Positions 1 through 64,000 of a DNA stretch of 64,000 nt are shown one piece after another. Source of the DNA: an uncultured Flavobacteriaceae bacterium (GTDB lineage Bacteria > Bacteroidota > Bacteroidia > Flavobacteriales > Flavobacteriaceae). Within the stretch, counting starts at the first letter, position 1; the number at the start of each line of letters is the position of its first letter. Position numbers and translations under genes: made by a program. The notes beneath the pieces were generated by a model, which had not been told where the DNA came from, made no database searches, and was given only the letters and a program-made list of their open reading frames with translations. Where the stretch lies: positions 1-64,000 of the forward strand of contig CAJXVT010000005.1 in assembly GCA_913062575.1 (NCBI GenBank), in the 5' to 3' direction.

Positions 1-451
1 ATTGTTGCCGATATAAAACACTGCGTGTTGTTATATCTACAATTATGTTAAATACACGGTATTCGCCATTTTACTTACAATATACATTTGTATTATAATT
101 TACATTATGTTAAATAGAGTTTTTAAGAAGACACTCCTAGTAAGGGAATTATTCAATATTGTTTTGTACAAACGTATAATTCCTATCTTTTAGCAATTGA
201 GTATAATAGTAATTATTTAAGAAGACTAATTTAATTTCATTTGGAAACAGAACTACATATTCATTGCATTGCTTTCTTACAAGTCTTAATTTAATTGGAG
301 TTATATGCATGTGTTCTATTTTTTAAAATTAACAACAAGATACTCACACCTTCATCAGACGTCCTTCAATTTTAGTTGGTTGGTTTCTTTGTAACCTTCA
401 ATGCACTATTTGATTCGTTTATTAGTTTACATAGGTTTCTTCAAACAATAA

Positions 452-480
452 AACCACTACAGCATATTGCCATAGTGGTT
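452..480. terminator. Inverted repeat AACCACTA-N13-TAGTGGTT, possible terminator
   Basis: 8-bp perfect arms in the intergenic region downstream of the minus-strand gene ending at 588. Confidence 0.45.
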
Positions 481-587
481 CAAATTAGAGAGCTAATGAT
501 GAGTGAAATCATCAATAAAACCAAGTAAAAACACTTTCATCTTACATACATTGAACCCTCTTTTTGTTATAGTAAACTACAATTTTC

Positions 588-3500
588 TTATAACTCTTTG
601 CTGTTATTATCTCTGTTTATATCTAGCAACAAATAATTTGGATCTAGAAGAACCTTGCTTGGTTTGGTTTTAGATTTCAATACTATATCTGTTGTATCAG
701 TATTCATTTGTACTTTTTTAGTTTCTAAAAGCAGATCATTACCATCAGCATCTACACCATATATAGACAATTCAGCTACCGTATCCGGATTGATATTTTC
801 ATTAATTCCTTTTGAATCTGTTTGCCACTTTTCTACCTTTATTTGTACGTTCACTGTAAATGAATTAGTATCATTTTCTAGCAAAACTGCTTTTTTAATG
901 CTTGCATCATAGGTAGTTACAGTTTCAAGTAGCTCAAACACTGTTGCTTTTTGTGAACCTGGTGTTACCTCATAGATATATTCCAATAAATCAGCACTTG
1001 TAGCATAGCGTTCTCTGCTAAAATTAGGATCAAAAGCATTCCAATCTTTTACAAAACGTTTCAAGGCTAAATTCATTTGCTTCTCTCCTATCTTTTCTTG
1101 CAAAACAAACATATTCATTGCTCCTTTATTATAGTAAATATGAGATTGTTTTTCAACTAAAGACATTGGTACTTCTAGTGAGTTTTTTCTACTTTCTAAA
1201 TAGGTATCTAATTCACCTTCAAGAAACTGCACTACTTTGTCTTTTCCATATTCCTTTTTTAATACCATCAAAGCAGCATATTGCGATAAGGTTTCTAAAA
1301 TCAAATGCCTTCCTTTTACATTGGCAGCAACTACCTGTAATCCCCACCATTGGTGCGCTAGCTCATGTGCGGTTACATAAAATGCCATATCTACATCTTT
1401 AGAGTCATCAATATCTAAAACAAAACCTATTGATTCAGATAACGGAACTGTATTGGGGAAAGATTGTGCGAAACTCGCATATCTAGGAAATTCCATAATT
1501 CGCATTTGTTGGTATTGATACGGACTGAAATTGGCACTATAATAAGCAAATGATTTTTTCATGGAGTTAAACATGCGTTTTAAATTATAGTCATGTCCTT
1601 TGTGGTAATAAATTTCTAAATCGACAGCTTTTTGAGGGATCGAATCTGATGTTGGCATCCAACTATTTTTAGCTACTTCGTACCTTGCAGATACTACAGA
1701 ATAAAAATTAACCATTGGGCTGTCCATTTTGTAATGAAAATAGGCCCTGTTTTCTTTTTTCCAAGCTTTTACCAATTTTCCGGGTGCAATTGCAGTTTGA
1801 TCCACAGCGGTACCAATCACTATTTCAAAATCAATCTGATATCCATCATCACCATTTACGCCGTTTTTCAACTCAAAAGCATCGTCTCTTGTTGCCATTC
1901 CTTTTCTATCGGTCAATCCTGCTGCTTCTCTATCAGTAGTACTTCTTAACTCATACATATTACTGTATCCAATTGTAGGAAAATCACTGTTCTTAAAAAA
2001 GGTTCCGTTGTGCACGATCTTCGTGTTCTTATTCCCCATTTCAAATCCTTTTGTGGTAAAAACTTGCTTGAATTTCATGCTAATAGAATCGCCTGGCTGT
2101 AGTGCTTCTTTCAATTCATACACATAATAATCATAGTCTAGATACTTTTCATTTAATCTAGTTTCTGCGTCAAACTCAATGTATTCTAAAGTAATTTGGC
2201 TCTCAATTAATTTCTGAATATGTATATTTTGTATTGGGTTTTTACTTTGATTTACAAGTATATAGGCTCCTTTAGCTGTATAGTCTCTTGAAGCAGGATA
2301 TAACTCTACCTGTAGATTTACATCCACTAATTTTGGCTGTAGAATTTTCTCGAACTTTTTCAATGTTTGCTCATACCCTGCTCTAAATGCTGTTTTTTCT
2401 GTGTCAGACCATCGTTTGTTTAAGACATTGGTATTGTAAAAAATAAAACTTCCCAATCCAATAAAAAGAACTCCAATTACCAACCCTGTTTTTAGCACAG
2501 ATGGTGTAATGCGTTGTTTTGCTTGTTTCAAACGAATCCTAAAATTTGTTTCTGTTCCTCTCACTAAAAACAAACTAGTAATCAACATCACAAAAGCACA
2601 AAACACAAACCAATACGCTTTAATCCATAAAAACGGTGCTAAAAAGTGTCCAAAACCATTCATCTGAGAATAGGTACCGATGTTGTGTCCTCCAAAACTA
2701 TACAAGTCATGATTATATCCAAAAATACCTAATGCAAATATCCCGATGAAAAATGTTATTACTAAAATATAGGCTACAAATTTCTTGTTAACCAATACAT
2801 GGATAAAAAAGGAGATGAATGTATGCAAAAGCAAGAATGGTAATAAATCACCAAAAAAGCTGATAAAATAGACATCTAGTTCAAATTTATAATAGCCATG
2901 TGCACTTTGAAAAATAACGCCAGCTAAGATCAAAGACAACATAATAACCATGTAGGTTAATGCCAATCCAATAAATTTCCCCATCAAATTGATACCGTTA
3001 TTACTTGGCAGCGCATCATAAATAAGGTTTAGCTTCGCTCCTCTTTCTTTCCAAATCAATTCACCAGAATAAAAAACCATTACAATAATAAAAAAGAAGC
3101 TAGACATCTCAATCAGTTCTTCTATTATGAAATAAGTTGCTGGGTAACTGTTTACACCATACACAGTTCCTAAACTAATAGAATTAATTAAAATAATAAC
3201 CATAGCACTGATTACAATGGCCCAAAAAGAAACTTCTTTTAAGATGGATGTAAAGTAGAACCAAGCATGTTGTAGTAGCTGTGAATATTGAGATTTAAAT
3301 CCACTTCTAACGCTTACAATTGGTAATTCAGTATCAGAATTTGAAATTTCTTCTGCCGTAATTAGAGTCGCTTTCTTTTTCTTTTTTGAACTGCTTGAAA
3401 CTACTTGGAATTGAAACTTTTTATATCCAAAAGCAAAAATCAAAACGCCAATGGCAATCCAGAATAGTTTGCTATATAATAAGACACCAGAAAAAGGCAT

Positions 3501-4178
3501 TAAGTTTGAATTCAATTCAACCGGTGTCCAATCTTTTGTCAATTCGCTCAAGGTTGTCAACGAAAACGGATCTAAAATTGCCGCTACAAATCTATTCTCA
3601 ATTGATTTTGTCAATATAAATATAACAAAAGTAAAAAGTCCTTGTGTATAGACTACAATTAATTTTTTAGTCAATGCTCCAGTTACAAAAAACAAGGCTG
3701 CTCCAAAGAATAAAATGGGTAAAACCACGGTAAAATAAGGCTGAACATAGGTCATTAAATTAAAGGCTAACATATGTTCTGGATTTCTCCAAGGCATCAT
3801 CTCTCCTAGTGCATTTCCCCATATTAATGCAGTAAATATGATGATTAGGATTACAAATGATCCTAAAAAACGCCCTAGTAAATAATCTCTTTTTTTAATT
3901 GGATTTACAAACATTAGGGATTCCATATCATGCTCAAAATCTCGTAATATTGGAACACCCATTATCATTGAGGTAACCATCATACTGAATCCTGTGAGTA
4001 TACCCATGGTTCTGGCAATAATCAATGGCGAATTTCTTTTTAAAGGACCTAGGTCTACTCCACCGTATATAAAATCTACTCCAACGATAGAAAACAAGAA
4101 TAAAAAGAGAAAGAAGATATAGGTATCAACTCTTTTCACCCTGTATAAAATTTCGAATTTAAATATTTCGTACAACAT
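588..4178 (-). CDS. ABC transporter permease fused to M1 family aminopeptidase
   Basis: 1196 aa; multi-TM N-terminal half (ABC-2-like), C-terminal HELAHQWWG zinc motif (HEXXH); next to an ABC ATPase. Confidence 0.9.
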   Translation of the reverse strand: MLYEIFKFEILYRVKRVDTYIFFLFLFLFSIVGVDFIYGGVDLGPLKRNSPLIIARTMGILTGFSMMVTSMIMGVPILRDFEHDMESLMFVNPIKKRDYLLGRFLGSFVILIIIFTALIWGNALGEMMPWRNPEHMLAFNLMTYVQPYFTVVLPILFFGAALFFVTGALTKKLIVVYTQGLFTFVIFILTKSIENRFVAAILDPFSLTTLSELTKDWTPVELNSNLMPFSGVLLYSKLFWIAIGVLIFAFGYKKFQFQVVSSSSKKKKKATLITAEEISNSDTELPIVSVRSGFKSQYSQLLQHAWFYFTSILKEVSFWAIVISAMVIILINSISLGTVYGVNSYPATYFIIEELIEMSSFFFIIVMVFYSGELIWKERGAKLNLIYDALPSNNGINLMGKFIGLALTYMVIMLSLILAGVIFQSAHGYYKFELDVYFISFFGDLLPFLLLHTFISFFIHVLVNKKFVAYILVITFFIGIFALGIFGYNHDLYSFGGHNIGTYSQMNGFGHFLAPFLWIKAYWFVFCAFVMLITSLFLVRGTETNFRIRLKQAKQRITPSVLKTGLVIGVLFIGLGSFIFYNTNVLNKRWSDTEKTAFRAGYEQTLKKFEKILQPKLVDVNLQVELYPASRDYTAKGAYILVNQSKNPIQNIHIQKLIESQITLEYIEFDAETRLNEKYLDYDYYVYELKEALQPGDSISMKFKQVFTTKGFEMGNKNTKIVHNGTFFKNSDFPTIGYSNMYELRSTTDREAAGLTDRKGMATRDDAFELKNGVNGDDGYQIDFEIVIGTAVDQTAIAPGKLVKAWKKENRAYFHYKMDSPMVNFYSVVSARYEVAKNSWMPTSDSIPQKAVDLEIYYHKGHDYNLKRMFNSMKKSFAYYSANFSPYQYQQMRIMEFPRYASFAQSFPNTVPLSESIGFVLDIDDSKDVDMAFYVTAHELAHQWWGLQVVAANVKGRHLILETLSQYAALMVLKKEYGKDKVVQFLEGELDTYLESRKNSLEVPMSLVEKQSHIYYNKGAMNMFVLQEKIGEKQMNLALKRFVKDWNAFDPNFSRERYATSADLLEYIYEVTPGSQKATVFELLETVTTYDASIKKAVLLENDTNSFTVNVQIKVEKWQTDSKGINENINPDTVAELSIYGVDADGNDLLLETKKVQMNTDTTDIVLKSKTKPSKVLLDPNYLLLDINRDNNSKEL

Positions 4179-4183
4179 GGTGT

Positions 4184-5068
4184 TTATCGTTTAGAGTTAT
4201 GATTAAAAATTTGAGAAAAATACACGTCTTCTAAACTAGAAGCAATGGGTTGAAAACCATTTCCAGGCTCCGTATCACTTAAAATGGTGATTACAGGTTT
4301 TCCTATAAAAAGTTTATCAGCAACTACCTGATAGTTTTCTTTGTATTCTTTCAATTCATTCTTATGAATGGTTTTTTGATAGATTTTTCCTTCAATGTCA
4401 TTAATTACATCCAATGGATTTCCTTTTAACAATACTTGCCCTTGGTTGATAATGGCCATGTTGTTACACAACTCCTTTACATCATCTACAATATGGGTTG
4501 ATAAAATTACCACAGTGTTTTCTCCAAGTTCACACAATAAATTGTAAAATCGGTTTCTTTCTGCAGGATCTAAACCAGCAGTAGGTTCATCTACAATTAA
4601 TAATTTTGGATTGGTCAATAAAGCCTGTGCTATTCCGAAACGTTGCTTCATTCCACCAGAAAAGCCTCCTAAGTGTTGTTTTCTTTTTTCGTATAAGTTG
4701 GTTTTGTGTAATAATGCCTGTACCATTTCTTTTCGTTCAGGTGCATTGGTCAAACCTTTTAAAACGGCAAGGTGATTCAATAATTGCTCAGCAGATATTT
4801 TTGGATAGACTCCAAATTGCTGTGGTAAATATCCTAGTATTTTACGAACTTCATGTTTTTGTTCTAGTACATTCAAATCTCCTAAAGTGATACTCCCTTT
4901 ATCTGCCTCTTGTAAAGTGGCAATGGTTCTCATTAAGGTAGATTTCCCTGCACCATTGGGTCCTAATAAACCAAACATCCCAGTAGGAATTTCTAAGGTG
5001 ATGTTTTGAAGTGCTTTCACCCCATTTGCATAGGTTTTGGATACGTTGTTTATTTTTAAACTGCTCAT
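4184..5068 (-). CDS. ABC transporter ATP-binding protein
   Basis: Walker A GPNGAGKST, signature FSGGMKQRFGIAQAL, Walker B LLIVDEPTAGLDP. Confidence 0.95.
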   Translation of the reverse strand: MSSLKINNVSKTYANGVKALQNITLEIPTGMFGLLGPNGAGKSTLMRTIATLQEADKGSITLGDLNVLEQKHEVRKILGYLPQQFGVYPKISAEQLLNHLAVLKGLTNAPERKEMVQALLHKTNLYEKRKQHLGGFSGGMKQRFGIAQALLTNPKLLIVDEPTAGLDPAERNRFYNLLCELGENTVVILSTHIVDDVKELCNNMAIINQGQVLLKGNPLDVINDIEGKIYQKTIHKNELKEYKENYQVVADKLFIGKPVITILSDTEPGNGFQPIASSLEDVYFSQIFNHNSKR

Positions 5069-5278
5069 TTTTACTTGTTTTATGGTTATTGAGCAACAAA
5101 CCTATAGCGTTAAGATGCTTAAAAAAAGTAACTGTGATAAACACTCATTTGCTAAGTACACAAATCATGTTTATGACTAAATCAGTTTTACATCGACACT
5201 AAAAATGAATTCATCACTAGGTAAAGGTTGTTTGTCAACTTGTTTGGTAGGAACCTTTTATTCCACTAATTTTGAGCC

Positions 5279-6439
5279 ATGGAAATATTTTACAATCGAT
5301 ATAGACGGGTTTTTATTACACTGATATTAAGTGTGATTTTTTGGGTTTTTGGAATGGTTTGTATGCGATATCAAATTAATTTCACAGGACTTTCCTTTTC
5401 CGTCCTTTCAGTAAGTGGTATCATGTACTTGCTATTGTTTTACTTTATAAACCGTAAAGAAACAGCCCCATTTTCGCTTACTGTTACAAAAAAAGAAGTG
5501 ATCCTGTTTTCTGTTATTAGCATTTTTATTTGTATCACCGGAGTGTTAGAGTCTCAACCAGATAGAAAGGATTTTGCAACCGTTTTTGGCATCTTACTGA
5601 TCTACACCCTCCTATTTATCACTGTACAACTAATAAATTATCAACTTCAGAAAAAAAACAAAAAGGCACTTTCTAAAACCTTTATGAATCAGTTGGCTTT
5701 TTGGGCTTTTGTATTTGGGTTTGCTAGAATAATTATAATGATAGAGGTATATGGAGATAGTGACGCCTTAATAATCGTTGCATTTGTTTATTTCCCTGTA
5801 TTATTCTTTTTAATTACCCGCTGGATCTTTAAACAAACAAAAAGTGTGCTGACCTTAAAAAACGAAAAGGCAAAAACGGAGTTAATGCATTTAAAAAGTC
5901 AGGTAAATCCTCATTTCTTTTTTAACATGCTAAACAACCTCTATGGCTGGGTTGATAAAGATCCTGTAAAAGCAAAAAAGTTGATCATATCACTATCTGA
6001 AATGATGCGTTATAGTATTTATGAAGGTGAAAAAGAGTTGGTTACATTAGAAGAAGAAGTTGTATATCTGCAGCAATATATTGAGTTGCATCGTATGCGA
6101 TACCACAAAGAAATTGATATTCAGTTTGAGATTAACCTTGCAGAATATCCGATGCAGGTAATGCCTTTACTATTTATTATTTTACTTGAGAATGCTTTTA
6201 AGCATGGTGTAGAAAATTTAAGAGAGCATGCATTTGTACACCTAAAAATGTCGGCAAATGAAAAACAAGTTGTTTTCGAAATTAAAAACAATTTTGATCC
6301 AAAAGAAACACCAACAGCACCAGGAATCGGAATTAAAAATTTAAAAAGACGGTTAGAATTGGTATATCCTAAAAAACATACCCTTGTTTTAGAATCAAAT
6401 ACCGATATTTATACGGCCAAATTAACACTAGAATTATGA
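5279..6439 (+). CDS. LytS-like sensor histidine kinase (His_kinase family)
   Basis: TM N-terminus, QVNPHFFFNMLNNLYGW phospho-acceptor motif, ENAFKHG N-box, GIGIKNLKRRL; overlaps a LytTR regulator. Confidence 0.93.
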   Translation: MEIFYNRYRRVFITLILSVIFWVFGMVCMRYQINFTGLSFSVLSVSGIMYLLLFYFINRKETAPFSLTVTKKEVILFSVISIFICITGVLESQPDRKDFATVFGILLIYTLLFITVQLINYQLQKKNKKALSKTFMNQLAFWAFVFGFARIIIMIEVYGDSDALIIVAFVYFPVLFFLITRWIFKQTKSVLTLKNEKAKTELMHLKSQVNPHFFFNMLNNLYGWVDKDPVKAKKLIISLSEMMRYSIYEGEKELVTLEEEVVYLQQYIELHRMRYHKEIDIQFEINLAEYPMQVMPLLFIILLENAFKHGVENLREHAFVHLKMSANEKQVVFEIKNNFDPKETPTAPGIGIKNLKRRLELVYPKKHTLVLESNTDIYTAKLTLEL

Positions 6440-7137
6440 TCAAGTACCTAATTATAGATGATGAATTCATCGCACATGATATTATAAAAGGCTATTGTGA
6501 CATTCTACCCAATATGGAATTAGCAAAGCATTGTTACGATGCTATAGAAGCGATTGAATACTTGAATTCTAATTCGGTTGATTTGATTTTTCTTGATTTA
6601 AACATGCCTAAACTGAAAGGCTTTGATTTCTTAAAAACATTGACCAATGCCCCTAAAGTAATTGTAACTACGGCATACAAGGAGTTTGCTTTGGAAGGAT
6701 ATGAATTAGATATTTCTGATTATTTATTAAAACCCTTCTCTTTTGAGCGTTTCTTAAAAGCAGTTAACAAAGCAACTAAAACAACAGAAGTTAAACCAGT
6801 AGTTACACAAGTAACCAACACCACAAATACCTCAGAACGGATATTTTTTCACAGCAATAAGAAACACATTCAAGTAGAAATCTCAGAAATCCTTTTTATT
6901 GAATCTGATGGGAACTATTCTAAAATAGTACTCAACACAGAAACAATTAGCATTAGAGAGAAAGTCTCAGACATTCTAGACATGCTTGCTAGTAAAGACT
7001 TTGTGCAAGTACACAAATCATTTGCAGTAGCAAAACAACATATTAAAAGTATTGAAGGCAATAGAATTTACATCAAAGAACACATCATTCCCATAGGAAA
7101 GATGTATAAAATGAATGTAAATGGTCTGGTAAAATAA
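6436..7137 (+). CDS. LytTR family response regulator
   Basis: REC domain (IIDDE, LIFLDLNMP, YLLKPFSFERF) plus LytTR-like C-terminus. Confidence 0.94.
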   Translation: MIKYLIIDDEFIAHDIIKGYCDILPNMELAKHCYDAIEAIEYLNSNSVDLIFLDLNMPKLKGFDFLKTLTNAPKVIVTTAYKEFALEGYELDISDYLLKPFSFERFLKAVNKATKTTEVKPVVTQVTNTTNTSERIFFHSNKKHIQVEISEILFIESDGNYSKIVLNTETISIREKVSDILDMLASKDFVQVHKSFAVAKQHIKSIEGNRIYIKEHIIPIGKMYKMNVNGLVK

Positions 7138-7368
7138 CTAGGATTTTAAAGTAGATCAAACTTGAGCAAAAGCATTTCCAAAAGGAATTGCTTCATGACC
7201 GTTACATCTAAGCAAAATTGGGCTTTAATTGTGCTATTCCGTCTAATACTATACTAACAGAGTGGAGACTTCTGTATACTTTTCCATCTAGCCATACTCC
7301 TACCTACCAATCGTCTAAAACTGTTATTGGAACAGTCTCTTTTGTTACAGAAATAACAACCTATTTCT

Positions 7369-7824
7369 TTATAGAATATGCTTTTCTTTTTGGATGTAAA
7401 TATATTGTAATAACGAAATAAACCACTCAGGGTCTAATACTAAACATTCAGAAATTGCTTCCAAAGATCCTTTTGAAGTAAGAATACCACCTGAATCAGA
7501 ATTCTTAATAAACATATCATAATCCAATGCTGAAATTGGCATTCTATAATGTGTTTTCAAGGCCTTTGTTAGTGATTTTGGAACCCTATTATTTAGAATA
7601 TACAAGGCAAAAGTATACTCAGCATCTCTAACATGTTGCTCTTTTGAAATATTTTTATCTATTAACAACTGTTCATTTGTTTGTAACAATTTCCAAAAAT
7701 TTTGAATCCCAGCAGATACATCTTTAACCTGATCAGCCAATAAGTTGCTGGTCAGCTTCTCTTCTATCTCTTTTAAATAGGTATCTTGAGTATCTGTAAA
7801 CTCTATATTCATGGTTACTAGCAA
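7369..7824 (-). CDS. Hypothetical protein
   Basis: 151-aa ORF without recognised motif. Confidence 0.55.
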   Translation of the reverse strand: MLVTMNIEFTDTQDTYLKEIEEKLTSNLLADQVKDVSAGIQNFWKLLQTNEQLLIDKNISKEQHVRDAEYTFALYILNNRVPKSLTKALKTHYRMPISALDYDMFIKNSDSGGILTSKGSLEAISECLVLDPEWFISLLQYIYIQKEKHIL

Positions 7825-7904
7825 TTTAGGGTCTATAATATACAGTTAATTATGGAGAACGACAATAGGTATAAATACCTGAATTAGACTATTCAGAATA
7901 TAAA

Positions 7905-7934
7905 AAAGCCCTTATCCAAACAGATAAAGGCTTG
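7905..7934 (-). terminator. Intrinsic terminator of the 7942..9486 gene
   Basis: AAGCCCTTATC / GATAAAGGCTT stem; on the minus strand followed by a T-run. Confidence 0.75.
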
Positions 7935-7941
7935 TACTTTA

Positions 7942-9486
7942 TTATTGCATCATTTGGAGTATTTGTTCTATTTCTTGTTTGGCCTTAAGTAATTCTATTT
8001 CATCTAAAGTTTTTCCACTTTCTGACAGTATAAAAGAATTGAAAATATGACTAAGGTATATTGGAGAGCTCATTCCTGTATAACTTTCTCCACTATGACA
8101 AGAAAAACAACTTGCCAAATTTCCTACATCAATCTTATGAATGCTATCTTGAAAGGTTTGCGTATAGGTTTCCATGGTCACATTAGCGCTATTTAAAGAG
8201 CCTCTGGCAAAAGATCCCACATCTGCATTGGCAATACAATTTCGCAAACCTGAAATAACATTGGCTTGTTGTTGTTTTGACATTCCATCGGTATCTAACC
8301 AAATAGAGCCATTGTAAAAGTAATTAGCCCATACATCTTTTAAATTGTTTTTTACACAGATATTAATACCTTTTATGTTATTGAAATTTAGAGGTTCACT
8401 TTGGCTAGTTTCTAAATATCCATCTGCATTCACAGGAACACCAAATTGAAATAAATCAAATGCTTTGTATGGAACAATTGTTGCTTTTGTAGAATCTACC
8501 CAGGTAATTCCATCGATACCTGAAGTGCTTGTGCTTTTAAATAATAGCTTTTCTGTTGTTGATGTTGCAGCATTGGTTTTCCAGTTGTAATTAGGTGCTA
8601 GATCATTGTGCTCAAAAGTAGCCCAGATAAATTCTGGGTGATTTTCTACCACACCAACTACATGCATTCCTAATAATGCGACATTGGTGTTAGTAAATGT
8701 TATTCCTCCATCAGAACTTAAAGCAGCTACAGTAATAAAATAATTAGAAAGTTGATCACTTGGTATAACACTTGCATCTACCCAAGAAACTTTTAATTCT
8801 AGTGAACTTACAGGAAATGAGGCACTATTATTTGGATCTAAAGTCTTCTCAATTACAATACTATCCTTGAATGCATGGGCTGCCTTAAACATGGTTGGAC
8901 TTACGTGAATAGAATAATATACCGTTGCTGAATTAGAAGCGTTGTTAAAGGCTGGGTTCGTTTTTAAAACGCCACCTGATCCTGCTTGTCCTGTATCTGT
9001 TAAAACCACAGTAGTCCCAAATTGTTGTGGTACTTTTTTCATTGAACTAGTTACTTGGTGAATTTGTTCCTGTTTTAAAAATAAAGGAATTTTAGATTTT
9101 AAAATAAGTATTTCAGGAGTACCTTGAACAAGAATAGGTAGTAACGAAATAGTATCAACGGGTTTGGTTAACCATAAAAATTTTTGCCATGACCATTGGT
9201 GGAATATTAAATTTGTTGTTTCTGAAGCATCAAAAGGACTATGGATACCTTCTTTTGGTGGCGGTGTGTTTTCATGAGGAAACCAACTGGGGGACACAAG
9301 GCAAGACAATGTGTCTGTCTGACCTGAATCTATGGTTTGATAACCGGTTTGACCTTTTTTCTCAATATTAGTACATGAAATAGCACAGAAAATTCCAATG
9401 TAACAAAGTAACACAGGAGTTTTTTTTAATATTACAGCTACAAAATTTTTCATTTTTTTAATGTTTTGGTGAATATGTTTTCCCAA
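7942..9486 (-). CDS. Predicted lipoprotein with a C-terminal CxxCH (c-type heme-like) motif
   Basis: 514 aa; lipobox-like CYIGIFCAISC near the N-terminus; NLASCFSCHSGESY near the C-terminus. Confidence 0.75.
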   Translation of the reverse strand: MGKHIHQNIKKMKNFVAVILKKTPVLLCYIGIFCAISCTNIEKKGQTGYQTIDSGQTDTLSCLVSPSWFPHENTPPPKEGIHSPFDASETTNLIFHQWSWQKFLWLTKPVDTISLLPILVQGTPEILILKSKIPLFLKQEQIHQVTSSMKKVPQQFGTTVVLTDTGQAGSGGVLKTNPAFNNASNSATVYYSIHVSPTMFKAAHAFKDSIVIEKTLDPNNSASFPVSSLELKVSWVDASVIPSDQLSNYFITVAALSSDGGITFTNTNVALLGMHVVGVVENHPEFIWATFEHNDLAPNYNWKTNAATSTTEKLLFKSTSTSGIDGITWVDSTKATIVPYKAFDLFQFGVPVNADGYLETSQSEPLNFNNIKGINICVKNNLKDVWANYFYNGSIWLDTDGMSKQQQANVISGLRNCIANADVGSFARGSLNSANVTMETYTQTFQDSIHKIDVGNLASCFSCHSGESYTGMSSPIYLSHIFNSFILSESGKTLDEIELLKAKQEIEQILQMMQ

Positions 9487-9547
9487 AAGTAGTCGTTAAA
9501 AGAAAGCGAAAGTAGCGTATATACACCTGATTTACAGGGTGGAATAA

Positions 9548-9641
9548 TTTCAAAACGTGTCTCTAATATTTGTGATGCATCCATAACAATCAGTATAGCT
9601 GTAATGTCTTCGGGATGAATTAAATTTTTTAATACATTCAT
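9548..9641 (-). pseudogene. Orphan C-terminal fragment of a YitT/DUF2179 protein
   Basis: MNVLKNLIHPEDITAILIVMDASQILETRF resembles the C-terminus of the 10741..11583 product (NALKQLIHTEDTTAKMIVMDASEMLGDKF); nothing upstream matches. Confidence 0.7.
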
Positions 9642-9976
9642 ATGTATAGTACTCGTTTAATTTTAAGGCGGATTTTTAAAGGGAAAACTAGAAAAGACTT
9701 TTCAACACTATTTATATTTTACTAACACCTGTAAAAAAAAGCGCAAAAATACATCTCATAATCAACTGCTTACTAGTATTTAATATTTGATTTCTCTTTT
9801 GTAATTCACTATTTTTCAGTAACTTGTATATGACGCTATACATATCTTAATCAGAAGAAAACTTTTCCTGAATTAGATTGAGAACAACCAAGGTCATTCT
9901 TAAGAACCTTTTGTAGGCATTTTATCAATAGACCTGTCTTTCGTTTTATTTTTTTTGAGAACAAAAACTTACCATC

Positions 9977-10732
9977 ATGCAATTCACATATTCATTTAGT
10001 CTACTACTCTTTCTATTTCTATTTTCAGGGATTAGAATTGTGTACGAATATAAAAGAGCTTTAAAATTTAGATTTGGAAAATATATAAAAACCTTAGAAC
10101 CAGGGTTTCGATGGATTATTCCTATTATTGAAACCATTCAAAAAGTGGACATTCGAGTAATTACAATTAATGTAGTATCACAAGAAGTAATGACAGCAGA
10201 CAATGTACCTTGTAGTATTGACGGGGTGGTATTCTTTAAAATTAACGACCCTGAAAAAGCAGTGTTAGAAGTGGAAGAATACAATTTTGCTATCACGCAA
10301 TTGTCACAAGCAGCTTTAAGAGATGTCTGTGGTAAAGTTGAATTAGACACCATTTTATCTAAACGTGAAGAGATGGGGAAAAACATCAAGTCTATTGTAG
10401 AGTCAGAAACCAAAGAATGGGGTATTGAAATAAACGATGTAAAAATTAAAGACATACAATTGCCTGAAAACATGCGTAGAATGATGGCAAATCAAGCAGA
10501 GGCAGAACGTTCGCGTAGAGCACAGATTATTTTAGCCTTGGCAGAAGAACAAGCTGCAGGAAAACTATTAGAAGCAGGTAAATTAATTGACCAATCGCCT
10601 TCTGCGATAAAGTTACGTTTGTATCAAACCTTATCTAATATAGCAGCTGAGAAAAATTCAACCATTATATTTCCATTCCCAGAAGAAGTGCTACATAAGG
10701 TTAATGACTTAAAATCCAAGGTGATACATTAG
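9977..10732 (+). CDS. SPFH/Band 7 domain slipin-like protein
   Basis: N-terminal TM, EYKRALKFRFGKYIKTLEPGFRWIIPIIETIQKVDIR, AEAERSRRAQIILALAEEQAAGKLLEA. Confidence 0.92.
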   Translation: MQFTYSFSLLLFLFLFSGIRIVYEYKRALKFRFGKYIKTLEPGFRWIIPIIETIQKVDIRVITINVVSQEVMTADNVPCSIDGVVFFKINDPEKAVLEVEEYNFAITQLSQAALRDVCGKVELDTILSKREEMGKNIKSIVESETKEWGIEINDVKIKDIQLPENMRRMMANQAEAERSRRAQIILALAEEQAAGKLLEAGKLIDQSPSAIKLRLYQTLSNIAAEKNSTIIFPFPEEVLHKVNDLKSKVIH

Positions 10733-10740
10733 GTATGTGT

Positions 10741-11583
10741 TTATTTAACGAATTTATCGCCTAACATTTCTGAAGCATCCATAACAATCATTTTTGCAGT
10801 GGTGTCTTCTGTATGAATTAATTGTTTTAAGGCATTTATTCTGTTGATTGGCACAGTAACAAAAATCAAATCTTTTTTTTCTGTCAAACTCAAGTTATTT
10901 CCTTTTACTAAAGTTCCATTTACACCAATTTGTTGTTTGATTAAAACCCCAATCCTATCCAAATTATTACAAGAAGAAATATGAACAATACGCTCATTGG
11001 GACGACCTGTTAGAATCATATCTATCATTTTTGTGGTTGTAAAAATACTAATCATACTCCACAAGGCTAGTTCTATACTGTTAAATACAATTCCGGCAGA
11101 AATGACTACAATCGAGTCTAAAAATAAAATTACAGTTCCGGTTTTTAAAGAAGTTTTTGAAGTTACAATTCTTGCAATTATGGTTCCTCCACCTGCAGAA
11201 CCACCACCTTTAAAAATAAAACCAATTCCGGCTCCTACAGCAATTCCACCATATAATGTTGCTAGTAACGGTTCTTTGCTCATTGGTTCCAATTTAATAA
11301 ATTCTGAAAGCACATCAATAAATACCCCAGATAGTAAAATAGCAATGGTACTTTTTAGCGCAAAGTATTTTCCTAAATACTTAATACTCACTAATAACAA
11401 AGGAATATTTATCAACCCAAATAAAACACCAATAGAAATTTTAAATTGACTATTAAGAATAATCGCCAAACCACCTGTTCCGCCCATAGCAATGCTATTC
11501 GGACTTAAAAAACCAACCACTCCAAAAGCCATTAAGGCGCAGCCAATAATAATAAATGTATAATTGAAAAATTCTTTCTTCAT
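10741..11583 (-). CDS. YitT family protein (DUF2179 C-terminus)
   Basis: Multi-TM, FLSPNSIAMGGTGGLAIILN, GGGSAGGGTIIARI, C-terminal DUF2179-like domain. Confidence 0.92.
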   Translation of the reverse strand: MKKEFFNYTFIIIGCALMAFGVVGFLSPNSIAMGGTGGLAIILNSQFKISIGVLFGLINIPLLLVSIKYLGKYFALKSTIAILLSGVFIDVLSEFIKLEPMSKEPLLATLYGGIAVGAGIGFIFKGGGSAGGGTIIARIVTSKTSLKTGTVILFLDSIVVISAGIVFNSIELALWSMISIFTTTKMIDMILTGRPNERIVHISSCNNLDRIGVLIKQQIGVNGTLVKGNNLSLTEKKDLIFVTVPINRINALKQLIHTEDTTAKMIVMDASEMLGDKFVK

Positions 11584-11823
11584 TTCTAATGATTCTTAAA
11601 AGGCAAAGTTAAAACAATCAATCAAAATCTGAATACTCACAATAGATTTTAAATAAATTTATTTATGTAAGGAATAAAAAGTATTGATGTTTCTTTTCAC
11701 TTTTATCTATAGATTTTGTGCGTTGGTCTAAAGGAAAATTAGCGTCAACTAAAATTCTTCTGATACTTTGTGAAATTTCTTCAATTTTGTTATTAATAAA
11801 AATGAATACTTAACAAATATATT

Positions 11824-12009
11824 ATGAAAGAATTAGACAAAGAACTTGCAAAAAAATTGATTTTTGAAATTTCGAATTCGAACATGAAATTTAGAAGAAA
11901 AATGAAAGTACTAAAAATGTTAGACAAAGCGTTTAGAAAATATATGGGTATATTTTATTTGTCAGACAAGGAACTTGAAGAAGATGATATAATATATAGA
12001 TCAATGTAA
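11824..12009 (+). CDS. Small hypothetical protein (61 aa)
   Basis: Short basic ORF 11 bp upstream of and co-directional with the DUF1338 gene. Confidence 0.5.
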   Translation: MKELDKELAKKLIFEISNSNMKFRRKMKVLKMLDKAFRKYMGIFYLSDKELEEDDIIYRSM

Positions 12010-12020
12010 ATATGTAAACT

Positions 12021-12827
12021 ATGGACGCCATTATACAGAAATTATGGAGTAATTACCTTCATATGACACCTACCGTTAAAAAAGTTAAAAATACTTTACA
12101 ATTAGATGATTACAGCTCCTTTTGTGATCATATAGCCTTCAGAACACTCAATACAGATCAATTAGGTATCACAAAAAGGATTACGGGAGAATTTGGTATA
12201 GAAAAGTTAAGCAGAAAATTTTTGAATTTAGGTTATACAATAAAACAAGAATACTATTTTAAAAAGAAAAAACTCAAGGCCATTCATTTAGAAAATGAAA
12301 GCCTCCCTAAAATATTTATCAGCGAACTCTTATTGGACCAATGCTCATTTTTCTTAAAAAACACGCTATTAAAAGCATTTAATCCTTGTGAAAAGACAAA
12401 AGACATTCTCATCAAAGGGCGTAGTTGGGATGTGAATTACAAGGTGTATAAGGAGCTTGAACGAGAATCAGAATATGCAGCTTGGCTCTATGTGCATGGA
12501 CATAGAGTAAATCATTTCACAATCAACGTGAACCAATTAGAAAAACACTCTATAGAAGATGTATGTAAGCAGTTAAAAAATTCAGGAATCCATTTAAATA
12601 ATTGTGGAGGAATCATAAAGGGCCATAAAAAAGCAGGCTTAAAACAAGCAAGTACATTGGCCGATACCATTTTAGTGAATTTTGAAGATTTAAAAGAAGC
12701 CATTCGAATTCCATCTTGCTATGTTGAATTTGCTGAACGATTTCCTATTAACAATGAAATTTTTAATGGTTTCGTTACAAACTCGGCAGATAAAATATTT
12801 CAATCTACAAATAGGACTGTCGCTTAA
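12021..12827 (+). CDS. DUF1338 domain-containing protein (2-oxoadipate dioxygenase/decarboxylase-like family)
   Basis: CDHIAFRTLN, HGHRVNHFTINVN, YVEFAERFPI motifs. Confidence 0.85.
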   Translation: MDAIIQKLWSNYLHMTPTVKKVKNTLQLDDYSSFCDHIAFRTLNTDQLGITKRITGEFGIEKLSRKFLNLGYTIKQEYYFKKKKLKAIHLENESLPKIFISELLLDQCSFFLKNTLLKAFNPCEKTKDILIKGRSWDVNYKVYKELERESEYAAWLYVHGHRVNHFTINVNQLEKHSIEDVCKQLKNSGIHLNNCGGIIKGHKKAGLKQASTLADTILVNFEDLKEAIRIPSCYVEFAERFPINNEIFNGFVTNSADKIFQSTNRTVA

Positions 12828-12888
12828 TAATATTTCTTTCGTAATAGTAATGCTACTTATATTATATTATATTATTTAAAAAGAATGA

Positions 12889-13431
12889 TTAATTGCTTTT
12901 AGCTATTGCTCCTCTATATCCAATTGAAGATCTATGACTTGTTAATATACTAATACTTGTAGTGTGATTAGGAAATATTGTGATGTACATTTTAAAACGT
13001 TCTCTTTTCATTTTAAAATGTATTAGTAGTTTGTAATTTTTCTTCTGATCATTATAAGTACTAGAAAATTCTGTAAGTTTCCCCTCAAAAGAAATAGAAT
13101 GATCATTCGAATTTGTAGCTGTACTTGAATGTAATTCGCCAAAAAATGGTAAACTAATAGAAATGCTATCTCCTGCAATTTTCACATAATTAACTGTACT
13201 CATTATATCTATTGAACTGCCAGAATTACCAGGGCCTAAAATCTGAGTATTTAATACTTGCTGCATAGCATTACTCATAATTGGTAAGGCTCTATGAGAA
13301 ACTATGTTTATTTTTTTTGATTTAATTAATGCATGTAGAGTGTCTAATTCTTGTGGAGAAACCGAATTCTTTTTAGTTGCACAACTAATAAATGCACAAC
13401 AAATAAGAATTGTTATAATTCGCTGTATCAT
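12889..13431 (-). CDS. DUF4251 domain-containing lipoprotein
   Basis: Signal/lipobox (LICCAFISC), DUF4251-like C-terminus. Confidence 0.7.
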   Translation of the reverse strand: MIQRIITILICCAFISCATKKNSVSPQELDTLHALIKSKKINIVSHRALPIMSNAMQQVLNTQILGPGNSGSSIDIMSTVNYVKIAGDSISISLPFFGELHSSTATNSNDHSISFEGKLTEFSSTYNDQKKNYKLLIHFKMKRERFKMYITIFPNHTTSISILTSHRSSIGYRGAIAKSN

Positions 13432-13461
13432 AATTCTTGTTTTTAAGTTAATGTATATTAT

Positions 13462-13950
13462 TTATTCGTTCTTTTTTAATAATAAGATGTATACTCCTTC
13501 AGAGATTGGTTTTACAACGTTTTCCAAACCTTGAATTGATGTCATTCGCACAAAAATTGTTCCATTCATTTTTGCTACTCGAACCAATTCAGAAAACATA
13601 TTTAAAAAAATGCTAAGTATTTTGTGCAAAATGCAATACAACACTACAAATTACATGGTCAAAAATACTGTCTTCAAAGTTTAACACATCTAAGTTTTGA
13701 ACAGAAAAATGAGTTTTATCTTCTTCTACTCCTCCAAAAATCATCGCTCCAATTCTTTCATTCCCTACAGGCAATACTTTCCCCCATTTCTCAGCAGCTT
13801 TTTTATACCACATCAAACTAGTGTTGTCAAACGTTTTGTTTTCTATATTCTCTACAACAGAATTAATAAAATCAATACTTTTTGAAATGTTTTCCGGGGT
13901 ATCTATTCAACATGACAGTAGCAGTATCATGCTTAAAATCAGTAGGTTTC
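13462..13950 (-). pseudogene. Decayed chimera: lipoprotein-signal/GH95-like N-terminus joined to a class I methyltransferase fragment
   Basis: Minus strand reads RNLLILSMILLLSC-stop-IDTPENISKSIDF...LMWYKKAAEKWGKVLPVGNERIGAMIFGGVEED (GH95-like) directly followed by ..QNLDVLNFEDSIFDHVICSVVLHFAQN, then in another frame MFSELVRVAKMNGTIFVRMTSIQGLENV (methyltransferase-like). Confidence 0.65.
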
Positions 13951-14031
13951 TTATAAGGATAAAGAAGTTAGTTGAAATTTTTATAGCAAGATAAAAAATA
14001 TTAATAGTAAACAAAACATCTTCATAAGCAA

Positions 14032-15252
14032 ATGAAGTACATTTGTTGCATGCCTACAAAAAACACCTCAAAATTAGAATTTATTGCATTAATGGCTTCA
14101 TTAATGTCAATCGTTGCCCTGTCTATTGATGCTTTATTACCAGCATTAGAACATATCGGAATTTCAATCGGAATTCAAGATTCAACTGACAATCAATTAT
14201 TGGTAACCATGATTTTTCTTGGCTTAGGTTTTGGTCAATTAATATTCGGACCTATTTCTGATAGTTTGGGTAGGAAGCCCGTTATTTATATGGGGTTTTC
14301 AGTATTTGTTGTTGCTAGTTTTATTTGTATTTCTGCAACCAGCATAGAGGTAATGGTAGTAGGGAGAATTTTACAAGGAATCGGACTTGCTGCTCCTAGA
14401 ACGATTAGTATTGCGATGGTTAGAGATAGTTTTAGTGGAGATTATATGGCGAAAATTATGTCGTTTATAGTGGTGATTTTTATACTAGTACCTGTTATAG
14501 CACCAGCAATTGGTAAAATTATTCTAGATGCTTATGGCTGGAAAGCTATTTTTAATAGTCAATTAATTGTAGGTGTGTTGATTATGTTTTGGTTATGGAG
14601 ACGTCAACCAGAAACATTACCAGTTGAAAAACGAAAAAAATTTAAAATGCGTTTATTTATTGATGGTACAAAAGAGTTTTTTAAACATAGGCAAGCGGTT
14701 ATTTTTACATTAGTTTCTGGTTTTGTGACCGGTTCTTTTATGGTGTACCTAAGTGCTTCACAACATATTTTTCAAGTGCAATACGGTTTAACAGAAGAGT
14801 TTCCGTATATATTTGCAGGATTGGCAATTGCTGTTGGTTTTGCTACTTTTTTAAACGGAACCTTTGTAATGCGTTTCGGAATGTTAAAACTGGTATCTGT
14901 ATTTACAATTGTTTTTATGTTGATACCACTACTTTACGCAATCATCTATTTTAATAGTGCTATAAATCCAAGTATAGAAATATTCTTGACTTTTTGCGGA
15001 TTAGAGTTCTTTGCCTTGGGATTTTTATTTGGAAATTTAAGAGCATTGGCTATGCAGCCTGTTGGTCATATTGCTGGAGTTGGTGCTGCTATTAACGGAT
15101 TTGTTTCTACAATAATGGCAGTTCCAATTGCAACTTTTATTGGAAGTTATGTAACTGAAACTGCATTGCCATTATTTATAGGGTTCTTTGTCTGTGGATT
15201 GATGTGTCTAATTTTAATCAAACTCTTACCAAAGAAGATAGCTACTACTTAG
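14032..15252 (+). CDS. MFS transporter, Bcr/CflA-type multidrug efflux
   Basis: 12-TM pattern, LGLGFGQLIFGPISDSLGRKPVIYMG motif; alternative start MPTKNTS at 14050. Confidence 0.9.
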   Translation: MKYICCMPTKNTSKLEFIALMASLMSIVALSIDALLPALEHIGISIGIQDSTDNQLLVTMIFLGLGFGQLIFGPISDSLGRKPVIYMGFSVFVVASFICISATSIEVMVVGRILQGIGLAAPRTISIAMVRDSFSGDYMAKIMSFIVVIFILVPVIAPAIGKIILDAYGWKAIFNSQLIVGVLIMFWLWRRQPETLPVEKRKKFKMRLFIDGTKEFFKHRQAVIFTLVSGFVTGSFMVYLSASQHIFQVQYGLTEEFPYIFAGLAIAVGFATFLNGTFVMRFGMLKLVSVFTIVFMLIPLLYAIIYFNSAINPSIEIFLTFCGLEFFALGFLFGNLRALAMQPVGHIAGVGAAINGFVSTIMAVPIATFIGSYVTETALPLFIGFFVCGLMCLILIKLLPKKIATT

Positions 15253-15794
15253 GCTAATAGCAATAAGAAGATTACTGGGAATAACAACCCTGCTAAGGCT
15301 AATTTCCAACCACGTTTCTTAAAAGTGTTTTTACCTGCTGAGATAAACATCCCTGTAAATGAAAGCACTAATATTGAAATTCCGAAAATATCTGAATACC
15401 AAATCCAAAATGAGTTGGTTGTTTGATGTAGTAAAATAGATTGTCCAACAAATGGAACCAATCGTTTAAACTCTAGAATTCCTTTACCAGTTTTTATATC
15501 TGCATCTAAAATAGCCCTTCCATCAAAATAGACTCTTAGAGAACCATTTCTAATACGATGATTTTCATAAGTTAACTTCAATTCTTTGGTAGCGTTTACT
15601 AGAAATTCTTTGTTAATTTCCTTTGCGTCTTCTGGCAAGGTGATATTCACTTTTTTAGAATCGATAACATACTCCTTTGGATAGATATCTTGTCGGTGAT
15701 TTAAAATGATTCCAGAAAATGAAAACATAATTAATAAACCTACATAAAAATAAGCAATGTCTCTGTGTAATCCTCTATTTGTTATTTTCTTCAT
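15249..15794 (-). CDS. PepSY-associated TM helix domain protein
   Basis: RDIAYFYVGLLIMFSFSGIILNHRQ N-terminal TM, IWYSDIFGISILVLSFTGMF. Confidence 0.8.
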   Translation of the reverse strand: MKKITNRGLHRDIAYFYVGLLIMFSFSGIILNHRQDIYPKEYVIDSKKVNITLPEDAKEINKEFLVNATKELKLTYENHRIRNGSLRVYFDGRAILDADIKTGKGILEFKRLVPFVGQSILLHQTTNSFWIWYSDIFGISILVLSFTGMFISAGKNTFKKRGWKLALAGLLFPVIFLLLLA

Positions 15795-15872
15795 GATATA
15801 TTTTTAAAAAGGTAAATATATTAGAATGATTCTAAATAACAAGAGAATAGTTAATTATATATTAAGAGAAAT

Positions 15873-17861
15873 TTAAAAGGTCAACAGTTCTTTTAGAATA
15901 GTTTCAAACTGATGCTTGGCCAAGTATTGATTCTCTAATTCTTTTTGAAACGGAATAGGAGTTTCTATACTTCCAACACGTTTTACAGCTGCATCCAATT
16001 CATTAAAACAGTTTTCTGTAATCAATGCAGAAATTTCACTAGCGATACCGCCAAATAATGAGTCTTCTTGTAACACAATTGCTTTTCCTGTTTTTCTAAC
16101 AGAAGAATAAATAGCGTCAACATCCAGCGGTTGTAAAGTTCTTAAATCTATTAAATCTGCAGAGATTTCCGAATTTTTATCCAATGTTTCTAAAGCCCAA
16201 TGAACGCCAGCTCCATAGGTAATAATAGTAACGTCATTTCCTTCTTTTAAAGTCGCAGATTTTCCTATTGGTAAAGTATAATAATTCTCAGGTACTTCTT
16301 GGTATATAGATCGATACAATGCTTTGTGTTCAAAGAACAATACCGGATTTGGGTCATTAATTGCTGAAGCTAATAAACCTTTTGCATCCACAGGAAATGC
16401 AGGATATACTACTTTTAAACCTGGAGTTTTAGTAAACCAAGCTTCGTTGGTTTGCGAATGAAATGGCCCTGCTCCAACACCAGCTCCACAAGGCATCCTA
16501 ACCACAACGTCAGCAGGTTGACCCCAGCGATAATGAGATTTTGCCAATAAATTTACGATTGGGTTGAATCCTGTAGAAGCAAAATCTGAAAATTGCATTT
16601 CCATCACTGCTTTCATTCCGTTTATAGACAAACCATAAGCTGCAGAAACAATGGCAGATTCACATATTGGCGTGTTTCTTACTCTGTCTTTTCCAAATTG
16701 CTCTAAAAAGCCATCTGTTATTTTAAAAACACCACCATACTCTGCAACATCTTGTCCCATGATGATTAAGTCATCATGTTGTTCCATAGATTGGCGCAAA
16801 CCATCAGAAATAGCATCTACTAAACGAATTTTCTTGGTTTCTGTTGATGGATTAATAGTTTCTGGCTCAAAGTCTTTAAAAACATCATTTAATTCGGTTT
16901 TTAAATCAACTGTAATTGTTGGTTCGTCATAAGCCATTTGTAAATGTTCATTAATTTCATGAACGATATCTTCTTTAAACCTAACTTCATCTTGTTCAGT
17001 TAGTATGTTTTCTGCTCTTAAATAAGCTTGGAAATTCTCTAAAGGATCTTTTACTGCCCAAGTATCCAATAAATCTTGTGATACATATTTGGTCCCACTC
17101 GCTTCTTCATGCCCACGCATTCTAAAGGTTTTGAACTCTAATAAGATGGGTCTTGGGTTTTCACGAACACTTTCTGCTAATTCAGAAACCTTACCATACA
17201 CTTCTACAATATTGTTACCGTCTATAATATGACTTTCCATTCCATAGCCAATTCCTTTGTCAGCAATGTTTTCACAGTTAAATTGCTCAGAAGTTGGTGT
17301 AGATAATCCATATCCGTTATTCTCAACACAAAACAATACCGGCAAACTCCAAACAGATGCCACATTTAATGCTTCATGAAAATCTCCTTCACTTGTTCCT
17401 CCATCTCCAGTAAAAACGACGCAAACTTGATTGTTTTTTTTAATTTTATTTGCCAATGCAATTCCATCTGCAATTCCTAACTGCGGACCCAAATGCGAAA
17501 TCATTCCAACAATATTATATTCTTGTGTTCCAAAATGAAAACTACGATCTCTACCTTTTGTAAACCCATTTGCTTTTCCTTGCCACTGAGAAAATAATCT
17601 ATATAATGGGATTTCTCTTGTTGTAAAAACACCTAAATTACGATGCATCGGTAAGATGTATTCATCCTTTAATAAAGCAGCTGTAACTCCTACAGAAATA
17701 GCTTCTTGACCAATACCAGAAAACCATTTAGAGATTTTCCCCTGGCGTAATAAAATCAACATTTTCTCCTCTATTAAACGAGGTTTTAACATTGATTTAT
17801 ACAAATGTATAAGTGTGTCTTTTGAGAACTTATGTTTGGTGAAGTCGACTTGTTGAATCAT
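15873..17861 (-). CDS. Fused E1 alpha/beta 2-oxoacid (branched-chain-like) dehydrogenase
   Basis: E1-alpha TPP motif GDGGTSEGDFHEALNVASVWSLPVLFCVENNGYGLSTPT; E1-beta GVGAGPFHSQTNEAWF. Confidence 0.94.
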   Translation of the reverse strand: MIQQVDFTKHKFSKDTLIHLYKSMLKPRLIEEKMLILLRQGKISKWFSGIGQEAISVGVTAALLKDEYILPMHRNLGVFTTREIPLYRLFSQWQGKANGFTKGRDRSFHFGTQEYNIVGMISHLGPQLGIADGIALANKIKKNNQVCVVFTGDGGTSEGDFHEALNVASVWSLPVLFCVENNGYGLSTPTSEQFNCENIADKGIGYGMESHIIDGNNIVEVYGKVSELAESVRENPRPILLEFKTFRMRGHEEASGTKYVSQDLLDTWAVKDPLENFQAYLRAENILTEQDEVRFKEDIVHEINEHLQMAYDEPTITVDLKTELNDVFKDFEPETINPSTETKKIRLVDAISDGLRQSMEQHDDLIIMGQDVAEYGGVFKITDGFLEQFGKDRVRNTPICESAIVSAAYGLSINGMKAVMEMQFSDFASTGFNPIVNLLAKSHYRWGQPADVVVRMPCGAGVGAGPFHSQTNEAWFTKTPGLKVVYPAFPVDAKGLLASAINDPNPVLFFEHKALYRSIYQEVPENYYTLPIGKSATLKEGNDVTIITYGAGVHWALETLDKNSEISADLIDLRTLQPLDVDAIYSSVRKTGKAIVLQEDSLFGGIASEISALITENCFNELDAAVKRVGSIETPIPFQKELENQYLAKHQFETILKELLTF

Positions 17862-17908
17862 GTAATTGTACTGTTTTTTTAAAGGCGTAACAATGTACTA
17901 AAATTTGT

Positions 17909-19051
17909 TTAAATAGAGTTTAAGATTTTCGCAGCATTTAATAATGTTTCATCAGTCTTAGCAAAACAAAAACGCAATACTTTCTCGTCTAAGTTGTTGT
18001 CATTAAAAACGGATAATGGAATTGCTGCCAATCCATTTTCTTTGGTTAATCTTTTAGCATATTCAACATCGTTTTCATCAGTAATCTCAGAATAATCCAA
18101 CACTTGAAAATACGTAGCTTGACTAGGAATACTTTTAAATTTAGAGCTCTTAATGGCGTCCAAAAACAAATCTCTTTTCTGTTGAAATAACTGTGATAAA
18201 CTAGTGTAATTACTCGGGTCACTCATGTATTCTGCGATTGCAATTTGTGTTGGATGGTTGACGCAGTACACGTTAAACTGATGCACCTTAATGAATTCTT
18301 TCATTAATTCTTTTGGGCCACAACAATAGCCAAGTTTCCAACCTGTATTGTGAAATGTCTTTCCGAAAGATGCGGTAATAAATGTCCGTTTTTTTAAGTC
18401 AGGAAATAAGCAAGCACTTTGGTGCGTTAATCCATCAAAAACCATGTGTTCATATACTTCATCACTCAATACAATAATATTTGTGTCTTTTGTGATGCGC
18501 TCCAATTCCAGCATATCTTCTTTAGAAAATATTGTCCCGCAAGGATTTTGAGGTGTGTTGATGATGATCATTTTTGTTTTTTGATTGATTTGGCTTTCGA
18601 CCCGTTTCCAATCTACTTTATAATTAGGGTAGTTTAATTGAATAGCAATAGGTTTCCCACCATTTACCGTAATTGCAGGTTCGTAACAATCATAAGCAGG
18701 TTTAAATAAGATTACTTCATCACCTGAGTGAATAAACGTTGAAATAATTGTAAAAATAGCCTGAGTTGCTCCACAGGTAATTACGATTTCATTGTCTGGA
18801 TTATACGTTGTTTGATATAGATTCTGAAATTTAGCGGAAATTGCTTCTCGCAATGTCAATGCGCCCAACATTGGTGCATATTGGTTAAAACCAGAATTCA
18901 TTGCTTTTACAACTAAATCAATTAATTTTTGATCGCTTTTAAAGTTTGGGAAACCTTGAGAAAGATTGATAGCATTGTGCTCTTTAGCCAAATTACTCAT
19001 AGTAGTAAAAATGGTTGTTGCTACATTTGGTAGTTTAGAAACGTGTTTCAT
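17909..19051 (-). CDS. Class I/II PLP aminotransferase (methionine/kynurenine aminotransferase-like)
   Basis: NLSQGFPNF, NTPQNPCGTIF, SFGKTFHNTGWKLGYC PLP-lysine motif. Confidence 0.93.
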   Translation of the reverse strand: MKHVSKLPNVATTIFTTMSNLAKEHNAINLSQGFPNFKSDQKLIDLVVKAMNSGFNQYAPMLGALTLREAISAKFQNLYQTTYNPDNEIVITCGATQAIFTIISTFIHSGDEVILFKPAYDCYEPAITVNGGKPIAIQLNYPNYKVDWKRVESQINQKTKMIIINTPQNPCGTIFSKEDMLELERITKDTNIIVLSDEVYEHMVFDGLTHQSACLFPDLKKRTFITASFGKTFHNTGWKLGYCCGPKELMKEFIKVHQFNVYCVNHPTQIAIAEYMSDPSNYTSLSQLFQQKRDLFLDAIKSSKFKSIPSQATYFQVLDYSEITDENDVEYAKRLTKENGLAAIPLSVFNDNNLDEKVLRFCFAKTDETLLNAAKILNSI

Positions 19052-19092
19052 TCTATTGCGTTTTCAATTTAATTGTTGTTCTAAAAATAAAA

Positions 19093-19119
19093 AATCCTTA
19101 TCAAAAATTGATAAGGATT
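19093..19119 (-). terminator. Intrinsic terminator of the Lrp/AsnC gene
   Basis: Perfect 12-bp stem AATCCTTATCAA-AAA-TTGATAAGGATT, then a T-run on the minus strand. Confidence 0.8.
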
Positions 19120-19141
19120 GTGTTTTATTAAAATATATAAT

Positions 19142-19621
19142 TTATAATTCTTTAAAAATTGCGTGCATCATACGTTTTTTATCATTGATACTTTCTTCTA
19201 AAGAGATCATCGTTTCAGTTCTGCTTACACCATTGATATCATCAATCATATAAATAATGTCTTTTGCGTTGCCTGTGTCTCTTGCTCTAACTTTACAAAA
19301 AATATTGTATTTACCTGCTGTTACATAGGCTACAGTTATATTCGGAATTTGACGTAAAGCTTCAATTACTTTTTGTGTCATTGAAGATTTTTCTAGAAAA
19401 ACACCAACATGAGCAATAAATGAATAGCCCATTTTTTCGTAATTTAAGGTCAATGTAGAGCCTTGAATGATTCCTTCATCTTCCATTTTTTTAACACGTA
19501 CATGAATAGTTCCTGCAGACACTAATAGCTTTTTTGCAATATCAGTAAAAGGAGTTCTTGCATTTTCAATCAACACATCTAAGATTTGGTGATCAATTTC
19601 ATCTAAAACAAATTTCTTCAT
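19142..19621 (-). CDS. Lrp/AsnC family transcriptional regulator
   Basis: LDEIDHQILDVLIENARTPFTDIAKKLLVSAGTIHVRVKKMEDEGII HTH and RAM domain. Confidence 0.95.
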   Translation of the reverse strand: MKKFVLDEIDHQILDVLIENARTPFTDIAKKLLVSAGTIHVRVKKMEDEGIIQGSTLTLNYEKMGYSFIAHVGVFLEKSSMTQKVIEALRQIPNITVAYVTAGKYNIFCKVRARDTGNAKDIIYMIDDINGVSRTETMISLEESINDKKRMMHAIFKEL

Positions 19622-19708
19622 TATTTTTGTATATTATTCAAACAATACAGCAAAAATATGAATTATATTTAAAATAAAAACAAAAACATTAAAAAATATG
19701 TATTTTTT

Positions 19709-20734
19709 TTAAAGATTTACTGAATGCCCGATAAAGTCAGATAAGTCACCTTCCTTTTCTAGCTTTTTCTCTGTAGTAAATTTTCCATCAATAATTTTAT
19801 CTACATAGAGGTATCCTTTATTGCCATTTTCTATAATATCAAAAAAGTTCTTTTGATTGTTTGGGATCTCAAAATACGACTCATAATTAGTAAAGTCATT
19901 TGTCGTTGCAATGTGATAAATCCCTTGTACTATGGCGTAGAAATTAAACTTTCTTGTTTCTTCCCTGTCGTAATCATCAGGATAATGGCCTGCCTCAATC
20001 AAGATGGTATTGTATCCTAATTTCTGGAAATTATCCCCTGTTGCTGTTGGGTAAAACTCGTCAGTATATCTACCAATGTGATTCGGAATAACCTTTTGAA
20101 GTAATGAATTCATTGCTATAATTACATTCATTGTTTCCTTTCTGCCCTTAGTAAGCATGCGTGTTTTTTCTTCAGATGGCGCTAAAAATGAAATTGTAGC
20201 AGGGTTTAGAGTTTCTTCTACTCCGAAAATGGTTCTTTGGTCATGTAGATTAAAACAAAATAGAGGGTTAAATTCATCTAAAACTCGCCTTAGCAACCTG
20301 CTTTCTTTAGCTTTTTTAACAACTGCATCTCTATTTAGGTCAACATTATTAGCATTTACGCGCGTATAATTAAAAGATCCATCAGGGTTTAGCATTGGGA
20401 CGCAAAGCACTGTGCATTCTTTTAGGATTCTTTTATAAATGGCATCATTAGAATGAGCAATGCAGTTAAAAAAATCAAAAATAGCTTTGGTTCCTGTACT
20501 CTCGTTTCCATGCATTTGTGTCCAAAGGAGAATTCTTTTTGGTCCAGTTCCAAATCTCACGCTATGAATAGGCGTGTTCTGCTCAGACTCACCGATTACT
20601 GAAACTTCTAAATTATCAGATAATTTAGATAAAATCGGAGAAATGTGTTTGTAGTGAATCCATTTTCCGAAAAGAGCAGTTTCTTTTTGGTTCTGATAGT
20701 TCGCTGCTAGATTTTCTAAATTGATAATTTCCAT
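19709..20734 (-). CDS. M14 family zinc carboxypeptidase-like protein
   Basis: TQMHGNESTG, NPDGSFNYTRVNANNVDLNRD; start placed at the internal ATG (MEIINLENLA). Confidence 0.88.
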   Translation of the reverse strand: MEIINLENLAANYQNQKETALFGKWIHYKHISPILSKLSDNLEVSVIGESEQNTPIHSVRFGTGPKRILLWTQMHGNESTGTKAIFDFFNCIAHSNDAIYKRILKECTVLCVPMLNPDGSFNYTRVNANNVDLNRDAVVKKAKESRLLRRVLDEFNPLFCFNLHDQRTIFGVEETLNPATISFLAPSEEKTRMLTKGRKETMNVIIAMNSLLQKVIPNHIGRYTDEFYPTATGDNFQKLGYNTILIEAGHYPDDYDREETRKFNFYAIVQGIYHIATTNDFTNYESYFEIPNNQKNFFDIIENGNKGYLYVDKIIDGKFTTEKKLEKEGDLSDFIGHSVNL

Positions 20735-20790
20735 TGTAAAATTCCTTCGACAAAAATACAAATTCAACTTGAGCTTCGCTAGTGATTTTT

Positions 20791-20826
20791 TCACAAAAGT
20801 AAATACTTTAAAAATCACATTTGTAA
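20791..20826. promoter_or_regulatory. Two degenerate copies of the TTACN4GTAA motif (TCACAAAAGTAA, TCACATTTGTAA)
   Basis: 20791-20802 and 20815-20826; identical 8-nt cores to sites next to the XRE gene. Confidence 0.5.
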
Positions 20827-21020
20827 CCGGCGTTGTTTCGTTTACAAACCACAATTGTAACTAGATTACATGTACTTAAAATAGATATGTAATTTACGAT
20901 CAACCTACCTACCCGCAGTATAAGTGATATCTATGATTGCGTTTTAATTGCCTGACACACGGTAATTTAAACGCACTTAACTAAAGTAATGATTTGATAT
21001 GTTTAGACGTGTTCAAAAAA

Positions 21021-21093
21021 TTACAAAAGTAAACTTTCACAGTATGATATAATAATTTACATTTGTAATGTGTTAAATAATTTACAATGGTAA
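21021..21093. promoter_or_regulatory. Three TTAC-N4-GTAA palindromes, candidate XRE operators
   Basis: 21021-21032 TTACAAAAGTAA; 21057-21068 TTACATTTGTAA; 21082-21093 TTACAATGGTAA overlapping the ATG at 21087. Confidence 0.65.
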
Positions 21094-21449
21094 ACAGCAG
21101 TGAATTTACAAATAGATTAAAAAAAGTGATGGAATACCATCGTTTAACGGCCTCATTATTCGCAGATAAAATTGCCGTGCAACGATCTAGTATTTCACAT
21201 ATTCTATCTGGAAGAAATAAACCAAGCTTGGATTTTATTTTAAAAGTTACAAGTACTTTTAAAGATGTAGATATATATTGGCTATTAAATGGAAAAGGAA
21301 CTTTCCCTAAAAAGATTATAGAAACAGGGACTACTTCCTCTCCCCTATTTCAGGAACCAGAAATTGCAAGCACACAACAAACCGAAAAGAAGATACAGCG
21401 AATTGTTGTTTTTTATTCTGACGGTACCTTTGATGAATACAAAAAATAA
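21087..21449 (+). CDS. XRE family helix-turn-helix regulator
   Basis: FADKIAVQRSSISHILSGRNKPSLDFILKV HTH. Confidence 0.93.
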   Translation: MVNSSEFTNRLKKVMEYHRLTASLFADKIAVQRSSISHILSGRNKPSLDFILKVTSTFKDVDIYWLLNGKGTFPKKIIETGTTSSPLFQEPEIASTQQTEKKIQRIVVFYSDGTFDEYKK

Positions 21450-21484
21450 GCCTTTAGAATCTCTTCTAAAGGCTTGTTTTTTTT
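21448..21484 (+). terminator. Intrinsic terminator of the XRE gene
   Basis: AAGCCTTTAGAA-TCTC-TTCTAAAGGCTT followed by GTTTTTTTTT. Confidence 0.9.
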
Positions 21485-21505
21485 TATTTTAATGTAAGTA
21501 GTAGA

Positions 21506-23962
21506 CTAGTTTAACAATCTGCTCATACCTGTTCTAATAATCTCTATATGCTTATTTCGATTACTAACACCACTCTTCTTTTGGAAATCTACCATTTGAC
21601 GCATTAAATTGATAGCCGTCTTGTCAAAATTAAATTTTTTAAACTGAACTCCCTTTGCAACCATATCATCCACTAGATTTTGTATTGCTTCAGTATTATT
21701 GCTTTTAGATATTTTCTCATAAGCTTTGTTGTACAAAGACTTTATGCTATTATCTCCAGTTAAATACATTCCAGATAATACATTTTTAGCAATGAACACC
21801 AATTCACTATCGTCATTTTCCTCAATAAATATTCGAGTTAAAGGTGTGGCGATGATTTTTCGAACATCATCTGGCAATTGTTTAGAAAGTTTTATTGCAG
21901 CAGGTTTATCTATGTAATAAATAGCTACCAATGTTTTTCCTAGCACACTGTACGATTTGCTTTTTAACGATTCTTGGAAAATAGGCATTAGCTCTGGCTC
22001 TGTCAGCTTCCCTAGAGTTTCAATAGCCGCAGCTCTAACGACTGTCTTTTTATCATTTAATGCAATTTTTTTAAGTTTATCTATAGCAGCCCTTTTTGAG
22101 AATTTATTAAATAGATTAATCTGCTCTACTGCTAATTTTCTAATTTTATAAAAAGAGTTGCTCATTGCATTTGCTACAGCATTAAATGCTTTTTTATCTT
22201 CTTGCAATTTTGCTATTTCTTCTAAAGCCTTTTTTTTATGACCATAGTAGCTGGCATATTTTAATTGTTTGATGTACTGCTCTTTTGTTTTCGACTCTGT
22301 GAAATCAGCTAATAGAGCACCGTCTGCGTTCACTAAAATAATTTCTGGAGTATCTTTATACGAAAACACAAAAGAGGCGTCTTTGCCGTCTACAAAGACT
22401 CTTTTTCTAGTTATTTCGCCATTTTCTACAATGTCTATTGTTAATGGAAATTGAAACTCTTTTTCTGTTTGATAAATATTTACGGTTACTTTTCTCTCTA
22501 GGGTATTATAATCATAACTCACTTGAATCTTTGGATGCCCGTTTGAAAAATACCATTGATTAAAAAACCAGTTCAAATCTTTCCCAGTTACTTTTTCAAA
22601 AGCCAATCGCAATTGATGTACTTCTGCAGATTTGTATTTGTTATCCGTTAAATACATGTTTAAACTAGCAAAGAATGCTTCATCATCAACGTAATTCCGT
22701 AACATATGCAATACAACTCCGCCTTTATTATAGCTTACAGCATCAAACATATCTTCTTTGTCTGTATATTGAAAACGGACTAAGTTTTTATCAAAATTTG
22801 CATCTTGCTTATATCCATCAATCGTTTCTAACAGATGAGCATCCGCATCAAGCTTCCCATATTTATACTCTCTCCATAAATACTCGCTATAATTTGCAAA
22901 TGATTCGTTCAACGTTAAATTACTCCAGCTTTCAGCTGTAACCAGATTTCCAAACCAATGATGAAATAATTCGTGTGCTATTGTATTTTCTTGAATGTTC
23001 CCATCGATTAATTGACCAGGAACTTGATAGGCTTGCTCTCCATGAATCACCGCCGTTGTATTCTCCATGGCTCCACTTACATAATCTCTACCAATAATCT
23101 GACTGTATTTATTCCATGGATATTCAATTCCTGTTATTTTAGAGAAAAAGGCCATCATTTCTGGAGTATTACCAAAAATATCTTTTGCATACGGCACATA
23201 TTTCTTCTCAACATAATACTCAACCGGAATGTTTTTATAACTATCTTTTACAATCTCAAACTCACCAATTCCCATAAAAAACAAGTACGGAGCATGCTTC
23301 TTTGTGAAATTCCAGTAATCTGTTCTTGTTCCGTCAGAATTAGTTGTTTGACTTTCTAATTTTCCATTAGAAAGTGTTTTATATTTATCCGGAACGGTGA
23401 TGTAAATTTCTTGTGATGTTTTTTGATTTGGACTATCGATTGTCGGAAACCAGCAGCTACTTGCTTCTGTTTCTCCTTGGGTCCAAATTTGCGTTGGCTT
23501 ATTTTTATCAGATCCATCGGCATTGATAAAATACAATCCCTTAGCTTGGGTAATTGCTGCGCTACCTTGCTGTTGTACTTTTTCTGGACGCGCCGTGTAT
23601 TTAATGTATAAAGTAAAGCTTTCTCCTTTTTTATACTTTTTAGGTAGCTGTATATTTATTTTTGAATTGTCATAGCTAAAAAACTCTAACACTTTATTAT
23701 TTAAGGAAATACTGTGAATCAACATTGCTTTCGCATCTAGCATCACTTTATCAGTAGTATAGAAATAAGGATTTAAAGTAATCCAAGCTTCCCCTAGCAT
23801 TTCTTTCTTTATAAAATCGAAAGACACTTTTAGCTTTGTATGCTCTAAAGCATGTGTTTTATCTTTTTCTTTTCTATATATAGATAACGGATCTTTTGTT
23901 TGTGCATTTCCTAGGAAAATAAATAATACGCTACATAAAAAAAATATCTTTTGAATCCTCAT
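21506..23962 (-). CDS. M1 family aminopeptidase with HEAT-like C-terminal region
   Basis: GAMENTTAVI, HELFHHWFGNLVT...NESFANY; signal peptide. Confidence 0.94.
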   Translation of the reverse strand: MRIQKIFFLCSVLFIFLGNAQTKDPLSIYRKEKDKTHALEHTKLKVSFDFIKKEMLGEAWITLNPYFYTTDKVMLDAKAMLIHSISLNNKVLEFFSYDNSKINIQLPKKYKKGESFTLYIKYTARPEKVQQQGSAAITQAKGLYFINADGSDKNKPTQIWTQGETEASSCWFPTIDSPNQKTSQEIYITVPDKYKTLSNGKLESQTTNSDGTRTDYWNFTKKHAPYLFFMGIGEFEIVKDSYKNIPVEYYVEKKYVPYAKDIFGNTPEMMAFFSKITGIEYPWNKYSQIIGRDYVSGAMENTTAVIHGEQAYQVPGQLIDGNIQENTIAHELFHHWFGNLVTAESWSNLTLNESFANYSEYLWREYKYGKLDADAHLLETIDGYKQDANFDKNLVRFQYTDKEDMFDAVSYNKGGVVLHMLRNYVDDEAFFASLNMYLTDNKYKSAEVHQLRLAFEKVTGKDLNWFFNQWYFSNGHPKIQVSYDYNTLERKVTVNIYQTEKEFQFPLTIDIVENGEITRKRVFVDGKDASFVFSYKDTPEIILVNADGALLADFTESKTKEQYIKQLKYASYYGHKKKALEEIAKLQEDKKAFNAVANAMSNSFYKIRKLAVEQINLFNKFSKRAAIDKLKKIALNDKKTVVRAAAIETLGKLTEPELMPIFQESLKSKSYSVLGKTLVAIYYIDKPAAIKLSKQLPDDVRKIIATPLTRIFIEENDDSELVFIAKNVLSGMYLTGDNSIKSLYNKAYEKISKSNNTEAIQNLVDDMVAKGVQFKKFNFDKTAINLMRQMVDFQKKSGVSNRNKHIEIIRTGMSRLLN

Positions 23963-24037
23963 AATTAATTGCTCTTCTTAAAGTTTCAAATGTAATAAAA
24001 TTAAGATGCATTGGTGTTAATGGGTCGTTAAAAAGAA

Positions 24038-24069
24038 AAAGCCCAAATTCAATTAAGAATTTGGGCTTT
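24038..24069 (-). terminator. Intrinsic terminator of the DUF4252 gene
   Basis: 13-bp perfect stem AAAGCCCAAATTC-AATTAA-GAATTTGGGCTTT. Confidence 0.85.
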
Positions 24070-24086
24070 GAAATTATATGTCAATG

Positions 24087-24629
24087 TTATTTTTTTTCTG
24101 AAAAAATCGCACTGAATTGTTTTAAATCGATACCACTAGAGTCAAACTTTACTTCATTCATCATTTTCATGATATCAGAAGGATTCATATTGTCTCCTAA
24201 TATTCTAGCAATTCCAACTCCAAATTTACTTGAATATCCATAAGCAATTACTTCATCAATTTCATCTCCATTACCGGTATAAAGTAGATTCACTTTAATA
24301 CCTTGCTCTGTAAAACGCATTAAGCTTTTGTATTCAGATCCTTTAAAGATTTTATCTAATAATGCTTTTTCTGTTTTCACAGCTTCTCCATTGTCATTAT
24401 TAAAAGGTAAGGCAACGATATTGATTTTTTTCAATGTATTTAACGTTGCTTTTGTTGCTTCCGAGACATCATCTGTTTTAATTTGCAATATACTTGCTGG
24501 TACATCAAAAGTTATAAATCCAGATTTTTCTTGACTTTTAACTAAGTAGCCTTGTAAAGAATCTTCATTACAAGATGTAAATGAGAATGAAACTACTAAG
24601 GCGATTATTAATGTTGTTATTTTTTTCAT
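24087..24629 (-). CDS. DUF4252 domain-containing lipoprotein
   Basis: Lipobox FTSCNED; paralogous to the neighbouring 24686..25210 product. Confidence 0.75.
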   Translation of the reverse strand: MKKITTLIIALVVSFSFTSCNEDSLQGYLVKSQEKSGFITFDVPASILQIKTDDVSEATKATLNTLKKINIVALPFNNDNGEAVKTEKALLDKIFKGSEYKSLMRFTEQGIKVNLLYTGNGDEIDEVIAYGYSSKFGVGIARILGDNMNPSDIMKMMNEVKFDSSGIDLKQFSAIFSEKK

Positions 24630-24685
24630 TGAGTTTGTTTTAAATGAATATTTTTTCTAGCAATTTTTTATTCAGAAAATCTGTA

Positions 24686-25210
24686 TTACTTTTTAGACTT
24701 CTTACCTTCATTGGTAAACTTATCTGCTAATTTAGATAACTTATTAATGTCAATAACTCCAGTTAAAGATACAATTACAGATTCTGCGTGTCCACCAGTC
24801 ATTTCACTAACTCCACTTACATACATTAATACTTCACTTACAGTATCTTTGTTTCCATCTGTTTTTACATATATTTTTGCTTTTGACCCTTTGTCTTTAA
24901 ATCTCATTAACTCTGTTAATTTCGCTTTTTTAACAGCAGTCTTCACCATCGTTTCCATGGTTGCTGCAACCTTAGAGTCGTTTGTTTTAAATACTTTTAA
25001 TTCATTTAAGTTCTCAACCATAGAAAAGATTTCTGTTACTTCATTATCCTTTCCTTCATCTAGATTGAATTTTTGTAGCAATTGGAATGCATCTTTATTG
25101 ATGATAAAAGACGACACTTCATCCATATTTTCTAATTTATCAAATATTGATTGTCCAAAACTTAATGCTGGGGTAATTATTAGGGCTATTAATACGATTA
25201 TTTTTTTCAT
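24686..25210 (-). CDS. DUF4252 domain-containing protein
   Basis: Signal peptide; DUF4252-like; in an ECF sigma cluster. Confidence 0.8.
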   Translation of the reverse strand: MKKIIVLIALIITPALSFGQSIFDKLENMDEVSSFIINKDAFQLLQKFNLDEGKDNEVTEIFSMVENLNELKVFKTNDSKVAATMETMVKTAVKKAKLTELMRFKDKGSKAKIYVKTDGNKDTVSEVLMYVSGVSEMTGGHAESVIVSLTGVIDINKLSKLADKFTNEGKKSKK

Positions 25211-25247
25211 AATTTCTGTGTTTACTTGGTTTTACTATTATTTTACT

Positions 25248-25670
25248 TTACTTGGTTTTTAAGATTTTATTTACAGTGTCTTCGTAGACATATAAACTTG
25301 CTACTGCTTCAGTCCCCTTATTAAGGGTCGTAGATAGCATTTTTAATGTACTCATCACTTCTGCATATTGGGCTCTGGCTTCTTGTTCTTTTAAATAACC
25401 ATCACCTATATACACGCTTACTAATAAGGCTACAGACGCTGCTACTGATAACCATTTCCAATTCGTTTTCTTCTTAGGGTTTAATTGGATTGGTTTTGTA
25501 GATGTTTCTGATTTGCTAATAGCGAAATAATTAAACATGCTTTCATATTCTTGTAAATGAGTAGCAACATTACCTTCTGAAAAATAGTTTTTTAAGGTTG
25601 CTTCTTCTTGCAAAGATGTTTCAGCGTTTTGATATTTCTCTAACAGTTGTTCTATATTAGATAATTCCAT
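25248..25670 (-). CDS. Single-TM protein, putative anti-sigma factor
   Basis: Overlaps the sigma factor gene; N-terminal cytosolic part then WKWLSVAASVALLVSVYIG TM. Confidence 0.65.
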   Translation of the reverse strand: MELSNIEQLLEKYQNAETSLQEEATLKNYFSEGNVATHLQEYESMFNYFAISKSETSTKPIQLNPKKKTNWKWLSVAASVALLVSVYIGDGYLKEQEARAQYAEVMSTLKMLSTTLNKGTEAVASLYVYEDTVNKILKTK

Positions 25671-26166
25671 AATTGTGATGTTTTATTAGTTCTTCTCTTA
25701 TTGTTTTTCTTGCTCTTGACAAGGCCACTCTAACGGCTGTTGGTTTTAAGTCTAACATTTTTCCGATCTCTTCAAAATCGTATTCTTCTATGTCTCTTAA
25801 TTGAATAACCAACTTTTGTTTTTCTGGCAACTTCTCAATTAGCAAATGTACTTGGCTAACACTATCTTGATACTCTAATTTTTTTTCTAAAGGAGTATCT
25901 TTTTCTTTATAATTACTATGAACCAATGTTAAATTTGATGCCTGCTTTGATTTTAATCGATCAAAACAATAATTTTTTGTCATGGTCATGGCAAATGCTT
26001 CAACATTTTTGTATTGGGCGATCTTCTCTCTGTTTTTCCATAATTTGAAATACAATTCTTGCGTTGCATCTTCTGCTTCTTCAGTAGATACTAGTAGCCT
26101 CTTGGCTAAACGAAAGACTTTGTCTTTAAATGGGATAACAGATTTTAAAAAGTCTGATTGATTCAT
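25657..26166 (-). CDS. RNA polymerase sigma-70 factor, ECF type
   Basis: Region 2 (EDATQELYFKLWKNR) and region 4 (LPEKQKLVIQLRDIEEYDFEEIGKML). Confidence 0.95.
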   Translation of the reverse strand: MNQSDFLKSVIPFKDKVFRLAKRLLVSTEEAEDATQELYFKLWKNREKIAQYKNVEAFAMTMTKNYCFDRLKSKQASNLTLVHSNYKEKDTPLEKKLEYQDSVSQVHLLIEKLPEKQKLVIQLRDIEEYDFEEIGKMLDLKPTAVRVALSRARKTIREELIKHHNYGII

Positions 26167-26320
26167 TAGTTAGTTATAGTTATAATTGTAAAAACGTTTA
26201 ATATTATTGATTCTACACCTTTACGACGACGGATAAATAAATTTGTTACATCAATTTTTTAAATGTACTATAATTCTCTAAATTGCGTTACATAAATATT
26301 AGCTTTCTTTAAACCTATAC

Positions 26321-27802
26321 TTGATGAAAACCCTCTATAAATTATTTCTTTCTTTTTTTGTTTTAGTCACCTTTTACAGTTGTACAAAAGAAGACGAAAT
26401 CCCAATCGATGTTGAAATCAATGATTTTATATGGAAATCGTTGAATGCTTATTATTTAAATCAAGATCTGATTCCAAATTTATCTGATAGACGTTTTAAC
26501 TCTCAACCAGAATTAAATAATTTCTTAAGGCAATTTTCGACTCCAGAAGATTTATTCACAAGTTTAACTTCTCAAGGCTCAAGTAGCGATAGTAAATCAG
26601 TGTTAATTAGTGATAACAATCTAATTATAGAACCAGAGATTAGAACCTCTATAACACATGGAATGGAATATGGTATTATTGCCGAACCAGGAAGCACAGA
26701 AAATGTGCTAGGTTATGTTCATTATATTTTACCAAATTCAGACGCCTCTAACCAACCGATTAAAAGAGGTGAGTTTTTTTATGCAGTAGATGACACTCAG
26801 TTAACTAGAGATAATTTTAGAACATTACTAGAAGGATCAGATTCTTATGAATTATATATGGCTAGCTTTAACGGTGTAGATGTTGTAGCAGATTCTATAC
26901 TTGTAAGTACCGTAAAAACCCCTAGAACAATTCCGTTAGCAAAATCAGGGTTTACACATTCACCTATCTTTCTATCAAAGAATATTGTTAGTGGATCAAA
27001 TAATATTGGTTACCTTTTGTATAACAATGACTTTTCTAGTAATTACATTAACTCTTTAAATACTACTTTTTTACAGTTTAAAACACAGGGAGTTAATCAA
27101 CTAATACTAGATTTACGCTATAATATTGGAGGTGGTGGTTTTGTAGAAAATATCAATAAAATTTCAAGTATGATTACGGGGCAATTCACAGGGCAACCCT
27201 TCTTAAAAGAACGTTGGAATACTAAGGCACAACCTTGGTTTGAAAAGCATCAACCAGATTCATTAATTACCAACTTTACTGATAAAATCAATGCCACCAC
27301 TTCAATAAACAGCTTAGAATTAACCGATGTTTATATCCTTATGAATGGAAGTTCTTCTAGTATAGAGTTGTTAATTAACAGTTTAAATAGCTATATAAAC
27401 GTACATATTATTAATAGTGTTGATACGAATGGAAATAATACAGGTTCAATTACCTTATACAATTCAATTGATTATAATTTCTTTGGTAGAAATCTAAATC
27501 ACACCTATGCACTACAACCAATTGTATTAGAGTTTTTAAATAATGACAACGCTACTTTTAATGATGGATTTACACCTGATATGAGAATTTGTACTCAAGA
27601 AGACATCTTAAACTTAGGTGAATTAGGTGAGACTTCAGACCCATTATTAAATGAAGTTCTAAGTTTAGTTAATAACATTCCTCCTTCACCTCCAGTAATT
27701 TGCAATCCAAATAATTTTGAATTTTTATTTAGTTCTTTTAATAGACAAAGATTAGTAGACATTGGCATGTTTATTAAAAGGGACTTACCAAATACGAATT
27801 AA
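26321..27802 (+). CDS. S41 family peptidase-like lipoprotein, predicted catalytically impaired
   Basis: Aligns with the following ORF; LILDLRYNIGGGGFVENI; catalytic Lys position replaced (TNGNNTG versus THGKYVG). Confidence 0.88.
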   Translation: MMKTLYKLFLSFFVLVTFYSCTKEDEIPIDVEINDFIWKSLNAYYLNQDLIPNLSDRRFNSQPELNNFLRQFSTPEDLFTSLTSQGSSSDSKSVLISDNNLIIEPEIRTSITHGMEYGIIAEPGSTENVLGYVHYILPNSDASNQPIKRGEFFYAVDDTQLTRDNFRTLLEGSDSYELYMASFNGVDVVADSILVSTVKTPRTIPLAKSGFTHSPIFLSKNIVSGSNNIGYLLYNNDFSSNYINSLNTTFLQFKTQGVNQLILDLRYNIGGGGFVENINKISSMITGQFTGQPFLKERWNTKAQPWFEKHQPDSLITNFTDKINATTSINSLELTDVYILMNGSSSSIELLINSLNSYINVHIINSVDTNGNNTGSITLYNSIDYNFFGRNLNHTYALQPIVLEFLNNDNATFNDGFTPDMRICTQEDILNLGELGETSDPLLNEVLSLVNNIPPSPPVICNPNNFEFLFSSFNRQRLVDIGMFIKRDLPNTN

Positions 27803-27803
27803 G

Positions 27804-29216
27804 ATGACAAAAAAGGCTACTTTCTTTTTATTAATAATCTTCACACTAGTTTCTTGTACAAAAATAAAAGTTACTCCTTCAGAAAATTTAGAAGTGAATG
27901 ATTTTATTTGGAAAGGTTTAAACACCTTCTACTTATGGCAAGGTAATGTAGCAAACTTAACTGATAACCGTTTTTTAAATTCGGATAGCTATCATCAATT
28001 TTTAAGCTCAGAACCAAATTCAGTACAGTTTTTTGAAAATTTATTATATCAAAGAGAAACCATAGATAAGTGGTCATGGATTGTTGAGGATTACAATGCT
28101 TTAGAAAATTCTTTTCAGGGTATTTCACTGCACAATGGAGTAGAGTTTGGATTGGTCTTTGAAAGAGGAAGTACAACAGATGTTTTTGGCTATGTACGCT
28201 ATGTATTACCTAATACAGATGCTAGCATCAAAAATGTAAAAAGAGGAATGATTTTTAATGCCGTAAACAACACGAGACTAAACATTAATAATTATCGAAG
28301 CTTATTATTCTCAGACAATCTAGATTATTCAATTAATCTTGCTGATTATAATAACGGGAATCCTACATCAAACGGAATGTCAATTTCTTTAACCAAATCA
28401 GAATACACTGAGAATCCAGTCTTCATTACTAAAACAATCAATTCGGGAAGCAAAAAAATCGGCTATTTAATGTACAATAGCTTTACAACAAATTTTGATG
28501 ACGAGCTAAATGCAGCTTTCTTGGTGTTAAAAAATGAGGGAATTACAGATCTAATTATCGATCTAAGATACAACGGTGGTGGCTCTGTTAGAACAGCAGT
28601 TTATTTATCAAGTATGATAACTGGACAATTTACCGGGCAATTATTTGCCAAAAAACAATGGAATGATAAAATCAGCATCAGTAACTCCAGTCTAGAAGAA
28701 AAATTTACAAATCAAATTAATAATGGTACTATTCAGGAAAGTATCAACAGTTTATCTTTAGATAGAGTCTATTTTATTACAACCAACAGTTCTGCATCCG
28801 CATCAGAATTGGTTATTAACGGATTGAATCCTTATATCGATGTCAGAACTATTGGCACAAAAACCCACGGGAAATATGTAGGATCGATTACCTTATATGA
28901 TTCTCCAAAAATGTATAACAAAGAAAACATCAACCCAAATCATACATGGGCAATGCAACCCATCGTTTTGGAGATTAAAAATAAACTTGGAGAGAATAGC
29001 ATTGAAGGGTTTACTCCAAATATATTAATAGCCGAAGATTACAGTAATCTTGGTGTTTTAGGAGAAATCTCTGACCCTTTATTAAATAGAGCAGTGACGT
29101 ACATCACAACAGGATCAAAAGGTCAACAAGCATCAAGAAAAAGTTCGTTTAAAGAGTTTTATAATTCGAAGTTAGCACAGCCTACAAGTAATAATATGTA
29201 CTTAGAATTTAAATAA
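27804..29216 (+). CDS. S41 family peptidase (lipoprotein)
   Basis: LIIDLRYNGGGSV, NSSASASELV, GTKTHGKYVGS; start placed at ATG 27804. Confidence 0.9.
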   Translation: MTKKATFFLLIIFTLVSCTKIKVTPSENLEVNDFIWKGLNTFYLWQGNVANLTDNRFLNSDSYHQFLSSEPNSVQFFENLLYQRETIDKWSWIVEDYNALENSFQGISLHNGVEFGLVFERGSTTDVFGYVRYVLPNTDASIKNVKRGMIFNAVNNTRLNINNYRSLLFSDNLDYSINLADYNNGNPTSNGMSISLTKSEYTENPVFITKTINSGSKKIGYLMYNSFTTNFDDELNAAFLVLKNEGITDLIIDLRYNGGGSVRTAVYLSSMITGQFTGQLFAKKQWNDKISISNSSLEEKFTNQINNGTIQESINSLSLDRVYFITTNSSASASELVINGLNPYIDVRTIGTKTHGKYVGSITLYDSPKMYNKENINPNHTWAMQPIVLEIKNKLGENSIEGFTPNILIAEDYSNLGVLGEISDPLLNRAVTYITTGSKGQQASRKSSFKEFYNSKLAQPTSNNMYLEFK

Positions 29217-29261
29217 TCATAAAGTAGACCTTGTAATAAATAGCCTATCGAAATGAATCAA

Positions 29262-29660
29262 CTAAGATTTATTTCTAACCAACACATGAATTGTCCTTGA
29301 TCTAGATATAAAATCTTTAGAAAAGTGTGTAGGGTGTTTTGAATATGGAGCAAATTGCTCAATCCAAATAGTATCTTTATTTATCACTCTTAGTAAGCCC
29401 GGTATTTTCATTTTGTTTCCGCCACGCTGCATTGTAAAGTCAATCCAATATGTTGGTTTGGAGAAATCTATCTTGTATGAAACCGACATTCCGTATCCCA
29501 TTTGAGAAAAAGAAGCTTTCGTATTACTTGTGAAATTATATTCAACTTGCATTTCTTTGTCCACCCATTTTCCTTTTATACTTAGTTCTTCAGACTGACT
29601 AAAGGCATTAAAACTAAATAAGCATGTAATTAATATAAGCGATTGAGCTATTTTTTTCAT
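29262..29660 (-). CDS. Hypothetical secreted protein
   Basis: 132 aa with signal peptide. Confidence 0.65.
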   Translation of the reverse strand: MKKIAQSLILITCLFSFNAFSQSEELSIKGKWVDKEMQVEYNFTSNTKASFSQMGYGMSVSYKIDFSKPTYWIDFTMQRGGNKMKIPGLLRVINKDTIWIEQFAPYSKHPTHFSKDFISRSRTIHVLVRNKS

Positions 29661-29676
29661 TTTCTATAATTAAGTA

Positions 29677-30615
29677 TTATTTATCTTTCTCTAAAATATT
29701 AGGTCTGAAATCATTCATTAAACTTTCATTTTTAGTCTTTGCATGCTCAAAACCAGATTGCCACCATTTGGTCATCAATTTTTTATCAAAAACTAACGAA
29801 TTTGTAGTTAGAACTGTTGGTGTGTAATATAAATTCAATTGTACATCATGATGTTTTGCAGATAATTTTCCGATGGTAATATTGTGCCTTTCTACATGTT
29901 CTAACATAAAGTCAAACACATCAAACAATAACGAAAACGGGTTTTTAGATTTCATTCTATTAATCTGATTCACCTCCGTTTCTAATATAATAGCATCAAC
30001 TTCTTTTGCTCCTCGTAAAATGGCTTCTCTAATTGGCACCAGACAACCAAAACCACCATCTGCATATTGACATCCATTTTTTTCTAACAAACTCATAAAC
30101 GGAATATAATTGCAAGAGGCCCATATCCAATCACAAAAATCAGTGTAACTACATTCACTCAATGTTTTGTACTCAATTCTGTTCGCAGATAAATTTGAAA
30201 CCGTAATCACCACCTCTTTTTCAGCCTTTAATATTTCTAAAAATATTTCTTCTGTAATATTTTTACGAATTAACTTTCGTAAATTTTTACTTTCTCCAAA
30301 TGTCTTTCTCCCATTAACAAAATTCCAAAGTGTATTCAGGTGATTAATGGTAATCACTTTTTCGCCGTGTACTTTTTTAACCACAAACGGATTATTACTG
30401 AAAATTGTTTTTTGATTTACATTCGTGTATATTTTTTTCAACGATTCAATTCTACCCAATGCCAAATGAGAAACCATTAAACTACCTGTAGAAGTCCCTA
30501 TCAAAATATCATATTCCTTCTTTTTTTCATTCATCAAGTATTGTGCAACTCCACCAGCAAAAGCCCCCTTGCTTCCACCTCCAGAAATAACCAATGCTTT
30601 CTTTTGATACTCCAT
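29677..30615 (-). CDS. Patatin-like phospholipase
   Basis: GGGSKGAF oxyanion loop, GTSTGS nucleophile elbow, DGG. Confidence 0.93.
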   Translation of the reverse strand: MEYQKKALVISGGGSKGAFAGGVAQYLMNEKKKEYDILIGTSTGSLMVSHLALGRIESLKKIYTNVNQKTIFSNNPFVVKKVHGEKVITINHLNTLWNFVNGRKTFGESKNLRKLIRKNITEEIFLEILKAEKEVVITVSNLSANRIEYKTLSECSYTDFCDWIWASCNYIPFMSLLEKNGCQYADGGFGCLVPIREAILRGAKEVDAIILETEVNQINRMKSKNPFSLLFDVFDFMLEHVERHNITIGKLSAKHHDVQLNLYYTPTVLTTNSLVFDKKLMTKWWQSGFEHAKTKNESLMNDFRPNILEKDK

Positions 30616-30709
30616 ATTTAATCTTCGTAAATAAATTGATGAGAAATTTAAAAACTATTTGCTTTTAAATCTAGCAATATTGTAAATTAGTCGCACTAAA
30701 ATATAAAAA

Positions 30710-31750
30710 ATGAAACGAAATCTACTTTTAATTTGCTGTACTTTTATTCTTTTTTCTTGTAAGCAAGAATATATCGTACGAAGTTTTGAATCTGTTAGCA
30801 TTCAAAAAATTGATATGGATAGCACAAGTATCAGAGCAATTCATGCAATTAGTGAAAGTGAAATGCTTTTTGCAGGGTCTCGTGGAGATATTGGTTTAAC
30901 AGAAGATAGTGGAAAAACCTGGAGCTTTGACTTTATTACCTATCAAGATTCTATAACACCTCATTTTAGAAGTATAGCAAAAACAACATCAAGTATTTTT
31001 GCGTTATCTATTGCAAACCCAGCATTATTATATAAAATAACAAACGGAAATAAAGAAATAGTATACATAGAAAAAGGCGCAAAAGTTTTCTACGATGCGA
31101 TGACTTTTTTAGATGATAAAACCGGAATTGCTATTGGAGATCCAATAGATGGTTGCACCTCTATTATAATGACCTATGATGGCGGTGACACTTGGAACAA
31201 AATTGATTGCTCTAAATTACCAGAAGTTAAAGAAGGAGAAGCATCTTTTGCAGCAAGTAATACAAATATTGCATTTGTAAAAAACACCATTTGGGTGGTA
31301 ACTGGAGGAACTAGAGCAAGAGTGTTAAAATCTTCTGATAAAGGAAAATCTTGGAAAATTATTGACACCCCTATTATTCAAGGAGATGGACCGCAAGGAA
31401 TCTATTCTGTAGATTTTTATAATGAGAATATTGGAATTATTATGGGAGGGAATTTTTCTAAACCAGACGATAATAAAGCAAACAAAGCAATCACCACAGA
31501 TGGTGGTGAAACTTGGACTTTAGTTGCAGATGGTAAAGCACCAAATTATAAAAGTTGTGTACAATACATTCCTGGCACAAAAGGAAAGGAAATTATTGCA
31601 GTTGGTAAAACTGGAGTTTCTTTCTCTAATGATGGTGGGTTAACTTGGACAAATATTAGCAAAGATGGTTATTATGCAATTAAATTTGTTGATAATAAAA
31701 CAGCTTGGTTATCTGGATATAAAAAAATTGGTAAGTTAATTTTAAAATAA
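30710..31750 (+). CDS. YCF48/BNR-repeat lipoprotein
   Basis: Lipobox LFSCKQ; repeated sDxGxTW motifs (EDSGKTWSF, YDGGDTWNK, SDKGKSWK, TDGGETWT, NDGGLTWT). Confidence 0.88.
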   Translation: MKRNLLLICCTFILFSCKQEYIVRSFESVSIQKIDMDSTSIRAIHAISESEMLFAGSRGDIGLTEDSGKTWSFDFITYQDSITPHFRSIAKTTSSIFALSIANPALLYKITNGNKEIVYIEKGAKVFYDAMTFLDDKTGIAIGDPIDGCTSIIMTYDGGDTWNKIDCSKLPEVKEGEASFAASNTNIAFVKNTIWVVTGGTRARVLKSSDKGKSWKIIDTPIIQGDGPQGIYSVDFYNENIGIIMGGNFSKPDDNKANKAITTDGGETWTLVADGKAPNYKSCVQYIPGTKGKEIIAVGKTGVSFSNDGGLTWTNISKDGYYAIKFVDNKTAWLSGYKKIGKLILK

Positions 31751-31760
31751 AACGATTTAA

Positions 31761-32327
31761 ATGAAGCTAATTATTAGAGTTGCTTTGATTGTTTTATTGG
31801 TTATCTCGTGTAAATCAGGTGATGAAATTGAAAATGAATTCTCTTGTAATTCATCTTTTTTCTTAGGAGAAACAAAAACAGTTTTTGACACAAAAAACAA
31901 ATTCTCTGCTAAAATCCCTAAACACTGGAAAATCAATTTATTTAATGACGAAATGCAGTCATCAATATACTTTGCAGACACTACAAAACAATTAAAAAAA
32001 ACAGTATTAATTGATATTACACAGCTATCCAAAGCCTATAAATTTGATGAGAAATTTAAGAGATTATTATTTGAAAATGATTCTTTACTGCAACTAAAGA
32101 ATGTTAAATCAAACAATTATAATTTTAATAAATACCCTGCTTACTACTCTATATCCAAAGGAAAAAAGGGAAAGTTTTCTTATCAAATTATAAACATATT
32201 TGTCCAGCAAAACGACAGAAATTCTTTTCACTTAAAAACAGAGGTTTACGGAGAAAAAGCAGTGAGTTCTCGCTTTTGTAAAGCTATCAAATTACTAAAA
32301 TCAATCACTTTTAATGAATCTGAATAA
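31761..32327 (+). CDS. Hypothetical lipoprotein
   Basis: Lipobox LLVISCKSG; 188 aa. Confidence 0.7.
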   Translation: MKLIIRVALIVLLVISCKSGDEIENEFSCNSSFFLGETKTVFDTKNKFSAKIPKHWKINLFNDEMQSSIYFADTTKQLKKTVLIDITQLSKAYKFDEKFKRLLFENDSLLQLKNVKSNNYNFNKYPAYYSISKGKKGKFSYQIINIFVQQNDRNSFHLKTEVYGEKAVSSRFCKAIKLLKSITFNESE

Positions 32328-33558
32328 AGAACACATACTCAATAGATTTATCAGTTATGTAACTGTTGACACAGAATCAGACCCAAATAATCCTGCCTTT
32401 CCAAGCACAGAAAAACAATGGGACTTAGCTAATAAGTTAGTGAATGAATTAGAAGAAATAGGTCTATCTGACATTTCCTTAGATGAGAACTGCTATATTA
32501 TGGCAACAGCACCTAGTAATCTTGATTATAAGGTTCCAACAATTGGTTTTGTAGCCCATATTGATACAAGTCCAGATTTTACTGGAGCAAATGTAAAACC
32601 ACAAATCCACGAGAATTATGATGGAAAAGACATCATTTTAAATCAAAGAGAAAATATTGTTTTATCTCCAAGTTATTTTGAGGATTTATTACAATATAAA
32701 GAACAAACTATAATTACAACAGATGGCACTACTCTTTTAGGTGCAGATGATAAAGCTGGTGTTACGGAGATTGTTTCTGCAATGGAATACCTGATTCAAC
32801 ATCCTGAAATTAAACATGGAGATATCAGAATTTGTTTCACTCCAGATGAAGAAGTAGGTAAAGGTGCACATTTATTTGATGTCGCTAAATTTGGAGCTGA
32901 ATGGGCGTACACAATGGATGGAAGTCAGGTTGGAGAATTAGAATATGAAAACTTTAATGCAGCAGGCGCAAAAGTTACTATTGAAGGTAAAATTGTGCAT
33001 CCTGGTTATGCTAAAGGAAAAATGATCAATTCTATGTTAATCGCTAATGAGTTTATTACAAAACTCCCAACAAATGAAGTTCCTGAAAAAACTACTGGCT
33101 ATGAGGGTTTCTTTCATCTACACGATATGCACGGAACAGTAGAAAAAACTACATTAGAATATATTATTAGAGATCATGATATGGACTTGTTTTTACAACG
33201 CAAATCTGATTTTGAAAATATTGCAACGTCAATGAATGAAAAACTAGGGAAAGATTTAATTTCTGTTGTTATTAAAGATCAATACTTTAATATGAAGGAA
33301 AAGGTAACTCCAGTGATGCATATTGTAGATATTGCCGAAGAAGCAATGAAAGATATTGGTATTACACCTTTAATTAAGGCCATTCGTGGAGGAACCGATG
33401 GTTCTCAATTATCCTACAAAGGTTTGCCATGCCCCAATATTTTTGCTGGAGGACATAATTTTCATGGTAGATATGAATATGTTCCTCTTGAATCAATTTT
33501 AAAAGCTACAGAAGTCATTGTTAAAATTGCAGAAAAAGTTGCAGTGAAATTCAAATAA
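32314..33558 (+). CDS. pepT: Peptidase T (M20B tripeptidase)
   Basis: RFISYVTVDTESD, GFVAHIDTSPDF, GADDKAGVTEIV, FTPDEEVGKGAHLFDV, RGGTDGSQLSYKGLPCPNIFAGGHNFHG. Confidence 0.96.
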   Translation: MNLNKEHILNRFISYVTVDTESDPNNPAFPSTEKQWDLANKLVNELEEIGLSDISLDENCYIMATAPSNLDYKVPTIGFVAHIDTSPDFTGANVKPQIHENYDGKDIILNQRENIVLSPSYFEDLLQYKEQTIITTDGTTLLGADDKAGVTEIVSAMEYLIQHPEIKHGDIRICFTPDEEVGKGAHLFDVAKFGAEWAYTMDGSQVGELEYENFNAAGAKVTIEGKIVHPGYAKGKMINSMLIANEFITKLPTNEVPEKTTGYEGFFHLHDMHGTVEKTTLEYIIRDHDMDLFLQRKSDFENIATSMNEKLGKDLISVVIKDQYFNMKEKVTPVMHIVDIAEEAMKDIGITPLIKAIRGGTDGSQLSYKGLPCPNIFAGGHNFHGRYEYVPLESILKATEVIVKIAEKVAVKFK

Positions 33559-33649
33559 CACATTTTTAAACAATTTGTTAGAATTTACTATAAATAACTT
33601 AAAAAACCTTTAGTTTACTACATTTGCGTCATAAATAAACAATATTATT

Positions 33650-34855
33650 ATGACCAGTGAAGCTTTAGTTGCCTTATCTCAGAAATACGGTAGTCCGTTA
33701 TATATATACGACACAGAGAAAATCACCTCTCAGTACAACAGATTGATCAATGCGTTCTCTAAAGTTAAGAGCATAAAGTTAAACTACGCAACAAAGGCTT
33801 TGTCTAATATCAATATATTAAAGGTTTTTAATCAGTTAAAAGCAGGTTTAGACACGGTTTCCATACAAGAAGTCCAATTAGGTTTGGCTGCAGGATTTTC
33901 TCCACAAGACATCATCTTTACGCCTAACGGAGTTTCTTTAGAGGAGATTGAAGAAGCAGCAAAATTGGACGTGCAAATTAATATAGATAACTTATCCATA
34001 TTAGAGTTATTTGGACAAAAACATCCAGAAACACCAGTTTGTATACGTATTAATCCACATGTAATGGCTGGTGGAAACAGCAAAATTTCTGTTGGTCATA
34101 TCGATTCCAAATTCGGTATTTCAATTTATCAAGTTCCGCATATTAAACGAGTGGTAGAAAATACGGGGATGCATATTAACGGAATACATATGCACACAGG
34201 TTCTGATATTTTAGATATTGACACCTTCATTAGAGCAACAGAAATCCTATTTGATGTTGCTGCTCAATTTGACAATCTTGATTTTATCGATTTCGGAAGT
34301 GGATTTAAAGTACCCTATAAAGAAGGGGACATTTCTACAGATATTGAACAATTAGGGAAACAACTCTCTAAAAGGTTCAATCAATTTTGCAAAGATTATG
34401 GTAAAGACCTAACCTTGATGTTTGAACCCGGAAAGTTTTTAGTAAGTGAAGCAGGGTTTTTCTTAGCAAAAGTAAATGTCATAAAACAAACTACATCTAC
34501 TGTTTTTGCAGGAGTTGATAGTGGGTTTAATCATTTGGTAAGACCAATGATGTATGATTCATATCATCACATCACCAATATATCACAACCAAAAGGAAGA
34601 GAACGCTATTACTCTGTTGTCGGGTATATCTGTGAGACAGATACTTTTGGATCTAATAGGCGCATTAGTGAAATTACTGAAGGAGATGTATTGTGTTTTC
34701 ATAATGCGGGTGCATATTGTTTTTCTATGACGTCAAATTACAATTCTAGGTACAAGCCAGCAGAAGTAATGGTGCATAACGGTGTAGATTACCTAATTAG
34801 GCAAAGAGATACATTTGAAGATATTTTAAGAAATCAAGAAAATATTTCCTTTTAA
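33650..34855 (+). CDS. lysA: Diaminopimelate decarboxylase
   Basis: LNYATKALSN PLP-lysine region, HMHTGSDI, EPGKFLV, CETDTFG, NAGAYCFSM. Confidence 0.95.
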   Translation: MTSEALVALSQKYGSPLYIYDTEKITSQYNRLINAFSKVKSIKLNYATKALSNINILKVFNQLKAGLDTVSIQEVQLGLAAGFSPQDIIFTPNGVSLEEIEEAAKLDVQINIDNLSILELFGQKHPETPVCIRINPHVMAGGNSKISVGHIDSKFGISIYQVPHIKRVVENTGMHINGIHMHTGSDILDIDTFIRATEILFDVAAQFDNLDFIDFGSGFKVPYKEGDISTDIEQLGKQLSKRFNQFCKDYGKDLTLMFEPGKFLVSEAGFFLAKVNVIKQTTSTVFAGVDSGFNHLVRPMMYDSYHHITNISQPKGRERYYSVVGYICETDTFGSNRRISEITEGDVLCFHNAGAYCFSMTSNYNSRYKPAEVMVHNGVDYLIRQRDTFEDILRNQENISF

Positions 34856-34859
34856 CTAA

Positions 34860-35996
34860 CTATTTTTCTTTTACTAGATCAATTATTTTATTAGCAACAT
34901 AATCAATTTCTTCAATTGTATTATACTTACCTATTCCTATTCTAAAAGAATTCTTTAAGACTAAATCATTTGCTTGTATAGCTTTTATTACTCTTGATGG
35001 CTTCGTACTTGTACTTGAACAGGCTGATGTTGTAGAAAACATTACATTGGGTAGTTTCCCTTTTAATACTTCTCCAGAAATAGTTGGGATTGAGATATTC
35101 AAATTTCCTGGATGTCTATTTTCAGGACATCCATTTAATTTAATTCCTTCAATTGATGAAAACAATTGATTTTCCATTCTATCACGAAGCATTTTTATAT
35201 GCCCAAATATACGGTTAGATTCTGAATTTAAAATATCACAAGTTTTCCCAAACCCTACAATTGCAGGTGTATTTATTGTACTAGGCCTAATGCCTTTTTC
35301 TTGACCACCTCCAAATAGAATAGGCTTTAATTTTATGTTTGCTTTTTTCCGTACAAAAAGTGCCCCAACTCCTCTAGGTCCATAGATTTTATGTGCAGAT
35401 ATAGAGGCCATATCTATATAGTTAGTATTCATATTTAATTGATACCAACCCAATCCTTGAGTTATATCACAAAAGAATTTTGCTCCTACACTCTTTGAAA
35501 TTTCTCCAATTTGTTTTATAGGCTGCACAGTACCTATTTCATTATTTGCCAGCATTATAGCAACAACCAATGTTTGTTCTGTAGCAGCTTGTTTTAAATC
35601 TTCAGTGTTTATTCTTCCAACAGTATCTACATTTAGTATCGTTACTTTATAGCCTAAACGTCTAATTTCATTGACAGACTGCAAAATTGCTGGGTGTTCT
35701 GTTTTTTGGGTAATAATGTGGTTTCTTTTAGATGCATTAGATTTTAAGAGCCCAAAAAGCGCAATATTAATAGCTTCTGTAGCTCCACTTGTAAAAGTTA
35801 TTTCAGATGGTTTGGCTCCAATTAAATTTGAAACTTGAAATCGCGCATTTTCAACAGCTGAATTTGTTTTCCACCCAGCTTTATGATTTCCATTTCCATA
35901 ATGCTCTGTGAAATAAGGAAGCATTACAGAAAGTACATCTTGATCCACAGGCGTAGACGCATGCGAATCAAGATAAATTACTTTTTTATTCATCAT
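34860..35996 (-). CDS. Cysteine desulfurase family protein (NifS/IscS-like)
   Basis: YLDSHASTPVD, TSGATEAIN, SAHKIYGPRGVGALFVR, cysteine loop FSTTSACSSTSTKPS. Confidence 0.95.
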   Translation of the reverse strand: MMNKKVIYLDSHASTPVDQDVLSVMLPYFTEHYGNGNHKAGWKTNSAVENARFQVSNLIGAKPSEITFTSGATEAINIALFGLLKSNASKRNHIITQKTEHPAILQSVNEIRRLGYKVTILNVDTVGRINTEDLKQAATEQTLVVAIMLANNEIGTVQPIKQIGEISKSVGAKFFCDITQGLGWYQLNMNTNYIDMASISAHKIYGPRGVGALFVRKKANIKLKPILFGGGQEKGIRPSTINTPAIVGFGKTCDILNSESNRIFGHIKMLRDRMENQLFSSIEGIKLNGCPENRHPGNLNISIPTISGEVLKGKLPNVMFSTTSACSSTSTKPSRVIKAIQANDLVLKNSFRIGIGKYNTIEEIDYVANKIIDLVKEK

Positions 35997-36003
35997 TTTT
36001 ACT

Positions 36004-36369
36004 TTAAAATGATAGTGTTTGAGCTCCTTCTATAATCCAATCTAACATTGGCCCTGCTCCTACTATTACTGCTCCTTTAACAATTTCATCTGCATTTAAC
36101 CCTCTATGATTAAAACAAGGAGAACAAGTCCAAATTACTCCTCCATTTGATGCAAAGGACTCCAATAATTCATTCAACTTTTTAAAAGGTTGGATATGTG
36201 TATAATCATTTGCTCCTTCTCTACTTAATTCTACTCCTTCAGAAGATAAAAATATTCCAACTTCTAAACCTTTAGATATCGCTGCATTTGCAACTGTTAA
36301 AGCTACTGTAGAAATATCGCTACTTGAATTTACCGATACTGTTATTACTAATTTCTTTGTGTTTGACAT
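36004..36369 (-). CDS. DsrE family protein
   Basis: 121 aa; VIWTCSPCFNHRGLNADEIVKGAVIVGAGPMLDWIIEGA. Confidence 0.85.
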   Translation of the reverse strand: MSNTKKLVITVSVNSSSDISTVALTVANAAISKGLEVGIFLSSEGVELSREGANDYTHIQPFKKLNELLESFASNGGVIWTCSPCFNHRGLNADEIVKGAVIVGAGPMLDWIIEGAQTLSF

Positions 36370-36389
36370 TTTTTAATATTTAATTGTTA

Positions 36390-37175
36390 TTAATTTTTAA
36401 TTGCTAATATTGAAACACTTTTAATTCCAAATTCTTTAGTTGCACCTTGTGCGCTATCAGAAATAAAAGCATAAGGATTCTCTTTTACTTTTACAATTTC
36501 TAAACCTGCATCTTCTATAAGTTGCCTGTATCCATCTATTTGCATTGCACCACCGATGCATGCTGCCCATAAAGTAGCATTACAAGTAATATTCTCTGGT
36601 AATTTTATTTCAGTAACAATATCAGAAATTGCTAACCTGCCACCAGCTTTTAAAACTCTTGCTGCTTCATTAAATACTTTTGCTTTTTCGCTAGATAAAT
36701 TGATAACACCATTACTAATTACGACATCTACGCTACTAGACATTACTGGAAGCTCTTCAATATAACTTTTACGAAATATTACTTGGCTAAAGTCAAATTC
36801 ATCTCGTAATCTTGATGATTTTTCCAATTGCTCATCCGTCATATCTATACCAATTACTTCACCAGCCTTCCCAACTTTTGTGGCTGCAAAAAATGCATCC
36901 ATACCCGAGCCGCTACCTAACTCCACTACTACTTCACCTTTTTCTAATTGAGCTAAGTCAAAATAATAACCAACTCCAGAAAAAGATTCAATTGCTTGAC
37001 TAGGAATTATATCTAAAGTACTTGGAGGATAATGTACTCTTTCGGCTAATTTTCTTCCCATTTCAAAATGGTATTCCACTTCAGGCTCTAAGGCTACTTT
37101 TTTGTACATATCCTTCACCCTTATTTCTAAATCTTGTTGATCTACTTTTTTCTTATTTTTTAAAATTGTATTCAT
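36390..37175 (-). CDS. SAM-dependent methyltransferase, ArsM-like
   Basis: VVELGSGSGMDAFFAA, VVISNGVINLSSEKAKVFNEAARVLKAGGRLAISDIV, LWAACIGGAMQIDGY. Confidence 0.9.
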   Translation of the reverse strand: MNTILKNKKKVDQQDLEIRVKDMYKKVALEPEVEYHFEMGRKLAERVHYPPSTLDIIPSQAIESFSGVGYYFDLAQLEKGEVVVELGSGSGMDAFFAATKVGKAGEVIGIDMTDEQLEKSSRLRDEFDFSQVIFRKSYIEELPVMSSSVDVVISNGVINLSSEKAKVFNEAARVLKAGGRLAISDIVTEIKLPENITCNATLWAACIGGAMQIDGYRQLIEDAGLEIVKVKENPYAFISDSAQGATKEFGIKSVSILAIKN

Positions 37176-37181
37176 ATTTTC

Positions 37182-37319
37182 TTATTTTAATAATTGATTT
37201 ATATTATGCTCTGTAAGCCATTTTTGTTTATATTCTTTCCATGACAGCTGCTGTTGGGTTACATCATTTATAATCTTTTTCTTGGTGTTTTTTCTAAATA
37301 TATTTTTAAATATTTTCAT
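37182..37319 (-). CDS. Unannotated 45-aa small ORF between the ArsM-like and DUF4395 genes
   Basis: ATG..TAA: MKIFKNIFRKNTKKKIINDVTQQQLSWKEYKQKWLTEHNINQLLK; 6 bp from the methyltransferase start; below the ORF-track length cutoff. Confidence 0.6.
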   Translation of the reverse strand: MKIFKNIFRKNTKKKIINDVTQQQLSWKEYKQKWLTEHNINQLLK

Positions 37320-37444
37320 GATTGTTCGTTTTACATATTGATAATTTTTGGATGTACTAATCTATTATCACTACAGAAGTAGTAATTTCTAAGAGCTAAT
37401 AAACTCTAATTGAAACCTATAATTAACTTGTAATTACATGCTTT

Positions 37445-37933
37445 CTAATCTGGGTTTTGGTTAAATAGTTTGTTGTAAAAAATTGAAGGAATACAGATAT
37501 CTGTAGTACTCACAAGTAATGCAACTGCAAAAAAAGCACCTCCAAAAATATATCCTTGTAGCATAAAATTGCTGTAAAAAAGATACATAACAGTAGTAAC
37601 CCAGAAGAATGCAATTCCACAGGCAAACTTTAATTGCTTAGATCTTCTAGGAACTTTGGGTCTTTTTATCACTCTACTAATTAGTAAGTTATATATATAG
37701 TCAAAAGGATGGTTTGGAAGCACAATAGTTAAAAATGCAGCAACTAAAACAATTGATAATATTTTTACACTTGCAAAAAACACTCCAAAAAACACAATAG
37801 TTGCACATATTTGATATGCAAATCTAATTCCTATAGATAGGTCTGATACCTCTTGATTGGTTTGAGTAAAATATCCTTGCTCACGAATTCTTTTAATTCT
37901 AAATGCTGAAATTAATTTTTTATTGGTTTTCAT
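37445..37933 (-). CDS. DUF4395 domain-containing membrane protein
   Basis: NQEVSDLSIGIRFAYQICATIVFFGVF, PNHPFDYIYN, STTDICIPSIFYN. Confidence 0.85.
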   Translation of the reverse strand: MKTNKKLISAFRIKRIREQGYFTQTNQEVSDLSIGIRFAYQICATIVFFGVFFASVKILSIVLVAAFLTIVLPNHPFDYIYNLLISRVIKRPKVPRRSKQLKFACGIAFFWVTTVMYLFYSNFMLQGYIFGGAFFAVALLVSTTDICIPSIFYNKLFNQNPD

Positions 37934-38218
37934 ATCACTTAAGGTTTTACTTTTTATTTCACTTGTTTTGATATTACAAATCTAAATTAGACTTATAACT
38001 TAATAATTAAAGAATGATGCAATTCTATTAACTATTGTAGTATTCAAAAAACAGGAGTATTTATTCAATTATTAAGCAAACAAATAGGCATATTGTTAAA
38101 TGATGTTGCATAAGCATTAAACTATGTAACAAGTTAAGGTTAATGCAATTAAGTGAATAATAATATTTTGTATTTTTAGACGAGTTATAAATCATCTAGA
38201 AACAAAAAAACAGATTCT

Positions 38219-40411
38219 ATGCATCCTTTTTTAAAAAAAATTGTTGAATCAGGTAACCATCCAAATGATTCAGAAGAAGAAAAAGCAAACAAATCTAACT
38301 TAGTTGTACTAGCAATTCCTTTTGCTTTTGCTGGATTAATTTGGGGTATCTTGTATTTTCTCAATGATCTACTAATACCTGCTTCTATTCCTTTTAGTTA
38401 CGGAATTCTATCTCTTTTAAGCTATTTTCATTTTAGTTATTCTAAAAAATACAAGTTTTACAGAAACAGTCAATTATTTTTAATTCTCATTTTGCCATTT
38501 CTGTTACAATTAAGTTTAGGAGGATTTATTCCAAGTAGCGCTGTTATAATGTGGGCGTTTATTGCTCCAGTCGGAGCTTTAGTCTTTTTTAAAGCAGAGC
38601 ATACCATATATTGGTTTATAAGCTATGCCGGGCTAGTTATTGTTGCTTTTTTTCTAAATGATGTTGTTTCTCATTATTTTGATTGGAATATAAGTAATCA
38701 ATTTACAAACATTGTTTTTGTATTAAATATCTTGGCTGTGTCTAGTATTATTTATGCAGTGCAATATTACTATGTAAGTAAGCAAACAGAACTGAAAGCA
38801 TCTTTAGCCAAGCAAGCAGAAAAACTGAAAGAAAGCGATAAATTAAAGTCGCAATTTTTTGCAAATATTTCTCATGAGTTTAGAACACCATTAACATTAA
38901 TTCTTGGTTTATTAAACAAACAATTAGAAAACCCAAATGAGTTCCCCTTGATACAGGATTCTGAAACCATGAAACGAAATGCAAGTAGATTACTTCAACT
39001 GATAAATCAATTATTAGATTTATCAAAAATTGAAGCAGGCGAATTAAAATTAAACATCTCGCATAAAAATATTTTACCAAGCATAAAAAAAACGGTGTTA
39101 TTGTATGAATCTTTAGGTTATGAAAAGAATTTACAGATTCTGTTTAATGGAAACCCTATTGAAAAAGTTAAAGCTGGTGAGTTAGTTGCTTACTTTGATG
39201 AAGAAAAATTACAAAAAGTAATTTCAAACTTAATTTCAAATGCAATTAAGTTTAGCCATAAAAATGCCACAATAGAAGTTGATGTAAAAAATAAAACCCA
39301 ACAACTTTATATAAGCGTTTCAAATGCTGGAGAAAAAATTTCACCAAAAAACTTGACTTATATTTTTGATAGATTTTATCAAATTGATGGAGAATCTACT
39401 AGAGAATATGAAGGAACGGGTATTGGTTTAGCTTTGGTTAAAGATTTAGTTGAATTGCATCATGGTGATGTAAAGGTAAAAAGTACAACAGCTAAAACAA
39501 CTTTTACTATACGTATTCCTTTAGATAAATCATCTTTCTTTTTAGATAACTTCACCGACAACAGTACTACTGAATCTTTAACTATAGAAACTCCTGAAAA
39601 AACGGTTGAAAAGCAAATAACTAATCGACCAAAAGTCTTTGAAGGTGATAATAACAATGTTTTAGAAGTCTTGGTTGTAGAAGATAATACAGATATTAGA
39701 AATTACATTTCTGACATACTAAAACCATTCTATAAAATCTCTATAGCTGTTGATGGTAAAGATGGCGTAGAAAAAGCAAATCAATCTATACCAGATTTAA
39801 TTATTAGTGATGTAATGATGCCTAAAATGAATGGTTATGAATTATGTAAGCAATTAAAAGAGACTGAAAATACCAATCATATTCCAATTATATTACTTAC
39901 TGCCAAAGCTTCACAGGATAATAAATTAGAAGGCTTACAAACTGGAGCAGATGATTATTTAACAAAGCCATTTGATAAAGAAGAACTTATTATTAGAATT
40001 AAAAATCTAATTACTATTAGAGAAAAATTACAAAAAAAATACCAACAAGAATCTTATTTAAAACCAACAGATGTAAAGGTTAATTCCGTACAAGAAAAAT
40101 TCTTGCAAAAAATTAAAAATATAGTTGAAGAAAATATAGATAATGACCAGTTTAATGTTGAGGATTTAGGAAATCAATTATTTATGAGTAGATCACAAGT
40201 TCATAGAAAGCTAAAAGCGTTAACAAATCAATCTGCGACTCATTATATTCGTAATTATCGATTGCATAGAGCTGCAGACTTACTAAAACAAAACTCAGGA
40301 AACATAACAGAAATTGCTTACCAAGTTGGGTTTAGTAGTCAAACCTATTTTAGTAAATGTTTTCAAGAATTATTTGGCATGAGTCCAACAGAATATAAAT
40401 CAAAACAATAA
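38219..40411 (+). CDS. Hybrid sensor histidine kinase / response regulator with AraC-type output
   Basis: Multi-TM N-terminus, ISHEFRTPLTLI, HATPase, REC (DLIISDVMMPKMNGYEL), C-terminal AraC HTH (ITEIAYQVGFSSQTYFSKCFQELFGMSPTEYK). Confidence 0.95.
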   Translation: MHPFLKKIVESGNHPNDSEEEKANKSNLVVLAIPFAFAGLIWGILYFLNDLLIPASIPFSYGILSLLSYFHFSYSKKYKFYRNSQLFLILILPFLLQLSLGGFIPSSAVIMWAFIAPVGALVFFKAEHTIYWFISYAGLVIVAFFLNDVVSHYFDWNISNQFTNIVFVLNILAVSSIIYAVQYYYVSKQTELKASLAKQAEKLKESDKLKSQFFANISHEFRTPLTLILGLLNKQLENPNEFPLIQDSETMKRNASRLLQLINQLLDLSKIEAGELKLNISHKNILPSIKKTVLLYESLGYEKNLQILFNGNPIEKVKAGELVAYFDEEKLQKVISNLISNAIKFSHKNATIEVDVKNKTQQLYISVSNAGEKISPKNLTYIFDRFYQIDGESTREYEGTGIGLALVKDLVELHHGDVKVKSTTAKTTFTIRIPLDKSSFFLDNFTDNSTTESLTIETPEKTVEKQITNRPKVFEGDNNNVLEVLVVEDNTDIRNYISDILKPFYKISIAVDGKDGVEKANQSIPDLIISDVMMPKMNGYELCKQLKETENTNHIPIILLTAKASQDNKLEGLQTGADDYLTKPFDKEELIIRIKNLITIREKLQKKYQQESYLKPTDVKVNSVQEKFLQKIKNIVEENIDNDQFNVEDLGNQLFMSRSQVHRKLKALTNQSATHYIRNYRLHRAADLLKQNSGNITEIAYQVGFSSQTYFSKCFQELFGMSPTEYKSKQ

Positions 40412-40467
40412 TCAGGAATTATATTTCAATACATACAGTAATATCTACTTAAGCTCATTTTCATCGA

Positions 40468-40977
40468 CTAGTCTTTTTTTGAAGTTTCGGTAGTGTATTT
40501 TTTTATGTTATAAGTTATACTAATAGTAATTAAAATTGCAAATGGTATTGATATTAAAGTAGAATATAATATTAGTTCATTTTTATTTAAACCAGATGAC
40601 AATTCACGAACAAAGTATTCTGTAGCACCCGCAGCCCATAATCCAATCGCTGCGCCATTCATACCTATTATATGTCTTACTAGCTTATTTTTTTTTCTTG
40701 ATTTTATAATCATAGGATACATTCCATATATCATAAAAAACAATGATACTGGGATTAAAAAATGAAAAACACTAATCTTACCATCATTAAAATCATAAAT
40801 GAATAATGCAGAAATATTTACTATTAATAGAGCTATTGAGAATACATAACCTATTTTTTTATGTTTACCCGTACCTTTTCTAGCTAAAAGAATATATCCT
40901 CCAGTAATTAATCCAATAATTGAAAATACTACATGAATTCCTCCAGTAATTGAATGTACCCAATTGTTAATGTCCAT
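40468..40977 (-). CDS. DUF2306-like membrane protein
   Basis: 169 aa, about 5 TM helices, HKKIGYVF motif. Confidence 0.7.
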   Translation of the reverse strand: MDINNWVHSITGGIHVVFSIIGLITGGYILLARKGTGKHKKIGYVFSIALLIVNISALFIYDFNDGKISVFHFLIPVSLFFMIYGMYPMIIKSRKKNKLVRHIIGMNGAAIGLWAAGATEYFVRELSSGLNKNELILYSTLISIPFAILITISITYNIKKYTTETSKKD

Positions 40978-41331
40978 AGTTATTTTAGTTTAAATTAATA
41001 ATCTTTTTATTAGGTCGTGCTACAAATGTATAAATGAAGTTATCATTTTTAATGAATAGATGTTGTAGACACATTAACTCATGTTGTAAGTCTCTTTCTT
41101 GCTCCTATTAACATAAGCCTTACTTGAATAATATATGTTAATTTATTTATGAGCATGTAAACAAGTACTGTTTAAGTAACCCCACCAAGCAAAAGTCTAG
41201 TAAAATTTTATAGATAGTTTGTAAAAAGATGAAAACCCATTTAAATATATCCAAAAAAAATAACAAAACATTGAGATATCTTAAAAGTGTAAGCGGGTTT
41301 TTAAATATATTCATAATAATTCACTTTATGT

Positions 41332-41361
41332 TTTGTCATATTAAAATAACTTCTACATTTG
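41332..41361 (+). promoter_or_regulatory. Bacteroidota-type promoter of the thr leader/operon
   Basis: TTTG (41332-41335), 18-nt spacer, TACATTTG (41354-41361), matching TTTG/TAnnTTTG. Confidence 0.6.
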
Positions 41362-41365
41362 CAGT

Positions 41366-41470
41366 GTGAATACTACAAAAACAAATATCATTTCTACTTT
41401 AGCTACATCTGTGGCAGGTAGTACTGTACTTGATATTCGCACAATTTCTACAATTACCATTACCCTTTAG
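41366..41470 (+). CDS. Threonine operon leader peptide (putative)
   Basis: GTG-start 34-aa ORF VNTTKTNIISTLATSVAGSTVLDIRTISTITITL; 10 Thr and 6 Ile of 34; about 110 nt upstream of thrA. Confidence 0.8.
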   Translation: MNTTKTNIISTLATSVAGSTVLDIRTISTITITL

Positions 41471-41578
41471 GGGTTTCTATTTCACATATCATCTTAGGTT
41501 ATATTTATTTTTTCGAAAATTCGAAATCAGATAAATAACATTCAACATTATATACATATTAACATTATCATTTTCTAA

Positions 41579-44023
41579 ATGGAAGTTTTAAAATTCGGAG
41601 GTTCCTCCGTAGCAAATAGTCAATCAATACGTCAAGTTTTAGAAATCATAAAACAAACTTCTAAAAGAGATACAACCATTGTAGTGGTTTCTGCATTTGG
41701 AAAAACAACAGATAAATTATTAAAAACTGCTCAAAATGCTGTTCAGAAATTAGAGTATAATTCACTTTTACAAGAGATTGAAAATCATCACCTTCATATA
41801 ATTAAAGAATTAATTCCAGTAACAAACCAAAGTGAAGTAATTAGTTATGTAAAAAGAATTTTTAACCACCTTGAAACTTTGTTTGAAGGCTGTAATTTAT
41901 TGCAAGAACTAACTCCCAAAACATTAGCAACCATTGCTAGTTTTGGTGAGTTGTTGTCTTCTTATGTGATTGCTAAAGCAGCTAAAGAATCCAGCATCTA
42001 TGCTGCTTACAAAGATAGTAGGGAATTAATTATTGCAAGCGAGCATTTTCAGAATGCACAAGTAAATTTTAAAGCAACGAATAGTAATTGTATTGACTAT
42101 TTTAACAATGCTAAAGAGCGAGTAACTGTATTGCCAGGTTTTATAGCAAGTACTGAAGATGGTAAAACAACAACTTTAGGTCGTGGTGGTTCTGATTTTT
42201 CTGCAGCTATTTATGCGGCTGCTTTAGATGTGAAAGAATTACAAATCTGGACAGATGTTAGTGGAATGTTTACTGCCAATCCGAGTGTGGTAAAACAAGC
42301 ATTTCCTATTCCACATATTTCCTATCAAGAAGCCATGGAGCTGTCTCATTTTGGAGCAAAAGTGATCTACCCTCCTACGATTCAGCCAGTTTTAGAAAAA
42401 GGAATCCCCATTGTGATAAAAAACACCTTTTCTCCTGCGGATGTTGGAACATTAATCACTAAAAAGACAGAACAAAACAAACCCGTGAAGGGAATTACAT
42501 ATATAGAGAATATTTCATTGCTAACACTTGAAGGAAGTGGAATGGTCGGAATTCCGGGGTTTTCAAAACGATTATTTGAAACGCTTTCTTTTCAAGATGT
42601 CAACATTGTGTTTATTACACAAGCATCTTCAGAGCATTCTATTTGCATTGGAATTTATAGCGTAGATGTAGAAAAAGCAACGAATACAATCAACCAAACA
42701 TTTGACACTGAAATCAATCAACATAAAGTAGAACCTGTTATTGTAGAATCTGATTTGGCAATTTTAGCCTTAGTTGGCGATAATATGAAGAATCACCAAG
42801 GCCTAAGTGGAAAGATGTTTAGCGCATTAGGGAAAAACAATGTAAATATTAGAGCGATTGCACAAGGAGCTTCAGAAAAAAATATTTCTGCAGTTGTAAA
42901 TAAAAGTGATGCTAAAAAAGCATTAAACACCTTACATGAGCGTTTTTTTGAAGAAAAGCTAAAGCAATTAAACTTGTTTGTTACAGGTCTTGGTAATGTT
43001 GGAGAGCGTTTTCTAGCACAAATAGCTCAACAATCAGACTATTTAAAAGAACAGTTGAAGCTAAATATTCGTGTAGTCGGAATTGCAAACTCTAGAAAGA
43101 TGTTTGTGAATGAAGAAGGGATCGATTTAGCAAACTGGAAAGAGAATCTAGAACAACGTGGAGAACCGACAACTTTAGATGTGTTTTATCAAAAAGTAGT
43201 GTCTTTAAATATGCGGAATAGTGTTTTTGTAGATAATACAGCAAATCAGCAAGTTTCTGAAATGTATGAGCAATATTTACGAAAGAATGTTGGTGTAGTT
43301 ACTTGTAATAAAATTGCATGTGCTTCAACTTTTGAGAATTATAAAACGTTGAAAAGAGTTTCAAGAAAATTTAATGCCCCCTTTCTATTCGAAACTAATG
43401 TTGGTGCAGGGTTACCAATTATTGACACTTTAAAAAACTTAATTGCTTCTGGAGATAGAGTACAGAAAATACAAGCGGTTTTATCAGGAAGTTTAAACTA
43501 TGTGTTCAATAATTTTAATGAGAGTTCTACTTTTAATGATGTAGTGCAATCAGCTAAAAGAGAAGGATATACAGAACCAGACCCGAAGATTGATTTAAGT
43601 GGTGTTGATGTAGCTCGTAAGATTTTAATTTTAGCTAGAGAAAGCGGATTTGAATTGGAATTATCAGATATTGAGAATGATTCTTTTTTACTTCAAAAAA
43701 GCTTAAACACTACTAACAATGTTGATTTCTATGCAAGTCTAACTGAATTTGAAGATCATTTTCAAACCATCTATAAAGAAGCTGCAAATAAAGATTGTAA
43801 GCTAAAATATGTAGCCGAATTTGTAAACGGAAAAGCAAAAGTTGGCTTGCAGCACATTCCGGCTGATCATCCGTTTTACAATTTAGAAGGAAGTGATAAT
43901 ATTGTATTATTTTTCACAGACAGATATCCTGTTCAACCATTATTAATAAAAGGTGCTGGTGCTGGTGCAGATGTTACAGCATCTGGAATATTTGCTGATG
44001 TAATTAGAATCGGAAATAAATAA
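41579..44023 (+). CDS. thrA: Bifunctional aspartate kinase / homoserine dehydrogenase
   Basis: EVLKFGGSSVANS, TLGRGGSDFSAAIYAAAL, HSD domain VLSGSLNYVFNNF. Confidence 0.97.
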   Translation: MEVLKFGGSSVANSQSIRQVLEIIKQTSKRDTTIVVVSAFGKTTDKLLKTAQNAVQKLEYNSLLQEIENHHLHIIKELIPVTNQSEVISYVKRIFNHLETLFEGCNLLQELTPKTLATIASFGELLSSYVIAKAAKESSIYAAYKDSRELIIASEHFQNAQVNFKATNSNCIDYFNNAKERVTVLPGFIASTEDGKTTTLGRGGSDFSAAIYAAALDVKELQIWTDVSGMFTANPSVVKQAFPIPHISYQEAMELSHFGAKVIYPPTIQPVLEKGIPIVIKNTFSPADVGTLITKKTEQNKPVKGITYIENISLLTLEGSGMVGIPGFSKRLFETLSFQDVNIVFITQASSEHSICIGIYSVDVEKATNTINQTFDTEINQHKVEPVIVESDLAILALVGDNMKNHQGLSGKMFSALGKNNVNIRAIAQGASEKNISAVVNKSDAKKALNTLHERFFEEKLKQLNLFVTGLGNVGERFLAQIAQQSDYLKEQLKLNIRVVGIANSRKMFVNEEGIDLANWKENLEQRGEPTTLDVFYQKVVSLNMRNSVFVDNTANQQVSEMYEQYLRKNVGVVTCNKIACASTFENYKTLKRVSRKFNAPFLFETNVGAGLPIIDTLKNLIASGDRVQKIQAVLSGSLNYVFNNFNESSTFNDVVQSAKREGYTEPDPKIDLSGVDVARKILILARESGFELELSDIENDSFLLQKSLNTTNNVDFYASLTEFEDHFQTIYKEAANKDCKLKYVAEFVNGKAKVGLQHIPADHPFYNLEGSDNIVLFFTDRYPVQPLLIKGAGAGADVTASGIFADVIRIGNK

Positions 44024-44026
44024 ATT

Positions 44027-44947
44027 ATGGAAGAAATAAAACTTTTTGCTCCAGCAACAATCGCAAATGTCTCCTGCGGATTCGATGTCCTCGGACTGTG
44101 TTTAGACAATGTTGGTGATGAAATGATTATCAGAAAAACCAATGAGAAAGGTGTGGAAATAACCAAAATCATTGGACAAGATTTACCCTTAGAAACTAAA
44201 AAAAATGTTGCTGGTGTTGCTGTGCTGGCTTTATTAGAAAAAGTAGATGCAACTTGTGGTTTCGAAATTGAAATCCATAAAAACATCAAACCTGGAAGCG
44301 GAATTGGAAGTTCAGCTGCAAGTTCAGCTGGCGCTGTATTTGGAGTAAATAAATTACTAGGAGAACCTTTTACTTTACAAGAATTAGTTCATTTTGCAAT
44401 GGAAGGAGAAAAGCTTGCAAGCGGAACGGCGCATGCAGATAACGTTGCTCCTGCCCTTTTAGGCGGATTTACATTGGTAAGAAGTTATAGTCCATTAGAC
44501 ATCATCAAAATTGATGCTCCAAAAGAATTATTCGCGACTGTTGTACATCCGCAGATTGAAGTAAAAACTTCAGATGCACGTTCTGTACTAAAACAAACCG
44601 TGAGTTTACAACAAACGGTAACACAGTTAGGTAATTTAGGCGGATTAATTAGTGGTTTGTACACCGACAACTACGAATTAATTGGGCGCTCATTACATGA
44701 CGAAATTGTAGAGCCCTATCGTTCTATTTTGATTCCAGAGTTTGAAATCGCCAAAAAAGCAGCATTAGATGCTGGTGCATTAGGAAGTGGTATTTCAGGT
44801 TCTGGACCATCTATTTTTGCATTGAGCAAAGGAAAAGAAACCGCAGAAAAAGTAGGCCAAGCAATGGCTTCAGTATATAATAATATCGCTATAGATTTTG
44901 ATGTACATGTATCAAAAGTCAATGCAAAGGGAATAAAAGTATTATAA
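44027..44947 (+). CDS. thrB: Homoserine kinase (GHMP family)
   Basis: PGSGIGSSAASSAGAVFGVN, GALGSGISGSGPSIFAL; between thrA and thrC. Confidence 0.97.
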   Translation: MEEIKLFAPATIANVSCGFDVLGLCLDNVGDEMIIRKTNEKGVEITKIIGQDLPLETKKNVAGVAVLALLEKVDATCGFEIEIHKNIKPGSGIGSSAASSAGAVFGVNKLLGEPFTLQELVHFAMEGEKLASGTAHADNVAPALLGGFTLVRSYSPLDIIKIDAPKELFATVVHPQIEVKTSDARSVLKQTVSLQQTVTQLGNLGGLISGLYTDNYELIGRSLHDEIVEPYRSILIPEFEIAKKAALDAGALGSGISGSGPSIFALSKGKETAEKVGQAMASVYNNIAIDFDVHVSKVNAKGIKVL

Positions 44948-44960
44948 AAAAAACAAAAAA

Positions 44961-46244
44961 ATGAACTATTATAGTTTACATCACAAAGCCCAAAAAGCTT
45001 CTTTTAAAGAAGCAGTTATTAACGGATTGGCTCCAGACAAAGGCTTGTACTTTCCGGAAAAGATTACACCATTACCGGCAGGTTTCTTTAAAAACATTGA
45101 ATATTTTTCTAACGAAGAGATTGCCTTTGAAGTAATCAAGCAATTTATTGGTGATGAAATTCCAGAAAAGAAATTAAAAGAAATTATTGCAGAAACCATC
45201 AATTTTGATTTTCCAGTAGTTCCAATTACGGAGAATATTTCAACATTAGAATTGTTTCATGGTCCAACCATGGCTTTTAAAGATGTTGGTGCCCGTTTTA
45301 TGGCGCGTTGCTTGGGCGAATTCAACAAAGAAAACAGAGAGCAAACAGTATTGGTTGCTACTTCTGGTGATACTGGTGGCGCAGTTGCCAACGGATTTTT
45401 AAATGTAAAAGGTGTAGATGTTGTGATTTTATATCCAGATGGAAAAGTAAGTGATATTCAAGAAAAGCAACTAACAACACTGGGGCAAAATATTACAGCC
45501 TTAAAAGTAGATGGTGCTTTTGATGATTGTCAAGACATGGTGAAGAATGCATTTCTTGATACCGAGATTAAAAGAACATTAACATCTGCCAACTCTATTA
45601 ATATTGCTCGTTGGTTGCCACAGATGTTCTATTTCTTTTTTGCTTACAAACAACTAAAAAACAAAGAAAAAGAGTTGGTTTTTTCTGTTCCTAGTGGTAA
45701 TTTCGGTAATATCTGCGCAGGAATTATGGCTCAGAAATTAGGATTACCCATCAAACATTTTGTGGCAGCTACCAATGTAAATGATACTGTTTTAAATTAT
45801 TTAAATGATGGTGTGTATACACCGAAACCATCTAAAGCAACTATTTCTAACGCTATGGATGTTGGGAACCCAAGTAATTTTATCAGAATACAAGAGTTAT
45901 TCAACAATAACATAGCTGAATTGAAAAATAGTTTTTCTTCTTTTTCCTTTACCGATACTGCTACTAAAGAAGCGATAAAAGAGATTCATGCCGCATCTAA
46001 CTATGTTCCAGACCCTCACGGCGCTGTTGGATATTTAGGCGCAAAAGAATATTTAAAAGAAAATCCAAGCACACAGTGCGTATTCTTAGAAACTGCACAT
46101 CCTGTAAAGTTTTTAGACGTGGTTGAAGAAACATTAAACGTTAAAGTGGAAATTCCTTCTCAAATTGAATCTGTACTAAATAAAGAGAAAAAGTTTCAGA
46201 AGATTAAAACCTATGAAGAATTGAAAGCGTATTTGAATTCATAA
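44961..46244 (+). CDS. thrC: Threonine synthase
   Basis: FHGPTMAFKDVGARFMAR, ATSGDTGGAVANGF, VPSGNFGNICAG. Confidence 0.97.
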   Translation: MNYYSLHHKAQKASFKEAVINGLAPDKGLYFPEKITPLPAGFFKNIEYFSNEEIAFEVIKQFIGDEIPEKKLKEIIAETINFDFPVVPITENISTLELFHGPTMAFKDVGARFMARCLGEFNKENREQTVLVATSGDTGGAVANGFLNVKGVDVVILYPDGKVSDIQEKQLTTLGQNITALKVDGAFDDCQDMVKNAFLDTEIKRTLTSANSINIARWLPQMFYFFFAYKQLKNKEKELVFSVPSGNFGNICAGIMAQKLGLPIKHFVAATNVNDTVLNYLNDGVYTPKPSKATISNAMDVGNPSNFIRIQELFNNNIAELKNSFSSFSFTDTATKEAIKEIHAASNYVPDPHGAVGYLGAKEYLKENPSTQCVFLETAHPVKFLDVVEETLNVKVEIPSQIESVLNKEKKFQKIKTYEELKAYLNS

Positions 46245-46250
46245 CTACAT

Positions 46251-46276
46251 GTCAATCCTGGGGAAGATGGAATCCA
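46251..46276. repeat. Degenerate GTCATTCCTG..GGAATCC-type dispersed repeat, copy 1
   Basis: GTCAATCCTGGGGAAGATGGAATCCA. Confidence 0.5.
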
Positions 46277-46299
46277 AACTTAGACTATAGACTAGTTAC

Positions 46300-46346
46300 A
46301 AATTTGTATCGAGAACACTTACTTCTCGATACAAATTTCTTTTTTC
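46300..46346 (+). terminator. Intrinsic terminator of the thr operon
   Basis: 16-bp perfect stem AAATTTGTATCGAGAA-CACTTAC-TTCTCGATACAAATTT followed by CTTTTTTC. Confidence 0.9.
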
Positions 46347-46390
46347 TAATGAAAACGAAATTCACTCGAAGTGACATTCAATTCTGGTTT

Positions 46391-46416
46391 GTCATTCCTG
46401 CATTGCTAGGAATCCA
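46391..46416. repeat. Degenerate GTCATTCCTG..GGAATCC-type dispersed repeat, copy 2
   Basis: GTCATTCCTGCATTGCTAGGAATCCA. Confidence 0.6.
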
Positions 46417-46533
46417 TATTGAGGTTATAAACTATCTACAACAACTAAACACTTTATGGATTTGACCTCATTTGCTTCTCTTAAACATATTATTTACCTT
46501 ACACGTTCTATTGTAAACTAACTTTAAGAACCT

Positions 46534-47499
46534 ATGAAAAAACAACTTGTCGTACTACTTCTATTTATATTTTGTTGCGTTTCATTTATCAATTGTAAAA
46601 ATAATGCCCATAAGAAACCGAAGGCTCAAACCCAAGCGAAATTTAATGATGTATATACTTCTCCTTTAGGAAAAAGTTTTACAAAAACGCCCCCTTCACA
46701 AAAAACGCTAGAGCAATATGAAAAGGCAAAAAAAGAGTTCACCAGTAACCCAAACAATGAAGAGAACATTATTTGGTATGGTAGAAGAACTGCCTATTTA
46801 GCAAAGTATAAAGAAGCAATTGATATTTATTCTGATGGGATTAAAAAGTTTCCAAATAGTCCAAAATTATACAGACATAGAGGGCATCGTTATATTTCTC
46901 TTAGAATGTATGACAAAGCCATTGCAGATTATTTAGTTGCAGTTAAACTTATTGATGGTACAGAAAATGAAATAGAACAAGATGGAATGCCGAATGCAAG
47001 AAACATTCCTGTAAGTACTTTACATGGAAATATCTGGTATCATCTGGGATTGGCTTATTATTTAAAACACAACTATCAAAAATCATATGAAGCATTCTTA
47101 AATTGTAGAAATTCTGGAAATTATGACGACAATATTGTTTCGAGTACACATTGGTTATATATGAATCAACGACGTTTAGGAAATGAAGTTTTGGCTAAAC
47201 AACTATTAGAACCGATAAAAGAAAAAGCGGATATTATAGAAAACATGAGTTACTACAACTTATGTAAACTCTACAAAAACATCATTCCTTTAGATTCCAT
47301 TCAAAGACCTAAAGGAGGTACACCATCATTAGATGCTGTAAAATACGGATTAGCTAATTGGTATTTCTACACTAATAAAAAAGTACAAGCTAAAATTATT
47401 TTAGAAGAAATAGTAAATAGTAATTCTTGGAATTCATTTGGGTATATCGCTGCAGAAAGTGATTTGATACATTATTACGGATATGCTAAGAGTAAATAA
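46534..47499 (+). CDS. Tetratricopeptide repeat lipoprotein
   Basis: Lipobox VSFINCKNN; TPR-like helices. Confidence 0.85.
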   Translation: MKKQLVVLLLFIFCCVSFINCKNNAHKKPKAQTQAKFNDVYTSPLGKSFTKTPPSQKTLEQYEKAKKEFTSNPNNEENIIWYGRRTAYLAKYKEAIDIYSDGIKKFPNSPKLYRHRGHRYISLRMYDKAIADYLVAVKLIDGTENEIEQDGMPNARNIPVSTLHGNIWYHLGLAYYLKHNYQKSYEAFLNCRNSGNYDDNIVSSTHWLYMNQRRLGNEVLAKQLLEPIKEKADIIENMSYYNLCKLYKNIIPLDSIQRPKGGTPSLDAVKYGLANWYFYTNKKVQAKIILEEIVNSNSWNSFGYIAAESDLIHYYGYAKSK

Positions 47500-47514
47500 T
47501 TTAGTTTTCATATT

Positions 47515-48144
47515 TTGAACTCTAATTTTAAACCTAACAATGCACTCACAAAACGACTGCACAACAAAATGACAGACTTCAATGAAATTTCTAAATTTTT
47601 CAAAACTGAATTCCCGTTGAATCAACAAGGGTTAGCAGAATTATTTTCTCTATTTACTGTTCAGAAATACAAAAAAGGCAGCATCTTACTTCAGGCAGAA
47701 ACCGTAGAAAAGCAGCTTCGCTTTTTAAATAAAGGATTCATTAGAGAATATTATTCTAATGAAGAAAAAGAGATAAATATCAACTTTTATGTGAAATCAC
47801 AATTTATTTCTGATCTATTGATGTTTAGTCAAAATTCAAAAACGAATAAAAACCAAGAGTGCTTGTCTTCTGTAGAAGTTTTAAGTATTGAAAGACAACC
47901 TTTTTTTGAGTTATTAGAAAAATATAAATGCGGAAAATCCTTTGTTGAAACCTCATTTCAAAAATTATTGAAAGAAAAGGGAAAACAGGAGTTCAACCGT
48001 GTCACCAAAACTCCAGAAGAGTTATATAAAAACTTATTTATCTATAAACCCGAATGGCTTCAGTCGATACCTCAATATCACATTGCCTCTTACTTAAATA
48101 TAACACCCGAAACATTAAGTCGAATTAGAAAACGAACTTCTTGA
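47515..48144 (+). CDS. Crp/Fnr family (cyclic nucleotide-binding domain) regulator
   Basis: FTVQKYKKGSILLQAETVEKQLRFLNKGFIREYY, C-terminal HTH IASYLNITPETLSRIRKR; likely internal start near 47569. Confidence 0.88.
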   Translation: MNSNFKPNNALTKRLHNKMTDFNEISKFFKTEFPLNQQGLAELFSLFTVQKYKKGSILLQAETVEKQLRFLNKGFIREYYSNEEKEININFYVKSQFISDLLMFSQNSKTNKNQECLSSVEVLSIERQPFFELLEKYKCGKSFVETSFQKLLKEKGKQEFNRVTKTPEELYKNLFIYKPEWLQSIPQYHIASYLNITPETLSRIRKRTS

Positions 48145-48205
48145 TTTGAATCAATGTGCATGAATGCATGTAAACAGATCTTTGTATTCATTTAAAATTA
48201 GATAC

Positions 48206-48976
48206 ATGTTAAAAATTCATCACATAAGAAATGCAACAATGATTCTGGAAACTGAAAAAGAGGTGATTCTTATTGATCCAATGCTAGGGAATCAAGGAAT
48301 AATGCCCTCTTTTACTCTTTTCAGACATAAAGCAAGAAAAAACCCTACGGTTCCGCTTCCAGATAATACGAACTTACTATTAGAAAAAGTAACACATTGC
48401 CTTATAACGCATCAACATCCAGATCATATTGATAACAAGGCAGTTGCCTTATTAATTAAAAAAAACATTCCCGTTACTTGCGGTGTAAAAGATGAAAAAG
48501 CATTTAAAAAAAGAGGATTAAATGTCGTACAATCATTAAAGTACTGGGAGCAACAAGATTTTCTTGGTGGAACGATTGAAGGTATTCCTGCAAAACATGG
48601 GTATGGTTTTGTAGCTAAACCAATGGGGAATGTAATTGGGTTTTACCTGAAGTTACCCAATCAAAAATCTATTTACTTGAGTTCTGATACCATTTACACA
48701 ACAGCAGTAGATACAGTTTTAAAAGAATATAAACCTGATATTAGTGTTTTAGCTACTGGAGCAGCTCAATTTGATCTTTTTAAGCAATTGATTATGAATA
48801 CTGATGACATACTTAAATTTGTAAAAACCACTTCAGGGAAAGTGATTGCAAACCATATGGAAGCAATAAATCATTGTCCGTTAACTCGTGTCAAGCTAAA
48901 AAAGTTGTTGGCAAAAAACAACCTTGCACAGAAAGTTCTAATTCCTGAAGATGGTGAGATGATGGATATGAATTAA
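48206..48976 (+). CDS. MBL-fold (UlaG-like) metal-dependent hydrolase
   Basis: IRNATMILETEKEVILIDPMLG, THQHPDHID, YLSSDTIY, NHMEAINHC; start at MLKIHHIRN. Confidence 0.88.
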   Translation: MLKIHHIRNATMILETEKEVILIDPMLGNQGIMPSFTLFRHKARKNPTVPLPDNTNLLLEKVTHCLITHQHPDHIDNKAVALLIKKNIPVTCGVKDEKAFKKRGLNVVQSLKYWEQQDFLGGTIEGIPAKHGYGFVAKPMGNVIGFYLKLPNQKSIYLSSDTIYTTAVDTVLKEYKPDISVLATGAAQFDLFKQLIMNTDDILKFVKTTSGKVIANHMEAINHCPLTRVKLKKLLAKNNLAQKVLIPEDGEMMDMN

Positions 48977-49215
48977 GATTTCACAGCCGCTATTGTCATT
49001 TAGATAGAAAATAGTATAAGTCTTTCGTTTTACTTTGTTAACTACCTTCAAAGAAAGAACATCTGCCGTTTTTTTTTTGCGGGAGTTAACAGAATGAAAC
49101 ATCTTAAGTGATCAACAGAATATTGATTTGCTTTAAAATTTTGTTAAAGACCATCAAATGTTCAACTTCACAAAAACAATTAATTAGATTCGCAAAAACA
49201 AAAAAAACAAAAAAA

Positions 49216-49695
49216 ATGAAAAAACTAATCTTACTTACTGCATTCTCAATAATTAGCATATTAACATCTTATGCTCAAGAAAACAAATTTAACCCTAAAG
49301 AATTTGCTCTTAACTATTTTAACGCATTGAATAAGACACAAGCCCCTAATTCTTCAAAAAAAGATCTTGAAGCCTATTTAGACTTACTAACAGATGATGC
49401 TGCACTTCAGCATTTACCTTTTGACACCACAGACGTTAGAGAACCTAATGGAAAAGATGGAATTAGAAAAGGGATGGAATACTGGAGAGGGAAAGTAAAC
49501 AATAGATCATACAAAGCAAAACTTCTTGAAATCAATTATGAACATAATGTAGTTATTATTAAATTTCAAGCTACATATACCGTTGAAGATAAAAAAACAA
49601 AAAAAATAATAAGATCAGGAGTACGAAATAACCTAGAAGTACTTGAAATTGAAAACGGCAAAATATCGATTATTAGAAGGTATGGGATAAATTAA
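49216..49695 (+). CDS. SnoaL/NTF2-like secreted protein
   Basis: MKKLILLTAFSIISILTSYAQ signal; SnoaL-like body; start moved to 49216. Confidence 0.7.
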   Translation: MKKLILLTAFSIISILTSYAQENKFNPKEFALNYFNALNKTQAPNSSKKDLEAYLDLLTDDAALQHLPFDTTDVREPNGKDGIRKGMEYWRGKVNNRSYKAKLLEINYEHNVVIIKFQATYTVEDKKTKKIIRSGVRNNLEVLEIENGKISIIRRYGIN

Positions 49696-49732
49696 AAATT
49701 TTATTCTTATTAAGAAACAAAACTAAAGGTTT

Positions 49733-49758
49733 GTCATTCACAAGAAATGGGGAATCCA
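49733..49758. repeat. Degenerate GTCATTC..GGAATCC-type repeat, copy 3
   Basis: GTCATTCACAAGAAATGGGGAATCCA. Confidence 0.4.
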
Positions 49759-49821
49759 TACTATAGTTGTGATTTGTTCCAATAACTTCACTACTTTTCA
49801 ACCTAAAAAAACTAAACCAGT

Positions 49822-50736
49822 ATGAAGTACAAAGAACTCATTACACAAATCTTTGAAAAGATAGAAACTACTAAAAACCAAGGAGAAAAAGCTTCCTACA
49901 TACCTGAATTGGCTAAGGTAGATTCTGATAATTTTGGTGTTCATATTTCAACCATACATTCAGAACAATTTGGTATAGGAAATTTTCAAGACATCTTTTC
50001 TATCCAGAGTATTTCAAAAGTTTTTTCATTGGTGTTGGCTTATAAATTACTCGGAGAAGAATTATGGAATCGATTGGGTGTAGAACCTTCTGGAACAGGA
50101 TTCAATTCGTTAGTTCAGTTAGAAAATGACAAAGGAATCCCTAGAAATCCTTTTATTAATGCTGGTGCTATTGTGATTGCTGACATACTACTGAGTAAGT
50201 TAGAGAATCCAAAAGAAGACTTGTTGGTATTTATTAGAAGTTTATCAACTGACAAAAACGTCAATTACTCCTCTATAATTGCAGCTTCAGAAAAGTCTGT
50301 TGGGTATAGAAATATCGCTTTGTGCAATTTTATTAAATCATTTGGAAACATTGAAAATGAACCTGATAAAGTATTGGACTTCTATTTTGATATTTGCTCT
50401 TTAGAATCTACCTGTCAACAATTGTCAGAACAGTTTTCGTTTTTAGCCAACAATGGTAAAACTACACATGACAATACACAGATTTTAACCATAAGTCAGT
50501 CAAAACGAATAAATGCATTGATGCAAACCTGTGGCTTCTATGACGAATCTGGAGAGTTTGCATTCAAAGTTGGTTTGGCTGGTAAAAGTGGTGTTGGTGG
50601 TGGTATTGTAGCCATACACCCAAACCAATATGTAATTACAGTTTGGAGTCCAAAATTAAATGCAAAAGGGAATTCTTATAAAGGAATGGAGTTTTTAGAA
50701 GCATTTACTACAGCAACACAACAATCTATATTTTAA
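49822..50736 (+). CDS. glsA: Glutaminase
   Basis: FSIQSISKVFSLVLA (SxxK), VEPSGTGFNSLVQLENDKGIPRNPFINAGAIVI, GKSGVGGGIVAI. Confidence 0.96.
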   Translation: MKYKELITQIFEKIETTKNQGEKASYIPELAKVDSDNFGVHISTIHSEQFGIGNFQDIFSIQSISKVFSLVLAYKLLGEELWNRLGVEPSGTGFNSLVQLENDKGIPRNPFINAGAIVIADILLSKLENPKEDLLVFIRSLSTDKNVNYSSIIAASEKSVGYRNIALCNFIKSFGNIENEPDKVLDFYFDICSLESTCQQLSEQFSFLANNGKTTHDNTQILTISQSKRINALMQTCGFYDESGEFAFKVGLAGKSGVGGGIVAIHPNQYVITVWSPKLNAKGNSYKGMEFLEAFTTATQQSIF

Positions 50737-50798
50737 AAACCAAACAGCCGTTTTATTCCCAAATAATTTATTATTTTCGAATATCTTAAAACGAATAA

Positions 50799-53123
50799 AT
50801 GAAAGTATGTATTGCAGAGAAACCAAGTGTTGCAAGAGAGATTGCTAATATTCTGGGTGCCAATACAAAACGAGATGGGTATTATGAAGGAAACGGTTAT
50901 GCGGTTACTTACACCTTCGGTCATTTATGTACATTACTAGAACCTAAAGACTACAAACCACATTGGAAAAGTTGGGATTTGAACAATTTACCCATGCTTC
51001 CAGAAAAATTCGAAACTAAAGTTACGAGCAATGATGGAATTCAAAAACAATTCAACATTGTAAAATCCTTATTCAATAAAGCAACAGTTGTGATCAATTG
51101 TGGGGATGCTGGACAAGAAGGAGAATTGATTCAGCGTTGGGTGATTAATCAATGTAATTATACAGGAGAAGTACAACGTTTGTGGATTTCTTCACTTACA
51201 GAAGAAGCTATTAAAGAAGGTTTTAAAAACTTACAGACTTCAGAAAAATATGATAACCTCTATTATGCAGGCTTTTCTAGAGCCATTGGAGATTGGTTAT
51301 TAGGATTGAATGCTACGCGCTTGTACACCGTTAAATTCGGTGGGTACAAGCAAGTACTGTCTGTAGGGAGAGTGCAAACTCCTACTCTAGCCATGTTGGT
51401 GAATCGTTTTAAAGAAATTGAAAATTTTAAGCCACAACCATATTGGGAATTGCAGACTACGTATAGAAATACCAATTTCAATTACGAAGATGGTCGCTTC
51501 TTAAAAAAAGAAGATGGTGAGGTCTTAGCTAATAAAGTAAAGGAATCTGATTTTGAGATAGTTTCTGTCACCAAAAAGAAAGGAAAAGAATACGCACCCA
51601 AATTATTTGACTTAACAGGATTGCAAGTGTATTGTAATAATAAGTTTGGTTTCTCTGCGGATGAAACCTTAAAAATGGTGCAGAAGTTATATGAGATGAA
51701 AGTAGTTACTTATCCAAGAGTTGATACTGCTTTTTTGCCGAATGATGTCTACCCTAAAATTGCAGGGATATTAGGTAAACTAACAAATTATAGCAAACTA
51801 ACACAACCTTTATTAGGAAGTAAGATAAAGAAATCGAAACGTGTTTTTGATGATAAGAAAGTAACAGATCACCACGCTATCATTCCGACTGGAATACAAA
51901 CACAATTGCAATACAATCAGCAACAAGTGTATGATATCATTACAAGAAGGTTTATTGGTGTATTTTATCCAGATTCTGATGTTTCCAATACTTCTGTAAT
52001 TGGTAAAGCGGCAGATGTGCCTTTTAAAACAACTGGAAAAGAGATAATCACCAAAGGTTGGCGTGTTGCTTTCGAAACCGAGGAAAGTGCCGTTAAAAAA
52101 GAACTTACAGAACAAATGACATTGCCTTCTTTTGAAAAAGGGGAAAAAGGGCCACACGAACCTTCCTTCTTAGAAAAAGAAACCAAACCACCACGTAATT
52201 TCACAGAAGCAAGTTTATTGCGCGCTATGGAAACTGCGGGTAAGCAGGTGGATGATGATGAAATGCGTGAGTTAATGAAGGAAAACGGAATTGGAAGACC
52301 TTCTACGCGTGCAAGTATTATTGAAACCTTATTTAGAAGAAAATACATAGAACGTAAAAAGAAGTTGGTTCTGCCAACATCTACAGGAATACAATTGATT
52401 GACTTAATTGACAACGAACTCTTAAAATCTGCCGAATTAACTGGGCGTTGGGAAAAACGCTTGAAAGAAATTGAACGTGGAGAATTCAATGCTGGTACTT
52501 TCATCAAAAACATGAAGGCTATGGTAGATGAATTGGTCTATGAAGTGCGTTCTAACACATCTAAAGTGAGAATTTCTCATGAAACTGTCATTGCGAGTGA
52601 ATCGAAGCAATCTGTAAAATCAAAGCCAAAATCGAAAAAAGAAGTCGCTGGGAAAGCTTGTCCTAAATGCAAAAATGGAAACTTACTAAAAGGTTCATCT
52701 GCATTTGGATGTTCTGAATATAATAAAACTTGTGATTTTATCATGCCTTTTGAATTTTTAGGAAAGAAGATTTCAGAGAATCAATTGATTCGTTTATTGG
52801 ATAAGAACTCTACAACCAATTTAAAAGGATTCACTACAGAAACTGGAAAAGTTGAAGGTTTGGTTCGTTTTGATTCGAATTTTAAATTCAAACTAGAGCC
52901 TAAACAAACTACCACAACAAGCACAACCGTAAATTCTTCACAATCAGACATCATCACCTGTCCAAAATGCAAAAAAGGAATAGTTTTAAAAGGAAAAACA
53001 GCCTATGGTTGTTCTGAATATAAATCTGGTTGCGACTTCGTGTTTACCTTTGAGAATATCAAAAAAATCGCCAATGGAAAACCATTGACGAAAGATCTTG
53101 TATTGAAAATTATAAGTACTTAG
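50799..53123 (+). CDS. topB: DNA topoisomerase III (type IA) with two C-terminal zinc ribbons
   Basis: TOPRIM (AEKPSVAREIA..GDAGQEGELIQR), YPRVDTAFL active Tyr, two C4 ribbons CPKCKNGNLLKGSSAFGCSEYNKTC / CPKCKKGIVLKGKTAYGCSEYKSGC. Confidence 0.95.
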   Translation: MKVCIAEKPSVAREIANILGANTKRDGYYEGNGYAVTYTFGHLCTLLEPKDYKPHWKSWDLNNLPMLPEKFETKVTSNDGIQKQFNIVKSLFNKATVVINCGDAGQEGELIQRWVINQCNYTGEVQRLWISSLTEEAIKEGFKNLQTSEKYDNLYYAGFSRAIGDWLLGLNATRLYTVKFGGYKQVLSVGRVQTPTLAMLVNRFKEIENFKPQPYWELQTTYRNTNFNYEDGRFLKKEDGEVLANKVKESDFEIVSVTKKKGKEYAPKLFDLTGLQVYCNNKFGFSADETLKMVQKLYEMKVVTYPRVDTAFLPNDVYPKIAGILGKLTNYSKLTQPLLGSKIKKSKRVFDDKKVTDHHAIIPTGIQTQLQYNQQQVYDIITRRFIGVFYPDSDVSNTSVIGKAADVPFKTTGKEIITKGWRVAFETEESAVKKELTEQMTLPSFEKGEKGPHEPSFLEKETKPPRNFTEASLLRAMETAGKQVDDDEMRELMKENGIGRPSTRASIIETLFRRKYIERKKKLVLPTSTGIQLIDLIDNELLKSAELTGRWEKRLKEIERGEFNAGTFIKNMKAMVDELVYEVRSNTSKVRISHETVIASESKQSVKSKPKSKKEVAGKACPKCKNGNLLKGSSAFGCSEYNKTCDFIMPFEFLGKKISENQLIRLLDKNSTTNLKGFTTETGKVEGLVRFDSNFKFKLEPKQTTTTSTTVNSSQSDIITCPKCKKGIVLKGKTAYGCSEYKSGCDFVFTFENIKKIANGKPLTKDLVLKIIST
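52587..52614 (+). repeat. Dispersed repeat GTCATTGCGAGTGAATCGAAGCAATCTG inside the topB reading frame
   Basis: Matches the common GTCATTGCGAG..CGAAGCAATCT repeat pattern; translates as VIASESKQS. Confidence 0.75.
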
Positions 53124-53124
53124 A

Positions 53125-53871
53125 TTATTCTTTAAACAACTGAATTGTATAGTCTAACAAACTAGTATCACCTACTTTTCCGTGACCAGGAATCACTGTT
53201 TTTATATTTGGAAATGTCGTTTTAACGTTGGTTACAGTTGTAGACCAAGCTGACACATTTGCATCTTCTAAGTTTCCTTTACTTGCTTTTAACGATTTGA
53301 GCATACAACCTCCATACAGCACCTTTTCATCTTCAACATAACTTACAGTATTGTCTTTGGTATGCCCTTCTCCTAAAAACTGAGTAATTACTTTATGAGA
53401 ACCCAATGCAAGTGTTAGTTTGCCATCAAATCCATTTTGCGGAAGTGTACGGTTTTTGGCTTTTGCCAATGTTATGGTTAAATTATTAGCATAAGATGAA
53501 ATTCCTTGCTCATGAAATGCATTCAAGCCCCCCAAGCAATCTTTATGAAAATGGTTTACCACTACTCCACTAACTTCAGCTTTTTTCTTGGTTGTAATCC
53601 AATCAATTAGTTCTTTAGAAACGGTATCGCTTGTAGGTGTATCAAATACTAATGCTTTATTATCTGTAATATAAATCATTCCATTACAACCAACATTTCC
53701 GAAATCTTGGGTTTGCAAATAGGTTTTATGCTTAAAAATTGTTGGTGTTATTTGTTCAATAACTAAGGTTTCTGTTTTGTAAACAATATTGTTTTTCTTT
53801 TCTATGGTGCAGCTTTGTAGTACAATTAGTACAAAGACTACAAGTGTTTTTATGGCAATTTTCATGTGCAA
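53125..53871 (-). CDS. Subclass B1-like metallo-beta-lactamase (lipoprotein)
   Basis: B1 zinc ligand set: HFHKDC (HxHxD), GEGHTKDN (His196), YGGCMLKS (Cys221), PGHG (His263); GNLEDAN motif; lipobox LQSC. Confidence 0.88.
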   Translation of the reverse strand: MHMKIAIKTLVVFVLIVLQSCTIEKKNNIVYKTETLVIEQITPTIFKHKTYLQTQDFGNVGCNGMIYITDNKALVFDTPTSDTVSKELIDWITTKKKAEVSGVVVNHFHKDCLGGLNAFHEQGISSYANNLTITLAKAKNRTLPQNGFDGKLTLALGSHKVITQFLGEGHTKDNTVSYVEDEKVLYGGCMLKSLKASKGNLEDANVSAWSTTVTNVKTTFPNIKTVIPGHGKVGDTSLLDYTIQLFKE

Positions 53872-53873
53872 TT

Positions 53874-54095
53874 TTAAGATTTAATAGTATCTAAATACAA
53901 GTTTTCTACTTTGGTTCTAGCCCAAGGTGTTCTTCTTAAGAATTTTAAACTCGATTTCATGGTTGGATTGTTCTTAAAACAGTTGACATTGATGATTTCT
54001 CCCATTTCTTGCCAACCATATTCTTTGTGTAAATATTCTAAAATATCTACAAGTTTTATGCCATGTAAAGGACTGTTAGGCTGTTCTAAACTCAT
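53874..54095 (-). CDS. VF530 family (DUF2132) protein
   Basis: PLHGIKLVDILEYLHKEYGWQEMG...INCFKNNPTMKSSLKFLRRTPWARTKVE-type sequence. Confidence 0.88.
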   Translation of the reverse strand: MSLEQPNSPLHGIKLVDILEYLHKEYGWQEMGEIINVNCFKNNPTMKSSLKFLRRTPWARTKVENLYLDTIKS

Positions 54096-54166
54096 TAATT
54101 GTGAAGTAAAATTAGATTCATTTTTTACAAATGTACTGCTATTAAAAAAAATACAATCTAAAAACC

Positions 54167-54880
54167 TTAGCTGAATTCATTTTGTTGCATCACCTCCAAA
54201 AAACTTTTTTTATAGCTTCTTCCAATCGGAATTTCTAAGCGGTCAATTTCTACATCATATGTAGTATATGCAGTTATTCTATCTAGTGCTACAATAAAAG
54301 ATTTATGGACTCTTAAGAACCGGCCTGACTGTAAATTCTTTTCAAAATTACCAATAGATTGTTTGGTTAGAATCTGTTTATCTTTCAACACAATTTTCAC
54401 ATAATCTTTCAGCCCTTCAACATATAAAATGTCATCTAAAAATAACTTTATGTTTTTTCTATCAGCTCTTACAATCATAAATTGTTGCTGTTCTACCAAA
54501 GTATCTTTGTGAATTTGACTGCTTTTTTTATCAATAAACTTATCAATAGACTGCATAAAACGCTCAAAAGAAATGGGTTTTACCAAATAATCTAAAATAT
54601 TTAAATCAAACCCTTGAACAGCAAAGTTTCTATAGGCTGTTGTAATAATTATTTCGGGTTTATTCTTTAAGGATTTAATAAATTCTAAACCGTTAAAATC
54701 TGGCATTTCAATATCTATAAATAACAAATCTGCTTCTGTGTTTTTATACTGCACAAATGCTTCTATTGAATCTGTATAACTACCAACAACTTTAAAATTT
54801 TGGAGTTTTAATAAATGGTCTTCAATAACTTCTATAGCTAAAGGCTCGTCATCAACAATAAAACAGTTATAGGTTTTCAT
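54167..54880 (-). CDS. LytTR family response regulator
   Basis: IVDDEPLAIEVI, LLFIDIEMPDFNGLEFI, LDYLVKPISFERF, LytTR C-terminus. Confidence 0.95.
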   Translation of the reverse strand: MKTYNCFIVDDEPLAIEVIEDHLLKLQNFKVVGSYTDSIEAFVQYKNTEADLLFIDIEMPDFNGLEFIKSLKNKPEIIITTAYRNFAVQGFDLNILDYLVKPISFERFMQSIDKFIDKKSSQIHKDTLVEQQQFMIVRADRKNIKLFLDDILYVEGLKDYVKIVLKDKQILTKQSIGNFEKNLQSGRFLRVHKSFIVALDRITAYTTYDVEIDRLEIPIGRSYKKSFLEVMQQNEFS

Positions 54881-55910
54881 TTGTAAGGTTTAAAGACAAT
54901 CTGGTTTCATAAAAATACGCATTATCTTCAATTGTTAGTGAATATTGCTCTTTGTATAATAAATTTAAGCGTTTTTTAATGTTCTGCAAGCCAATACCTG
55001 TATGAGCTTTCTTTTTAGATTTTACAGATTTACTGTTTTTTACAAAAAAGTGAATTCCGTTTTCAAATGATCGAATACTAATAGTTATCCAAAAAACTCC
55101 TTCCTCATTTTTACCACCATGTTTAAAACAGTTCTCTACAAATGGTAATAATAGTAATGGAGCTGTTTTGATAGTGTCACTAAAAGTATCAACTTGTAAA
55201 TCTAGTTGCAAGTGTTTATCGTATCGAAGCTTCTCTAGTGCAATATAATTGCTAACCAATTGTATTTCTTGATTAAAAGGTACTTCTTTCTCACCGGTTT
55301 GATACACCAAGTATTCTAGTAAATGTGATAGTTTTAAAATTCCTTCTGTGGTTTTATCAGATTTTTTTAAAGACAAGCTATAGATATTATTCAATGTATT
55401 GAATAAGAAATGTGGATGCAACTGTTTTTTTAACAACTCAACATTTAAAGACTGTTTTTCTTGAACCAATTTTTCATTAATGATTCGCTGTTGCCTCCAG
55501 TCTGTAATGATATGAATACAAACAATCAAGCCTATTACTGAATAATCTCTAGTCACATTTTTCAATACCTTTCCTATTGGCATTTCATACATACGACCAC
55601 TATTTAAATAATTCACTGTTTCTAACCATTGTACTCTTCCAAAAAGGATGACTACTCCAATTGCAATGATGATTACAATAAATAAGAACATTCTATTCTT
55701 ACGTAATACTTTTGGAATTGCGTAGCCAATTAGAAAGTAAGCTGGCAATAGTAACAAAGGAAGTGACAATAAGATAGCACGAATCATATTTCTGTGCTCT
55801 ACTCCATCTAAATGAGGTAGATTAACAGCATATTCTGAAGTAATATATAGTACCCAAAACAGCACATGATAAAAAAGCTGTTGTAAGTTGTTTTTTGAAA
55901 GAGGGCTCAT
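54867..55910 (-). CDS. LytS-like sensor histidine kinase
   Basis: LKKQLHPHFLFNTLNNIYSL, VENCFKHG, GIGLQNIKKRLNLLY. Confidence 0.95.
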   Translation of the reverse strand: MSPLSKNNLQQLFYHVLFWVLYITSEYAVNLPHLDGVEHRNMIRAILLSLPLLLLPAYFLIGYAIPKVLRKNRMFLFIVIIIAIGVVILFGRVQWLETVNYLNSGRMYEMPIGKVLKNVTRDYSVIGLIVCIHIITDWRQQRIINEKLVQEKQSLNVELLKKQLHPHFLFNTLNNIYSLSLKKSDKTTEGILKLSHLLEYLVYQTGEKEVPFNQEIQLVSNYIALEKLRYDKHLQLDLQVDTFSDTIKTAPLLLLPFVENCFKHGGKNEEGVFWITISIRSFENGIHFFVKNSKSVKSKKKAHTGIGLQNIKKRLNLLYKEQYSLTIEDNAYFYETRLSLNLTNENL

Positions 55911-56135
55911 TTATTTTTTCTTTTAGTAAATATCTATAAAAATATATGGAACTCAAAACTTTGTAGAGCAACAGTAACTTTGAGTAGAGCAATAACATCT
56001 AAACCGCTATTTAACAAGTTATACAAGCGCTGTACAACGTTGCTATACAGAATTGTACCGTTTGTCTACTTTTCAAAAATCGCATGTATTAATTGAATAG
56101 TTTTGAAATCTATTGTTTAACTTAAATTTTATATT

Positions 56136-56564
56136 ATGAAAAAACACATTGTATTATTCGGTCTTATTGCGGTTTTATTTTTAGTAGCTTTTACTACAAA
56201 TAAAGAAGAACAAAACAGCACAGTAATAGAAAACGCAACTGTAACAATTGGTGGCGCCTATTTAACATTTGCAGGAGAATTTGGTGGAGAAATCACTCTC
56301 AAAAAAATGAGTGCAACTAATAAATTAGGAGTTGCTGGTTGTGCTACTGGTTCTTTGATTACAAAGTTTACCGTAAAAATTAAGCGCCAACATAAAAGAG
56401 TTCAAACGATTAAAGGAACTTCTTACCTATTGAATAAACAGTTAAAATCTGTATTGAAAGAGTTAGAAATTGGTGATACTTTTGAATTTATTAAGGTGAG
56501 AGCTCAACTTCCAACTGGAGGAAATGTTGATGTTGTCTGTAGAAAATTTAGGGTAATCCCATAA
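56136..56564 (+). CDS. Small secreted protein, possibly GldM C-terminal-domain-like
   Basis: Signal-like N-terminus; pattern ATVTIGGAYLTFAGEFGG...GCATGSLITKFTVKI...GTSYLLNKQLKSVLKELEIGDTFEFIKVRAQLPTGGNVDVVCRKFRV resembles GldM C-terminal domains by eye. Confidence 0.55.
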   Translation: MKKHIVLFGLIAVLFLVAFTTNKEEQNSTVIENATVTIGGAYLTFAGEFGGEITLKKMSATNKLGVAGCATGSLITKFTVKIKRQHKRVQTIKGTSYLLNKQLKSVLKELEIGDTFEFIKVRAQLPTGGNVDVVCRKFRVIP

Positions 56565-56584
56565 TCTTCACTTCAGAAAAAATA

Positions 56585-56613
56585 AAACCCGATGAATCAT
56601 TTTCATCGGGTTT
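56585..56613. terminator. Bidirectional intrinsic terminator between convergent genes
   Basis: 12-bp arms AAACCCGATGAA / TTCATCGGGTTT. Confidence 0.85.
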
Positions 56614-56635
56614 AAAATCTCTATATAAGTTAAAT

Positions 56636-58102
56636 CTATTTTTCGTCTAAATTTGGCAATGTAAAGTGAGAGAAAATGCTTGTCTTTTCCATCATTTGCT
56701 CTATTTCGTCTGACTTTCTAGGAGCATCGGCAGATAAATTTACGGGACCATTCTTAGTTACTAAAATATCGTCTTCAATTCTAACGGCAATTCCCCACCA
56801 TTTCTTGTCACATTTACTTCCTTCTGGAATGTAAATTCCTGGTTCCATACTTAACACCATGTTTTCAGCAAACGTAGTATAATTCCCTGGGTCATGTACA
56901 TCTAAACCAATATGATGACTTGTTCCATGAGCCCAATACATGTGTCTTTCATCAACAGATTTAATGATTCCTAATTTCACCAAACCTTCGTTTACAATTT
57001 TACGAGCAGTTTGACCTGGAGTTCTAATTTTTCCTCCAATAACATACTGTGCGATTCCGGCTTCTTGTGCTTTATACACCAAATCGTAAATCTGTTTTTG
57101 TTCTTTTGTGAATTTTCCATTTGCAGGAATTGTACGTGTAACATCGGCAGTATAACCACGATATTCAGCTCCTAAATCCATTAAAACTAATTCTTTTCCT
57201 AATTTCATTTTATTGTTTTCTACATAATGTAAAATACAACCATTATTTCCAGCTCCTACAATAGAAGGATATCCTTCATATTCTGCACCATATTTCTTAT
57301 ACACAAACTCATGTACTCCTTGTACTTCAGTTTCTGACATTCCTGGATGCATTGCTTTCATAATTTCTACTTGTCCCATTGCAGAAATACGAACCGCTTT
57401 TTTCAATAACTTAAGCTCTTCTTTAGTCTTCACTTCTCTTAAAGAAGCCATCAAACCACGAACTGCTCTTATATCAATATTAGAAGCTATCTTAATGTTA
57501 TTGTCTGAAACAGGAATTTTATCTGTACTTGTTTTGTAAGAAACTTTTTCTTTAAACTGCTGTATCAAGCTATATAAATCTGCCTTATCTCTTTTATTGT
57601 CTCTAACATCATTATTAAAATCTGTAAAGATTATTTTATCAAACTTTGTGAAGTCAATAGATAAGTTTACAAACTCTTCTCCATTAAAAACGTTTTTAAA
57701 TCCTAATTCTTTTTGAGCACCTTCTACCCCAAGTCTATAACCATTCCACATTTCTGCTCTAGCATCTTTCTTTTGAAGATAAAACAGTTCTTTATAATCC
57801 CCTTTCTCTGAAGACTGATTTTCTGAGAAAATTAAAATAACGGCATTTGGTTCTTTATACCCTGTTAAATAATAGAAGTTTGGATCTTGATGATATACAT
57901 AATCTACATCATTTGCTCTATTTCTAGATGCATTTGCAAAGAATACAGCAACTGAATTTTTTGGCATTTTTGCTCTTAAGGCATCTCTTCTTTCTTTATG
58001 AAACTCTTTAGATAAGAAGTCTTTTGGCTGATCTTTTCCTTGAGAAAAGCTAACTGTAGCAGCAAATAAGAAGCATGCTAACACTATTTTTTTAGTAAAC
58101 AT
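56636..58102 (-). CDS. M24 family aminopeptidase P (secreted)
   Basis: Signal peptide; MDLGAEYRGYTADVTRT, HGTSHHIGLDVHDPG, LSMEPGIYI, VRIEDDILVT. Confidence 0.95.
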   Translation of the reverse strand: MFTKKIVLACFLFAATVSFSQGKDQPKDFLSKEFHKERRDALRAKMPKNSVAVFFANASRNRANDVDYVYHQDPNFYYLTGYKEPNAVILIFSENQSSEKGDYKELFYLQKKDARAEMWNGYRLGVEGAQKELGFKNVFNGEEFVNLSIDFTKFDKIIFTDFNNDVRDNKRDKADLYSLIQQFKEKVSYKTSTDKIPVSDNNIKIASNIDIRAVRGLMASLREVKTKEELKLLKKAVRISAMGQVEIMKAMHPGMSETEVQGVHEFVYKKYGAEYEGYPSIVGAGNNGCILHYVENNKMKLGKELVLMDLGAEYRGYTADVTRTIPANGKFTKEQKQIYDLVYKAQEAGIAQYVIGGKIRTPGQTARKIVNEGLVKLGIIKSVDERHMYWAHGTSHHIGLDVHDPGNYTTFAENMVLSMEPGIYIPEGSKCDKKWWGIAVRIEDDILVTKNGPVNLSADAPRKSDEIEQMMEKTSIFSHFTLPNLDEK

Positions 58103-58286
58103 TTAAGTGTTTTTTTTAAAATTGAAAACCAAATGTACAGTTATTTAAAATATGCGGGTTAATATTAACAAAATATTAGGGAATAATTGCCCAATGATTA
58201 TTAATTAATCGTTGCAGGTAATTCTACATTTTTCAATACATTTGAAAAAAAAAATACATAGAACAACTTAATAGATTTATACTACA

Positions 58287-59372
58287 ATGAAAAATACTGC
58301 ATTAACACACGTACACGAAGCTTTGGGTGCTAAGATTGTTCCTTTTGCTGGTTATAATATGCCTGTTTCTTATGAAGGAATTAATGCTGAACATGAAACC
58401 GTAAGAAAGGCTGTTGGAGTTTTTGATGTGAGTCATATGGGAGAGTTTTTAGTAGAAGGTGAGCATGCGTTGGCTTTAATTCAGAAAGTCACTTCTAATG
58501 ATGCTTCTAAATTAGCTATTGGAGATGCTCAATATAGCTGTTTCCCTAATGAAACAAACGGAATTGTAGATGATTTAATTTGTTACAGAATCAAAGAAAA
58601 CACCTATATGTTAGTAGTAAATGCTTCTAATATTGATAAAGATTGGAACTGGATTTCTAAATACAATGAAGAATTTGGAGCAGAATTAAGAAATGTTTCT
58701 GATGACTATTCTTTATTAGCTATTCAAGGACCAAAAGCTGTTGAAGCGATGCAAGCCTTAACTTCTGTAGATTTATCTACAATTAAGTTTTACTCTTTCC
58801 AAGTTGCTGATTTTGCTGGTATGGATAATGTAATTGTTTCTGCAACTGGGTATACTGGTTCTGGAGGATTTGAAGTATATGTAAAAAATGAAGATGCTGA
58901 AGCACTTTGGAATAAGGTTTTTGAAGCTGGTGCAGCATTCGGAATTAAACCAATTGGGTTAGCAGCTAGAGATACTTTACGTTTAGAAATGGGATATTGC
59001 TTATATGGTAATGATATTAACGATACTACGTCTCCTATTGAAGCTGGCTTAGGCTGGATTACTAAATTTTCAAAAGAATTTGTGAATTCTGATAATTTAT
59101 TGGCGCAGAAAGAAAACGGAATTACACGCAGGTTGGTTGCTTTTGAATTGACAGAACGCGGAATACCAAGACAAGGATATGATATTATAGATGCTGAAGG
59201 AAACGTTATTGGGGCAGTTACTTCTGGTACAATGAGTCCGTCTTTAGGAAAAGGAATTGGAATGGGCTATGTAAATAGACCTCATACAAAAAGAGATACA
59301 GAGATCTTTATTCAAGTGCGTAAAAAAGCAATTCCTGCTGTGGTAGTGAAGTTGCCTTTTTATAAAGGATAA
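58287..59372 (+). CDS. gcvT: Glycine cleavage system T protein (aminomethyltransferase)
   Basis: [61 protein letters not shown]. Confidence 0.97.
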
Positions 59373-59388
59373 GATCTATTAATACTAA

Positions 59389-59425
59389 TAAAAAAAGAGG
59401 GAGTTTTCACTTCCTCTTTTTTTTT
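59389..59425 (+). terminator. Terminator of gcvT
   Basis: AAAAAAAGAGG-N12-CCTCTTTTTTT. Confidence 0.75.
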
Positions 59426-59476
59426 CTCTTTACTATATCAGCGTAGCTGTCTTTTATCTCTTATCAAAAAAAGAGA

Positions 59477-60664
59477 TTATTTTCTGAATTTATTTCTGCG
59501 GATCATTCTTTTTAGACTTTTCTTCAAGTCGTTTACAGCATCATAGACCATTTGTTCGTTTGTTGGAAACTGAATTCCTCTTCGCTTAATCATGTCTTTA
59601 AACTTTCCTGTTAAAGCTCTTTTGTCTCCTCTGTAGTTTGCATATACATGTTCAAATACATAACCGCTTCTTACAGGAAAAGATTTTAATAATTGTTGGG
59701 TGTTAAAGTTTACATATCTAACCTGACCTACTACTTCAGCAGATTTGTATTGTATAAACTGATTTAGTCTACAACGAACATTAATCATATTATCAACTTT
59801 TACTTTTTTTCCATTACTATCAACAACTTCTTTACCGTTTTTATCTACTTTATATTTCCAGCCGTCTTTTATCGTTCTTTCTTTTATAAATTCTTTTTCT
59901 TTTATACGTTCTGGTGTTATTCGGATACTTTTCAGTGTAAGTTCTAGCCCAAAATCGTATCTAGTGTTTTTATCTGATTTACTGTGATATACAGTCCATA
60001 AATCATCAAAACCATAGGTGTCAAAGTCTAATAAGTCTCTTGCCAATTGCTTCGGAATGATTTTTCTTGTTCTATTTTTCATAGAAACCAATACATAATC
60101 GGTTCCTTTAGCGTGGGCCTCTTGAATTAAATTTCTTGTGTCTTTATAATTAGGGCTTAACTTCTCTATAAAAGTTAAGTCGTCAAATATTCTTCTGAAC
60201 TCTAATTTATTTGCGGTAGTAATCGTAGCAGTTGCAGTTGCATATAACAGTTTTGTCAATTCATTTTTAGAAGCAATAATCTCTGAAGTATAGTTTTTAA
60301 AATCAAATCGAGCTTCTAACCCACTATTTGCATTTCGTAACGGCAATAGAGGTTTGATCATTTCTTGTCTATTATCCAATCTTAAATAGATATTGTAAAT
60401 ATCTTCGATGGATGCTGCATTTCCATCTCTCTTCAAGAAATCTATCCTTGCCAAATCTCGTTGGGTTGCTTTTCTAAAGGTTTGTTCCAACATCGGAATA
60501 TAAGGTTGGTTTCCTTTTCTAGTTTTACTCTTTCTAAGGTTTTCTACCGCTAGGTTGATTGCTGTATCATAATCTCCAGAGTTGATTGCCTTTTGAGTAG
60601 TTTTTACACTGCTACAAGCTGATATTAACAAAAAAAGTAAAGCGTAAAAAGTAATTTTTTTCAT
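59477..60664 (-). CDS. Hypothetical lipoprotein
   Basis: Lipobox LLISACSS; 395 aa. Confidence 0.75.
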   Translation of the reverse strand: MKKITFYALLFLLISACSSVKTTQKAINSGDYDTAINLAVENLRKSKTRKGNQPYIPMLEQTFRKATQRDLARIDFLKRDGNAASIEDIYNIYLRLDNRQEMIKPLLPLRNANSGLEARFDFKNYTSEIIASKNELTKLLYATATATITTANKLEFRRIFDDLTFIEKLSPNYKDTRNLIQEAHAKGTDYVLVSMKNRTRKIIPKQLARDLLDFDTYGFDDLWTVYHSKSDKNTRYDFGLELTLKSIRITPERIKEKEFIKERTIKDGWKYKVDKNGKEVVDSNGKKVKVDNMINVRCRLNQFIQYKSAEVVGQVRYVNFNTQQLLKSFPVRSGYVFEHVYANYRGDKRALTGKFKDMIKRRGIQFPTNEQMVYDAVNDLKKSLKRMIRRNKFRK

Positions 60665-60760
60665 AATGGTATAATTTATAGCAAATCTTATTTACAATTA
60701 AAGTGCCATAGTTGTTGGTTGAGACAAATTAAGTGGGAAATGTTAAATTTTGCTGCAAAT

Positions 60761-61294
60761 TTAGAACAATTCTGGCTTCTTGCCTAAAACATCTTTATAG
60801 AAAGATGTAAAGTATTCAAAATCTTTTTCTTTATCATCAGTTGTATAATAAGGTTCAGAAATTTTTACTTCCTTTTTGCCAAAATCCAACGTAGCCATAA
60901 CAACAGGTACATTTGCTCCTTTGGCGATGTAATAAAAGCCAGTCTTCCATTTCTCAACTTTCTTTCTGGTTCCTTCTGGAGATAAAGCCAATATAAATTC
61001 ATCTCTTTCTTTGAAAACGTCTACAATAGCGTCTACCAAATTATTGTTCTTAGTTCTATCAACTGGAGTTCCCCCTAGGCTTTTAAAGATAAATCCAAAT
61101 GGTCCTTTAAATAGCGAATCTTTACCAATAAAATTGATTCTAACCCCAGAGGTATTACGTGCTAAAATTCCGATTGGAAAATCCTGCCAACTTGTGTGTG
61201 GTGCCGCTATTACAACATATTTTTTAATGTCTTTCGGGAAATCGTTCACCAATTTCCAGCCCATTAAATGCTTAAATATAAATTTTGAAATCAT
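60761..61294 (-). CDS. 1-acylglycerol-3-phosphate acyltransferase (PlsC-like)
   Basis: APHTSWQDFPIG (HxxxxD), LGGTPVDR, LSPEGTRKKVEKWKTGFYYIA. Confidence 0.92.
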   Translation of the reverse strand: MISKFIFKHLMGWKLVNDFPKDIKKYVVIAAPHTSWQDFPIGILARNTSGVRINFIGKDSLFKGPFGFIFKSLGGTPVDRTKNNNLVDAIVDVFKERDEFILALSPEGTRKKVEKWKTGFYYIAKGANVPVVMATLDFGKKEVKISEPYYTTDDKEKDFEYFTSFYKDVLGKKPELF

Positions 61295-61425
61295 TTTTAA
61301 AAATTATACTCAATGATACGGATTTCCTCATTAAAAACAAATCATTTTGTAGTATCTTGCTGTATATTATGATAAATTATAAACGCTTCGTTTACAATTA
61401 TAAAGAATAAATTTTTTTAAAAAAT

Positions 61426-62742
61426 ATGGAAATTATCACTCAAGCCTTTATATTATTAGTTGGTTCTGCAATAGGTTTCTTTGTTGGAAAACACTTTTCT
61501 AAACTAAAATTTGAAAAAGAAGCATCTACTTTAGAAGAAAGACAACGTTTAGCAATTGAACAAAAAACGGAGTTAGAGAATAAGCTACTCAATGCTTCTG
61601 ATGAAAAAGAAGACATCAGAAAAGAGAAAGAGTTGTTGGTTATTGAAAACACCAAGTATGCATCTGAATTAGAGAACTTAAAAGAGAAACTTACAGAAAA
61701 CAAGCAAGAAGTAGAAAAATTACAAGAGAAGTTTACCAAAGAATTTGAAAATTTAGCCAATAAAATACTGGAAGAAAAGTCGACCAAGTTTACTGCACAG
61801 AATAAAGAAAACATGCAAACGATTTTAAATCCACTGCAAGAGAAAATCAAATTATTTGAAGATAAAGTTGATAAAACTCATAAAGAAAGTATTGATTATC
61901 ACGCTGCTTTACGTCAACAAATCTTAGGTTTAAAAGAGATGAACTTACAAATGAGTAAGGAAACCATCAACCTAACAAAAGCCTTAAAAGGCGATAGTAA
62001 GACGCAAGGAAACTGGGGCGAATTAGTGTTAGAGCGAGTTCTTGAAAAATCTGGTTTAGAGAAAGATAGAGAGTATCATGTGCAGCAAAGCTTCACTACA
62101 GAAGAAGGTGCAAGAGTGTTACCAGATGTAGTGATTAATTTGCCTGACAATAAGAAAATGATTGTCGATTCGAAAGTTTCATTAACTGCCTATGAGCAAT
62201 TTGTAAACTCAGAAGATGAAAAGGAAAAAGAGCGTTTCTTAAAAGAACATGTTGCTTCTTTAAAACGACATGTAGATCAATTGAGTGCTAAAAAATATGA
62301 AGACTTATACAAAATTGATTCTCCAGATTTTGTACTATTATTTGTACCAATTGAACCAGCATTTGCCATTGCTTTAAATTCTGATAACACCTTATATAAT
62401 AAGGCTTTTGAGAAAAACATTGTAATCGTTACTCCTACAACATTATTAGCTACGCTTAGAACTATTGATTCTATGTGGAATAATGAGAAACAACAACGTA
62501 ATGCAATAGAAATTGCTAGACAGGCTGGTGCTTTGTATGATAAGTTTGATGGATTGTTAGCTGACTTAATCGGAATTGGTAAAAAAATTGATGCTTCTAA
62601 AGCAGATTATAATGCTGCTATGAACAAATTAGTTGATGGAAAAGGAAACCTAATTACTAGTGTAGAAAAAATCAAGAAATTAGGTGCTAAAGCAAAGAAA
62701 TCTTTACCAGAAGCCATTATAAAACGTGCAGAAGATGAGTAA
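61426..62742 (+). CDS. rmuC: DNA recombination protein RmuC
   Basis: N-terminal TM, coiled coil, GDSKTQGNWGELVLERVLEKSGL, VDSKVSLTAYE, IEPAFAIAL. Confidence 0.95.
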   Translation: MEIITQAFILLVGSAIGFFVGKHFSKLKFEKEASTLEERQRLAIEQKTELENKLLNASDEKEDIRKEKELLVIENTKYASELENLKEKLTENKQEVEKLQEKFTKEFENLANKILEEKSTKFTAQNKENMQTILNPLQEKIKLFEDKVDKTHKESIDYHAALRQQILGLKEMNLQMSKETINLTKALKGDSKTQGNWGELVLERVLEKSGLEKDREYHVQQSFTTEEGARVLPDVVINLPDNKKMIVDSKVSLTAYEQFVNSEDEKEKERFLKEHVASLKRHVDQLSAKKYEDLYKIDSPDFVLLFVPIEPAFAIALNSDNTLYNKAFEKNIVIVTPTTLLATLRTIDSMWNNEKQQRNAIEIARQAGALYDKFDGLLADLIGIGKKIDASKADYNAAMNKLVDGKGNLITSVEKIKKLGAKAKKSLPEAIIKRAEDE

Positions 62743-63280
62743 ATCATTTAAAAAAGCCAAAGACTCACACATCACAATTTCTGAGTTAATGTTACCTTCT
62801 CATTCTAATTTTAGTGGTAAGATTCATGGTGGGTATATTTTAAATTTAATGGATCAAATTGCTTTTGCTTGTGCTTCTAAACATTCTAGGAATTACTGTG
62901 TTACTGCATCTGTAAATAAAGTCAATTTTTTAAACCCTATTGATGTTGGAAACCTTGTTACTTTAAAAGCTTCAGTAAACTACACAGGCAAAACCTCTAT
63001 GGTTATTGGTGTTCGAGTGGAATCTGAAAATATTCAAACAGGAGAAATCAAACATTGTAATTCTTCTTACTTTACAATGGTTGCAAAGAATGAACTAGGG
63101 AACAATGCGCTGGTTCCTGGTTTAATTTTGGATACCGAAGATAGTATTAGACGTTTTTCTAGAAGTATTCAGCAACAACAAGAAGCAAGAAGTAGATCAA
63201 ATTCATTTAAACGATCTGAATTCAAAATCAAAGATTACTTACAACTACTAGATAATCATAACGCAAAGGTTGAATTTTAA
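62726..63280 (+). CDS. Acyl-CoA thioesterase (hotdog fold)
   Basis: SNFSGKIHGGYILNLMDQIAFACASKHS, VNFLNPIDVGNLVTLKASVNYTGKTSM. Confidence 0.92.
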   Translation: MQKMSKSFKKAKDSHITISELMLPSHSNFSGKIHGGYILNLMDQIAFACASKHSRNYCVTASVNKVNFLNPIDVGNLVTLKASVNYTGKTSMVIGVRVESENIQTGEIKHCNSSYFTMVAKNELGNNALVPGLILDTEDSIRRFSRSIQQQQEARSRSNSFKRSEFKIKDYLQLLDNHNAKVEF

Positions 63281-63283
63281 AGC

Positions 63284-64000
63284 CTATTTTAATTTCTTTA
63301 CCAACTCCCCAACAGTTAATCCTTGAACAATTATTGAGAATATCACAACGATATAGGTAATTACCAAGAACAAGTCTCTGTGCATGTCATTAGTCAATCC
63401 TAAAGCCAAGGCAATGGAGATTCCACCACGTAAGCCTCCCCAAGTCATAATTATATTTGTATTAGGCACAAAGTCCAGTTTCTTTTTAAAAATATTAATA
63501 GGCACTAACAAGGATAAAAAACGACAAGCTAATACGAGTGGGATAGCAATTAGTCCAGCAATGATATAATCTCCTTCTATAACCAATACCAACATTTCCA
63601 TACCAATCATTACAAATAAGATGGCATTTAATAAAATATCTATCAATTCCCAAAATTTATCTACATAACGCTCTGTTGTTTTTGACATAGCTGTATCTCT
63701 AACCGTATCATTTCCTACAATCAATCCCGCAGTTACCATGGCCAACGGCGCAGATAAATGTAATTTCTGGGCCAACACCGTCCCTCCCATTACAGCAGCC
63801 AATGTTATAATTACTTCAATATCATAATCATCAATAGATTTTAATAACCTGTATGTTATCCATCCTAAAATAGCTCCTAATAAAATTCCTCCAAGCACTT
63901 CTTTTCCAAATAATTGAACGATATCCATTACAGCAACATTTTCTGTTCCAAAAGAAGCAATCTGAAATATAGTTAAGAAGACTACTACTCCAACACCATC
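63284..64000 (-). CDS. Sodium/proton antiporter (CPA1/NhaP-like), truncated at the window edge
   Basis: The frame stays open to the edge (..DGVGVVVFLTIFQIASFGTENVAVMDIVQLFG..); TWGGLRGGISIALAL motif. Confidence 0.9.
   Translation of the reverse strand, partial: DGVGVVVFLTIFQIASFGTENVAVMDIVQLFGKEVLGGILLGAILGWITYRLLKSIDDYDIEVIITLAAVMGGTVLAQKLHLSAPLAMVTAGLIVGNDTVRDTAMSKTTERYVDKFWELIDILLNAILFVMIGMEMLVLVIEGDYIIAGLIAIPLVLACRFLSLLVPINIFKKKLDFVPNTNIIMTWGGLRGGISIALALGLTNDMHRDLFLVITYIVVIFSIIVQGLTVGELVKKLK

Follow-up and report, generated by a model that had tools for sequence, protein, structure and literature searches.

A candidate sulfur S-methylation gene module with its own predicted hybrid two-component regulator in a marine-type Bacteroidota bacterium

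Methylation of hydrogen sulfide and methanethiol is described for several enzymes of the Mdd type. MddA, a methanethiol S-methyltransferase, is a membrane enzyme, whereas MddH, MddM1 and MddM2 are UbiE/UbiG-type SAM methyltransferases acting on H2S and methanethiol (PMC12904073); MddM1 and MddM2 are 210 and 204 amino acids long and MddH is found chiefly in Gammaproteobacteria (PMC12904073, PMC13360808). In fold, the nearest described relatives of the methyltransferase studied here (MT) are the arsenite methyltransferases, ArsM, represented by CmArsM (4fr0, 6cx6), human AS3MT (8xt7) and the model NF008823, with about 32% identity.

The window, the whole 64-kb stretch of DNA analysed, carries genes of a marine-type Bacteroidota bacterium with a draft genome of 2.36 Mb that is 68% complete. 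The six genes of the locus were found at the positions and on the strands given in the earlier note, and the Pfam assignments (Aminotran_5, DsrE, class I SAM methyltransferase, DUF4395 and HisKA/HATPase/REC/AraC) agree with its reading of the gene content. Five of them lie on the minus strand: an IscS/NifS-type cysteine desulfurase (34860-35996), a DsrE-family protein (36004-36369), MT (36390-37175), a 45-amino-acid small protein (37182-37319) and a DUF4395 membrane protein (37445-37933), separated in this order by 7, 20, 6 and 125 nt. The sixth, a 730-amino-acid membrane sensor histidine kinase-receiver-AraC regulator (38219-40411, plus strand), is divergent from them. The motifs SNGVINL in MT and CSPC in the DsrE protein, pointed out previously, are both present.

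In the phylogenetic tree the 46 MT sequences form a monophyletic clade of their own (support 98/94), and ArsM forms a separate clade (97/93). The MT clade spans at least four phyla, with members from Bacteroidota, Pseudomonadota, Actinomycetota, haloarchaea and DPANN metagenome-assembled genomes. MT is about 261 amino acids long, compared with about 310-380 for the ArsM sequences. At the positions of the three As(III)-binding cysteines of CmArsM, C72, C174 and C224, MT has V68, G156 and C206, so that only one is retained, within the sequence ACIGGA. The changes to V and G are found throughout the MT clade, whereas the aligned ArsM sequences keep both cysteines. The best curated model is PRK11873, 'arsenite methyltransferase', with 218.4 bits against a cut-off of 263. 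An identity of MT as ArsM was rejected on the cysteine pattern, the score below cut-off and the position in the tree. The suggestion that simple arsenic detoxification was not the obvious reading thus holds, as the whole clade has lost two of the three cysteines with which ArsM binds As(III). The MT clade is an unstudied methyltransferase family with an ArsM-like fold and without the arsenic site; the papers searched contained no assay of any of its enzymes.

MT has a soluble class I fold and is therefore not a member of MddA, which has a different fold; the MddA model NF045656 was not among the best 25 of the 45 model matches of MT. The two are nevertheless linked by genomic company. In one locus (L025) an MddA gene (332.6 bits, cut-off 270) lies directly 3' of MT; this is the sole case of direct adjacency, and in the other genomes with both genes the pair was not found side by side. 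MddA (E<=1e-50) is present in 9 of 16 Bacteroidota genomes that were gathered by the MT search, compared with 23 of 247 same-family genomes (9.3%; Fisher p 1.2e-5, with kinship ignored). No MddA was found in the draft genome of the window, which is 68% complete. A further locus (L145) is built around MddA and contains a kinase-REC-AraC regulator with 48% identity to that of the window, a DUF4395 variant, OsmC, a SAM methyltransferase, TlpA and DsbD_N. The company that MddA and MT have in common is thus the DUF4395 variant, OsmC, TlpA, DsbD_N, the regulator type and the operator described below. From this context, MT is predicted to belong to the Mdd functional class, with methylation of H2S or methanethiol on sulfur, and the same chemistry is predicted as for MddH, MddM1 and MddM2. 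MddM1 and MddM2 are shorter than MT, and MddH differs in its mainly gammaproteobacterial range.

Across phyla the neighbours of MT include rhodanese, DsrE with CxxC, ArsR-rhodanese together with a dioxygenase-like hydrolase, OsmC, TlpA and DsbD_N. Among 128 near-neighbour ORFs of the non-core loci there were eight rhodanese, eight DsrE, eight ECF sigma factor and six ArsR genes, while each of these types occurred at most once among 99 ORFs lying farther from MT in these loci. ArsR-rhodanese, MBL hydrolase and MFS genes adjoin MT in five loci (L012, L018, L027, L040 and L042), and OsmC does so in another five (L006, L023, L031, L035 and L038). MT is followed by DsrE and the desulfurase in six loci (L001, L003, L004, L005, L008 and L019). 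Most MT genes of Proteobacteria, Actinomycetota and archaea have no desulfurase or DUF4395 gene beside them, which makes these two genes look like Bacteroidota-type accessories rather than core components. The earlier note's proposal of a sulfur-handling and methylation module that has a sensor of its own is supported, and conservation of the module reaches far past the nearest relatives. The choice that it left open between sulfur, selenium and arsenic is narrowed to sulfide or methanethiol methylation by the neighbours, the MddA co-occurrence and the common operator.

The DsrE protein matches PF02635 (3e-15, 56.7 bits, cut-off 22.7), and all 14 MT-linked homologues compared, drawn from different phyla, keep its C82 and C85. 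It shares the family profile and conserved cysteines with the DsrE/TusD sulfurtransferases but differs in that the MT-linked group carries CxxC and in that no TusB, TusC or TusE partner was seen in the operon. The sole hit in a sequence search of PDB, an enoyl-CoA hydratase, was weak and was judged spurious. The desulfurase has the Aminotran_5 fold, the PLP lysine and the catalytic cysteine, with SAHK and SACSS motifs, and is classed as a cysteine desulfurase. It matches the IscS/NifS enzymes over its full length, including the lysine and the cysteine loop, but scores below every cut-off of the housekeeping IscS/NifS equivalogs (383.6 against 548 and 376.4 against 530.75), and is linked to DsrE and MT, not to IscU or nif genes. 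It is not the only desulfurase in the genome: the draft has 17 matches to PF00266, with the best at C41 (493.6 bits) and another of equal rank at C18.

The DUF4395 protein (PF14340, 52.4 bits, cut-off 24.5) is of a variant subfamily with CxPS and an HPFD motif. C147 is invariant in 28 homologues; all seven MT-linked copies have CxPS and the 21 others have CxGC, and the window protein, which reads CIPS, departs from the canonical form. Its AlphaFold2 model has a mean pLDDT of 94, and a fold search against PDB gave nothing under E 0.001, so that the structure suggests no mechanism. The searched literature held only unrelated mentions of DUF4395. The 45-amino-acid ORF is supported by diverged homologues with (S/T)W..Y(K/R)..WL at the same position before MT in L001 (4333-4470) and L002 (5150-5281).

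The regulator, with HisKA, HATPase_c, Response_reg and HTH_18 domains in a single chain adjacent to a target predicted from the operator, is of the hybrid two-component type. It resembles the HTCS of Bacteroidota, in which kinase, receiver and AraC domain are likewise in one protein. An HTCS-type N-terminal part of about 900 amino acids is found on the same core in L001, L002 and L145, whereas the regulators of the window and L006 have a compact membrane sensor region of about 200 amino acids. HTCS target polysaccharide use, while the predicted target here is sulfur methylation. In L006 the set of regulator, DUF4395 and MT is found again, with a full-length orthologue (55% identity, 52% in the sensor part) divergent from DUF4395-MT. 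Identity in the DNA-binding end is 82% for L002, 76% for L006 and 59% for L145.

The predicted operator consists of tandem 16-bp repeats, TGCAACAtnnnTTAAy, which recur every 21 bp and stop 21 bp short of a TAnnTTTG box. At up to three mismatches the pair occurs three times in the draft genome, twice between the regulator and the operon and once before a gene for a DUF2306 membrane protein (40468-40977, minus strand; PF10067, 32.4 bits, barely above the cut-off of 31.6), and no further regulon locus was found there. All three are on the minus strand: pair 1, TGTTACATAGTTTAAT-5-TGCAACATCATTTAAC (38095-38131), the promoter-proximal pair 2, TACTACAATAGTTAAT-5-TGCATCATTCTTTAAT (38006-38042), and pair 3, TACAACATGAGTTAAT-5-TACAACATCTATTCAT (41052-41088). 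When a weight matrix trained only on L001, L002 and L006 was run over the window, pair 3 ranked best, pair 1 second and pair 2 third; the same type of matrix, trained on MT loci, picked up an operator between the regulator and MddA in L145. Pair 2 stops 21 bp upstream of the putative -7 box of the operon, TAGATTTG (37977-37984, minus strand), a spacing identical in L001 and L002, and pair 3 lies 21 bp upstream of the putative -7 box of the DUF2306 gene, TACATTTG (41023-41030, minus strand). Taken by itself the Bacteroidota-type TAnnTTTG motif is no rarity: 3.8 kb hold 8 copies, where 6.7 are expected. In 47 genomes pairs with 0-1 mismatch were found only in L006, L002 and the MddA locus L145, that is, in loci of the same kind; matches with two or three mismatches in relatives are at or near noise level. 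Among loci that lack a homologous kinase the highest tandem-operator score was 16.9, which is not a strong match. No match was found in L149, where a regulator with 52% identity in its DNA-binding end adjoins MddA; the motif is thus not common to every regulator of this kind. The presence of the operator before both transcription units ties the operon and DUF2306, as predicted regulon members, to the regulator.

A different element, ATGCAATT, occurring at 38017 and 38143, had been put forward as a weak operator candidate. It is present 12 times in the window with 8.35 expected, and 13 of 100 shuffles had as many; this frequency matches chance, gives no evidence of an operator, and the candidate was dropped. 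The much stronger tandem repeats and the DUF2306 gene had been missed.

The locus is probably, at modest confidence, a two-component-controlled module that methylates low-molecular-weight sulfur, sulfide or thiols, on the sulfur atom. The regulator would bind the tandem repeats and turn on the five-gene operon and, on its other side, DUF2306. MT would transfer the methyl group of SAM to sulfide and/or methanethiol, giving methanethiol and perhaps dimethylsulfide, and the cell would lose reactive sulfur in the form of volatile methyl sulfides. Persulfide sulfur derived from cysteine may be produced, carried or buffered by the desulfurase and the CxxC DsrE protein, feeding or sparing the methylation step, and DUF4395, with its conserved cysteine at a membrane edge, may together with the TlpA and DsbD_N of relatives maintain the thiol redox state of the envelope. 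The desulfurase is an odd partner for a system of pure sulfide removal. A complete line from cysteine to volatile sulfur, in which the desulfurase loads a DsrE persulfide and MT takes that sulfur directly rather than free H2S, releasing methanethiol or methyl persulfide under the dedicated sensor, is quite unlikely. If true, an enzyme would here methylate sulfane sulfur directly while it is bound to a protein, and the searched papers offered no precedent for this.

The neighbouring TlpA, DsbD_N and OsmC genes, and the ECF sigma factors with RsrA-like anti-sigma factors that adjoin MT in several Proteobacteria, suggest redox stress control. They would suit a general thiol or electrophile stress module, in which MT would methylate another small thiol or thiolated metabolite, while repair of Fe-S clusters or persulfide damage would fall to the desulfurase and DsrE; this is unlikely but deserves consideration, and it explains the MddA link and the rhodanese/MBL-hydrolase loci less well than S-methylation of sulfide does. 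Selenols are often substrates of thiol methyltransferases, as selenocysteine can be of cysteine desulfurases. Methylation of selenium or tellurium, with the desulfurase as selenocysteine lyase or selenide source and MT producing volatile methyl selenides, is compatible with the sequences and with the gene set, but it is distinctly improbable: the recurring neighbours are genes of sulfide and sulfane sulfur, a non-exhaustive look at them revealed no selenium-specific gene, and the selenocysteine lyase model SclA gives the desulfurase 91.6 against a cut-off of 525.

The patchy occurrence of MT (3 of 350 genomes of the same family) and the accessory genes that differ between phyla would fit unrelated genes standing in a row with no common task. 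This is very improbable given the recurrence of DsrE and desulfurase after MT, the regulator, DUF4395 and MT set in L006, and the operator before both units. Arsenite methylation is strongly disfavoured and scarcely credible. The closest solved structures and NCBIfam model are those of ArsM and PRK11873 is the best model, but its cut-off is not reached, the sulfide-gene neighbours and the V and G residues separate MT from ArsM, a distinct arsenosugar-type ArsM is encoded elsewhere in the genome (574.8 bits, cut-off 400), and no arsenic genes were seen among the neighbours.

Searches of literature titles and abstracts for DUF4395/DsrE/methyltransferase and methanethiol/DsrE/rhodanese gene sets, and for an mddA operon in Bacteroidota, gave nothing on the present gene set. 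The cluster most likely serves to methylate toxic sulfur of the sulfide type and so to turn it into gases, and the operator offers a readout of the signal that switches the operon on. ArsM-like proteins with SNG in place of SNC should not be tallied as arsenic methylation genes. The MT clade, with members in four or more phyla and with 'arsenite methyltransferase' models as its nearest by score, offers a concrete and testable candidate, and the cluster could be among the bacterial sources of methanethiol or dimethylsulfide that have yet to be identified.

All six open reading frames proposed in the earlier note were found in place. DUF4395 (37445-37933), a 45-aa ORF, the SAM methyltransferase MT (36390-37175), DsrE (36004-36369) and a desulfurase (34860-35996) lie on the minus strand, divergent from a regulator on the plus strand (38219-40411), whose description as a hybrid sensor was confirmed by HisKA, HATPase, receiver and AraC domains. 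The gaps from the 45-aa ORF through the desulfurase are tight (6, 20 and 7 nt), and 125 nt separate DUF4395 from the 45-aa ORF. The latter is probably a real gene, since diverged homologues with the common stretch (S/T)W..Y(K/R)..WL are found immediately upstream of MT in two of the loci compared, L001 and L002 (E 0.002 and 0.11 when only the upstream regions were searched). Elsewhere in the window two S41 peptidase-family genes are adjacent in tandem (26321-27802 and 27762-29216), the second with the better catalytic-domain match.

The closest solved structures to MT (METHYLTRANSFERASE) are ArsM, and MT scores 218 against the best ArsM-type model, below the cut-off of 263. Aligned to the reference CmArsM, MT has V68 at C72 and G156 at C174, and the only retained cysteine is C206, equivalent to C224. 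The V/G pattern is common to the MT orthologues L001-L044 and L084 (53-86% identity), and both cysteines are retained in the next matches, L045-L080. The earlier note had raised the question of grouping with a family of known unrelated substrate; a 78-row tree shows the MT clade as monophyletic (support 98/94) and separate from both ArsM and a third group of SNG paralogues. An arsenosugar-type ArsM is encoded on another contig of the same genome (L082, 1282-2253; NF038099, 574.8 bits, cut-off 400). MT as an ArsM is therefore ruled out by the features tested, and the doubt about simple arsenic detoxification was borne out, two of the three ArsM cysteines being replaced. The distribution of MT is patchy, with 3 of 350 same-family genomes (own genome counted), yet spread over phyla, which suggests transfer and loss; two of the archaeal rows, L013 and L021, are DPANN draft contigs that could be mis-binned.

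In the window, L001, L002 and L006 the operon is preceded by 16-bp repeats, TGCAACAtnnnTTAAy, which come in pairs with a 21-bp period and, in L006, three in a row. The distance from the last repeat to TAGATTTG is 21 bp in the window, L001 and L002. The motif was first spotted by eye with the window included, and was afterwards tested over the 64-kb window with a weight matrix built solely from L001, L002 and L006. The three best predicted operator pairs were at 41052-41088 (30.2), 38095-38131 (25.6) and 38006-38042 (23.4); the fourth scored 16.5, and 2000 random 285-mers never exceeded 16.3. A pair pattern allowing up to 3 mismatches, written to admit all three sites, had no other match in the draft genome, which is 68% complete. 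The 41052 site precedes DUF2306, and here too a TACATTTG box follows after 21 bp. Among 47 genomes, pairs with 0-1 mismatches occur only in L006, L002 and the MddA (methanethiol S-methyltransferase) locus L145, where the AraC ends are 76%, 82% and 59% identical to that of the window. At L145 the sites, found like the DUF2306 site by the matrix only, lie between regulator and MddA and score 28.2 and 19.7. No score above 16.9 was obtained in seven loci without a homologous kinase. In L004 and L005, where this kinase is also absent, TTTGTArACC repeats about 60-150 bp upstream of MT probably serve another regulator as its operator.

The regulator that precedes the MddA operon of L145 shares 48% identity with the window's in its kinase-REC-AraC part. 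The operon holds a DUF4395 variant (48% identity, CIPS), as in MT loci, together with OsmC, a different, 273-aa SAM methyltransferase, TlpA (51%) and DsbD_N. In L025 MddA directly follows MT (332.6 bits, cut-off 270). At E<=1e-50, MddA was found in 9 of 16 MT-bearing Bacteroidota genomes, in 24/250 genomes of the same family (23/247 without the MT-bearing ones) and in 13/247 of the phylum; the enrichment has Fisher p = 1.2e-5 against the family and 2.8e-7 against the phylum, without phylogenetic correction. MddA, OsmC and the 273-aa methyltransferase also cluster in L150 (6282-9087), L151 (3208-7079) and L152 (8920-16892). This UbiE-like methyltransferase (MRPELQRRVQRYGWD...) may be a further, as yet uncharacterised, partner in methanethiol methylation. 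A small membrane-type protein with the motif LYK.YI.DSI.I.K..G...L...RGW is encoded directly 3' of MddA in L145 (5689-5919) and L149 (5813-6106).

The earlier note proposed checking whether the neighbourhood of DUF4395, DsrE, ArsM-like and desulfurase genes is conserved: in Bacteroidota DsrE and desulfurase follow MT in six loci (L001, L003-L005, L008, L019) and DUF4395 precedes it in four (L006, L019, L025, L037). TlpA/ResA-like and DsbD_N proteins follow MT in L001-L005 and L037. Many of the compared loci are MAG contigs. Outside Bacteroidota the companions vary: DsrE, OsmC or rhodanese; ArsR-rhodanese together with an MFS protein and an MBL hydrolase of GloB/persulfide-dioxygenase type; or a second SNG methyltransferase along with an ECF sigma factor and its RsrA-like anti-sigma factor. 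Pfam counts were rhodanese 8, DsrE 8, sigma 8 and ArsR 6 in near ORFs (n=128) and at most 1 each in far ORFs of the same loci (n=99). The DsrE CxxC is invariant in 14/14 MT-linked copies. One MAG (JANXVW01) has two near-alike MT loci with DUF4395, ArsR-rhodanese, MBL hydrolase and MFS (L012 3067, L018 4453), which may reflect duplication or strain mixture. The second SNG family (L007 5446-6177, L010 9719-10351, L011 5455-6186, L017 9807-10526, L026 5657-6280, L033 5840-6571) shares loci with MT, is 35-48% identical to it and has the motifs TSNGVLNL and WAECVVGA; in several of these loci it adjoins the ECF sigma and RsrA-like anti-sigma factors, a possible thiol-stress regulon of Proteobacteria.

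MT-linked DUF4395 copies form a subfamily with CxPS in place of the CxGC of other copies. By eye, from translations, canonical DUF4395 genes of the phylum sample adjoin rhodanese, thioredoxin-like or O-acetylhomoserine sulfhydrylase-like genes. The sulfhydrylase-like neighbour was seen in one family of that sample, f15 (L098, L100, L104-L107, L110, L112 and L113), and suggests that DUF4395 and sulfide use are linked more generally. The predicted structure has four long hydrophobic helices; combined with the positive-inside rule, it would put C147 and the HPFD loop on the side of the membrane that faces the cytoplasm. A search of the PDB with it for structural relatives found none below E 0.001.

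From these comparisons the best reading of MT function is S-methylation of sulfide or methanethiol, because the MT and MddA operons share operator, regulator and accessory genes and because sulfide genes surround MT in other phyla. The desulfurase and DsrE would feed the methylation step; an alternative role for them may be the restoration of Fe-S clusters or of persulfide balance. S-methylation of H2S or methanethiol, the activity proposed for MT, is performed by MddA, MddH and MddM1/2, and is regarded as H2S/methanethiol detoxification (PMC12904073).
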